Of a DNA stretch of 41,918 nucleotides, positions 1-41,918 are shown piece after piece. The notes beneath the pieces were generated by a model, which saw nothing but the letters and a program-made list of their open reading frames with translations, searched no databases and was not told the DNA's origin. Origin of the DNA: Bacteroidota bacterium (lineage in GTDB: Bacteria; Bacteroidota; Bacteroidia; Bacteroidales; F082); assembly GCA_003650365.1 (NCBI GenBank), contig QMPA01000003.1:1-41918 (forward strand). Direction: 5' to 3'. Within the stretch, counting starts at the first letter, position 1; each line of letters starts with the position of its first letter. The position numbers and the translations under genes were made by a program.

Positions 1-1
1 A

Positions 2-526
2 GATACCGCCACTTTTGGCTCGGGCTGCTTTTGGTGCAGCGAAGCCATTTATAGCCGATTAGAAGGTGTGAATGAAGTTGTTTCAGGCTACTCCGGTGGC
101 GACGAACCAAATCCAACTTACGACATGATTAGCAATGGCACATCACTATACGCAGAAGTGATTCAGATTTCTTTTAATCCCGACCTTGTTTCCTTTAGGG
201 AATTATTGGAAGTATTCTGGAAAACCCACGACCCCACAACTTTAAACCGGCAGGGTGCCGATGTGGGCACACAGTACCGTTCGGTTGTTTTTTATCACAA
301 CGAAGAGCAGGAGCGAATAGCAATCCATTATAAGGAGGAACTCGATAAAGCAAAGATTTGGAAGAACCCAATAGTTACAGAAATCAGCCCTTTTAAAAGT
401 TTTTATCCGGCAGAAAAATACCACCAGGATTATTACAAAAACAATCCTGCACAGGGCTATTGCAATATTGTAATTACACCAAAAATCAAAAAATTTGAAA
501 AGATTTTTTCAGAAAAATTAAAATAG
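2..526 (+). CDS. msrA: Peptide-methionine (S)-S-oxide reductase MsrA (5' truncated)
   Basis: MsrA reduces methionine-S-sulfoxide in oxidised proteins using thioredoxin-derived electrons. The reading frame is already open at base 2 and reads DTATFGSGCFWC, so the gene begins outside the window. The ORF-track start, GTG at 68, is an internal codon. GCFWC carries the catalytic cysteine, and its last residue is a second Cys where some homologues have Gly. Further family signatures are GYSGG, the FWKTHDPTTLNRQGADVGTQYRS block, and QGYCNIVITPK near the C-terminus, whose Cys may resolve the disulfide. About 175 codons are visible, close to a full domain, so little is missing. No MsrB domain follows: the stop at 524-526 runs directly into a palindrome array. 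Identification is confident from motifs. Confidence 0.95.
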   Translation, partial: DTATFGSGCFWCSEAIYSRLEGVNEVVSGYSGGDEPNPTYDMISNGTSLYAEVIQISFNPDLVSFRELLEVFWKTHDPTTLNRQGADVGTQYRSVVFYHNEEQERIAIHYKEELDKAKIWKNPIVTEISPFKSFYPAEKYHQDYYKNNPAQGYCNIVITPKIKKFEKIFSEKLK

Positions 527-527
527 T

Positions 528-725
528 CAGTCGGACGACAACCACTAATACGCAAAATCAATAAAGTGGTCAGACGACTAAAGAACAAATAATTGAAACC
601 GTCGTCCGACCACTATAATACGCTAAATCAGCATAGTGGTCAGACGACTAAAAAGCAATTTAATCAAATAATAACAACAGTCGTCTGACCACTATTTTGC
701 GCTGGTGTATTAGTGGTCGGACGAC
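528..725. repeat. Array of palindromes built on AGTGGTCRGACGAC in alternating orientation
   Basis: The gap between msrA and the ABC-F gene contains five clear copies of a 14-base word. The forward form AGTGGTCRGACGAC is at 565-578, 635-648 and 712-725. The reverse form GTCGTCYGACCACT is at 601-614 and 680-693. A sixth, rearranged copy is at 529-546, where GTCGGACGAC appears in the opposite sense beside ACCACT. Neighbouring arms pair into hairpins with 14-16 bp stems (601-616 with 633-648, 680-694 with 711-725). Loops share AATACGCWAAATCA, and the third loop appears in reverse orientation. Alternative pairing of 565-578 with 601-614 is also possible. No T-tract follows, so a simple terminator is unlikely. 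REP-like elements are the best family guess. Confidence 0.8.
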
Positions 726-727
726 AA

Positions 728-765
728 CTTTCACACATTCACACATTTACACATTTACGCATTCA
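728..765 (+). repeat. Short CACATTTA-type tandem repeat before the ABC-F start
   Basis: Imperfect units of 8-10 bases (CACACATT, CACACATTTA, CACATTTA, CGCATTCA) lie directly before the ATG at 771. The tract is free of G on this strand except once. It occupies the position where a ribosome binding site would sit, and no Shine-Dalgarno sequence is visible. Role unknown. Confidence 0.6.
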
Positions 766-770
766 TTATC

Positions 771-2663
771 ATGAACTACCTTTCCGCAGATAAACTTTCC
801 AAATCTTTCGGTGATTTATTGCTGTTTGAAAATATTTCTTTTGGTTTAGAGCGGGGCGAAAAAACAGCCCTGATTGCCAACAACGGTACCGGTAAAACGA
901 CCTTGTTTAATATCCTTTCAGGGCTTGATACTACTGATAGTGGGAAGCTTAGTTTGCGTGATGGAATGAAACTTGGTTATCTGCAACAAGACCCTGTTTT
1001 TGATGAAAGCCTGACAATTGCGGAAATATTACAAAGCGGACATTCTGCCATCTATTCGGTTATTCGCAATTACCAAAAAGCCCTCGAAGAACACAGTAAA
1101 GAACACACGCCAGCCAATCAACAGGCTTTTGAAGCGGCTTCAAATGAAATGGATATTCACCATGCCTGGGATTTTGAGCGCCGTGCCATCGAATACCTGA
1201 CTTTGTTTAATGTTTACCTCCCAGAGCAAATCATCGGCACACTTTCGGGTGGGCAACGGAAACGCTTGGCACTGGCTTTGGTATTAATTGACGAACCAGA
1301 TATTTTACTCTTGGACGAGCCTACTAACCATCTTGATATAGAAATGATTGAATGGTTAGAAAAGTATCTTCAAAAAATAACTTCTGCTTTGCTCATGGTT
1401 ACCCACGACCGGTATTTCTTGGACAGGGTTTGTAATCATATTCTGGAAATGGACGTTGGTCATTTGTATCAGCACCAGGGCAATTATTCTTATTTTCTAA
1501 AGAAAAAAGCAGAACGAATTGCCAATCGGGAAATGGAAATTCAAAAGGCTTCAGGATACGTCAGAAAAGAAATAGACTGGATGCGCCGAATGCCCAAAGC
1601 ACGAACTACCAAATCCAAAGCTAAAATTGACTCCTTCTATGAAAAAGAAGCCATTGCTAACAGTGGAAAAAAAGAACAGGCAATCAAACTGGAAGTGAAA
1701 ACCAGGCGGATTGGGGGTAATATTCTTGAACTGGAAAAGTTGAACAAAAGTTATGGCGATATTAAAATCCTTGATAACTTTAATTACCTCTTCAAACGTG
1801 GTGAACGTATTGGTATTATTGGTAAAAATGGAAGTGGAAAATCAAGCTTTTTAAATGTGATTCTTGAAAAGGAAGCTGTAGATTCTGGGATGGTTAAGAA
1901 AGGTGAAACCATAGTTTTCGGATATTACTCTCAACAAGGAATGCAATTGAAAGAAGACAAACGCGTAATTGAAGTGGTAACCGATATTGCCGAAGTGATT
2001 GAAATGGGAAACGGTAGTACAATCTCTGCATCACATTTTCTTACTTACTTTTTGTTTCCACCGGAAAGGCAATACAACTACGTTTCAAAACTGAGTGGTG
2101 GTGAAAAAAAACGGCTGTACCTTTTAACCGTCCTGATGAAGAATCCCAATTTTTTAATCCTTGATGAACCCACCAACGACCTGGATTTAACTACCTTAAA
2201 CAAACTGGAAAACTTTTTATCTGCCTACCAGGGATGCCTTGTACTTGTTTCTCACGACAGGTATTTTCTAGACCATTTGGTTGACCATCTTTTTGTGTTT
2301 AAGGGCGATGGAGAAATCAGGGATTTCCCCGGAAATTATTCATCCTACCGAAAAAAGACAGATGCTTTGGAGCAATCAAAAAGAGCAAAAAGGGTAGGGG
2401 AGAAGAAATCAGAAATGCCAAAAACAACCATCAATCCGTCTGGAAAAAGAAAACGGACTTACAAAGAGAATCAGGAATACCTGCAACTGGAAAAAGAAAT
2501 CGAATCCCTTGAAGCAGAAAAACAAACTTTGGAAACAGCACTGAATTCAGGTGACAGTGATTACGAAAAACTCCAAAAAACAGCCGAACGCATTGGACAA
2601 CTCATTGAGATAATTGACGAAAAAACTTTCCGGTGGATGGATTTGGATGAGCTTGGTGATTAA
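771..2663 (+). CDS. ABC-F family ATPase (Uup/EttA-like, two ABC domains)
   Basis: This is a cytosolic twin-ATPase ABC protein without membrane segments. ABC-F proteins of this kind act on ribosomes or nucleic acid rather than in transport. Domain 1 has Walker A NNGTGKTT (about residues 37-44), signature LSGGQ (about 157) and Walker B LLLDEPTNHLD (about 180). Domain 2 has GKNGSGKSS (about 351-359), LSGGEKKR (about 441) and LILDEPTNDLD. The charged inter-domain linker and the Lys/Glu-rich C-terminal coiled coil (about 545-630) resemble Uup, which has such a tail. Length of 630 residues fits. ATG at 771 is preceded by a low-complexity tract and no obvious ribosome binding site. Which ABC-F subgroup it belongs to, including a possible antibiotic-protection role, cannot be settled by eye, so I give no symbol. 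Confidence 0.9.
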   Translation: MNYLSADKLSKSFGDLLLFENISFGLERGEKTALIANNGTGKTTLFNILSGLDTTDSGKLSLRDGMKLGYLQQDPVFDESLTIAEILQSGHSAIYSVIRNYQKALEEHSKEHTPANQQAFEAASNEMDIHHAWDFERRAIEYLTLFNVYLPEQIIGTLSGGQRKRLALALVLIDEPDILLLDEPTNHLDIEMIEWLEKYLQKITSALLMVTHDRYFLDRVCNHILEMDVGHLYQHQGNYSYFLKKKAERIANREMEIQKASGYVRKEIDWMRRMPKARTTKSKAKIDSFYEKEAIANSGKKEQAIKLEVKTRRIGGNILELEKLNKSYGDIKILDNFNYLFKRGERIGIIGKNGSGKSSFLNVILEKEAVDSGMVKKGETIVFGYYSQQGMQLKEDKRVIEVVTDIAEVIEMGNGSTISASHFLTYFLFPPERQYNYVSKLSGGEKKRLYLLTVLMKNPNFLILDEPTNDLDLTTLNKLENFLSAYQGCLVLVSHDRYFLDHLVDHLFVFKGDGEIRDFPGNYSSYRKKTDALEQSKRAKRVGEKKSEMPKTTINPSGKRKRTYKENQEYLQLEKEIESLEAEKQTLETALNSGDSDYEKLQKTAERIGQLIEIIDEKTFRWMDLDELGD

Positions 2664-2684
2664 TAATCAAGCTTTAAATACCCT

Positions 2685-2716
2685 GACCCACCGGGTTTTC
2701 TCCAACCCGTTGGGTC
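2685..2716. repeat. Long hairpin after the ABC-F gene
   Basis: GACCCACCGGGTT and AACCCGTTGGGTC form a 13-bp stem with one mismatch around a 6-base loop, 22 bases after the ABC-F stop codon. The run that follows is A-rich rather than T-rich, so it does not match a classical intrinsic terminator. It may be a 3'-end stabilising hairpin or a dispersed palindrome. Confidence 0.6.
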
Positions 2717-2814
2717 AAAAAACACTAAAAATATAAATCAGAGAAATTTTTTTCCTCCGATTTACCCTCGCCTTCAAGATCGTTATTAGATTATTAAAGG
2801 CTTAAAAATTAGCC

Positions 2815-2822
2815 TATCTTTG
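2815..2822 (+). promoter_or_regulatory. Bacteroidota -7 box TATCTTTG for the first surface-protein gene
   Basis: TATCTTTG matches TAnnTTTG exactly and lies 58 bases before the TTG start at 2880. No convincing TTTG -33 element is present at the expected spacing, so the call rests on the -7 box alone. Confidence 0.5.
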
Positions 2823-2879
2823 TCTGAACTTGACCAGAAACAAATCCTGTAATATCAATTTCAAATAATTGAAAGTAAA

Positions 2880-5417
2880 TTGAGATTTAAATCCTTAATA
2901 TTCATACTGATAATATTTGTTATCTCGAATTCGCTTTATGCGCAAAAAGAAGCCAATATTTGGTACTTTGGTGAAAAAGCAGGGCTTGATTTTAGTGCTG
3001 GTAATCCGGTTGCGTTAACTGACGGGCAGATGGATACCTGGGAGGGATGTTCTTCGATTTCTTCCCCAAGCGGAAACCTTTTGTTTTATACTAACGGAAT
3101 TACGGTTTGGAATAAGCAACACACAATAATGCCGAATGGAACGGACTTGATGGGAAATCCTTCCAGTACACAATCGGGTATGATTGTACCTTTCCCCGGT
3201 ACAAATGATAAGGTACTGATATTTACAGTCGACTGGGCTGCCTCTGACCCGCCAGGAGGAGCAAAGGGTTTAAGATATTCGCTGGTTGATCTCACTCTTG
3301 ACGGCGGTCTTGGCGATATTGTTCCGGCAGAAAAAAACATCGAAATATTGGCCCCTGTCTGCGAAAAGGTTACAGCGGTTAATCACAGTAATGGAATAGA
3401 TATTTGGGTGGTAGTAAACAAGTTTGGAACAAATTCCTTTTATGCCTATTTGGTAAGCACTTCAGGCGTAAGCAGCAACCCTGTTATAAGTACCGCCGGT
3501 GATGTGCTAACAGAAACCAATTCGCAAGGCTATATGAAAATTTCTCCTGATGGCAGTTGGCTTGCCAGAGCGAATGGCAGTGGTGGCTCAATAGAAATCT
3601 TTAATTTCGATGCATCAACAGGAATCGTTAGTAATGCCATCAAAGGTACCGGTTTTGGAATACGTAAAATGTACGGTGTGGAGTTTTCACCTGACAGTAA
3701 GAAATTGTATGTAAATACCTGGTATTCGTCTGCGTCAGGTGGTGGCCTTTACCAGTACGACTTGGAGGATAGCAATATTCTTGGCTCCAGGGTTTTTATT
3801 TCCGATTTGCCCGATGGTGCTTTGCAACTGGCTCCAAACAGTAAAATTTATGTGGTAAAAAAGGGACTGTCTTCACTTGCTGTGATTAATCAGCCCAACG
3901 AGAAAGCCCCGGCTTGTAATTTTCAGTTAAATGGGATCAATCTTTCGGGTAAAATTAACCATATGGGACTGCCCCCATTTATCCAATCTTTCTTTAATCT
4001 TGATCTTGATTTTTCTCATACCAATACTTGCTTTGGTGATTCAACGCAGTTTACCCTAATCACTTCAATTACACCCGATTCCGTTTTGTGGGATTTTGGT
4101 GACCCGGCTTCAGGAGTAAACAACACTTCTAAGCTAATCGATCCAAAGCATATATTTAGTATTTCCGGAACGTATACTGTCAAAGTCAAATTATGGTCGC
4201 TAACAGCAGTTGATAGCATAGCCTATGATATTTTAATTTCTGAAATACCAGTTATTAACCTTGGTGACGACACTTCCTTTTGCAGTGGTAGTGAATATGT
4301 TTTAAATGCAGGTCCGGGCCTCACTACTTATTTGTGGTCAACTGGCCAAACCAGCCAGAGTATTCATGTAACAACAGCCGGTACTTATTGGGTAGAGGTA
4401 ACTAATGAGCCAACTTGTCCAGCTAGCGATACCATTGTTTTGGGAATCAACCCAACCTATTCAATACAGATAGATACCAGTATTTGTAAGGGAGAATCCA
4501 TTTATATTGGCGGTGATTATCAAAATGAAGCAGGAATATATTACGATACCCTCCTTACTATTTTGGGATGCGATAGTATTTTTGAGACGAATTTGATAGT
4601 TAATGATTATCTAACATTAAATATTGACACCACCATTTGCCAGGGAGATTCTATTTTATTGGAGGATGCGTATCAAAAAGAGGAAGGAATTTACTACGAT
4701 ACCATCAACAATGTAAATACTTGTGACAGTGTGATTGTTACGGATTTATCTTTAACCGACTATCTGACGAAAAACAAAGAAACTATTATTTGTGATGGCG
4801 ATTCTGTTTTTCTGGAAGGTGCCTACCGCAGCGATGAAGGAATATATTATGATACAATAATAAATATTGAGACTTGCGATAGTTTACTGATTACACAATT
4901 GTTCGTCGATCCTTTACCAACAGTATCTTTGGGAAATGACACCACCATTCTGGAAGGTGACGTACTTCTGCTTGATGCCACTTTTCCCGATGCCGAATAC
5001 CTTTGGCAGGATGGTTTTACCGGGGCTATTTATGCTGCTTCCGATTCAGGCTGGTATTGGGTAGAAGTAAGTACGCATTGCGGGTTGGCTATCGATTCAC
5101 TTTATTTTGATTATTATATTGACCTGGATTGCTTTGTTACTGTTCCTAATGCGTTCACGCCTAATGGCGATGGAAAAAATGACACCTTTAAACCAATACT
5201 TAATTGCGATGCTACCGTTTACGAGTTTAGTGTTTTTAACCGTTGGGGCGAAATGGTTTTTACAAGCGACAATCAAGTAGAAGGGTGGGATGGAGGTAGT
5301 AGTAAAACAGCCGATCCTCCAGATGTATATGTTTGGCAACTGGTTTATAAAATCCAGATAAATATTAATAAATTCATCGAAAGTGCAGAAAAAGGGACAG
5401 TTACTCTGGTGAGATAA
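2880..5417 (+). CDS. Exported propeller/PKD protein with gliding-motility-type (CHU_C) T9SS C-terminal domain
   Basis: An 845-residue protein with an N-terminal signal peptide (MRFKSLIFILIIFVISNSLYAQ region). Residues about 23-370 resemble the Bacteroidota extracellular propeller-like module (ANIWYFGEKAGLDF, FYTNGITVWN, SPDGSWLARANG). A PKD domain follows (VLWDFGDPASG to TYTVKVKLWS, about 395-440). Three tandem units of about 45 residues (ICKGES/ICQGDS/ICDGDS, then GIYYDTI and CDS) span about 530-660. The end (VPNAFTPNGDGKNDTFKP, FNRWGEMVF, GWDGG) is the gliding-motility-associated C-terminal domain, a type B signal for the type IX secretion system. The start is TTG at 2880; an in-frame stop lies 28 bases upstream and no ATG fits the signal peptide. 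It sits next to a paralogue at 5505. Surface adhesion is plausible but unproven. Confidence 0.85.
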   Translation: MRFKSLIFILIIFVISNSLYAQKEANIWYFGEKAGLDFSAGNPVALTDGQMDTWEGCSSISSPSGNLLFYTNGITVWNKQHTIMPNGTDLMGNPSSTQSGMIVPFPGTNDKVLIFTVDWAASDPPGGAKGLRYSLVDLTLDGGLGDIVPAEKNIEILAPVCEKVTAVNHSNGIDIWVVVNKFGTNSFYAYLVSTSGVSSNPVISTAGDVLTETNSQGYMKISPDGSWLARANGSGGSIEIFNFDASTGIVSNAIKGTGFGIRKMYGVEFSPDSKKLYVNTWYSSASGGGLYQYDLEDSNILGSRVFISDLPDGALQLAPNSKIYVVKKGLSSLAVINQPNEKAPACNFQLNGINLSGKINHMGLPPFIQSFFNLDLDFSHTNTCFGDSTQFTLITSITPDSVLWDFGDPASGVNNTSKLIDPKHIFSISGTYTVKVKLWSLTAVDSIAYDILISEIPVINLGDDTSFCSGSEYVLNAGPGLTTYLWSTGQTSQSIHVTTAGTYWVEVTNEPTCPASDTIVLGINPTYSIQIDTSICKGESIYIGGDYQNEAGIYYDTLLTILGCDSIFETNLIVNDYLTLNIDTTICQGDSILLEDAYQKEEGIYYDTINNVNTCDSVIVTDLSLTDYLTKNKETIICDGDSVFLEGAYRSDEGIYYDTIINIETCDSLLITQLFVDPLPTVSLGNDTTILEGDVLLLDATFPDAEYLWQDGFTGAIYAASDSGWYWVEVSTHCGLAIDSLYFDYYIDLDCFVTVPNAFTPNGDGKNDTFKPILNCDATVYEFSVFNRWGEMVFTSDNQVEGWDGGSSKTADPPDVYVWQLVYKIQININKFIESAEKGTVTLVR

Positions 5418-5444
5418 ACCAAAGCAATGCAACGAAACACTGCG

Positions 5445-5462
5445 TAATTTTGTTTACTTTTG
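5445..5462 (+). promoter_or_regulatory. Two staggered -7 boxes for the second surface-protein gene
   Basis: TAATTTTG (5445-5452) and TACTTTTG (5455-5462) both match TAnnTTTG and lie 43-60 bases before the ATG at 5505. This suggests the second paralogue has its own promoter rather than relying on read-through. Confidence 0.5.
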
Positions 5463-5504
5463 TAGGCAACCGAATTTTTTACCATTTACGAAACGCCGCC
5501 TGTG

Positions 5505-8363
5505 ATGAAAAAAAATATATTTATTCTTTTTGGTTTACTTCTGTCTCTTTCGCTAACAGCACAGAAACAAGCCAGTTACTGGTTCTTTGGGGAAAATTGC
5601 GGCCTCAATTTTAACAGTGGAGTACCGGTTGCATTAACCACTGGTGCCCTATCAACCATGGAAGGCTGTTCTGCTATTTCTACTGAATCGGGAGCTTTGC
5701 GGTTTTATACTGACGGTAGTACAGTTTGGAATAAAAATAATGTAGTAATGCCCAATGGTAGTGGATTGATGGGTAATTCATCAAGCACACAATCGGGTAT
5801 TATTGTCCCCTGGCCGGGAGATGATAATAAATATTTTGTTATTACGATTGATGATGTTGATGCTGGTGGTGGAGGTAATGGCTTACGCTATTCAGTTATT
5901 GATATGACCTTACAAGGATTTCTGGGTGACGTTACAAGTGAGAAAAATGTATTGCTAACTACACCCATGTGTGAAAAACTTACTGCGGTAGGCCACGACA
6001 ATGGTATCGACACCTGGGTAATCTCTCAAAAATGGGGAACCAACGATTTTTATTCCTATCTCGTTAAAACTGACGGAGTGGATATGACTCCGGTAATTAG
6101 TTCTGGTGGTGTTATTATATCAGGTGATATTGACAATGCCAAAGGCTACTTAAAGGTTTCTCCCAATGGGGAAAAATTGGCTAAAGCCAATGCCGGTCTT
6201 CGTTCTGTGGAGATATTTAACTTTAATAATGTAACAGGTGCTGTAAGTTGGATAGTAACCGATAACAACCTTGGTGGTGAGGCATATGGGGTTGAGTTTT
6301 CACCTAACAGTAAGTTGTTATATATCAATACCTGGAAAAATAACAATTCGAAAAAACTGGTTCAATACAATCTTGAAGCCAGTACACCCCAGGGTATTAT
6401 TGATTCCAGGGTACAGATTGCATCGGGAACAGATGGTGCTTTGCAAATTGCACCTGATAATAAAATGTATGTGGCTACAAATCAAAGTGCATACATCAGT
6501 GTTGTTAATGCACCAAATAAGCAGGGGAGTGCCTGTGATTTTGATGCCAATGAAGTTTACCTTGCAGGAAAAACATCGAGATGGGGCTTACCCCCTTTTA
6601 TTCAATCATTTTTCAGTTTTAATGCTGGCTTTTATAACGAAACTCCCTGCTATACAGATCCTACTCAGTTTTATGAAAATAGTTCTGTAACGCCTGACTC
6701 TGTTTATTGGAATTTCGGAAATACTTCTTCCGGCGATGATAACATTTCTTACGAATTTGATCCCGTCCATTTATTTACAGCTCCGGGACTTTATTTTGTA
6801 AAGCATGTAATTTGGGTAGAAGGATTGAGCGACAGTCTCACCAATGGGGTTTTTGTTCACGAAAAACCAAATATCCAATTGGGGAACGATACTTCATTTT
6901 GTGAAGGTGATCCCTTAGTTTTGGATGCCGGAGATGATTACGATACTTTTTTATGGAGTAATGGCGATACAACAAGAACCACCACTGTTGTACTTGCCGG
7001 GGAATATTGGTGCGAAGTTACAGAGGGAGCAGGTTGTAGCAATAGCGACACCATCTCAGTGATTGCTTTTGAAAAACCAACGATTAACCTGGGCAATGAT
7101 GTGGCACGTTGCGCGGGCGGATTTTATACCATTGATGCAGGCTCAGGTTACGTTAGTTATTTATGGCCAAATGGTTCCACGTTGCAAACTTTTTCTGTCG
7201 AATCTTCTGGTACATACTGGTGCGAAGTTACCAATGAATTTGGCTGTCCGAATCGAGACAGTATCGATGTCACTTTTTACCCAAATCCCATTGCCGACCC
7301 TGGTCCTGTGCAAACAATTGATCAGGGAGAAACGACGGTTCTTGAAGGCGCTGCTTCAAGTGGATTAAGCCCTTATGCTTATGAATGGCAACCTGCCAAT
7401 ATGTTGGTGCAAAACGATATTCCGGATCCTACTACTTTGCCAATCATCACACCTACCTGGTTTACTTTAATTGTAACAGATAGCAGGGATTGTGTTAGCG
7501 AACCTGAAGATGTTCTCATTAATCTTACAGGTTCTACATTATGGGCATTACCAACCTCAGACCCTGATACGATTTGTTTAGGAGAATCGACTGATATTAC
7601 TGCTTACGCAACTGGCGGTGGACTTGAATACACTTATCAATGGACCAGTAGTAATCCGCCGGGATTTTCTTCTTCATCAGCTAATTTTACGGTTACACCT
7701 ACAACTTCAGGAACAGTTGTTTATAATCTTCATCTAACAGATCAATATGGTAATGAATTTGATGGCAGTACCACTGTCGAAGTAAAACCCTTGCCAGTTA
7801 TTGATCTTATACCTGAAGGGATTATTCCTATTGGCCCCGACACAATTGTTGTGTGTGTTCGTGATTCGGTAATGCTTGATGCGGGCCAGGAAGGCGATCC
7901 TGAAGAGACCACCTATTTTTGGACACAGGCCAATTATTTGGGCAGGTATTTTAAGGCTACAACCAACGGTAACTGGATTGATTTCCAAACCCACGAAGTT
8001 CGTGTAAATTATCCGGGAGCCAATGGCTGTGAGAGTATAGGTGAAATCACTATTGTTTTCGACTTTAACGAATGTCAGATTGGAATTGATGAAAATATTC
8101 CGGATGACCAACAAGCTTTCCAGATTTTTCCAAATCCAAACAATGGAGCGTTTACAATATTGTTAAACCAGGAAATGCACGATTTGGAAATCAGGGTTTT
8201 TGATTATGTTGGCAAGCAGGTTTATACCGAAAGTTTTAATGGAAAATTTGAAAAAGGATACCAACAGCAGTTTCAGCTAAATCTTAAGCAGAAAGGAATT
8301 TATTTTATACAATTACTTTCTGAATCCACAAGTTTGTCGGTACAGAAAATTGTCGTGAGGTAG
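5505..8363 (+). CDS. Exported propeller/PKD protein with T9SS type A C-terminal sorting domain
   Basis: A paralogue of the preceding protein, about 952 residues. I use ATG 5505 rather than the GTG just before it, because MKKNIFILFGLLLSLSLTAQ is a typical signal peptide. The N-terminal module repeats the upstream gene's landmarks almost word for word (ASYWFFGENCGLNF, FYTDGSTVWNKNN, SSTQSGIIVPWPG, WGLPPFIQSFF). A PKD-like domain (VYWNFGNTSSG to GLYFVKHVIW) and several Ig-like repeats with LGND(T/V) and GxYWCEVT follow. The end differs: FPNPNNGAFTI, IRVFDYVGKQVY, KGIYFIQL and a terminal KIVVR mark a type A T9SS sorting domain with the Por_Secre_tail pattern. The pair therefore shares a head but not an anchor. 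Ligand unknown. Confidence 0.87.
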   Translation: MKKNIFILFGLLLSLSLTAQKQASYWFFGENCGLNFNSGVPVALTTGALSTMEGCSAISTESGALRFYTDGSTVWNKNNVVMPNGSGLMGNSSSTQSGIIVPWPGDDNKYFVITIDDVDAGGGGNGLRYSVIDMTLQGFLGDVTSEKNVLLTTPMCEKLTAVGHDNGIDTWVISQKWGTNDFYSYLVKTDGVDMTPVISSGGVIISGDIDNAKGYLKVSPNGEKLAKANAGLRSVEIFNFNNVTGAVSWIVTDNNLGGEAYGVEFSPNSKLLYINTWKNNNSKKLVQYNLEASTPQGIIDSRVQIASGTDGALQIAPDNKMYVATNQSAYISVVNAPNKQGSACDFDANEVYLAGKTSRWGLPPFIQSFFSFNAGFYNETPCYTDPTQFYENSSVTPDSVYWNFGNTSSGDDNISYEFDPVHLFTAPGLYFVKHVIWVEGLSDSLTNGVFVHEKPNIQLGNDTSFCEGDPLVLDAGDDYDTFLWSNGDTTRTTTVVLAGEYWCEVTEGAGCSNSDTISVIAFEKPTINLGNDVARCAGGFYTIDAGSGYVSYLWPNGSTLQTFSVESSGTYWCEVTNEFGCPNRDSIDVTFYPNPIADPGPVQTIDQGETTVLEGAASSGLSPYAYEWQPANMLVQNDIPDPTTLPIITPTWFTLIVTDSRDCVSEPEDVLINLTGSTLWALPTSDPDTICLGESTDITAYATGGGLEYTYQWTSSNPPGFSSSSANFTVTPTTSGTVVYNLHLTDQYGNEFDGSTTVEVKPLPVIDLIPEGIIPIGPDTIVVCVRDSVMLDAGQEGDPEETTYFWTQANYLGRYFKATTNGNWIDFQTHEVRVNYPGANGCESIGEITIVFDFNECQIGIDENIPDDQQAFQIFPNPNNGAFTILLNQEMHDLEIRVFDYVGKQVYTESFNGKFEKGYQQQFQLNLKQKGIYFIQLLSESTSLSVQKIVVR

Positions 8364-8390
8364 CATAATATATTAACAATCAGTCTTTAA

Positions 8391-9233
8391 TTACACTTTG
8401 TTATCCACGAGTTTAATTGATGTTTCACCGATTTCTAATTTCCTTTGCTTATACAAAGCACCAACAGCTTTCTTGAAAATCTTTTTACTCATTCCTAACT
8501 GATCAACAATTTCAGACGGGGCACTTTTATCGGTTAAATTTAGTTCTCCACCGTTGTCCACAAGTGCATCATGCAGTTTTTGAACATTGTCATCAACAGC
8601 AATATAGCCAGAGCGGTTTAAACTAACATCAATCTTTTTATCAGCTCTTATATTTTTTACATAGCCGTTTAATGCTTTTCCAATTTTCACCTTTTCGAAA
8701 ACTTCATTGCTAAAAAGCATACCCTGATAACTGTTGTTCACAATTACACTTATTCCTATTTCAGAAAGTGCATAGGGAAGTAAACTTACTTTATCACCAA
8801 TTTGAAGGTCTTGAGGTTCTTTCTTAAAAGTATTGTTAATCTTTGTACTACCCACAAGACGTTGAGATACTTCGTCCAGAAAAAGATAGACAACATAAGC
8901 TTTACCTTCTTCAATATGTTTGGCTTGTAGCCTGTACGGAACCAATAAATCTTTCTCAAGTCCCCAATCAAAAAAGGCACCAAATGTACCCACTGCCTTG
9001 GCTACAAGTGGTGCATATCCATTCAGCATTACTTTTGGCAAAAGGGTTGTGGCTATTATTAAATCCTCAGAATCTTTGTAAAGAAAAACCTCAATTTTGT
9101 CGTCAATTTCTAATTCGTCCGGTACATATTTATTGGGTAGCAATACCTCATCTGACTCATCATCTATCAGGTATATTCCATTATCTGTCTGCCGTGAAGC
9201 TTTAAGTGTATTCAGTTGTCCTAACTTGAGCAT
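8391..9233 (-). CDS. CvfB/YitL-like S1-domain RNA-binding protein
   Basis: A 280-residue cytosolic protein with the layout of the CvfB family: an N-terminal S1-like segment (GQLNTLKASRQTDNGIYLID), two further S1-type barrels (VGTFGAFFDWGLEKDLLVPY and GYVKNIRADKKIDVSLNR), and a C-terminal winged-helix segment (SAPSEIVDQLGMSKKIFKKAVGALYKQRKLEI). DWGLEKDLLVP is the characteristic motif. Family members bind RNA and affect virulence-factor expression in Staphylococcus; their role in Bacteroidota is not known to me. The ATG at 9233 gives a natural MLKLGQ start. The gene converges with the upstream surface-protein gene, with only 27 bases between stop codons and no strong terminator. Confidence 0.85.
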   Translation of the reverse strand: MLKLGQLNTLKASRQTDNGIYLIDDESDEVLLPNKYVPDELEIDDKIEVFLYKDSEDLIIATTLLPKVMLNGYAPLVAKAVGTFGAFFDWGLEKDLLVPYRLQAKHIEEGKAYVVYLFLDEVSQRLVGSTKINNTFKKEPQDLQIGDKVSLLPYALSEIGISVIVNNSYQGMLFSNEVFEKVKIGKALNGYVKNIRADKKIDVSLNRSGYIAVDDNVQKLHDALVDNGGELNLTDKSAPSEIVDQLGMSKKIFKKAVGALYKQRKLEIGETSIKLVDNKV

Positions 9234-9405
9234 AAAAATATTTTTTGGTAAAATTAATCTAATTCAAGTTTGAAATACTTTTTGTGAAATATGCCGTGAT
9301 ATTCCATCGCTGAAGAATTCTATTATTAATACCCTATAATAGATATTATGTTAAATAGTGTGTTTTAAATAAAAGGGAAACAGTAAAACTATTTCCCTCT
9401 CGTTA

Positions 9406-10542
9406 TTAATTACTATCGTTCAACTCTTTTAACTTATCATTCATTTTTAATTGAATGTAAATATTTTTTAGTGCAAGTACTGAATATTTATCATTAGGAT
9501 CCAACTCCAAAGCTTTTTCAAAATATGGCATGGCTTGCTTTAACTCAACATTCCCCTTCTCGACCAATTCTTCATATTTCGTCACTTCGTTTAACGGAAG
9601 ATCTTTGGCTTCATCTAGGTAAGCTTTACCTTCGTTACTGTATATGGCTCCGATATTGTAATAAACACTGGAATTCTCTCCTCCAAGATCAATGGTTTTT
9701 TGATAATACTCTAATGCTTTTTCGTACTCACCATCATTGTCATAAGTTTGACCTAGAATCAGATACAGATTCGGATTCTCTTTGTCGGCATCAATGGCAG
9801 ACAACAAAGCTTCTCTGAGTTTATCATTATTCCCCGTTTCGAGATAAATCTGAGCCAATTCAAGCATTAAGCTAAGATCATCAGGATATTTAAGCCTTCC
9901 TTTTTCGATAACTTGTAAAGCTTTGGTAGTATCCCCCAATTGCTTAACAGATTTGCTATAAAACTTATAAATCCTGGCATCATTATAGTCCATTTCAATA
10001 CATTTTTCAAGGTATTTAGTAGCAACTTCTTGATTATCAGCCCAAACACCAGACATACCCGCATAAAACGCTGCTGTAGTATCATACCTGCCTTCAAGTT
10101 CTGAAATAGCAACTACATTTATATAGCCATTAATAGCAACATCGTAATCTCTATTGTTATACCCTTCTCCTGCAAGCTTGTAATATAAATTTGTAAGGTT
10201 ATACAGGTTTAATGCAAGTTCTCCTTCATAAGTATTTTTTGGATCGTATTTTTTAACATTAATGAATGATTCAAAGGCTATATCAGCAGCATTCTCAGAT
10301 AAGCCTTTGACTTCTGCGTCTTCTGAAACAGCAATATTGTAATAAATTTCACCTCGGTACAACCATGTCTTCGCGTCATGCATTGTTTTTTCGTGTAAAA
10401 TGGCTACGTCAATAACTTCTTTTGCTTTCTTGTATTCTCCGTTTTTATTGTACATATAGGCACTGGTCCGTTTGTTTTTTTGTGCCTGCATACCCATACT
10501 GACCAAAAGGCTTAAGCCTAAAAGAATTGCTATTTTTTTCAT
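9406..10542 (-). CDS. Exported tetratricopeptide-repeat protein
   Basis: A 378-residue protein starting with a signal peptide (MKKIAILLGLSLLVSMGMQAQ), followed by tetratricopeptide repeats through most of its length. Clear TPR helices include NPNLYLILGQTYDNDGEYEK, VYYNIGAIYSNEGKAYLDEA and MPYFEKALELDPNDKYSV, the last a textbook repeat. It is probably a periplasmic scaffold; partners cannot be read from sequence. It follows gyrA on the same strand with a 135-base gap and has its own -7 box at 10566-10573, so it is likely transcribed separately. There are no catalytic motifs. Confidence 0.85.
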   Translation of the reverse strand: MKKIAILLGLSLLVSMGMQAQKNKRTSAYMYNKNGEYKKAKEVIDVAILHEKTMHDAKTWLYRGEIYYNIAVSEDAEVKGLSENAADIAFESFINVKKYDPKNTYEGELALNLYNLTNLYYKLAGEGYNNRDYDVAINGYINVVAISELEGRYDTTAAFYAGMSGVWADNQEVATKYLEKCIEMDYNDARIYKFYSKSVKQLGDTTKALQVIEKGRLKYPDDLSLMLELAQIYLETGNNDKLREALLSAIDADKENPNLYLILGQTYDNDGEYEKALEYYQKTIDLGGENSSVYYNIGAIYSNEGKAYLDEAKDLPLNEVTKYEELVEKGNVELKQAMPYFEKALELDPNDKYSVLALKNIYIQLKMNDKLKELNDSN

Positions 10543-10565
10543 CTTAATCTGTTTTTACGTTTTTG

Positions 10566-10573
10566 CAAAGATA
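10566..10573 (-). promoter_or_regulatory. -7 box TATCTTTG for the TPR gene
   Basis: On the minus strand TATCTTTG matches TAnnTTTG and sits 24 bases before the ATG. A TTGG lies about 21 bases further upstream, near the expected -33 spacing. Confidence 0.55.
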
Positions 10574-10677
10574 TTTATAAACTAAATACTTATCCAATCA
10601 TACAAAATTTATACCGTTTCTAAATATTGGCGTTTGCTGTTGGTTATGGAGTTAAGCACTAATTGTTCTTTGCTATA

Positions 10678-13242
10678 CTACTCCTCCCCTTCTGTTTCCG
10701 GCTGATTTGCAGCGCCTTCCTCAGGCTTTGTAGGATTTTCATCATCTCCATTTTCGTTTTCTTCCTCTAATAGATTCTCAGCATACTCATCAGCAGAGAT
10801 TTCTATTTTTGCCACTGCAGCTATTTCATCACCTTCGTTCAACTTAATCAGTCTTACGCCTTGTGTTGCCCTGCCCATCACACGCATGTCTTCAACAGCC
10901 ATTCGAATGGCAATTCCTGATTTGTTAATAATCATCAGATCATCTTTATCGGTAACATGTTTAATGGCAATTAACGATCCTGTTTTCTCTGTAATGTTAA
11001 GGGTTTTCACACCTTTTCCTCCGCGGTTGGTTATCCGGTAATCATCAACATCAGAGCGTTTACCATATCCTTTTTCAGAAACCACAAGAACACTGTATTC
11101 ATTACTTTCCAGGCAAATCATACCAATTACTTCATCCTTGTTATCCGCCAGTGTTACACCACGAACTCCCGCAGCATTGCGTCCCATCGAGCGTACTTTT
11201 TCTTCATTAAAACGAATGGCCCTGCCAGATTTTTTAGCGAGAATTACTTCATTGTTGCCATCGGTAAGGCGTGCCTCCAACAGCGTGTCACCCTCCCGGA
11301 TTGTTATGGCATTGATACCATTTTGCCGTGGACGTGAATAAGCCTCAAGCGAGGTCTTTTTAATCACACCCTTTTTGGTAGCCAGCATGATGTAATGCGC
11401 ATTAATATAATCCTCGTCCTTGAGGTCCTTGGTATTGATGATGGCTTTTACTTTATCGTCAACAGGAATATGAATGAGGTTTTGAATAGCCCTTCCTTTT
11501 GAAGTTTTTGCCCCTTCCGGGATTTCAAATACACGCATCCAGAAAACTTTCCCTTTTTCGGTAAAGAACAGCATGTAATTGTGGTTGGTTGCAACAAAAA
11601 GGTGTTCAAGAAAGTCTTCGTTCCTGGTGGTGCTTCCACGGGAACCACGCCCTCCCCTTTTCTGCTGGCGGTATTCGGTAAGTGGTGTGCGTTTTATATA
11701 CCCCATATGCGAAATGGTAATCACTACTTTTTCGTCAGGGATAATATCTTCCATACGAATATCTTCAGCAGTATAAACAACCTGTGAACGACGTTCGTCA
11801 CCGTATTTTTCTTTAATCCGGATAAGTTCATCTTTGATGATTCCCATTCGGATTTCCTTACTTCCCAATATTTCTTTCAGACGTGTGATCAGTTCCATTA
11901 AAGCTTCATAATCCGACTTTATTTTGTCTCTTTCCAGTCCGGTTAATTTTTGAAGGCGCATATCCAAAATGGCTTTGGCCTGAAGCTCGCTTAGATTAAA
12001 AGAACTCATCAAACCGTTTCTTGCATCTTCGGGCGTTTTCGAAGCCCTGATCAGGGCGATTACTGCATCCAGATTATCGAGTGCAACAAGCAGGCCTTCA
12101 AGAATATGGGCTTTGCGTTCGGCTTCTTTCAGTTCATATTCGGTACGCCGGGTAACAACTTCGTGACGGTGTTCCACAAAATAATGGATCATGTCTTTCA
12201 GGTTGAGCATTTTCGGCCGGCCATTTACCAATGCAATATTGTTTACACTAAATGAACTCTGAAGTGCAGTCTGCTGATAAAGTTTGTTAATAACAATACT
12301 CGGAATGGAATCTCTTTTCAAGTCGTAAACAATACGCATTCCATTTCTGTCCGACTCATCATTAATGTCTGAAATACCTATCAACTTCTTTTCGTTGACA
12401 AGATCGGCTGTTTTGCGGATCATTTCAGCTTTGTTCACCATATAGGGTACTGAAGTGGCAATAATACGTTCCTTGCCTGTTTTTGTCTCTTCAACATGAA
12501 CTTCGCCACGCATCATCACGCGCCCCCTGCCGGTTTCAAATGCACTAACCACGCCTTCGTAGCCATAAATAATACCACCGGTTGGAAAATCGGGTGCCTG
12601 AACCAACTTGATCAAGTCTCCAATTTCAATTTCGTTGTCATCAATATAGGCTAGTGTTCCGTCAATTACCTGTGACAGATTGTGTGGTGCCATATTGGTG
12701 GCCATTCCCACTGCAATTCCTGATGCACCGTTAATGAGTAAATTTGGGATTTGTGTAGGTAATACAGTTGGTTCTTGAAGTGTATCATCAAAGTTTGGCC
12801 TGTGATCGACCGTATCTTTGTCAATATCAACCAGCATTTCTTCAGCAATCTTTCTCAACCTGACCTCGGTATAACGCATGGCAGCAGGATTGTCGCCATC
12901 AATAGATCCAAAGTTTCCCTGTCCCTGTACCAATGGGTAGCGCAACGACCAGTCCTGGGCCATCCGTACCATTGAGTCATAAACTGAAGTATCACCATGT
13001 GGATGGTATTTACCAAGCACCTCCCCTACTATTCTTGCCGATTTTTTATACGGTCGATTTGAATAAACACCCAATTCGTGCATGCCGAACAATACCCTGC
13101 GGTGTACTGGTTTTAAACCATCCCTAACATCAGGTAAAGCCCTGGAAACAATGACCGACATCGAATAATCGATGTAGGCCGACTTCATCTGATTCTCTAT
13201 ATTTACTTTAACAATTCTCTCCTGTTGAAATTCACTTTCCAT
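10678..13242 (-). CDS. gyrA: DNA gyrase subunit A
   Basis: GyrA is the breakage-reunion subunit of the type II topoisomerase that introduces negative supercoils. Residues 33-47 ([15 protein letters not shown]) and the active-site AAMRYTE with Tyr124 are intact. In the quinolone-resistance region, [19 protein letters not shown] has Thr at the position of E. coli Ser83 and keeps the Asp equivalent to Asp87. The GyrA box appears as QKRGGRG near residue 530, which supports gyrase rather than topoisomerase IV. Six-bladed C-terminal repeats follow, then an acidic tail ([12 protein letters not shown] and a Glu-rich end). Length of 854 residues is normal. It diverges from clpC across a 262-base promoter region. 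Confidence 0.97.
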
Positions 13243-13284
13243 CCAATATATTTCTTTAATCTATTCCAAAAAAAAATTAACATG

Positions 13285-13292
13285 CAAAGGTA
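13285..13292 (-). promoter_or_regulatory. -7 box TACCTTTG for gyrA
   Basis: Minus-strand TACCTTTG matches TAnnTTTG exactly and lies 43 bases upstream of the gyrA ATG. No clear -33 box. It is the best candidate promoter in the gyrA-clpC divergent region. Confidence 0.55.
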
Positions 13293-13475
13293 CGGTTTTA
13301 GCATGAAACAGCTATTAAAAAAAGCGACTATCTGCACATTAATATTAACAATTGGTTGTTAACATTTGGCCGGACAGAAGTATTGTGAAAAAAACATTCC
13401 TTTTACTTTTGAACTTATCGAAAGTCATGCTTTTCGGGAAGGTTTATTTCCGGGCACATGAAAGCAAGTTTTAAT

Positions 13476-13483
13476 TAATTTTG
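13476..13483 (+). promoter_or_regulatory. -7 box TAATTTTG for clpC
   Basis: TAATTTTG matches TAnnTTTG and lies 21 bases before the ATG at 13505. It overlaps the TTG (13481) that the ORF track used as a start, so that TTG is most likely promoter sequence and the message has a very short leader. Confidence 0.6.
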
Positions 13484-13504
13484 CAAGCTCAAAAAAAGAA
13501 TTTT

Positions 13505-16051
13505 ATGGAAGCTAAATTTTCTGACAGGGTGAAAGAGGTTTTGACCTACAGCCGTGAAGAAGCAGTGAGAATGGGGAATGATTACCTTGGTGTTGAGCAT
13601 TTGCTGCTTGGTATTATTCGTGAAGGAAACGGGATGGCTATTCAGCTTCTCACCTATTTTGGTGTTGATTTAAAAGGTTGTAGAAGAAATATTGAAAAAG
13701 CTGTCCAGAAGGATCAGAAAGTAAATATCAATAGCAATACCATCCCTTTATCAAAACAAGTTGAAAAAGCATTGAAACTAACTTATCTCGAAGCAAAAAT
13801 TTTCAACAGTGAGCTGATTGGTACCGAGCATTTGCTTTTGGCTATTTTAAAGGATAACAATAATCTGGTTACAAGTGAATTGGCACTTCAAGGTGTATCA
13901 TATAATGATTTAAAAGAAGAATTGAATTCCATTAAAAAGGAAAAGCATGGTGACTTGACTTACGAGCAACCAAAATCGGCGCTCTCCGAGGAAGAAGAAG
14001 GCGACCCAAGAAGAAAAGGAAGACCAATTGGTGCAGGAACAGGATCCAAAAAAGGTGACCCGAAATCCAAAACACCTGTACTGGATAATTTTGGTCGTGA
14101 CCTAACAAAATATGCTGAAGAAGGGCGCTTAGATCCTATTGTTGGCAGGGAAAAAGAGATGGAACGGATTGCCCAGATACTGAGCCGGAGAAAGAAAAAT
14201 AACCCCATACTCATTGGCGAACCCGGCGTTGGCAAATCAGCCATTGCCGAAGGTCTGGCCTTACACATTGTCAACCGCAAGGTTTCAAGGGCTTTGTTTA
14301 ACAAAAGGGTTGTTACCCTTGACTTGGCTTCAATTGTTGCAGGCACAAAATACCGCGGACAATTTGAAGAAAGAATGAAAGCCATTTTGAATGAATTGGA
14401 GAAAAACCAGGACATCATTTTATTTATCGATGAAATCCATACAATTGTCGGGGCAGGAAATGCTTCGGGCTCGCTGGATGCTTCAAATATGTTTAAACCT
14501 GCACTGGCAAGGGGCGAACTTCAATGTGTTGGAGCAACAACACTGGACGAATACAGGCAACATATTGAAAAAGATGGTGCACTCGAAAGAAGGTTTCAGA
14601 AAGTATTGGTGGAGCCCACATCCCCAGATGAAACAATCAATATTCTTGAAAACATAAAAGAAAAATACGAAGACCACCACCTCGTAAAATATACTGACGA
14701 TGCAATTCAGGCATGTGTTCAATTGACACATCGTTATATTAGCGACCGCTATCTTCCTGACAAGGCTATTGATGCACTGGACGAAGCTGGAGCTCGCGTA
14801 CATATTAGTAACATTCATGTTCCTGCAGAAATAATTGACCTCGAAAGTTCTATTGAAGAAATAAAACTGAAGAAAACACAAGCTATTAACGGACAAAAGT
14901 TTGAAGAAGCTGCACAATTTAGGGATATTGAAAGACGTTATAGCGAAGAGCTGGTAAAAGCTAAAAAACGTTGGGAAGAAGATGCGAAAATTAACAGGGA
15001 AACTGTTACTGAAGAAAATGTATCGGAAGTTATTGCAATGATGACGGGTATTCCTGTAACAAATATAGCACAAAGCGAAAGCAACCGGCTGATAAGTATG
15101 GATATCGAGTTGCAAAAAGAAGTTATTGGGCAAAACGAATCGATTGCGAAAATTGTGAAAGCCATCCGTCGTAACCGTGCCGGATTGAAGGATCCAAACA
15201 AACCCATTGGTAGTTTTATTTTCCTGGGACCAACCGGAGTAGGAAAAACATACCTGGCTAAAATGCTTGCCAAATTCATGTTTGATACAGAAGATGCACT
15301 GATTAGAGTTGACATGAGTGAGTATATGGAAAAATTTGCCGTTTCGCGTTTGGTGGGGGCACCTCCCGGATACGTTGGCTACGAAGAAGGCGGACAACTT
15401 ACCGAAAAAGTGAGAAGAAAACCCTACTCCATTGTACTGCTTGATGAAATTGAAAAGGCACATCCTGATGTATTTCATTTGCTTTTGCAGGTACTTGATG
15501 ACGGTGTACTTACTGACAGTTTTGGACGAAAGGTTGATTTCAAGAATACCATCATTATCATGACCTCTAATATTGGGTCGCGGCAGTTAAAAGATTTTGG
15601 GCAAGGTGTAGGCTTTAGTACAGAAGCCAAAAGGACTAGCAAAGCCACTCATACCAAGGGAGTTATCGAGAATGCCCTGAAGCGAGCTTTTGCCCCTGAA
15701 TTTTTGAACCGCATCGACGATGTGGTCATCTTCAATTCGCTGGACAAAAAATCTATATATAAGATTATTGATATTGAATTGCGTAACCTATACTCACGTA
15801 TAAACGAAATGGGTTATAAAATTAAAGTTACCACCAAGGCCAAAGACTTTATCATTGACAGAGGTTGGGACGAACAATTTGGTGCACGTCCGCTCAAACG
15901 CGCCATCCAGAAATACATTGAAGATGAACTGGCCGAAGAAATCATTAAATCTGCTATCAAAGAAAACGACATCATTACCGTTGACTTTGATACCAAAAAA
16001 GATGAGCTTAAAATAAAGATTACGAAACCAAAAAAGCCTGCAAAAGCGTAA
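13505..16051 (+). CDS. clpC: ClpC AAA+ unfoldase (Clp protease ATP-binding subunit)
   Basis: ClpC unfolds substrates and feeds them to ClpP. From ATG 13505 the protein has 848 residues and begins MEAKFSDRVKEVL, the usual ClpC start; the longer TTG start lies in the promoter. Order: double Clp-N repeat (about 4-145); AAA-1 with Walker A GEPGVGKS (about 238-245) and Walker B ILFIDEIHT; a UVR-type middle segment (GQKFEEAAQFRDIERRY) typical of ClpC and absent in ClpB; AAA-2 with GPTGVGKT (about 574-581) and VLLDEIEKAHPD; and a GVGFS loop near 700 that fits the (L/I/V)-G-(F/L) ClpP-docking motif. An Arg/Lys/Gly-rich linker (about 160-185) separates the N-domain from AAA-1. No mcsA/mcsB is adjacent. 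A terminator follows immediately. Confidence 0.96.
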   Translation: MEAKFSDRVKEVLTYSREEAVRMGNDYLGVEHLLLGIIREGNGMAIQLLTYFGVDLKGCRRNIEKAVQKDQKVNINSNTIPLSKQVEKALKLTYLEAKIFNSELIGTEHLLLAILKDNNNLVTSELALQGVSYNDLKEELNSIKKEKHGDLTYEQPKSALSEEEEGDPRRKGRPIGAGTGSKKGDPKSKTPVLDNFGRDLTKYAEEGRLDPIVGREKEMERIAQILSRRKKNNPILIGEPGVGKSAIAEGLALHIVNRKVSRALFNKRVVTLDLASIVAGTKYRGQFEERMKAILNELEKNQDIILFIDEIHTIVGAGNASGSLDASNMFKPALARGELQCVGATTLDEYRQHIEKDGALERRFQKVLVEPTSPDETINILENIKEKYEDHHLVKYTDDAIQACVQLTHRYISDRYLPDKAIDALDEAGARVHISNIHVPAEIIDLESSIEEIKLKKTQAINGQKFEEAAQFRDIERRYSEELVKAKKRWEEDAKINRETVTEENVSEVIAMMTGIPVTNIAQSESNRLISMDIELQKEVIGQNESIAKIVKAIRRNRAGLKDPNKPIGSFIFLGPTGVGKTYLAKMLAKFMFDTEDALIRVDMSEYMEKFAVSRLVGAPPGYVGYEEGGQLTEKVRRKPYSIVLLDEIEKAHPDVFHLLLQVLDDGVLTDSFGRKVDFKNTIIIMTSNIGSRQLKDFGQGVGFSTEAKRTSKATHTKGVIENALKRAFAPEFLNRIDDVVIFNSLDKKSIYKIIDIELRNLYSRINEMGYKIKVTTKAKDFIIDRGWDEQFGARPLKRAIQKYIEDELAEEIIKSAIKENDIITVDFDTKKDELKIKITKPKKPAKA

Positions 16052-16055
16052 AATG

Positions 16056-16086
16056 AAACCCGTCTTAATCTAAAGGCGGGTTTTTT
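16056..16086 (+). terminator. Intrinsic terminator of clpC
   Basis: AAACCCGTC and GGCGGGTTT form a 9-bp stem with one G-T wobble around a 10-base loop, followed by TTTTTT. It starts 4 bases after the clpC stop. Confidence 0.9.
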
Positions 16087-16103
16087 AATTTACAGACAAA
16101 CCG

Positions 16104-16111
16104 TATCTTTG
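16104..16111 (+). promoter_or_regulatory. -7 box TATCTTTG for the long acyl-CoA dehydrogenase
   Basis: TATCTTTG matches TAnnTTTG, lies just after the clpC terminator and 36 bases before the ATG at 16148. The ORF-track TTG start (16109) is the last three bases of this box. Confidence 0.6.
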
Positions 16112-16147
16112 CCGACCATAAAACAAATTTTAATAAATTTTCAAGAA

Positions 16148-17926
16148 ATGAGTAATAGCCTAAAAGGAGGAGAATTCCTTATCAAAGATGTTGATTTCAA
16201 TGACGTATTTATTCCGGAAGAATTTGATGAAGAACAATTAATGATAGCCGAAACCTGTTCCGATTTTGTCGAAACAGAGATTGTCCCAAACTTTGCGGCC
16301 CTTGATGATCATGCGGAAGGCCTGATGGCATCTTTGTTAAAAAAAGCCGGGGAGCTGGGCTTGCTGGGAATTGCCATTCCTGAAGAATATGAAGGATTTG
16401 GACAGTCGTTTCTTACCAATATGAAAGCCAACGAAGCTGTTGGTTCTGCCTATTCTTTTTCGGTAGCATTTATGGCACATACTGGAATCGGTAGCCTGCC
16501 CCTCGCCTATTATGGTAACGACGAGCAAAAAGAAAAGTACCTGGCCGACCTTGCTACAGGTGAAAAACTGGCAGCTTATTGCCTGACCGAACCGGGTGCC
16601 GGATCTGACGCCAATGCGGGAACCAGTAAGGCAGTGCTCACAGAGGATGGTAAGCATTATAATTTGAATGGGCAGAAGATGTGGATCACAAATGGTGGAT
16701 TTGCCGATTTATTGACAGTTTTTGCCAAGATTGATAAAGACAGAGTATTGAGTGCATTCCTTGTAGAAGCTGACTCGGAAGGTATTACAATGAATCCCGA
16801 GGAGCATAAAATGGGGATCAAAGGATCGTCAACCCGCCAAATATTTTTTAATGATGTAAAAGTTCCTGTAGAAAATCTTTTGGGAAGACGTGGGACAGGA
16901 TTCAGGATTGCATTAAATATTCTTCACATTGGGCGTATCAAGTTGGCTGCCACTGTTCTTGGTGGAATGAAACGGGCGATTAATTACTCCCTTACCTACT
17001 CCAATGAGCGCAAACAGTTTGGCTCATTTCTTTCAGAATTTGGGGCTATCAAACATAAAATTGGCGAACAGGTTATTAAAACATTTGCGACTGAATCGGC
17101 AGTTTACCGTGCCAGTAAAGATGTTGAGTTGATGATTGATAAATTGAAAGCCGAAGGAAAAAGCTATGGGGAAGCCAATATTGGTGGTGTTGCCGAATTT
17201 GAACCTGAATGTGCATTACTCAAAGTATATGGTTCTGAATCATTGGATTATATCGTTGACGAAATGGTGCAGATTTATGGTGGAATGGGCTTTTCTTCCG
17301 AAGCACCGGCAGACCGTTCTTATCGCGATTCACGCATTAACCGCATTTTCGAAGGTACCAACGAAATCAACAGACTGATTACAGTTGACGCTACCATGAA
17401 AAAAGGAATGAAACACAAGATCGATCTTTTTGAAGCGGCAAATGTACTATTAGAAAACCTGGACGACATTCAGGCAGTTGACAGCGCAAATGGTGATTAT
17501 TTTGAAATCAAACATGCACAATTAAGTAATCTTAAAAAGGCGTCGATCCTATTCCTTCCTGTTATTCAAAAAACTTTCGGACGAAAACTGATGTTTGAAG
17601 AAGAAGTGTTGATGAACATTTCAGACATGATAATGAACACCTATATTCTGGAATCGACACTGCTTCGCGTAGAAAAAATTGACAAGCTTAGCTTAAAGCC
17701 GGATGTATCACTTTACAAAGACATGCTGGATGTACTGGCTCAGGATATGATCCGCTCAATTAACAAATCGGGTTTCGATATTATTGGCTCCATTGCCGAT
17801 GGCGAAGAAAAAGAAAAACTTTGCAAATCCCTGAATACATTAACTTGCATCACTTCGGTAAATGTAAAAGAAGCACGCCGCCACATTGCCAATAAGTTGA
17901 TTGACGAAGGACGGTATATTTTTTAA
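16148..17926 (+). CDS. Acyl-CoA dehydrogenase, long form with C-terminal extension
   Basis: An FAD-dependent enzyme for the first step of fatty-acid beta-oxidation or branched-chain acyl-CoA oxidation. Start ATG 16148 (MSNSLKGGEF) follows GAAATGAG without a strong ribosome binding site; the 13 codons upstream overlap the promoter. Length 592 residues, versus about 380 for the plain family, because of a C-terminal helical domain (about 420-592), as in very-long-chain enzymes. Visible landmarks: YCLTEPGAGSDANAG (FAD/substrate segment), MWITNGGFAD, YSNERKQFG, QIYGGMGFSSE and IFEGTNEINRL. The Glu in FEGTNE occupies the catalytic-base position of MCAD-like enzymes. A separate 380-residue relative is convergent just downstream. 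Chain-length preference cannot be told from sequence. Confidence 0.92.
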   Translation: MSNSLKGGEFLIKDVDFNDVFIPEEFDEEQLMIAETCSDFVETEIVPNFAALDDHAEGLMASLLKKAGELGLLGIAIPEEYEGFGQSFLTNMKANEAVGSAYSFSVAFMAHTGIGSLPLAYYGNDEQKEKYLADLATGEKLAAYCLTEPGAGSDANAGTSKAVLTEDGKHYNLNGQKMWITNGGFADLLTVFAKIDKDRVLSAFLVEADSEGITMNPEEHKMGIKGSSTRQIFFNDVKVPVENLLGRRGTGFRIALNILHIGRIKLAATVLGGMKRAINYSLTYSNERKQFGSFLSEFGAIKHKIGEQVIKTFATESAVYRASKDVELMIDKLKAEGKSYGEANIGGVAEFEPECALLKVYGSESLDYIVDEMVQIYGGMGFSSEAPADRSYRDSRINRIFEGTNEINRLITVDATMKKGMKHKIDLFEAANVLLENLDDIQAVDSANGDYFEIKHAQLSNLKKASILFLPVIQKTFGRKLMFEEEVLMNISDMIMNTYILESTLLRVEKIDKLSLKPDVSLYKDMLDVLAQDMIRSINKSGFDIIGSIADGEEKEKLCKSLNTLTCITSVNVKEARRHIANKLIDEGRYIF

Positions 17927-17944
17927 CGATAAATGAACTTGGTG

Positions 17945-17978
17945 AAAGCGTAGCATTTTTGTTGCGCTTTTTTTTTAT
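17945..17978 (+). terminator. Intrinsic terminator of the long acyl-CoA dehydrogenase gene
   Basis: AAAGCGTAGCA pairs with TGTTGCGCTTT (two G-T wobbles) around a short T loop and is followed by a run of T residues, 18 bases after the stop codon. Confidence 0.85.
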
Positions 17979-18005
17979 CTTTTCAACTACTTATGTGCGC
18001 GTGTT

Positions 18006-18037
18006 AAAAAAAGCCGATGGCAAAAATCACCATCGGC
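18006..18037 (-). terminator. Intrinsic terminator of the minus-strand acyl-CoA dehydrogenase gene
   Basis: A perfect 8-bp stem, GCCGATGG/CCATCGGC, has an A7 run on its left side, which reads as a T tract on the minus strand. It lies 50 bases past the end of the 18088-19230 gene. Confidence 0.88.
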
Positions 18038-18087
18038 AAAAATTAGATTGGTCGTACTAAATTTCAACAAGGAAAAATGCTCTCTCT

Positions 18088-19230
18088 TTATTTCAAAATC
18101 CCTTTACCAATAACCAGTCTTTGAATCTGGTTTGTTCCTTCGTAAATCTGGCAAAGCTTGGCATCGCGCATCATTTTCTCGACAAGGTAATCATGCGAAT
18201 ACCCATCCCCGGCCATCACCTGAACAGCATCGGTAGTTACCTTCATGGCAACATCAGATGCATACAGTTTTGACATGGCAGATAAAAGATTAGCTGACTT
18301 TTGCTTAGTATCGTAAGCCCAGGCGGCATTCCAGGTTAATAAGCGGGCAGCTTCAATTTCGGTAGCCATATCGGCCAACATAAAACTAACACCCTGATTA
18401 ACGGTAATTGGTTTGCCAAACTGTATCCGGTTTTTTGCCCAATCACGTGAAGTTTCATAAGCTTCGCGGGCATTTCCAATACTTAAAGCAGCAACGCCTG
18501 TACGGGTTCTTTCAAATGTTTTCATAGCAAAAAGAAAACCGTGGCCCTCCCCTCCTATTCTATTTTCAATAGGAATCTCCACATCATGAAATTTAAACTC
18601 TGTTTGCACCGATGCCCTTTGTCCCATTTTGCTCATATCAGCTACCTGTTCAACTCCGGGAGCATCAGTAGGTACAACAAAAGCAGTTAGGCTGCGTGCC
18701 CCTTTGGAAGGGTCGGTTATGGCAAATACGGTAATGAATGCAGATGCACTTCCGTTTGTGATAAAACGTTTGTGGCCGTTCATAATGTATTTGTCACCAT
18801 GCAAAATAGCCTGTGTTTTGATTCCGGCAACATCCGATCCGGCATTAGGTTCTGTAAGCGCATAAGCAGCTACACTTTTTTTCTCCTTGATCTCTCCGAA
18901 AAAACGTTTCTTTTGTTCGTCGCTTGCGCCAATGTAAAGTGGTGTTAATGCAAGGGTATTGGCGTCCATGCATATACCAATGCCTACACAGCCGGCACCC
19001 AGTTCTTCCGAAGCCAAAGCACTTTCAAAAATACTGTGCCCGTGTCCGCCATATTTGGCATCCATCGGCCCGTTCATCATGCCTTCATCATAGGCCTTTT
19101 TTACGATTTCCCAGGGAAATTCCGCCAGCTCATCATATTTTCTTGCATTTGGCCGCATATATTTGTCGGCAAAATCCCGGACTTTTTCCCGGAGTTCAAT
19201 CTGTTTGGGTTCTAATGAAAAATCAACCAT
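18088..19230 (-). CDS. Acyl-CoA dehydrogenase, standard form (short/medium-chain type)
   Basis: A 380-residue flavoenzyme of canonical length, MVDFSLEPKQIELREKVRDF onward. YALTEPNAGSDVAG and KRFITNGSASAF mark the FAD/substrate region. The catalytic-base segment is IYEGTNQIQRLVIGK near the C-terminus. ATG at 19230 is the natural start, with a TACTTTTG box 58 bases upstream at 19289-19296. Tail-to-tail with the longer acyl-CoA dehydrogenase, each gene having its own terminator. The electron acceptor would be electron-transfer flavoprotein, whose genes are not in the window. Similarity to butyryl-CoA or medium-chain enzymes is plausible, but substrate is not decidable here. Confidence 0.93.
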   Translation of the reverse strand: MVDFSLEPKQIELREKVRDFADKYMRPNARKYDELAEFPWEIVKKAYDEGMMNGPMDAKYGGHGHSIFESALASEELGAGCVGIGICMDANTLALTPLYIGASDEQKKRFFGEIKEKKSVAAYALTEPNAGSDVAGIKTQAILHGDKYIMNGHKRFITNGSASAFITVFAITDPSKGARSLTAFVVPTDAPGVEQVADMSKMGQRASVQTEFKFHDVEIPIENRIGGEGHGFLFAMKTFERTRTGVAALSIGNAREAYETSRDWAKNRIQFGKPITVNQGVSFMLADMATEIEAARLLTWNAAWAYDTKQKSANLLSAMSKLYASDVAMKVTTDAVQVMAGDGYSHDYLVEKMMRDAKLCQIYEGTNQIQRLVIGKGILK

Positions 19231-19288
19231 CTCTTAATATTAATTTGATTATGAATAATTTGTATTTGTTCGATTATTGGAAAGGAAA

Positions 19289-19296
19289 CAAAAGTA
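19289..19296 (-). promoter_or_regulatory. -7 box TACTTTTG for the minus-strand acyl-CoA dehydrogenase gene
   Basis: Minus-strand TACTTTTG matches TAnnTTTG, 58 bases upstream of the ATG. No -33 box recognised. Confidence 0.45.
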
Positions 19297-19347
19297 GTGA
19301 TTAATTGTGATTATTTCGGTTTTAGGTAGTAATTGTTGAAATTTCAA

Positions 19348-19365
19348 TCCCGATAGCTATCGGGA
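19348..19365. repeat. Perfect 18-bp palindrome TCCCGATAGCTATCGGGA
   Basis: A perfect self-complementary 18-mer, flanked by GAAATTT on the left and AAATTTC on the right, lies in the divergent region between the acyl-CoA dehydrogenase and xerD. Such words often occur as dispersed repeats in Bacteroidota genomes (from memory); copy number in this genome is not known. Confidence 0.75.
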
Positions 19366-19492
19366 CAAAATTCAAATTTCACGTTTTACAAATAAATTGC
19401 TTTGATCATTGATTTTTAAGATTTTGTTATTTATTTGTTTCTTTGTCAATTGGAAATTAAGCCGACTACAGAAAGCTTAAAGGGAAAAAACA

Positions 19493-20395
19493 ATGAATTA
19501 CATCATCCTTCAAAAAGGTTTTTCAACTTACCTGAAACTGGAAAGGGGCTTGTCAAAGAATACCTTAGAAGCCTATTTGCACGATACCGATTTGTTGTTT
19601 TCTTTTTTGAAAGCTGAAAAAGAAGCTATTCCAATTCAGAAAGTGAGCATGAACGACCTCAGTGATTTTATCGTTTACATTCATAAAATGGGATTGGGTT
19701 CCTGGTCGCAATCACGTGTGCTTTCCGGAGTTAAAGCGTTTTTTAAATATTTGATGATTGAGCAGGTTATTGATAAAAACCCTTCTGAATTACTGGAATC
19801 ACCCCGCCTTGACCGCAAATTACCCGAAGTGCTGAGCCTGGATGAAGTGGAAAAAATGATTGACACGATTGATTTATCGGAATCACAAGGCGAACGCAAC
19901 AAAGCCATTATTGAAACCCTTTACGGATGTGGGTTGAGGGTTTCAGAGCTCACCGGATTAAAAATTTCAGATCTCCACTTGAACGAAGACATGATAAGTG
20001 TTACAGGAAAAGGAAATAAGCAACGCCTGGTACCCGTAGGTGCTTTGGCCAAAAAACAAATTACGACTTACTTAAAGCAGATTCGCATCCATATTATCCC
20101 ACAAAAGAAATACGAAGACATTTTATTTCTCAATCAAAACGGACGTCAGTTGAGCAGACAGATGGTATTTATTATCGTGCGCACCTTGGCCGAAAAAGTG
20201 GGCATTAGAAAAAAAATAAGCCCGCATACTTTCCGGCATTCTTTTGCTACACATTTGGTAAAGGGTGGTGCTGATTTGCGTGCAGTCCAGGAATTATTGG
20301 GACACGTATCTATTACAACTACCGAGATTTACACCCACCTTGATACCGATGATTTAAGAAAGGCAATTATGGAATTTCATCCAAGGAATCGGTAG
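19493..20395 (+). CDS. xerD: Tyrosine site-specific recombinase XerD
   Basis: XerD works with XerC at the dif site to resolve chromosome dimers. The 300-residue length and chromosomal setting fit a housekeeping Xer protein. The N-terminal SAM-like DNA-binding domain covers about 1-85. All catalytic residues are present: Arg149 (YGCGLRVSEL), Lys173 (VTGKGNKQR), His245 and Arg248 (PHTFRHSFATH), His271 (LLGHVSITTT) and nucleophile Tyr280 (EIYTHLD). Start ATG 19493 follows an A-rich stretch. I saw no dif-like site or mobile element next to it, so an integrase role is less likely. XerC versus XerD assignment rests on overall resemblance only. Confidence 0.9.
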   Translation: MNYIILQKGFSTYLKLERGLSKNTLEAYLHDTDLLFSFLKAEKEAIPIQKVSMNDLSDFIVYIHKMGLGSWSQSRVLSGVKAFFKYLMIEQVIDKNPSELLESPRLDRKLPEVLSLDEVEKMIDTIDLSESQGERNKAIIETLYGCGLRVSELTGLKISDLHLNEDMISVTGKGNKQRLVPVGALAKKQITTYLKQIRIHIIPQKKYEDILFLNQNGRQLSRQMVFIIVRTLAEKVGIRKKISPHTFRHSFATHLVKGGADLRAVQELLGHVSITTTEIYTHLDTDDLRKAIMEFHPRNR

Positions 20396-20471
20396 AAATA
20401 TTTGAATACTTAAACAAATTATTGTATTGTTTACAAACAAACAAATGCTATAGGGTTGTTATTAGCACGTA

Positions 20472-21010
20472 GTTGACGTTAATATTAAATAAAGTAATAT
20501 GGAAAAAGATTGTTAAGAATTGAAATAATAGTTATTACTATATTTATCATTACGTTAATCAACTTATTTCTGCCATATATAATTGATTTGGATTATTCAG
20601 GAAAACAAAATAACAAAACTGCGACCACGAAAGAATTACCTGCTGACCTTACGAAACAACGATTAAATAAAATTACATATAAAATTAAAACTGACTTTAA
20701 TCATTCAGACTGGAACGAATTTCATAATGTGTTTGGAGAATTTGCTAAAGCACAAATTAATGTAGAAGATATTGAAAGTGGATTTATTAAACTTAAAACT
20801 GTTGTTGGTAATATCCAGACTTATGCGTACTCCCATTATGAATATGAAGAGAATAGGGAAAACGCTGATTGGTTTATAATTTATTATAAATGCAGATTTG
20901 ATAATGGAAAAGGGAGCATTAAGATATCAACTCGGACTCTAGATAATGTATCTGAGGTTACTGGAGTAAATATTGTTTTAGATGAATTATAAGAAAGTAC
21001 TAACGTCAAC
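20472..21010. repeat. 10-bp inverted repeats flanking an orphan gene
   Basis: GTTGACGTTA at 20472-20481 and its exact reverse complement TAACGTCAAC at 21001-21010 bracket a single small ORF. If five more inner bases are counted, 13 of 15 match. The enclosed DNA is visibly more AT-rich than the genes around it. This could mark a gene-cassette-like insertion or be coincidence. No transposase, no target duplication and no integron-type GTTRRRY site was seen. Confidence 0.5.
20510..20992 (+). CDS. Unrecognised small membrane-anchored protein
   Basis: I do not recognise this 160-residue protein. Its N-terminus is a hydrophobic anchor (IEIIVITIFIITLINLFLPYII), so the rest is probably outside the cytoplasmic membrane. 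The C-terminal part (about 60-160) looks like a small alpha/beta domain, with FHNVFGEFAKAQINVEDIESGF and WFIIYYKCRFDNGKGSIKIST. The start is TTG at 20510, since the frame has a stop at 20495 and contains no upstream ATG; the ATG at 20499 is out of frame and stops after five codons. The gene is AT-rich and bracketed by the inverted repeat GTTGACGTTA, hinting at recent acquisition. Coding status is likely but not certain. Confidence 0.6.
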   Translation: MLRIEIIVITIFIITLINLFLPYIIDLDYSGKQNNKTATTKELPADLTKQRLNKITYKIKTDFNHSDWNEFHNVFGEFAKAQINVEDIESGFIKLKTVVGNIQTYAYSHYEYEENRENADWFIIYYKCRFDNGKGSIKISTRTLDNVSEVTGVNIVLDEL

Positions 21011-21121
21011 AAAAAATATAGTGCATTTGACAAATAGTACTGAATATGAAGGTTATAATAATAAATAAAATTAGTTGTAAATTGAAAATGATGCGTTTCA
21101 AAAAGCCAAACGTACCATAGC

Positions 21122-21574
21122 TCAAACCCTTTCAATATCCCCATCCTCATCCACAAAAACACCAAAGTTCATGTAGATGAGCTTTCCTTCACGAAAGAAA
21201 AAATCCATCATGCTGAAATCGTAGGAGAGGCGGATGTCATTTTCTTCAACTTCTCTTTCGAAAGTTGAATGCCCGTTATTTTTCAGGAGTGCAATCAATT
21301 CCGCTTCCGTCAAACCCATGATCTTGCTACCAAAAAGTGTAGTATCGGGGTGGTCGGTTTCAATTCCGGCCAGAATCTGATTGGCAAGCCCCACAAAGAA
21401 AACAGAAAAGCCCCCTTTCCAATAATGGAGCAGGGTTGTATTCATTTGTTCGTCTTCTTCAATCGTATCCATATCTTCGGCCTGTCCAAACTGCTCAATA
21501 AATTCATCTATTGCAATTCCAAAAGTCAATTCTCCCAATCCAATATTTGGATTAATATCGTGTTTTTTTAGCAT
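21122..21574 (-). CDS. Unrecognised small acidic soluble protein
   Basis: A 150-residue protein with no signal peptide or membrane segment and a clearly acidic composition (DMDTIEEDEQ, EVEENDI, VDEDGDIERV). Repeated elements such as GLGELTFGIAIDEFIEQFG and IMGLTEAELIALLKNNG suggest an alpha/beta fold in which a helix measures a short distance from a sheet, a little like immunity-type or SMI1-like proteins, but I cannot assign a family. ATG at 21574 is a good start. It converges with the AT-rich orphan gene at 20510-20992. Upstream lies a 286-base AT-rich gap before the SDR gene, in which I see no gene. Confidence 0.7.
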   Translation of the reverse strand: MLKKHDINPNIGLGELTFGIAIDEFIEQFGQAEDMDTIEEDEQMNTTLLHYWKGGFSVFFVGLANQILAGIETDHPDTTLFGSKIMGLTEAELIALLKNNGHSTFEREVEENDIRLSYDFSMMDFFFREGKLIYMNFGVFVDEDGDIERV

Positions 21575-21860
21575 TTCTAATAATTCTTTAAATGTTAATA
21601 TCTTATTTCTATTATTCGTTTATTTCCCAAACTATTTTCGTTCGTTTATTGGTGAAAATTCCAAAACACAATAAACAAAGAACAAACAAAATTCAAAAAA
21701 AACAATACTAAAATTACAAACTGTTTGATATAAAACAAGACCCTATTCGGAATTTGAATATTTGCAATATTGGAATCTATTTGTCTTTTAGTTTTTGAAC
21801 TTTGCTATTTCAATGTTATAATGTTTTATTTTCAATGTTTTACAGCAAATAATCTCTATT

Positions 21861-22667
21861 TTATTTAAAGGGCGATCCCGGTTCTTTTGACATCACCCTG
21901 TAAATCTGTTTTGTCATCCATGTTGGAAAAAATTTATTAAGAAAAACCATTTGTTTACCCAAGCTTGTTAATACAATCTTATTTTTTCGTTTTTGAACTG
22001 CTGAATAAATTTCACGGGCTACTTCTTCGGCAGTCATCATCTTCTCTTCTTCCCGTGGTGATTCCCCTTGCATGCTGCCATCTGCTGCAAGCGCAGTATT
22101 GCGAATATTGGAAGCTGTAAATCCGGGAAAAGCCATCAGCACATGCAATCCGGTTTTTAAGTTCTCCGTTCGAAGGCTTTCCATGAAACCGTTGGTGGCA
22201 AATTTGGATGCCGAATAACCAATTCTGCCGGGCAAGCCCATTAAACCGCCAATAGAAGAAACGGCAACAACACTTCCCTTTTCCTTTAGTAAATAAGGTA
22301 ATGCATATTTGGTGCAATAAACCGTCCCCCAGAAATTCACATTCATTAATGTTTCTATAACATGTAGTTGCGTTTCAGCAAACAATGCACGCATCGAAAT
22401 ACCGGCATTATTAATCAGAATATCTATTTTTCCAAACATTTCAACTGCTGTGAGCATAAGATTTTTACAATCGGCTTCTTTGGTAATATCAGTTTGGGCA
22501 TAGGCGATTTCTCCCCCATTGCGCTTGATGTCTTCAGCAATTTCAACCAATTTATCATGGGTTCGCGCACCGATAACAACTTTTGCACCTTTGGCGGCAA
22601 ACTCGTAGGCAAGGGCTTTACCAATTCCGGAAGTGGCACCGGTTATTACAACAACTTTGTTTTGCAT
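21861..22667 (-). CDS. Short-chain dehydrogenase/reductase (SDR family)
   Basis: A 268-residue NAD(P)-dependent oxidoreductase of the classical SDR type. From ATG 22667 it reads MQNKVVVITGATSGIG, so the dinucleotide motif TGxxxGxG falls at residues 9-16, as usual. INNAGISM, the catalytic Ser in VSSIGG, and the YSASK catalytic Tyr/Lys pair are present. The ORF track's 36-residue extension (MSGRKIGEGARVV...) comes from the low-complexity spacer and is rejected. The C-terminal KQIYRVMSKEPGSPFK resembles membrane-associated SDR7-like enzymes. Substrate unknown. It diverges from the aminotransferase gene across a pyrimidine-rich spacer. Confidence 0.9.
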   Translation of the reverse strand: MQNKVVVITGATSGIGKALAYEFAAKGAKVVIGARTHDKLVEIAEDIKRNGGEIAYAQTDITKEADCKNLMLTAVEMFGKIDILINNAGISMRALFAETQLHVIETLMNVNFWGTVYCTKYALPYLLKEKGSVVAVSSIGGLMGLPGRIGYSASKFATNGFMESLRTENLKTGLHVLMAFPGFTASNIRNTALAADGSMQGESPREEEKMMTAEEVAREIYSAVQKRKNKIVLTSLGKQMVFLNKFFPTWMTKQIYRVMSKEPGSPFK

Positions 22668-22734
22668 TAACAATTCGGTTTTATCGTACAATGATAAAAA
22701 AAAATAGAAGACCACCGACAGCGCCAACAATTTT

Positions 22735-22857
22735 TTCACCACCCTCGCCCCCTCGCCTATTTTTCTCCCACTCACCTACTCTTATCTTCACCCCCTCTCC
22801 TTTTCTCGCCCACTCGCTCCCTCATTTTTTCCCCCTCGCCAATCCATTTCCTTTCTG
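22735..22857. repeat. Pyrimidine-rich low-complexity spacer
   Basis: About 120 bases between the SDR and aminotransferase genes are almost entirely C and T on the plus strand, with recurring CTCGCC, CTCAC and CCCCCTC words. The composition is unlike either flanking gene. It carries a spurious ORF extension for the SDR gene. Such a homopurine/homopyrimidine tract can in principle adopt H-DNA. Confidence 0.75.
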
Positions 22858-22865
22858 TACTTTTG
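22858..22865 (+). promoter_or_regulatory. -7 box TACTTTTG for the aminotransferase gene
   Basis: TACTTTTG matches TAnnTTTG and lies 20 bases before the ATG at 22886, directly after the pyrimidine-rich tract. Confidence 0.6.
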
Positions 22866-22885
22866 AACAAAGAAAAACCTAGAAC

Positions 22886-24079
22886 ATGCAACTCACCAAC
22901 CGACAACTTTTTTATCAGCATCTCGCCATCCCGGCAGACGTTCCCGATGCGCTTGAAATTGTAAAAGCCGAAGGGATTTACCTTTACGATATTGATGGAA
23001 ATCGCTTTACAGACCTTGTTTCCGGAGTTTCGGTGAGCAATATTGGGCATCGCCACCCCAAGGTTTTGGAAGCCATTAAAAATCAACTCGACCAATACCT
23101 TCATTTAATGGTTTATGGGAAATACATTCAGTCTCCTCAGGTGAAACTGGCCAGAAAACTGGCTGGGCAACTCCCCGACTCTTTGGATTCAGTTTTTTTT
23201 GTCAATTCAGGCAGCGAAGCCATTGAAGGCGCACTTAAATTAGCAAAACGGATAAATGGCCGATCAGAAATTATCGCATTTAAAAATGCATACCACGGTA
23301 GTACTCACGGTGCTTTGAGCGTTCTGGGAAACGAAGAAATGAAAAATGCTTATCGTCCATTATTACCAGATATTCGGTTTTTGAATTTCAATAATGAAAA
23401 TGAATTGGATCAAATTACAGACCAAACAGCCTGTGTTATAATTGAACCCATTCAGGCCGAAGCCGGAATTATTATTCCTGACAAATCTTATTTGAAAGCA
23501 TTGCGCAGACAATGTAATAAAACCGGTACTATTCTCATTTTTGACGAAGTACAAATGGGTTTTGGAAGGACAGGAAAACTATTTGCTTTTGAGAATTTTG
23601 ATATTGTTCCTGACATTTTATGCCTCGCCAAAGGAATGGGCGGCGGTATGCCCATTGGCGCTTTTGTTTCTTCGTCTTCATATATGAATCTACTGACACA
23701 CAATCCGGCACTCGGTCACATTACAACCTTTGGTGGACATCCGGTAAGTTGTGCAGCGGCACTGGCGAGTTTGGAGGTAATACTTGAAGAAGGACTTCAT
23801 AAAAAGGCAGAAAAGAAAGGTCAGCTTTTTGTTGAATTATTAAAAAACCATCCGACAGTAAAAAGCATTCGCCAAATAGGATTAATGCTGGCAGTTGATT
23901 TAAAACCAGCTTATTCTGTAAGCAAACTGGTAAAGATATTACAAAAGAATAAACTTATTGTTGATCAGTTTTTGTTCAACAGCAGCAGTTTCCGCATCGC
24001 CCCCCCCCTGACGATAACAGAACAGGAAATCAGGGAGGTTTCGGAAAAGGTGATAGAAAGTCTGAATAGCCTCAAATAA
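22886..24079 (+). CDS. Class III PLP-dependent aminotransferase
   Basis: A 397-residue fold-type I enzyme of the ornithine/acetylornithine aminotransferase group. Key features: DGNRFTDLVSGVSVSNIGH, the phosphate-binding VNSGSEAIEGALKLAKR segment (about 105-125), AYHGSTHGA, the PLP-ring Asp in ILIFDEVQMGFGRTG, and the Schiff-base Lys (about 248) in LAKGMGGGMPIGA. ITTFGGHPVSCAAALAS is also typical of the class. Substrate is not clear: it is not next to arginine-biosynthesis genes. It heads an apparent unit with aat, the deaminase and the sirtuin, all on the plus strand. The -7 box TACTTTTG is 20 bases upstream. Confidence 0.9.
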   Translation: MQLTNRQLFYQHLAIPADVPDALEIVKAEGIYLYDIDGNRFTDLVSGVSVSNIGHRHPKVLEAIKNQLDQYLHLMVYGKYIQSPQVKLARKLAGQLPDSLDSVFFVNSGSEAIEGALKLAKRINGRSEIIAFKNAYHGSTHGALSVLGNEEMKNAYRPLLPDIRFLNFNNENELDQITDQTACVIIEPIQAEAGIIIPDKSYLKALRRQCNKTGTILIFDEVQMGFGRTGKLFAFENFDIVPDILCLAKGMGGGMPIGAFVSSSSYMNLLTHNPALGHITTFGGHPVSCAAALASLEVILEEGLHKKAEKKGQLFVELLKNHPTVKSIRQIGLMLAVDLKPAYSVSKLVKILQKNKLIVDQFLFNSSSFRIAPPLTITEQEIREVSEKVIESLNSLK

Positions 24080-24084
24080 CAAAA

Positions 24085-24120
24085 CCTCAACCTCAACCTT
24101 AACCTCAACCTTAACCTTAA
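24085..24120 (+). repeat. Six tandem CCTYAA hexamers
   Basis: Six exact-length units (CCTCAA, CCTCAA, CCTTAA, CCTCAA, CCTTAA, CCTTAA) fill the gap between the aminotransferase stop and the aat ATG, ending three bases before the start codon. A slippage-prone simple repeat in a translation-initiation region. Confidence 0.9.
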
Positions 24121-24122
24121 CA

Positions 24123-24806
24123 ATGCCCATTTACCAACTTCCAGAAGAACCACTTTTCCCCAATCCTGAAATGGCAGAGGAAGACGGATTACTTGCCGTT
24201 GGTGGCGACTTATCACCTGAAAGATTGCTCAACGCTTATTCACAAGGTATTTTTCCCTGGTATAGTGAAGGGCAGCCCCTTTTGTGGTGGTCGCCCGATC
24301 CGCGAATGCTACTTTTTCCAAAGGATTTTAAAAGGAGTAAAAGTCTGAGCAGAACAGTACAAAGCGATAAATTCCAAATTAAATTCGATCGTAATTTTGA
24401 GGAAGTCATTAACCATTGCAGCAAAATCAGCAGAAAGGGACAGCCCGGAACCTGGATTACAGAAGAGATGAAAAATGCCTACATCAACTTGCATCAATTG
24501 GGTTTTGCCCATTCGGTGGAAACCTATCTTGACGAAAAACTGCTTGGCGGTTTATACGGTATTTCACTGGGAGGTGCTTTTTTTGGCGAATCCATGTTTC
24601 ATCTTGTTACCGACGCATCCAAGGTTGCGCTCTGGAATCTGGTTGACCGCGCATTGGAATGGAACTTTGATTTTATTGACGTTCAACAGGACACAGAACA
24701 TCTGCGTAGTTTGGGCGCTGTAAATGTCGATCGGAAAAAGTTTCTAATTTTACTGAGTGAAAGTCTGAAGAAAGAGACGAGAAAAGGGAATTGGGGGATA
24801 GGTTAG
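24123..24806 (+). CDS. aat: Leucyl/phenylalanyl-tRNA--protein transferase
   Basis: Aat adds Leu or Phe to the N-terminus of proteins starting with Arg or Lys, marking them for N-end-rule degradation by ClpAP-type proteases. Recognised from FPNPEMAEEDGLLAVGGDLSPERLLNAYSQGIFPWY at the N-terminus, WWSPDPRMLLFP, GTWITEEMKNAY, HSVETY, GGLYGISLGGAFFGESMF and FIDVQQDTEHLRSLGA, all family hallmarks. 227 residues is normal. The last residues (TRKGNWGIG) are encoded by DNA that already belongs to the purine-rich repeat tract following the gene, so the tail may be a recent extension. Its start sits three bases after the hexamer repeat. Confidence 0.95.
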   Translation: MPIYQLPEEPLFPNPEMAEEDGLLAVGGDLSPERLLNAYSQGIFPWYSEGQPLLWWSPDPRMLLFPKDFKRSKSLSRTVQSDKFQIKFDRNFEEVINHCSKISRKGQPGTWITEEMKNAYINLHQLGFAHSVETYLDEKLLGGLYGISLGGAFFGESMFHLVTDASKVALWNLVDRALEWNFDFIDVQQDTEHLRSLGAVNVDRKKFLILLSESLKKETRKGNWGIG

Positions 24807-24807
24807 A

Positions 24808-24870
24808 AGGAAATAGGGCAATAAGGGGAATAAGGAAATAGGGGAAATAGGTTTTATAGAAATAAGGCTA
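24808..24870 (+). repeat. Purine-rich AATAGGGG-type low-complexity spacer
   Basis: Variants of AATAGGG/AATAAGGGG (period about 8-10) fill the aat-guanine deaminase gap. The motif begins inside the 3' end of aat (GGGAATTGGGGGATAGG) and ends shortly before the deaminase ribosome binding site. Confidence 0.75.
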
Positions 24871-24893
24871 AAAAATATAACGGAGATTATGCA

Positions 24894-25376
24894 ATGAACA
24901 AAATAGAAGATAATAAGAAATTCATGCAAGAGGCCATCAAACTGGCGCATTCAAATGTGGAAGGAAACAATGGCGGGCCTTTTGGGGCTGTTGTGGTAAA
25001 GGATGGAGAAATTATTGGCAGGGGAAAAAACAAGGTAACATCAAGTCACGACCCGACTGCTCATGCTGAAATTGTCGCCATTCGTGAAGCAGCCAAAAAT
25101 CTTGGTGCATTTAACCTTGAAGGTTGCGAAATATTTGCCAGTTGCGAACCCTGCCCCATGTGTCTTGGTGCTATTTATTGGGCACGCCTCGATAAATTAT
25201 ATTATGCCGGAACCAAAGACGATGCTGCCAAAGCCGATTTTGATGATTCATTTATTTATAAAGAGTTTTGTATGCCTAAGGAAAAGCGCTCTATTCCATC
25301 ATCACAACTGATGCGTGATGACGCTGTTAAAGTATTCGAGGACTGGATAAAAAGCGAAAAAAAAATTCCTTATTAA
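24894..25376 (+). CDS. guaD: Guanine deaminase (cytidine-deaminase fold, GuaD type)
   Basis: Hydrolyses guanine to xanthine and ammonia for purine catabolism. Zinc site: HAE (about residues 56-58, TAHAEIVAIR, with the catalytic Glu) and PCPMC (about 86-90, SCEPCPMCLGAIYWAR). The C-terminal DDSFIYKEF and the short tail after it are specific to the small GuaD family and differ from the tRNA adenosine deaminase TadA, the main alternative. 160 residues fits. ATG 24894 is preceded by GGAG (24882-24885), one of the few recognisable Shine-Dalgarno sequences in the window. Its stop lies 9 bases before the sirtuin start, so the two genes are probably co-transcribed. Confidence 0.88.
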   Translation: MNKIEDNKKFMQEAIKLAHSNVEGNNGGPFGAVVVKDGEIIGRGKNKVTSSHDPTAHAEIVAIREAAKNLGAFNLEGCEIFASCEPCPMCLGAIYWARLDKLYYAGTKDDAAKADFDDSFIYKEFCMPKEKRSIPSSQLMRDDAVKVFEDWIKSEKKIPY

Positions 25377-25385
25377 TCTTTAAAT

Positions 25386-26147
25386 ATGTCTTCTTCCGTG
25401 AATCAACTAAGTATTTCTAAAGCTGTAAAATGGCTTAAGCAGTCAAATTACACAACAGCATTCACCGGTGCCGGCATCTCCGTCGAGAGTGGTATTCCAC
25501 CTTTTCGTGGCGAAGATGGGCTGTGGAGTAAGTACGACCCTATCGTGCTCGACCTCGATTATTTCCATACTCACCCTGCGCATTCCTGGGATGTTATTAA
25601 AGAGATTTTTTACGACTTCTTTGGAGAAGCAAAAGCCAATGCAGCACACATTGTACTGGCGAAAATGGAAGCCGCCGGTTTCCTGAAAAACATCATCACC
25701 CAAAATATCGATAATTTACATCAGGAAGCAGGAAGTAAGGCTGTTATTGAGTTTCATGGAAATTCAAGAACATTGGTTTGCACAGGATGCCATAAGCAAT
25801 ATAGCAACAGTGACTTTTCTTTAGATGAATTACCGCTGCGTTGTGAGGATTGCAATGCTTTAATCAAACCTGATTTTATATTTTTCGGTGAAGGCATCCC
25901 ACCATTGGCTTACCAAAAATCAATTGAAGCCGCCGAAAAGGCTGATGTTTTTCTGCTCATTGGTACTACGGGCGAAGTAATGCCTGCCAGTCAAATTCCT
26001 CATTTGGCAAAATCAAATGGAGCAAAGATTATTGAAGTCAATCCCAATCCTTCAAATTATACACATCAGATTACGGATATTTTTCTCCAGGGAAAAGCCA
26101 CTGAAGTGATGGGGGAGATTTTGGAAAATCTTATACAAACTTCTTAG
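25386..26147 (+). CDS. NAD-dependent protein deacetylase, SIR2 family
   Basis: A 253-residue sirtuin. NAD-binding GAGIS (TGAGISVESGIPPFRG), TQNIDNLHQEAG, catalytic His in IEFHGN (about 123), a zinc ribbon of CTGC and CEDC pairs, and LIGTTGEVMPASQIPHLAK are visible. It removes acyl groups from lysines using NAD+. The start is ATG 25386, 9 bases after the guanine deaminase stop. The last codons and stop are part of the left arm of the terminator hairpin at 26137-26189. CobB-like function is plausible; the deacylase preference (acetyl, succinyl or other) is not decidable here. Confidence 0.93.
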   Translation: MSSSVNQLSISKAVKWLKQSNYTTAFTGAGISVESGIPPFRGEDGLWSKYDPIVLDLDYFHTHPAHSWDVIKEIFYDFFGEAKANAAHIVLAKMEAAGFLKNIITQNIDNLHQEAGSKAVIEFHGNSRTLVCTGCHKQYSNSDFSLDELPLRCEDCNALIKPDFIFFGEGIPPLAYQKSIEAAEKADVFLLIGTTGEVMPASQIPHLAKSNGAKIIEVNPNPSNYTHQITDIFLQGKATEVMGEILENLIQTS

Positions 26148-26189
26148 CGGCTTATTGTTCTCTCATAAAGCCGCTTAGAAGTTTTTTTT
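26137..26189 (+). terminator. Long intrinsic terminator overlapping the sirtuin stop codon
   Basis: AAACTTCTTAGCGGCTT (26137-26153) pairs with AAGCCGCTTAGAAGTTT (26168-26184) at 16 of 17 positions around a 14-base loop, followed by a T run. The left arm contains the last sense codons and the stop TAG of the sirtuin gene. It closes the four-gene unit. Confidence 0.93.
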
Positions 26190-26191
26190 CT

Positions 26192-26199
26192 TACCTTTG
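26192..26199 (+). promoter_or_regulatory. -7 box TACCTTTG for the first M15 peptidase gene
   Basis: TACCTTTG matches TAnnTTTG, three bases after the terminator and 27 bases before the ATG at 26227. The ORF-track TTG start (26197) is the end of this box. Confidence 0.6.
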
Positions 26200-26226
26200 T
26201 TATCGAATCCATTAAAAACTACCACA

Positions 26227-27027
26227 ATGAATCTTACTAAATCACACATCAAATTAATCCAGACCGAACTTAATAAAATGGGCTTAAATGCCGGAACTGT
26301 TGATGGCATTGTTGGAAATAAAACAAAATTGGCACTGCTTCAAGTAGCCGGAAACACAGGAAGCTGGCCTTTTAAACGACAAGCCATTGCTTTTATTCAA
26401 ACTGTTTGCAAACAGAAAAATATTGATGCCGGGACTATTGATGGTTACTGGGGACCACAAACCGATTTTGCCTATGGTGTTCTTGTTAATTTTCTCAGAA
26501 CCGGGATAATGCCACTACCCTGGCGGGATGAACAAGCGGCTTTTTTGGAAAATCCGCACAACTGGCCTTTTGAAAGTAATGCATCACTCGAGCAGTTTTA
26601 TGGTGAAGTTGGAAAGAACCAGGTACGCCTTCAACTGCCTTATCCTCACCGCTTGTCGTGGGATAAACGGAGTATCGTACGTTCATTTTTTTGTCATGAA
26701 AAAGTAAAGGATAGTTTAAACACTGTATTGACAAATGTCCTTAACCACTACGGAATGGATGAAATTAAAAGACTGCATCTTGATATTTGGGGAGGCTGTT
26801 TGAATGTTCGCAAAAAGCGTGGCGGAAGCACCTGGTCAACACACAGTTGGGGCATTGCTATGGATTACGATCCTGATAACAATGCTTTGCGATGGGGCCG
26901 AGACAGAGCAGCATTTTCCCGACCTGAATACGACAAATGGTGGCAATTTTGGGAAGAAGAAGGTTGGGTAAGTTTGGGAAGAACCAAGAATTATGATTGG
27001 ATGCATATACAGGCTGCCAGAAAATGA
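26227..27027 (+). CDS. M15-type peptidoglycan peptidase with N-terminal peptidoglycan-binding-like repeats
   Basis: A 266-residue protein. Two PG-binding-like helical units start with LIQTELNKMGLNAGTVDGIVGNKTKLALLQ and AIAFIQTVCKQKNIDAGTIDGYWGPQTDFAY. The C-terminal domain has zinc-peptidase signatures: HSWGIAMDYDPDNN (about 205-215, HxxxxxxD) and YDWMHIQ near the end. M15_4-like enzymes cleave peptidoglycan cross-links or stems and include phage endolysins. No signal peptide is visible from ATG 26227 (MNLTKSHIK), which is odd for a wall enzyme. It might be exported another way, released by lysis, or be a domesticated phage lysin, but no phage genes are nearby. Confidence 0.8.
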   Translation: MNLTKSHIKLIQTELNKMGLNAGTVDGIVGNKTKLALLQVAGNTGSWPFKRQAIAFIQTVCKQKNIDAGTIDGYWGPQTDFAYGVLVNFLRTGIMPLPWRDEQAAFLENPHNWPFESNASLEQFYGEVGKNQVRLQLPYPHRLSWDKRSIVRSFFCHEKVKDSLNTVLTNVLNHYGMDEIKRLHLDIWGGCLNVRKKRGGSTWSTHSWGIAMDYDPDNNALRWGRDRAAFSRPEYDKWWQFWEEEGWVSLGRTKNYDWMHIQAARK

Positions 27028-27153
27028 GGCTTATTAGTTTAAGGTTTTGAGCTTTGTGCTTTGAATTTATGTTTGAATAGAGACTTCCACTCTTTCAATC
27101 TACCTTTGTCTATTCGTCCATTCTTTTTCTTCTCCTCACTCCCGAATCTTTTT

Positions 27154-27161
27154 TAGCTTTG
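27154..27161 (+). promoter_or_regulatory. -7 box TAGCTTTG for the outer-membrane barrel gene
   Basis: TAGCTTTG matches TAnnTTTG, 59 bases before the ATG. A second match, TACCTTTG at 27101-27108, lies further upstream, so two start points are possible. Confidence 0.45.
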
Positions 27162-27220
27162 CGCATCCAAATTGATCAGAACCAAATTTAGGAAACCAGG
27201 TTTTTATTTTGCGTTATTTC

Positions 27221-27832
27221 ATGAAGAAGTTCATTTTAACCTTCCTGTTTATTTCAGTGTCTTCACTTTTGTTAACGGCACAAATAACCATTAAACCCGG
27301 TGGTGGTTTTAATTATTTGGATTACTCCCGCAGTACGAATAACTGGGATCGCTTTGGAGGAATTGGCTATCAGGTTGGAAGTACGGTAAAAATTGGCAGG
27401 CAGTTTTATTTTGAACCCGGTGTTTTCTGGATGGCTAATATTTCTGAGTTCTCCCAAATTGAAGGGGACAATGGCAGCGGCCCAATTCGGCTAAATCATC
27501 AATTAAATACCCTTCGCGTACCATTACTCGCCGGATATAACTTCTGGGATTCACAGGGGGCTTCCGTCGATTTCAATGTTGTTCTTGGTCCTGTGTTTAA
27601 TTTCGTTGTTGGTGTTGAGAATTCAATTCCCAATACAAGTGCCCCTGCAAAAGATGATTACAATACTGTATTTTGGGGAGGAAACCTAGGACTCAACATC
27701 GCTTATTGGTGGTTGTTTCTTGATGTGGGCTACGAGATGGGATTCTCGAAACTATATAAAGACACAGATCAATTCGGTTCTGCAAAGGCAAATACCTTCT
27801 ATCTTAACATAGGTATAAGAATACGTTTGTGA
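27221..27832 (+). CDS. Small outer-membrane beta-barrel protein (porin family)
   Basis: A 203-residue exported protein. ATG 27221 gives the signal peptide MKKFILTFLFISVSSLLLTAQ; the TTG four codons earlier is less likely. The mature part shows alternating hydrophobic/polar strands: ITIKPGGGFNYLDYSRS, GGIGYQVGSTVKIG, YFEPGVFWM, LRVPLLAGYNF, FNVVLGPVFNFVVGVE, WWLFLDVGYEMGFSKLY, and a terminal FYLNIGIRIRL whose aromatic/hydrophobic ending is typical of barrels. It fits the OMP_b-brl_2/PorT-like superfamily. The role is unknown. It lies between peptidoglycan-modifying enzymes. Confidence 0.8.
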   Translation: MKKFILTFLFISVSSLLLTAQITIKPGGGFNYLDYSRSTNNWDRFGGIGYQVGSTVKIGRQFYFEPGVFWMANISEFSQIEGDNGSGPIRLNHQLNTLRVPLLAGYNFWDSQGASVDFNVVLGPVFNFVVGVENSIPNTSAPAKDDYNTVFWGGNLGLNIAYWWLFLDVGYEMGFSKLYKDTDQFGSAKANTFYLNIGIRIRL

Positions 27833-27896
27833 TTTCATGTTTTATCGCTGAACGTAGTTTTCTAAAATAAATCTTTAAACTAAAAAACAAAATATT

Positions 27897-29522
27897 ATGA
27901 AATCTCGAAAAATTATTTTCATACTGCTAACTGCTTTTTTATTCAACTTTTCTGTCTATTCACAAAAAGAAGAAGTGAAACAATTGATAAAGCAAAGGGT
28001 AGCATCAGGAATAGAAAGTAAATCTGTTGCTGCTGCCGGCATAGTTTTATTTTCTCAAAACGAATTACCAAAGTTTTATACAAACCAGGATTTTGCTCCT
28101 GTATGGAATGACAAAAAAAATGTTGATGACCTGCTGGTAAGCCTAAAATATTCCTATTTAGAAGGTCTAATACCAAACGATTACCATCTCAAGAAAATAG
28201 AAGCCCTTCAGAACAAAAAGCTGAACAGCGAGGAGAAAGCTGATTTGGATATGCTAATGACGGATGCTCTTTTAATGTACGCTTCTCATCTGATTATTGG
28301 TAAAGTTGACCAATCCAAAATCCGTCCCGGATGGGATATGCCGCTCAACAAACTGCCTGTAAATGTGGACAGCTTACTGACACTATCATTAAAACAGAAC
28401 AATATCAAGGAAGACCTGGAAAGCTTGAAACCCCAGAATTTCATGTACGACTATTTAAAAACAGGACTGGAAAAATACAAGGGAATTGCAAGAAAAGGTG
28501 GATGGCCCGAAATTCAGGGAGGCATGGTTATGAAAAAAGGAGTAGCCGAAGACAGGGTCCTCACTTTAAGAAAGTACCTTTCGATTACAGGAGACCTGGA
28601 TTCCTACGATGAAACAAACAACAATTTTGATGACGAACTTGAAAATGCAGTAAAGCAGTTTCAATTCAGACACAATATGACACAGGATGGCGTAGTAGGA
28701 AAAGGTACGCTTGAACAGATGAATATAACTGTTGAACAACGCATTGACATGATAAGAATAAATCTGGAAAGGGCTCGCTGGGTGTTACACCACCTGGATT
28801 CCGACTTTCTTGTCGTGAATATTGCAGGCTTTAATATCAGGCGTGTTACCAACGATGAAGTTGTTTTCTTTTCGCGTGTTATTGTTGGCAAGCTTCACCA
28901 TGAATCGCCAATATTTAAAGCCAGGCTGACCTATTTTGTCCTTAACCCGACCTGGACAGTCCCCTACTCTATTGCTACAAAAGAGACGCTTCCTAAACTA
29001 CAGAAAAACCCAGGATATCTTGCAGACAAGAATATGGAAATAATGGACAGAAGTGGGAAAGTACTTGATCCTTCTACAATCGACTTTAGTCAATATTCCA
29101 GAAATAATTTCCCATTTACAGTCCGCCAGAAAGCAGGCCCACACAATGCATTGGGACAAGTTAAGTTTATTTTCCCCAACCAATATTCTGTTTACGTTCA
29201 CGACACACCGGCACGTAGTTTATTCGGTAGAGAAGACCGTGCATTTAGCCATGGGTGTATCCGTTTAGATAAAAAGTGGGAATTGTTGTTGAACCTTACA
29301 GATGATCCTGATGAGTGGAATATGGCAAAAATCAATGAAGTACTCAAATCAGGAAAAACGACCAACGTAAATCTGAAACATCCTATTGATATTGTTATTT
29401 TATACTGGACAGCCGGGGCTGACAAACAGGACAAGCTTTATTTTGATAAGGATGTGTACGACAGAGACCCTGAAGTCCTGAAGGCCCTTGATGCCCCAGT
29501 TCATTTTAAAGCAAGTAAATAA
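27897..29522 (+). CDS. L,D-transpeptidase (YkuD domain, LdtD/YcbB-like)
   Basis: A 541-residue exported enzyme with signal sequence KIIFILLTAFLFNFSVYSQ. It makes 3-3 cross-links in peptidoglycan or attaches other molecules to it. Order: an N-terminal scaffold domain (LPKFYTNQDFAPVWNDKKNVDDLL, then GLIPNDYHL), a peptidoglycan-binding helix unit (ELENAVKQFQFRHNMTQDGVVGKGTLEQMN, about 245-275), then the YkuD domain. The active site reads HDTPARSLFGRE followed by FSHGCIRLD (about 450-457), giving the catalytic Cys in SHGCxR. Length and layout match the YcbB group. Start ATG 27897 fits. No terminator follows; the downstream 290-base gap contains no gene I can support. Confidence 0.92.
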   Translation: MKSRKIIFILLTAFLFNFSVYSQKEEVKQLIKQRVASGIESKSVAAAGIVLFSQNELPKFYTNQDFAPVWNDKKNVDDLLVSLKYSYLEGLIPNDYHLKKIEALQNKKLNSEEKADLDMLMTDALLMYASHLIIGKVDQSKIRPGWDMPLNKLPVNVDSLLTLSLKQNNIKEDLESLKPQNFMYDYLKTGLEKYKGIARKGGWPEIQGGMVMKKGVAEDRVLTLRKYLSITGDLDSYDETNNNFDDELENAVKQFQFRHNMTQDGVVGKGTLEQMNITVEQRIDMIRINLERARWVLHHLDSDFLVVNIAGFNIRRVTNDEVVFFSRVIVGKLHHESPIFKARLTYFVLNPTWTVPYSIATKETLPKLQKNPGYLADKNMEIMDRSGKVLDPSTIDFSQYSRNNFPFTVRQKAGPHNALGQVKFIFPNQYSVYVHDTPARSLFGREDRAFSHGCIRLDKKWELLLNLTDDPDEWNMAKINEVLKSGKTTNVNLKHPIDIVILYWTAGADKQDKLYFDKDVYDRDPEVLKALDAPVHFKASK

Positions 29523-29695
29523 CTTTGGTTCTACTGGTATTTTATTGGGGCAAATAATCAATAGTCAACACTCAATAAACAATAAGAAAGTAAAAAGAAA
29601 GCATAAAAAATATATAAATTATTTGAATATCTGTCTTTTAGCATCAACAATCTCACAGTTTTTTGTTTTATAATTCAGTATTTATCTCTGGTACT

Positions 29696-29775
29696 CATGA
29701 ATAAATTCATGCAAAAGCACTTGATTGTTGAGTATTTTTTAGTGTTCCTCTAAACCCGCCTGTCCGTCCGGCAGG
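29696..29775. repeat. Palindrome CATGAATAAATTCATG and a CCTGTCCGTCCGGCAGG element
   Basis: The 290-base gap (29523-29812) after the L,D-transpeptidase gene has no gene. It contains a 7+7 palindrome CATGAAT-AA-ATTCATG (29696-29711) and, near the next gene, the GC-rich CCCGCCTGTCCGTCCGGCAGG element (29755-29775), whose composition contrasts with the AT-rich gap. Both look like dispersed palindromic repeats. No TAnnTTTG box was found here for the next gene. Confidence 0.55.
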
Positions 29776-29812
29776 TTCGTGGCAGAACTATAACTTTTTA
29801 AATATCGAGCAA

Positions 29813-30742
29813 ATGAATAAGAGAATAATACTTGCCCTATTGTTGTTGGCTAGCCTTTCACTTTCAGCTTTCGAGTCAAACCGACTGAGTTTTGAATTAA
29901 TTATTGAACAGGAAGCGACCAACCTAAACTGTTTTTTCTACCCAGTAATGCCCGGTGACACTATTGCTCTGAATATAATCAGCAAACATCCAGAAAGTAT
30001 TGTTCTGCAAAATACCGGGGGGAAAATCCAGAATGTAAAACTAAATCATTGGCAGTATGTTGCACCCTTGAACAGTGGTGATTACAGTTTGATTATTACC
30101 GACAAAACAAGCCATGAAATAATGAGCGTTACCATTATTGTATTGGTGGCTGCATCAGAGCAAAAAGGCGAATACCTGAATGGCTATCGCATTGGGAACT
30201 ACCCTGCTGTCACTTATAAAAACCGAAATAAATATAAAGTTCCTGAAGGTTTTATTGAAGTTACCGAAGCCAATAAAGATTTATTCATTACCCCCCATTT
30301 TCAGTTGAAACAGTTTTTGTGCAAACAAAGTTCGGGATGGCCAAAATACATTGTATTGAGCCCAAGGCTACTAATTAAACTTGAACATTTGTTGCTGGAA
30401 ATAAATAAGATGGGGACAATTTCAAATTCACTTTTTATCATGAGTGGATACCGCACGCCATATTACAACCATTCAATTGGAAATGTGAAATTCAGCCGCC
30501 ATGTTTTTGGCGATGCAGCCGATGTGTATGTGGATGAGAATGGAGACAGCAGTTTTGATGACCTCAATAAAGATGGCAAAGTAAATATGTCAGATGCCGA
30601 AATTATCTATAAAATTGTTAGCGAAATGGACAATGATCCTGATCTGAGCCATTTGCTTGGTGGAATGGGGAAATATAATAAAAATTCTCGCCACACTTTT
30701 TTTATCCATGTCGATACAAGAGGCTACAAAGCGAGGTGGTAA
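29813..30742 (+). CDS. Exported M15-family peptidase with an EF-hand-like insertion
   Basis: A 309-residue protein with signal peptide NKRIILALLLLASLSLSAF. The N-terminal half (about 30-125) is a beta-rich domain (GDYSLIITDKTSHEIMSVTI). The C-terminal half has the zinc-peptidase pattern: GYRTPYYNHSIGN, SRHVFGDAADVYVD (about 227-240, HxxxxxxD) and FFIHVDTRGYKARW. It probably acts on peptidoglycan D-Ala-D-Ala or D,D cross-links. Between the ligands lies DLNKDGKVNMSDAE (about 250-263), matching the 12-residue DxNxDGxxxxxD calcium loop of EF-hand/dockerin motifs. It is unlike the first M15 gene in order and sequence. Downstream is the palindrome at 30786-30866. Confidence 0.82.
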   Translation: MNKRIILALLLLASLSLSAFESNRLSFELIIEQEATNLNCFFYPVMPGDTIALNIISKHPESIVLQNTGGKIQNVKLNHWQYVAPLNSGDYSLIITDKTSHEIMSVTIIVLVAASEQKGEYLNGYRIGNYPAVTYKNRNKYKVPEGFIEVTEANKDLFITPHFQLKQFLCKQSSGWPKYIVLSPRLLIKLEHLLLEINKMGTISNSLFIMSGYRTPYYNHSIGNVKFSRHVFGDAADVYVDENGDSSFDDLNKDGKVNMSDAEIIYKIVSEMDNDPDLSHLLGGMGKYNKNSRHTFFIHVDTRGYKARW

Positions 30743-30785
30743 TATTACGCAGCTGGATTGGCAGAAAAAAGGCATTTTTTTATGG

Positions 30786-30866
30786 ACCTTCCAGCGTTCG
30801 TAGAACCTGGAAGCGTCTGGATTTCAGATAATACAACGCTTCCAGGTCTTTCAGACGCTGGAAGGT
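30786..30866. repeat. Nested inverted repeat between convergent genes
   Basis: Outer arms ACCTTCCAGCGT (30786-30797) and ACGCTGGAAGGT (30855-30866), and inner arms ACCTGGAAGCGT (30805-30816) and ACGCTTCCAGGT (30836-30847), are perfect 12-bp pairs. CTTCCAG in the left outer arm can also pair with CTGGAAG in the left inner arm. It lies between the M15 peptidase and smpB stop codons, so it may act as a bidirectional terminator, though T tracts are weak. It is shaped like a small palindromic mobile element. Confidence 0.8.
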
Positions 30867-30870
30867 TGCT

Positions 30871-31320
30871 TTACCTCTTCATATGCCGGTCAATCTCACG
30901 TTTGTGGTCTTTTTCTTTCAGGCTTTCACGTTTGTCGTAAAAGTGCTTTCCTTTAACGAGTGCGATTTCCAGTTTGGCCAACCCCCTATTGTTGATGAAC
31001 AAAGTGAGGGGTACTACTGTCATTCCTTTTTCACGAACTTTCAGATTGAGTTTTTTCAATTCACGGGCAGTAAGCAACAACTTCCGGTCGCGTTTGGTTA
31101 CGTGATTATTATAAGTTCCATAGGTGTATTCGGCAATGTGCATATTTCTGACAAACATCTCCCCTTCTTCAAAAACACAAAAGGAATCGGCAAGGTTGGC
31201 TTTGCCCGAACGGATGGATTTTATCTCGGTACCGGTAAGCACAATTCCAGCCACCAGTTTGTCAATGACAAAATACTCCCAGGAAACCCTTTTGTTTTTT
31301 ATACGAATGTTTGTTTTCAT
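30871..31320 (-). CDS. smpB: SsrA-binding protein SmpB
   Basis: SmpB delivers tmRNA to stalled ribosomes for trans-translation. Family hallmarks: [37 protein letters not shown] (N-terminal core), [78 protein letters not shown] (RNA-binding tail). The gene begins at ATG 31320; the ORF track's TTG three bases upstream is not needed. 149 residues is typical. A -7 box TATCTTTG lies 19 bases upstream. tmRNA itself is not in the window. Confidence 0.97.
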
Positions 31321-31338
31321 CAATTATGAATGAGTGAG

Positions 31339-31346
31339 CAAAGATA
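31339..31346 (-). promoter_or_regulatory. -7 box TATCTTTG for smpB
   Basis: Minus-strand TATCTTTG matches TAnnTTTG, 19 bases upstream of the smpB ATG, implying a very short leader. Confidence 0.55.
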
Positions 31347-31420
31347 AATAAAACGACAATCCTAATTCTTTTCTTAGTAATCAGAAACAATAGATATTTA
31401 TTCACAATGCAACAAACAGG

Positions 31421-31458
31421 TATTTAAGAATTTAGCATCTTAAATAAACATATTTAAG
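31421..31458 (+). promoter_or_regulatory. Operator-like cluster of TATTTAAG half-sites upstream of norC
   Basis: TATTTAAG occurs at 31421-31428, reversed as CTTAAATA at 31439-31446, and forward again at 31451-31458. A GCATCT word accompanies two of them. The cluster lies about 40-80 bases before the -7 box of norC, where activator or repressor sites are often found. GCATCTT resembles half of the NsrR consensus as I remember it, but the arrangement differs, so the cognate regulator is unknown. Confidence 0.4.
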
Positions 31459-31500
31459 CATCTATATATATCATAGTATATATTTCATTGGTTTTCTTTA

Positions 31501-31508
31501 TATTTTTG
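31501..31508 (+). promoter_or_regulatory. -7 box TATTTTTG for norC
   Basis: TATTTTTG matches TAnnTTTG, 41 bases before the norC ATG. A TTG at 31488-31490 is too near to be the -33 element. Confidence 0.5.
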
Positions 31509-31548
31509 GCCTCAATAAATTTCAAATTATTCATAAAACCAACGCATT

Positions 31549-31974
31549 ATGTTATCTAAAAATCAAGCCAAATTATTTTTTCTGGGAGGCACGGTTGTGT
31601 TCTTCCTGATTTTTCTGGTTCTCTCGGCACATACTTTGTCGAGTGGGATTCCGAAAAAAACCCATTCTGAAAATGTTACAGCAGAAGTTGCAGCCGGAAA
31701 AGTATTATTCGACGAAAACAACTGTATGGGTTGTCACACTATTTTAGGCGAAGGTGCTTACTATGCTCCCGAACTCACCAAAGTAATGGACCGCCGCGGC
31801 GAAGGATTTGTAAAAGCCGTTTTGTCGTCAAAAACACCATGGACCACAACCGGTCGGAAGATGGTTGCCTACGATTTTACTGAAGAAGAGGTCAGTAACC
31901 TGATTGCCTTCTTTACCTGGATCGGCCAAATGGATTTGAATGGCTTTCCACCTGAACCAGACCTGAAGAAATAA
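31549..31974 (+). CDS. norC: Nitric oxide reductase subunit C (membrane-anchored cytochrome c)
   Basis: NorC feeds electrons to NorB. A 141-residue protein with one N-terminal transmembrane anchor (AKLFFLGGTVVFFLIFLVLSAH) and a periplasmic mono-heme domain. The heme c attachment motif CMGCH is at 59-63, inside NNCMGCHTILGEGAYYAPELTKV, highly characteristic of NorC. The sixth ligand is probably a Met in the TGRKMVAYDF segment (Met104). C-terminal FFTWIGQMDLNGFPPEPD also fits. It is first in a six-gene unit, 34 bases before norB, with a -7 box 41 bases upstream of its ATG. Confidence 0.96.
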   Translation: MLSKNQAKLFFLGGTVVFFLIFLVLSAHTLSSGIPKKTHSENVTAEVAAGKVLFDENNCMGCHTILGEGAYYAPELTKVMDRRGEGFVKAVLSSKTPWTTTGRKMVAYDFTEEEVSNLIAFFTWIGQMDLNGFPPEPDLKK

Positions 31975-32008
31975 TAAACCAAATTAATCACATTTAAGAA
32001 AAAGAAAT

Positions 32009-33349
32009 ATGAAATATAAATCTCAAAAGGTAGCCTATTGGTTTTTTGCACTGAGTATGGTGCTACTGATCTTACAAATTGTTTACGGTTTTATCATGGC
32101 TTTTGCACATGCCGGTTATGATGGCCTCCACGAAATTATCCCTTTCAATACAGCAACTGCCACCCACAAAAACCTGCTTGTAGTATGGTTGTTAAGTGGA
32201 TTTATGGGAGCTGCTTATTATATTATCCCCGAAGAATCGCAACGCGAATTGGTATCAGTTCCGCTTGCAAAATTACAATTTTGGGCACTTGCCATCGTTG
32301 GTGTTGTTGCTGTTGCCGGCTTTCATGTTGGCTGGTGGGAAGGACGTAAATTCCTCGAAATCCCCCGTTTTTTGGATTACCTTGTCGTAGTGGATATACT
32401 GCTGTTTCTGGGTATTATTTTTGTTACTATTTTCAAAGGAAAGGAAAAAACAACAACAGAAATGGTGTTGGCGATGGGTCTGTTTTTTGCTGCCTTGCTT
32501 TATCTTCCCGGTATGATTTGGTTTGACAACCAGTCCGTTGATTCATTCTTCCGATGGTGGGTTGTTCACCTTTGGGTTGAAGGTGTTTGGGAACTCATCA
32601 TGGGTGGTATTCTTGCCTTCCTGCTGATTAAACTTACCGGTGTTGACCGTGAACTTATTGAGAAATGGTTGTACGTTATTGTTGGACTGACTTTCCTTTC
32701 GGGAATCCTGGGAACAGGACACCACTATTATTATATAGGAGTGCCTGAATACTGGTTAATGATTGGTGGTATTTTTTCCGCATTGGAGCCACTGGCATTC
32801 CTTGGAATGGCTTTGTTTGCATTCGCCATGTATCGCAAAGGCGAGAAAAACCACCCCAATAAAACTGCATTATACTGGACATTGGGAGCAGCAATTATGT
32901 CGTTTGCAGGTGCCGGCCTCTTGGGTATTGCACACACCATCCCTTCAGTGAACATGTGGACACACGGAACATTGATAACAGCCATGCACGGACACATGGC
33001 TTTCTGGGGTGCTTATGCCATGATGGTTTTTGCAATCATCTCTTATGCAATGCCACTAATGACCGGAAGAAAATTATACAATACCGCAGGATCCAGTTAC
33101 GCATTCTGGTTGTCGAATATTGGCATGATTGGAATGACGACAGCTTTTGCAACCGCAGGTGTTGCCCAGGTATATCTTGAAAGAAAAGTAGGTATGTCGT
33201 TTATGGAAGCACAAATGGCAATTGAGGTGCACTTTTGGGTGTTGATTGCCTCAGCAACGCTGTTTACCATCGGTATTATTTATTATGTCATTAATTTCTT
33301 CCAGCATGGAATGCCTACCGACGAGGCACTTGTAGAAAATATTGACTAA
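32009..33349 (+). CDS. norB: Nitric oxide reductase subunit B (catalytic, cytochrome c-dependent type)
   Basis: NorB reduces 2 NO to N2O. A 446-residue polytopic protein of about 12 helices, without the N-terminal extension of quinol-type qNOR. Metal ligands read directly: His53 (heme b), His187 with Glu191 (HLWVEGVWE), His238-His239 (GTGHHYY), and His327 and His329 (HGHMAFWG). Glu195 and Glu260 are also conserved. Every one of the positions from 187 to 329 sits exactly 20 residues below the Pseudomonas aeruginosa numbering I remember, so the core has no insertions. ATG 32009 follows norC by 34 bases. In membrane with NorC. Nothing appears degraded. Confidence 0.97.
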   Translation: MKYKSQKVAYWFFALSMVLLILQIVYGFIMAFAHAGYDGLHEIIPFNTATATHKNLLVVWLLSGFMGAAYYIIPEESQRELVSVPLAKLQFWALAIVGVVAVAGFHVGWWEGRKFLEIPRFLDYLVVVDILLFLGIIFVTIFKGKEKTTTEMVLAMGLFFAALLYLPGMIWFDNQSVDSFFRWWVVHLWVEGVWELIMGGILAFLLIKLTGVDRELIEKWLYVIVGLTFLSGILGTGHHYYYIGVPEYWLMIGGIFSALEPLAFLGMALFAFAMYRKGEKNHPNKTALYWTLGAAIMSFAGAGLLGIAHTIPSVNMWTHGTLITAMHGHMAFWGAYAMMVFAIISYAMPLMTGRKLYNTAGSSYAFWLSNIGMIGMTTAFATAGVAQVYLERKVGMSFMEAQMAIEVHFWVLIASATLFTIGIIYYVINFFQHGMPTDEALVENID

Positions 33350-33370
33350 TCCGAAATCATAAGGAAGTTT

Positions 33371-33378
33371 TACTTTTG
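33371..33378 (+). promoter_or_regulatory. Possible internal promoter (-7 box TACTTTTG) before norQ
   Basis: TACTTTTG matches TAnnTTTG, 55 bases before the norQ ATG and just upstream of the hairpin at 33381-33412. If active, the hairpin would be at the 5' end of a norQDEF transcript. Confidence 0.4.
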
Positions 33379-33380
33379 CA

Positions 33381-33412
33381 AGGCTGATTGAAATTTATAA
33401 TTCAATCAGCCT
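33381..33412. repeat. 12-bp perfect hairpin in the norB-norQ gap
   Basis: AGGCTGATTGAA and TTCAATCAGCCT form a perfect stem around an 8-base AT-rich loop, followed by TTCTTCATT, which is only weakly T-rich. Either a leaky terminator after norCB, an mRNA-processing stem, or a 5'-leader structure for norQDEF. Confidence 0.75.
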
Positions 33413-33432
33413 TTCTTCATTAATCGAATATT

Positions 33433-34215
33433 ATGCATACAAATAACGAACCTTATTACAGACCGGTTGGTAAAGAAATCGAAGTCTTTAATCACTGTTA
33501 TAAAGAAAAACTCCCTGTTTTATTGAAGGGGCCGACAGGAACTGGAAAGACACGATTTTTGGAACACATGGCATTTAAGTTGGATATGAAAATGATAACC
33601 GTTGCCTGTCACGAAGAAACTTCAGCCACTGATTTATTGGGTCGCTTTATTTTGAAAGGGGCAGAAACAATCTGGATGGATGGCCCGCTAACTACGGCTG
33701 TAAAAGAAGGTCATATTATTTATTTGGATGAAATTGCCGAAGCCAGGCCTGATGTAATCGTTGCCATTCACTCGCTCACCGACCACCGCCGGCAATTGTA
33801 TCTTGATAAACTTTCGGATGAACTCAAAGCCCATGACGATTTTATGTTGGTGGCCTCGTTTAATCCGGGTTATCAAAAAGGATTTAAAGAACTGAAACCT
33901 TCTACCAGGCAGCGTTTTGTTTCGATGGCATTTGATTATCCTGACGAAAAACTGGAAGCAGAAATTATTATTAATGAAACCGGTTTGGATGAAAAGGATA
34001 CGAAAAAGCTGGTGAAGATTGCGAACAAAATCCGTAACCTGAAAGAACTGGGATTGATGGAAACTGTCTCAACACGTTTGGTAGTTGATGCTGCTAAACT
34101 GATGCATTCGGGACTAGGCAAACGCTTATCTGTAGAAGTAGGAATGATTCAGCCCCTAACGGATGATGACGAGATACTGCAGGCATTGAAGGACCTTGCA
34201 GATTTGATGATCTAA
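33433..34215 (+). CDS. norQ: Nitric oxide reductase activation AAA+ ATPase NorQ (CbbQ/NirQ family)
   Basis: NorQ is a MoxR-type AAA+ ATPase that works with the VWA protein NorD to insert the non-heme iron of NorB. 260 residues. Walker A GPTGTGKT (33-40), Walker B IIYLDEIAEARPDV (about 95-106), the NorQ-like ATSATDLLGRFILKGAETIWMDGPL segment, and sensor-type FNPGYQKGFKELKPSTRQRF. The similar MoxR family is excluded mainly by context (between norB and norD) and by these segments. ATG 33433 is 83 bases after norB; the gap carries a possible promoter and a hairpin. Confidence 0.93.
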   Translation: MHTNNEPYYRPVGKEIEVFNHCYKEKLPVLLKGPTGTGKTRFLEHMAFKLDMKMITVACHEETSATDLLGRFILKGAETIWMDGPLTTAVKEGHIIYLDEIAEARPDVIVAIHSLTDHRRQLYLDKLSDELKAHDDFMLVASFNPGYQKGFKELKPSTRQRFVSMAFDYPDEKLEAEIIINETGLDEKDTKKLVKIANKIRNLKELGLMETVSTRLVVDAAKLMHSGLGKRLSVEVGMIQPLTDDDEILQALKDLADLMI

Positions 34216-34217
34216 CA

Positions 34218-34250
34218 AGTCAGGGCTTGACTTAAAGTCAAACCCTGACT
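34218..34250. repeat. 33-base near-perfect palindrome between norQ and norD
   Basis: AGTCAGGG-C-TTGACTT pairs with AAGTCAA-A-CCCTGACT around a single A, with one mismatch. It starts three bases after the norQ stop and ends 12 bases before the norD ATG, leaving room for almost nothing else. No T tract follows. It could be a stabilising or processing structure, or a dispersed repeat inserted into the operon. Confidence 0.8.
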
Positions 34251-34262
34251 GAATACAAAATT

Positions 34263-36020
34263 ATGGAACCCGATCAGGTTATATTCAAAAAGGTTTTCGA
34301 TCTTTTTAAACGGTTTAAAAAAACCGATCCTGAGCTAAGCAATAGAACAGCTACTTTGGATGTGCTGAATGGCCGACTTACACTTATTGCTACTGCTCTG
34401 TGCGGGAGAAAGATCGAAGTGCTTCCTGCAGAACAAGAAGGCGGTTGGAAAGACCATCTTTTTTATATGCCAATAAAATTTTCATTGCTTCCGGAGCTTG
34501 AACAAAACATCAGGTTCTACATCTTTCGCATTGTTTTTCTTTCCATACAGCAGGAGCTGAAATTGAAAAATGACCTGCCTGATATTTCCCTTGAAGATAT
34601 GCGCCAGCAGGCAAAAGAAATCGGAGGGCAGGTTATTGAAGTCATGGAAAACGACTTTCCATCTGTAGCTGAATACTATCATTCCATAAAAGGTTTATTT
34701 GGGACAGCACAAAAAAAGAGTGAAATCATTCCCGATTATTGGTTGTACGGAAAACTGATGAATAGCGATGGTAATTCCCAAAACAAGAAAACCACGAATC
34801 CCGATGGGGATAATGAAGGTCGACAAGAGATAAAACCCAAAACAGAAATTAAAGCCAAGCCTGTTGAAGAAGCGGAAGTGATTAATGTTGACAAGAAAAC
34901 ACAGGAAGACTATGTGATGACCCATAATTTTGAGAAAGTAGATACTGCCGAAGAATTCAAGGGAGTCTGGCGCAATTTTGATGGCGATGACAGTCTTGAG
35001 AAAGATGCCGAAGCTTTGAGTGAACTGAACCTCAAACACCTTGTTCGCACCGATGATGAAGTGCATTCGGTTTACCAGGCCGATTTCAGAGATTTGCAGG
35101 GCATTGCAGAAAGTGGCGACAAAGAAGACGATGGCCACCATATTTGCTATGACGAATGGAATTATCAGAAAAAGCAATACAAACCCAATTATTGTAAAGT
35201 CTATCTAAAATCGATACTTGGCAATAATATGAATTACGCCGCCACTGCCCTTTCGGAAAATGCGGTAACGTTGAATGGCTTGCGCCGAAAATTTGCACAA
35301 ATTCACCAGAAACGCGAATTTGTCAGGCGAATGCCCGATGGTGAGGCGATTGATATGGATGCTGTTGTGGACATGTTTACAGACATCAAATCGGGGCATA
35401 CGCCATCAGAAAATATTTATATCACTAAGCGAAAAAAAGAGCCGGATATTTCCATTTTGTTTCTGGTGGACCTGAGTTTGTCAACTGACAGTTACGCAGC
35501 CGGAAACCGCATTCTTGATGTGGAAAAACAGGCTGTAATCCTTTTTGGGCAAGTACTTCAGGAATATGGTGTTGACTTCGCCATTGGTGGATTTTATTCA
35601 AAAACACGAAACAACTGCGCTTATATTTCTGTGAAAGGATTTAATGACGACTGGAACAAAGCCAAAAGAAATATTGGTGTTGTCGAACCAAGGGGATACA
35701 CACGGATTGGCCCGGCTTTGCGCCATGCCAAATCCTTGATAAGCGATCGTCAGATGCAAAACAAATGGGTAATTCTTTTGTCGGATGGAAAACCCAATGA
35801 TTATGATAAATACGAAGGTCGCTACGGGATTTCTGATGTAAAACAAGCTTTGCGAGAAATGCACGAATACCATATTAATACTTATGCCATTGCCATCGAA
35901 TCGACAGCAAAATATTATTTACCGCAGATGTTTGGGCAAAATCATTACAATATTTTGTCTCATCCCGAAATGCTATTGCAGTCGCTGACAACGCTTTACC
36001 AACGCATCCAAAATCATTAA
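34263..36020 (+). CDS. norD: Nitric oxide reductase activation protein NorD (VWA domain)
   Basis: 585 residues. The C-terminal von Willebrand A domain has the metal-ion-dependent adhesion site LVDLSLSTDS (DxSxS, about 401-410), then GGFYSKTRNNCAYISVKGF and VILLSDGKPNDYDKYEGRYG, typical of NorD/CobT-like proteins. The middle region is acidic and low in hydrophobicity (about 180-240; PDGDNEGRQEIKPKTEIKAKPVEEAE). Together with NorQ it assembles or activates the NorCB complex. ATG 34263. It follows norQ with a palindromic 33-base spacer and overlaps nothing; norE starts two bases after its stop. Confidence 0.92.
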   Translation: MEPDQVIFKKVFDLFKRFKKTDPELSNRTATLDVLNGRLTLIATALCGRKIEVLPAEQEGGWKDHLFYMPIKFSLLPELEQNIRFYIFRIVFLSIQQELKLKNDLPDISLEDMRQQAKEIGGQVIEVMENDFPSVAEYYHSIKGLFGTAQKKSEIIPDYWLYGKLMNSDGNSQNKKTTNPDGDNEGRQEIKPKTEIKAKPVEEAEVINVDKKTQEDYVMTHNFEKVDTAEEFKGVWRNFDGDDSLEKDAEALSELNLKHLVRTDDEVHSVYQADFRDLQGIAESGDKEDDGHHICYDEWNYQKKQYKPNYCKVYLKSILGNNMNYAATALSENAVTLNGLRRKFAQIHQKREFVRRMPDGEAIDMDAVVDMFTDIKSGHTPSENIYITKRKKEPDISILFLVDLSLSTDSYAAGNRILDVEKQAVILFGQVLQEYGVDFAIGGFYSKTRNNCAYISVKGFNDDWNKAKRNIGVVEPRGYTRIGPALRHAKSLISDRQMQNKWVILLSDGKPNDYDKYEGRYGISDVKQALREMHEYHINTYAIAIESTAKYYLPQMFGQNHYNILSHPEMLLQSLTTLYQRIQNH

Positions 36021-36021
36021 A

Positions 36022-36609
36022 ATGACAACAACGGATAAAATTCCTGATAAATCTTTTTTATATCCACCGGGGGGAATCCTAATCTGGATAATTGTAATTG
36101 TAGAATTGCTCACTTTCGGAATTGCCCTCATCGTGTTCCGGGTGAATTTTCATCAGGATTACGACACTTTCCTTTCCTCTCAAAATATGCTCAGTAAATA
36201 TATCGGGCTTTTTAATACGATCGTACTTATTACAAGTGGCTACTTTATGGCTACAGCTTTGATGAACATCAAACACGCGAAACAGAAAGAAGCAATTAAA
36301 TGGTTGCTGTTGACGATTCTGACAGGTGTTTTATTCCTATTTGTAAAGGGCTGGGAATACAGCATTAAAATTGCAGAAGGGCATTCCTTCGGATACGATG
36401 ATTTCTTTGATTTTTACTGGATGCTCACCCTCTTCCATTTTATTCATGTCCTTGTCGGGGTGGTCATTTTATCGGTACTGCTGCTCAAATTGCGCCAGGG
36501 TTATTACAACGCTTCAAATTATCTTGACGTTGAAACTGGTGGCGTATTCTGGCATATGTGCGATTTAATCTGGATATTACTCTTTCCTGTTTTATATTTA
36601 CTCCATTAG
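36022..36609 (+). CDS. norE: NorE, cytochrome c oxidase subunit III-like membrane protein
   Basis: 195 residues with about five transmembrane helices (IWIIVIVELLTFGIALIVF; YIGLFNTIVLITSGYFMATAL; WLLLTILTGVLFLFVKGWEY; FHFIHVLVGVVILSVLLL; FWHMCDLIWILLFPVLYLLH). The FHFIHVLVG and VFWHMCDLIWILLFP segments are the COX3/heme-copper-oxidase subunit III pattern seen in NorE. NorE is needed for full NOR activity in some bacteria, though its biochemical role is unclear. ATG 36022 is two bases after the norD stop, consistent with coupled translation. Confidence 0.88.
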   Translation: MTTTDKIPDKSFLYPPGGILIWIIVIVELLTFGIALIVFRVNFHQDYDTFLSSQNMLSKYIGLFNTIVLITSGYFMATALMNIKHAKQKEAIKWLLLTILTGVLFLFVKGWEYSIKIAEGHSFGYDDFFDFYWMLTLFHFIHVLVGVVILSVLLLKLRQGYYNASNYLDVETGGVFWHMCDLIWILLFPVLYLLH

Positions 36610-36612
36610 AAA

Positions 36613-36855
36613 ATGAATAAGAAAAACACAATTCTCTGGGTAATATTGATGCTATTGATGCTGTTTAATTTTTGGCTGGCAGAAATTTCTCCCATAACCG
36701 GAAAATGGACATTAACAGTTATTTTGTTTGTGACACTGATAAAATTCCTTGGCGTGGCATTTAGGTTCATGGATTTGAAAAACGCCCATAAACATTGGAA
36801 AATCATATTCATCGTTTTCATCCTTTTGTTTTCCGGGCTTGCCGGCTTGATTTAG
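36613..36855 (+). CDS. norF: NorF-like small membrane protein (COX4-type)
   Basis: 80 residues with three predicted helices (ILWVILMLLMLFNFWLAEIS, WTLTVILFVTLIKFLGVAFRFMDL, WKIIFIVFILLFSGLAGLI). FMDLKNAHKHW after the second helix is the usual loop of prokaryotic cytochrome oxidase subunit IV-like proteins, including NorF. Last gene of the nor unit, three bases after the norE stop. Family is recognised from the loop and position; a direct function is not visible. Confidence 0.75.
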   Translation: MNKKNTILWVILMLLMLFNFWLAEISPITGKWTLTVILFVTLIKFLGVAFRFMDLKNAHKHWKIIFIVFILLFSGLAGLI

Positions 36856-36896
36856 AAAAGACTTATATACTCAACCTGATAAGTAAGAAAAGCTAT

Positions 36897-36993
36897 ACGC
36901 AGATTTGCGCGGGTTTATTATGATTGTACAACAACTTCGTTGTTGATACTAAAGCGAAGCATTTTATCATAAATAACCTGCGTTAATCTGCGT
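36897..36993. repeat. 97-base imperfect inverted-repeat element after norF
   Basis: Two 28-base arms (36897-36924 and 36966-36993) pair with five mismatches in the core; their ends ACGCAGATT and AATCTGCGT match exactly. In the centre is a second hairpin CAACAA-CTTCG-TTGTTG (36929-36945). The layout, ends inverted and an inner palindrome, resembles a very small MITE-like element. No short target-site duplication is evident at the edges. Confidence 0.7.
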
Positions 36994-37021
36994 CAAAAAG
37001 ATTTTAGCTAAAGTTCTCCAC

Positions 37022-37053
37022 AAAAAAAACCGCGAAACCAAAGGCTTCACGGT
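37022..37053 (-). terminator. Intrinsic terminator of the SPFH gene (minus strand)
   Basis: Read on the minus strand, ACCGTGAAGCC pairs with GGTTTCGCGGT through two G-T wobbles and a TTT loop, then TTTTTTTT follows. It lies 32 bases past the SPFH stop codon. Confidence 0.88.
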
Positions 37054-37084
37054 CTTCTAATAAATTATCGTTTCTTGCCGAACC

Positions 37085-37918
37085 TTATTTAGTATCTCCC
37101 AAAATCAGTGGCATGCCATCGCTATTACCAATAATAACAACTTTAGAATTGGGGGATTTTGCCAATTCCAGTGTAGCACTGATGCCTTTTTCGCGAAGGA
37201 TTTTATCAGTTAAACTGGCATTGAGAATATCATTTGCCTTTGCTTTTCCTGCGGCGTCAATTTTTTGACGTTCGGCTTCTTTTTGTGCTTTTTCTAATTT
37301 AAATTTATACTCCAATGACTCTTGCTCCTGCTTCAATTTGCTTTCGATGGCCGTTTTAATAGTTGGTGGTAAAACGATGGAACGAATGAGTACCTGATTC
37401 AATGTAACGTATTTTTCATCAAGGATGTTTTTGGTTTCTTCAAATATTTCATCCTGTATGGCATCGCGCTTGGTAGAATAGATTTGCTCTGGTGTATAAC
37501 GCCCAATCACACTCCGTGCCGATGCCCTAAGGGATGGAATGACGACGCGCCGTAAATAGTCCTTGCCAATACGGCCATGTAGCAATCCCAATTTCTCGTA
37601 TTGTGGTCGATACCAGGCCGAAACATCAGCTTTAATTTCCAGCCCGTTGGAGGACAACACATTCATGTCTTCCGCAATTTCCTGCTGACGGGTTTCATAG
37701 ACAATCATATTGTTCCATGGAGCCAGGAAATGAAAGCCTTCGCTATAGGTTTGGGTCGTGTCAACACCACCACTAAAGGTTTTAAACAATACTCCGGCAT
37801 GACCGGCTTCGACTGTAACTGTAATTCTGCTCCAGAAAATAACCAGTAGTATCAGAACTAAAACCACCAAACCGATTGGGAACATTTTTTTCAAATTTAC
37901 TTCTTGTTGTTGTGCCAT
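37085..37918 (-). CDS. SPFH/prohibitin-family membrane protein
   Basis: 277 residues. From ATG 37918 (MAQQQEVNLKK) there is a single transmembrane helix near the N-terminus (GLVVLVLILLVIFW, about 15-30), then the SPFH/Band 7 domain (ITVTVEAGHAGVLFKTFSGGV; FHFLAPWNNMIVYETR; VLSSNGLEIKADVSAWYRPQ), a charged coiled coil (about 175-240, KLKQEQESLEYKFKLEKAQKEAERQKIDAAG), and a C-terminal beta/alpha part. It resembles prohibitin-family proteins, which form membrane-ring scaffolds around proteases such as FtsH. The 19-residue extension in the ORF track is from the palindrome-containing leader and is rejected. Own promoter and terminator are present. Confidence 0.9.
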   Translation of the reverse strand: MAQQQEVNLKKMFPIGLVVLVLILLVIFWSRITVTVEAGHAGVLFKTFSGGVDTTQTYSEGFHFLAPWNNMIVYETRQQEIAEDMNVLSSNGLEIKADVSAWYRPQYEKLGLLHGRIGKDYLRRVVIPSLRASARSVIGRYTPEQIYSTKRDAIQDEIFEETKNILDEKYVTLNQVLIRSIVLPPTIKTAIESKLKQEQESLEYKFKLEKAQKEAERQKIDAAGKAKANDILNASLTDKILREKGISATLELAKSPNSKVVIIGNSDGMPLILGDTK

Positions 37919-37954
37919 ATTATTAAGTTTAAAGTTTATATTAATGTAGCGCAG

Positions 37955-37980
37955 TAGAGACGCATTGCAATGCATCTCTA
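37955..37980. repeat. 26-base palindrome in the SPFH leader
   Basis: TAGAGACGCATTG followed directly by CAATGCATCTCTA, complementary at all but one position. It lies between the -7 box and the ATG of the SPFH gene, so it would be transcribed into the 5' leader. The word resembles a dispersed palindrome seen in other Bacteroidota (from memory). Confidence 0.7.
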
Positions 37981-38013
37981 TATTGCAATATGCTAATGCA
38001 ATTTTTGCGTTGA

Positions 38014-38043
38014 CAAAGATAGCTATTCGGAAACATCTAACAA
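38014..38043 (-). promoter_or_regulatory. Promoter of the SPFH gene
   Basis: Minus-strand TATCTTTG (38014-38021) with TTG at 38041-38043, 19 bases further upstream, gives both a -7 and a -33 element at a good spacing. It directly adjoins the stop codon of the PD40 gene. Confidence 0.6.
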
Positions 38044-38046
38044 CAA

Positions 38047-38925
38047 TTAATATTCATCGAGGGAAATAATAAAAATGTCAAATCTATTTTCCTGCAAAAC
38101 TGACAAAGCCATTTTTTTTCCATCCGGTGAAACTGCCGGTGTTTTAACTTTTAACTGATCGTTTGTAAGCCGCTCAAGATGCGAGCCATCTTTCCAAACA
38201 CTGTACACCTCGCCCTGCACTTCTTCTTCCCCCGAAACAAAATAAACTTTCAAACCATTGGGGCTCCAGGCAGGTTCAGTTGCCCAAAGGGAATCCAATT
38301 CGGTTTCCAAATTACCATACCAATTTAAAATAGATATTTGCTCGAAGGGATATCTATTAACGACTCTTGAAAAAAGGATTTGTTTCCCGTTTGGAGAAAC
38401 AATGGGCATGGAACAATCCCCTTTTAATTTGGTGAGGTGGTTCAAATTATCTGAAACAAAATCGTAGCTATAAATAGCCCATTCTCTTGATTTCCGATCG
38501 AATCCGGAAAAATAAACCAGGCGTTTTGTCGGAGGAAAAGAAGCTTGTCTGCATTCAATATTTCTTTTAAATAAATGACTTATTTCATCGGTTTTCAAAT
38601 CCATTTGAAAAAGGTAGTTCACCCCTGCCCTATCCGAATCGAAAACTATTTTGTTATCCTTGGGAAACCATTCCGGATGCTGTTCATTCGCCTGATTGTG
38701 GGTAAGCTGTATGAGTGTGTCTTTGTCAAAGTCAAACAAAAAAATATCCCAATTCCCGTTTCGGTTAGATTGAAAGAGCAAGCGTAAGCCATCATCTGAC
38801 CATTTGGGGAATAAATCATCTCCGGGTGAAGAAATGATTTGGTAGGTAGAATCGATGGTGAAAGGTTGGGCTATCGCAAGTTGCAAGAACAGCATTAACA
38901 GTATAGTAAGCAGAAAACGGCTCAT
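38047..38925 (-). CDS. Exported PD40 (TolB-like) beta-propeller protein
   Basis: 292 residues from ATG 38925, with signal peptide SRFLLTILLMLFLQLAIAQ. The body is a series of PD40/TolB-type blades: DDLFPKWSDDGLRLLFQSNRNGNWDIFLFD, EQHPEWFPKDNKIVFDSDRAGVNYLFQMD, SMPIVSPNGKQILFSR, TEPAWSPNGLKVYFVSG and KTPAVSPDGKKMALSVL. Such propellers bind proteins or peptides in the periplasm. True TolB also has an N-terminal domain for TolA, which is not seen here, so this is not called TolB. It lies downstream of the TonB receptor on the same strand with a hairpin-rich 194-base gap, so cotranscription is uncertain. Confidence 0.8.
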   Translation of the reverse strand: MSRFLLTILLMLFLQLAIAQPFTIDSTYQIISSPGDDLFPKWSDDGLRLLFQSNRNGNWDIFLFDFDKDTLIQLTHNQANEQHPEWFPKDNKIVFDSDRAGVNYLFQMDLKTDEISHLFKRNIECRQASFPPTKRLVYFSGFDRKSREWAIYSYDFVSDNLNHLTKLKGDCSMPIVSPNGKQILFSRVVNRYPFEQISILNWYGNLETELDSLWATEPAWSPNGLKVYFVSGEEEVQGEVYSVWKDGSHLERLTNDQLKVKTPAVSPDGKKMALSVLQENRFDIFIISLDEY

Positions 38926-38992
38926 CAAAAAGCAGAATGAATTTTGATGTAAAAATAAACTATTAATCGTTGAATTTATCTAATGACAAGAA

Positions 38993-39060
38993 CTGCAAGC
39001 GTGGACGCTTGCAGCAGGGGTACACAAACCTGCTGAGTGGCCTTTTGCTCTCAGCAGGTT
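38993..39060. repeat. Two consecutive hairpins between the PD40 and TonB-receptor genes
   Basis: CTGCAAGCGT-GG-ACGCTTGCAG (38993-39014) and AACCTGCTGA...TCAGCAGGTT (39027-39036 with 39051-39060) each have perfect 10-bp stems. They lie downstream of the minus-strand receptor gene. Without a clear T tract they may be 3'-end structures or dispersed palindromes. Confidence 0.75.
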
Positions 39061-39119
39061 GAAAGAATGAGTCTTTTTCAATCTGTCGGGAATAAAACTA
39101 CCCGCCAGATTTGAATACG

Positions 39120-41546
39120 TTAAAACTTCAAATTAATCCCGGCAGTAAAATGAAATCCGGCCTGTGGAAAATAGCCGTTCATTTCTGATTCTAAACCTTC
39201 CCAAACATAGCGGTAAACCCAGGCATTGGTTTCGTATTTTTCATTAAAAATATTGTTTAAACTTACAATGAATTCAAGCTTTCTGATCCATTTTGGACTG
39301 ATGCCGTAGAAGAACTGAAGGTTGTTCACAAGATATGGGTCAAGGCTTCTTTCGAGGCTGGATGTGTTGTCGATGAATTGCCTTCCCACATAATTTGAAA
39401 CGAGGCTCACAGAAAAACCTTTGAAAGCTGTAATACGTAAATTACTACCGGCAACCCAATCGGGCGAGAAAGAAATATCAGTTTCCCCAAGTTCATTTTC
39501 GTATTGATAGGGCTGATTATCGGGGTCGTCCCAATAATTCCAATTGTCAACGTGCTCGGTAAAATCTTTGATTTTATTTTGGCTATAAGTCGCGTTCAAA
39601 CTCCAGTCAATTATTTTCAAGAAATTGAAAGCTGTAGAAAGTTCAATTCCTGCACGATAGCTGTCGGGCACATTGGTGAGTATGGGTGCGCCCACATTGT
39701 TTATCTTGCCTGTTAACACCAATTGATCTTTATAATCCATATAAAACAAGTTGGCTTCAAATGAAAAATGTGTGGCACGTTTGCGATAACCCAATTCGTA
39801 ATCAATCAGACGTTCCGGCTTTATTTCCTGCCCGGGATCAGCATCAAGAAAAACAGAACGATTGGGTTCACGGTGAGCAACCCCAACAGAAAAGTATAGA
39901 TTATTGTTTTTGTTTACCTCATAAAAAATACCGGCTTTCGGATTGAAGAAATTGTATTGGTGCTGCTGGCTTACATTTCGTAAATCATCATCGGTTCCAT
40001 CAATTTTATAATTGATTGTCCGGAATTGCAGATCGGCATATAAGTTTAAATGCTCTGTCAATACAAAGTTTGCTTTGGCAAAAATATTGAACTCGGTTTT
40101 ATTTCCAGTATTGAAATACCAGTTTCTGTCATAATCACCAAGTCGTGCAATTTGTGCCCAGATGATTTTCCCAAAGTGTTCGCCTTCATATTTATTGAAT
40201 CCTGCACCAATATTGAGGTTTAGCCTGTCAGCATTATAATTCAGAAATAAATTGATGCCGTAAAAATCGTTGTCTAACCATTTTTGTTCTATCAGGCTTG
40301 TTCTTGAAAGAGTATCGCTGCCAATAATCGTGTCATTCATTCCGTAATTCGAAAGCTTTTTATTGTTTTTGTAATTCTCGTAATAACCTTTTCCCTTCGT
40401 ATAAAACAAAGCCGTTACCAGATTGAGCTTCGGATTGAATTCATGCGCATAATGCAGTTGGTAATAGGTTTGGTTATAATTGTCTGTCTGGTTGTCATAA
40501 AACCCCAGAAAATTTCCTTCTGTATCGTAGATTTCTCCTGCCGGATTGTAGGTGCGATTGGTTTCGAGACTGTCTTTCGGGATACCGTACCAGGCTTGAT
40601 AAGTTTTCTCTGTTCCATGAAGATAAAAGAATTTCACTATATCTTTCTTTCCTAAATAAGAAGCGGCAAATTGCATTGACCTTAAATTTGCAGATGCCCT
40701 GTCAACATAGCCGTCAGTACTCAGTAGCGAAAGCCGTCCGTCGATGGCAAACTTTCCTTTGATAAGACCAGAACCAAACCGCAAAGTATTTTTAAAAGTA
40801 TTGAACGAACCGGCAGCACTACTGAGTTCGGTATAAACATCGGGCCTGAATTTGTCAGTTTTGATATTGATGCTGGCGCCAAAAGAAGCCGCACCATTAC
40901 TTGAGGTGCCCACACCCCTCTGGATTTGTATTTTATCAACGGATGAGGCAAGGTCGGGTAAGTCAACAAAAAATACATTCTGCGATTCAGGATCGTTCAC
41001 CGGTACGCCGTTTAGTGTAACATTAATGCGTGTTAAATCTGTTCCCCTTATTCTAATGCCGGTATATCCCATACCCGTTCCGCCATCAGAAGTAACAACT
41101 GTTGAGGGCGATGAGGCCAGTAAATAAGTCAGGTCTTTGCCTGTATTTTCACGGTTTATCTGCTCATCGTCAATATCTGTATAAGTTAAAGGCGTGTTTT
41201 TCTGTGCCCTGGTTGCCGTAATAATGACTTCTTCGGTAAGAAAGGCTTCCTCTTCAAGCTTAAAGTTTAACTTTGAATTACTATTTATATTTACTTCTTT
41301 CTCAATCATTTTAAATCCAATGAAAGTTACCTTTACAATATAGCTTCCTTTTTTTAAACGTTTGAAAATATAGCTGCCATCCGTTTCTGAAACTGCGGCA
41401 ATATTGCTTCCCTTCAACACAATATTAGCACCCGGCAATGCTTCTCCATTAGCCTGATTACTGATTTTTCCTTCCAGAATGAATTGTGCTGAACCGAGCA
41501 TTGGTAAAAATACAATCAGCAATAAAAAGTACAATTGTCTTTTCAT
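39120..41546 (-). CDS. TonB-dependent outer-membrane receptor under TPP riboswitch control
   Basis: 808 residues from ATG 41546. Signal peptide MKRQLYFLLLIVFLPMLGSAQ, then a carboxypeptidase-regulatory-like domain (LEGKISNQANGEALPGANIVLKG to NFKLEEEAF, about 22-110), a plug (EVIITATRAQKN; GIRIRGTDLTRINVTLNGVPVND; QIQRGVGTSSNGAASFGASINI) and a 22-strand barrel ending in GINLKF, with a C-terminal Phe. The first 13 codons of the ORF track are excluded. It imports a ligand across the outer membrane using TonB energy. A TPP riboswitch 87 bases upstream indicates the ligand is probably thiamine or a precursor; a similar TPP-regulated receptor (Omr1) was proposed for Bacteroidetes. Substrate is inferred only. 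Confidence 0.92.
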   Translation of the reverse strand: MKRQLYFLLLIVFLPMLGSAQFILEGKISNQANGEALPGANIVLKGSNIAAVSETDGSYIFKRLKKGSYIVKVTFIGFKMIEKEVNINSNSKLNFKLEEEAFLTEEVIITATRAQKNTPLTYTDIDDEQINRENTGKDLTYLLASSPSTVVTSDGGTGMGYTGIRIRGTDLTRINVTLNGVPVNDPESQNVFFVDLPDLASSVDKIQIQRGVGTSSNGAASFGASINIKTDKFRPDVYTELSSAAGSFNTFKNTLRFGSGLIKGKFAIDGRLSLLSTDGYVDRASANLRSMQFAASYLGKKDIVKFFYLHGTEKTYQAWYGIPKDSLETNRTYNPAGEIYDTEGNFLGFYDNQTDNYNQTYYQLHYAHEFNPKLNLVTALFYTKGKGYYENYKNNKKLSNYGMNDTIIGSDTLSRTSLIEQKWLDNDFYGINLFLNYNADRLNLNIGAGFNKYEGEHFGKIIWAQIARLGDYDRNWYFNTGNKTEFNIFAKANFVLTEHLNLYADLQFRTINYKIDGTDDDLRNVSQQHQYNFFNPKAGIFYEVNKNNNLYFSVGVAHREPNRSVFLDADPGQEIKPERLIDYELGYRKRATHFSFEANLFYMDYKDQLVLTGKINNVGAPILTNVPDSYRAGIELSTAFNFLKIIDWSLNATYSQNKIKDFTEHVDNWNYWDDPDNQPYQYENELGETDISFSPDWVAGSNLRITAFKGFSVSLVSNYVGRQFIDNTSSLERSLDPYLVNNLQFFYGISPKWIRKLEFIVSLNNIFNEKYETNAWVYRYVWEGLESEMNGYFPQAGFHFTAGINLKF

Positions 41547-41632
41547 GACATGAATTTTATTGGATGCCCAAAACAAAATGGACAAACATCTTTTGTTAAA
41601 ATTGCGGGGGTATCTAAATAAATTGGCAAAAT

Positions 41633-41717
41633 CCCTTTCCCTACGTCGGCATTACCCGTATCAGGTTCAGAGGGTTTGATCTCAGCCCGTTATTTTAAGG
41701 CACCCCTGGTAAAGGGG
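41633..41717 (-). promoter_or_regulatory. TPP (thi-box) riboswitch
   Basis: On the minus strand the conserved parts read CAGGGGTGCC, GGGCTGAGAT, ACCCTCTGAACCTGAT, and GGGTAATGCCGACGTAGGGA, the canonical TPP aptamer. A P1 stem CCCTTT/AAAGGG closes it (41633-41638 with 41711-41717). It lies 87 bases before the receptor ATG. I see no clear terminator in the expression platform, so control may be translational. Thiamine pyrophosphate would reduce receptor synthesis. Confidence 0.97.
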
Positions 41718-41778
41718 CGAAATTAATAAAAATAAGAGATGGAAACCATATATTTGGCTGATTAATTTTCTTTCAAAT

Positions 41779-41812
41779 TTTGTAGTTTCAAAAAACCTCT
41801 TTCGTACATTTG
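41779..41812 (+). promoter_or_regulatory. Promoter of the isocitrate/isopropylmalate-type dehydrogenase
   Basis: TTTG at 41779-41782 and TACATTTG at 41805-41812 give -33 and -7 elements with a 22-base spacing, 37 bases before the ATG at 41849. Another TAnnTTTG match, TATATTTG, is at 41749-41756. Confidence 0.55.
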
Positions 41813-41848
41813 TTGTCTTTAATTGTAAACTCACTAATAAATGATATT

Positions 41849-41918
41849 ATGGCAAAAAGAACAATCGTTGCATTACCGGGCGACGGCATTGGAAAACCGG
41901 TATTGGATGAAACAATCC
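41849..41918 (+). CDS. Isocitrate/isopropylmalate dehydrogenase-type enzyme (3' truncated)
   Basis: The window ends 23 codons into this gene. MAKRTIVALPGDGIGKPVLDETI carries GDGIG, the N-terminal signature of beta-decarboxylating dehydrogenases (isocitrate, 3-isopropylmalate, tartrate and homoisocitrate types). ATG 41849 follows an AT-rich leader with no Shine-Dalgarno. Which substrate it acts on cannot be told from so little; the Gly-Lys-Pro after GDGIG is not diagnostic. It diverges from the TonB receptor gene across a 302-base region containing the riboswitch and promoter. Confidence 0.75.
   Translation, partial: MAKRTIVALPGDGIGKPVLDETI

Follow-up and report, generated by a model that had tools for sequence, protein, structure and literature searches.

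The stretch of DNA analysed here, referred to as the window, comprises 41,918 nucleotides of a Bacteroidota genome and contains on its forward strand a TTG-started orphan open reading frame of 160 amino acids (20510-20992), which is enclosed by an exact 10-nt inverted repeat, GTTGACGTTA at 20472-20481 and TAACGTCAAC at 21001-21010. The repeats stretch to 13 nt at 92% identity, and the pocket holding the orphan frame has a GC content of 28% compared with ~40% around it. Both the repeat-bounded frame and the AT-rich pocket had been pointed out in a sequence-only reading of the window, which took them for a single-gene cassette or a non-autonomous element, and both are borne out by our analysis. 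The frame had rightly been called unrecognised, as its sole family match is a weak one to DUF3887 (E 3e-5, under the cut-off) and no homologues were found in 99 related genomes. Structure prediction, which the same reading had recommended, was informative for part of the product: a single-sequence model gives a confident helix for residues 1 to ~25, a probable membrane anchor, and models the remainder poorly, and the fold of the whole protein was discarded as unusable.

The left neighbour of this unit is a housekeeping xerD gene (19493-20395, + strand), assigned as XerD by the curated model TIGR02225 (341 bits, cut-off 329.6), and its right neighbour is a conserved DUF gene (21122-21574, - strand) convergent with xerD. 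The sequence-only reading had regarded the Xer recombinase as a relevant neighbour and the DUF gene as a second unrecognised gene of the pocket; however, the convergent xerD-DUF pair is kept in relatives across the order, and both genes lie outside the unit. In most relatives the two genes lie -40 to 40 bp apart and in the same-genus genome G002 163 bp, but here the gap is 726 bp. Flanking synteny is continuous in the relatives and the orphan gene is absent, so the empty-site comparison favours an insertion, and the unit appears to have entered between the conserved xerD and DUF genes. The adjacent xerD was rejected as its driver on the grounds of the TIGR02225 assignment and the same synteny in relatives, and the closeness of a Xer gene looks coincidental, since xerD adjoins the same DUF gene across the order.

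Taken alone, the repeat pair is no more than chance, because shuffled sequence gives such pairs as often: the + strand of the window contains 5 exact GTTN7...N7AAC pairs with a spacing of 250-3000 bp, and dinucleotide shuffles contain 4.4 on average. The right arm, nevertheless, finishes exactly on the AAC of a conserved ~130-bp element; given this anchor, we put the expected number of 10-nt complements in the ~1.5 kb upstream of it at ~0.001-0.003, and the position of the right arm is not due to chance.

A dispersed attC-like element at the right end of the unit

The left end (20453-20481) is single-copy in this genome, and its DNA fold, considered alone, is not significant. Searching the genome with the whole region returned a second match, covering the right end only and lying 3' of another orphan membrane-protein gene. 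The stretch 20985-21125 was matched by BLAST in 33 of 100 relatives; a genome often had several copies, which at times followed one another along a single contig. When the copies are aligned with their flanks, similarity begins at AAC and ends at GTT, and the sequences differ outside these limits. The element, which in the window extends from 21001 to about 21131, starts with (N7)AAC, ends with GTT(N7) and forms a covarying hairpin. Its 16-pair stem is upheld across 39 copies of differing sequence (91.6% paired), with 82 cells changed on both sides compared with 20 in shuffles (0 of 500 shuffles as high), and the covariation signal is lost when the partner strand is slid.

At two stem positions, four pairs apart, A faces C on the top strand in 38/39 and 36/39 copies, and the same positions hold in 79/100 and 96/101 sites of a larger model-aligned set, corresponding to T.G on the bottom strand. 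The bottom strand is the better-folding one in 82 of 98 copies, compared with 36% of random segments from the same loci. An extra base in one stem column was seen in 30/102 copies, mostly those of a repeated cassette in the complete genome G004 (see below); bulged bases are thus present in some copies but are not the rule. No Rfam family matched the element.

In its consensus, the family has AAC/GTT core sites bounding an imperfect palindrome 3' of a gene, and we interpret the element as an attC-like recombination site. Integron core sites follow the consensus RYYYAAC for R'' and GTTRRRY for R' (PMC12901181). This consensus is obeyed in part: the window R' reads GTTGACG, AAC/GTT and R at +3 hold, and the three bases after GTT in the G004 cassettes are R, then mostly G/T, then mixed. 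Integron attC sites also carry two to three extrahelical bases (PMC11641012), instead of which the present family has the two conserved A.C (bottom T.G) positions.

The window copy of the attC-like site (21001-21136, + strand) is decayed at its 3' end. It matches our covariance model of the family, R1, with 111.5 bits (G000:C3:21001-21136, E 1e-19) and itself belongs to the training set. The R''-type core site TAACGTCAAC at 21001-21010, which supplies the AAC boundary, is intact, and the hairpin arms are TATAGTGCATTTGAC at 21017-21031 and GCCAAACGTACCATA at 21105-21119. These are followed by a degenerate R' region (21120-21131), GCTCAAACCCTT compared with the consensus TTCAAACCGTT, that shares bases with the DUF gene at its 3' end. 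The right end of the site reads CATAGCTCAAACCCTT, whereas the family has CATATTCAAACCGTT, so that there is no clean GTT; its last bases double as code for the conserved DUF protein end and may be native to the DUF gene. If the empty site is reconstructed at G|TT, the DUF protein is expected to finish in DIETTC, whereas the DUF proteins of same-genus relatives end in IERV, as does the window copy, and this disagreement makes the exact right boundary uncertain. We accordingly place the putative solitary cassette at 20473-21129, with ~10 nt of uncertainty on the right. The window attC folds poorly (-7 kcal/mol) and, because it is decayed at the 3' end, the cassette is probably immobile now, locked by its damaged 3' core.

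Integrase-headed cassette arrays in Bacteroidota

The R1 model, which was trained on the same copies from which it was derived, detected sites in 75 of 100 related genomes and, at a stricter limit, in 90 of 297 Bacteroidota. The system is thus widespread in this phylum and seems to have been overlooked, as no earlier description was found in the open-access PMC literature. Genome G004, which is complete in a single contig, has 66 sites, all on the + strand, within ~66 kb (1944372-2010367), and this array lies directly 3' of an integrase gene (1942151-1943314), its first cassette starting 43 bp after the integrase stop codon. The G004 cassettes (n=65) start with GTTN7, with GTT invariant and A at +10, and end with the reverse complement of that start; the match between a cassette's own R' and R'' averages 8.7 nt compared with 4.1 nt for shuffled cassettes, and spans 10 nt in 35/65. 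The left end of the window unit obeys the same rule, being complementary to its own R'' at 10/10 nt and having A at +10. It can therefore be described as an R'-type core site (20472-20481, + strand), with the crossover predicted between G20472 and T20473. Since this end fits the cassette rule and its flank (agcacgta|GTT) is unlike attI flanks, the window cassette is best read as an insertion at a secondary, non-attI site.

Among 80 tyrosine-recombinase loci of named genomes, all 27 R1 matches (27/27) lie downstream of, and on the same strand as, integrases of one family, and none was found in the ~42 loci of other recombinases that served as a control. The attI position was examined through the complement of the first R'', which occurs at most 200 bp from the integrase stop in 13/18 loci, compared with 2/306 when R'' is swapped between loci; by position, an attI adjoins the integrase. 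Among the relatives, a strong integrase match goes with the presence of attC (43/47 vs 32/53, Fisher p 0.0004). MAG assemblies break in repeats, and the E-values of the analysis are rough. In the 32 of 53 relatives that have sites but no strong integrase match, the assembly could be fragmented, the integrase could have been lost, or the enzyme could be one that the profile does not cover.

The integrase is also found on plasmids of Rufibacter tibetensis, Pontibacter kalidii and Chryseobacterium sp. SNU WT5, where cassettes come after it whose ends pair in the same way. The integrases and cassettes of these plasmids are co-directional; the attC-like sites of Rufibacter and Pontibacter, at ~60-70 bp, are short, and most of them escape detection by R1. 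In the genome under study, contig C159 encodes an integrase of this family, with an attI-like cassette start 165 bp past the stop codon and an attC, and the genome has at least 11 attC-like sites overall. A cassette on its contig C66 is 79% identical to one of G004, and a third copy occurs in G003 (74%); no other G004 cassettes were matched at the C66 and G003 places. One cassette in three genera with no shared neighbouring cassettes is what cassette exchange would predict.

Among the products encoded in the G004 cassettes are an OLD-like ATPase, a retron-type reverse transcriptase and SIR2, caspase-like, Fic, AbiJ-like and PemK-like proteins, and the array is rich in anti-phage defence-like genes, PDC-S02 included. 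About 20 near-identical cassettes without an open reading frame are spread through it. They have ~400 bp between core sites and an attC spacing of 510-520, are similar to cassettes without genes in the super-integrons of Vibrio, and may harbour promoters. Several further arrangements were observed. On contig C160 of the genome under study (L003:1500-2400), an attC-like site is directly followed by an apparent group II intron (GTGTGC start, maturase-like frame), as if the intron had inserted at attC, and a group II intron maturase lies within the Chryseobacterium plasmid array (15744-17060 of locus L222). On a mobilizable plasmid of Flagellimonas marinaquae (L226:3900-4745), two attC-like sites flank a dihydrofolate-reductase-family gene next to erm(F), placing such a cassette close to a resistance gene.

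A distinct integrase family

The cassette integrases are set apart from IntI by several measures. The spacing between the KG..R and H..RHS motifs is 58-59 residues in the family (up to 63 in a few), compared with 66 in XerD and 100-103 in IntI, including IntI1, so the ~42-residue IntI insert is missing. Against the integron integrase model TIGR02249 the family scores 165-215 bits (cut-off 265), with the match split at the place of the insert, and against the XerD model TIGR02225 158-194 bits (cut-off 329.6). A quick tree places IntI in one clade (support 100) without the family, and the 38 Bacteroidota rows group apart in another (support 95). In its predicted fold (pLDDT 82) the integrase is closest to XerA and then to the Vibrio integron integrase, with residues 1-80 forming an additional N-terminal domain, which occurs in one to three tandem copies and perhaps binds the folded attC or attI arms. 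By these comparisons the family is separate from IntI. It is present in cultured Bacteroidota and on plasmids, and the enzyme for the window cassette was likely the recombinase of contig C159 rather than XerD.

A bare TIGR02249 match was dropped as an IntI locator: Xer proteins also match this model, in 14 of 14 control genomes, and IntI was therefore counted by the cut-off only. On this count IntI was found in 1 of 100 relatives (G066, contig C50, insert present) and not in the complete genome G004. The extra domain of IntI accommodates extrahelical bases (PMC4792948), and an additional domain between patches is treated as defining for IntI (PMC9668308). The insertion is not fully conserved in an "integron-like" subgroup (PMC8138268), so some insert-less relatives have already been seen in sequence classifications.

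Discussion

We hold it highly probable that the window unit is a worn solitary cassette of a Bacteroidota integron-like system, inserted outside its array. What the sequences offer for this reading comprises the cassette ends, the attC covariation, the strand-biased folding, the integrase-headed arrays and the attI position, to which are added a cassette shared across genera and the insertion that separates xerD from the DUF gene. Against it stand the poor folding of the window attC and its lack of a clean GTT on the right, a left flank unlike those of attI, the relatives that have sites but no strong integrase match, and the training of R1 on its own source copies. The single-gene cassette of the sequence-only reading stands, its repeats being the core sites R' and R'', and the view of it as an isolated new small element does not, since it is an outlier of a large system whose integrase is encoded at another place in the genome.

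Under the proposed mechanism, the integrase, which belongs to the XerA/IntI branch and bears an additional N-terminal domain, would recombine attI and attC at G|TT. The attI site would be double-stranded and lie just past the integrase's own stop codon, and attC would probably be used as a folded bottom strand, as in integrons. Excision would produce a circle with R' and R'' paired, same-strand arrays would grow by integration at attI, and occasional non-attI targets would give rise to solitary cassettes such as the window unit. That the integrase performs the reaction, that the substrate is single-stranded and that replication resolves the product, we infer.

The locus could also be explained in other ways. 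An ordinary integron cassette might have been moved by the canonical IntI of another bacterium, the Bacteroidota integrase being a bystander. The integron-like attC architecture and the IntI of G066 agree with this, but that IntI is the only one above the cut-off among 100 relatives, G004 has a 66-site array and none, arrays begin just past the other, non-IntI integrase, and the sites have the A.C (bottom T.G) positions (96/101 and 79/100) and no regular extrahelical base; we consider this explanation very improbable. A single gene inside short exact inverted repeats, together with a dispersed right-end element, would suit a non-autonomous transposon, MITE-like or IS-derived, with terminal inverted repeats and a DDE or HUH transposase. 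This origin is most unlikely, as the repeat sequence varies between cassettes yet pairs within each, unlike transposon ends, the conserved element occurs at one end only, and units stand head to tail on one strand 3' of a tyrosine recombinase.

The two remaining explanations are hardly tenable. One of them, which sees in the element a terminator or a structured RNA of the 3' untranslated region and in the gene an orphan without connection to it, draws on the hairpin's location just 3' of genes; but no Rfam family matches, the better-folding bottom strand (82/98 vs 36% in controls) is the wrong strand for the gene's RNA, and the paired cassette ends and integrase-anchored arrays are unaccounted for. 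The other, in which the 10-bp repeats arose by chance around an ordinary lineage-specific frame, is compatible with the equal frequency of repeat pairs in shuffled sequence and with a frame without homologues, but an element identified independently has its AAC boundary exactly at the right arm, and the frame is additional sequence between conserved neighbours.

Returning to the reading as a displaced cassette, our verdict is that the Bacteroidota cassette system represents an integron variant that appears to be new. We lean, with some reserve, towards the broader proposal that Bacteroidota harbour a second kind of integron, based on a non-IntI, insert-less lineage with N-terminal repeats and a T.G-marked single-stranded attC, which forms super-integrons and defence-stocked plasmid arrays and escaped notice because detection depends on the IntI insert. 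The dedicated IntI domain is regarded as necessary in integrons for gripping the extrahelical bases of the folded attC. If the proposal is true, folded-DNA cassette capture is possible without this domain or regular extrahelical bases, cassette capture perhaps arose twice, the role of the IntI insert becomes directly testable, and the abundance of orphan and defence genes among Bacteroidota would be explained. The cultured hosts Flavobacterium, Algoriphagus, Zunongwangia and Rufibacter make the system accessible. The only complete integron in Bacteroidota reported by IntegronFinder 2.0 was in Salinibacter ruber (PMC9024848).

The closest solved relatives of the integrase, both by sequence and by fold, are archaeal XerA and Xer proteins (4a8e, 5hxy). 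The Xer/dif system acts on double-stranded dif to resolve chromosome dimers and is not known to include cassette arrays or an N-terminal repeat domain. Canonical integron integrases reportedly also insert cassettes at genomic attG sites, as Loot and colleagues are said to have described in 2024; such insertions resemble the window case in leaving a solitary cassette at a non-attI place and differ from it in enzyme class. With integrons, including super-integrons, the Bacteroidota system shares a tyrosine recombinase, an adjoining attI, same-strand arrays of one- or few-gene cassettes, AAC...GTT core sites, cassette-specific complementary ends, an imperfect hairpin attC with the stabler bottom strand, and arrays containing defence genes and cassettes without open reading frames. 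It departs from IntI/attI/attC integrons in an integrase that lacks the IntI insert (58-59 vs 100-103 residues), falls outside the IntI clade, bears one to three copies of an N-terminal domain and shares the cassettes' direction of transcription, and in attC sites that have two conserved bottom-strand T.G pairs, a bulge in some copies only and core sites that do not all conform to GTTRRRY.
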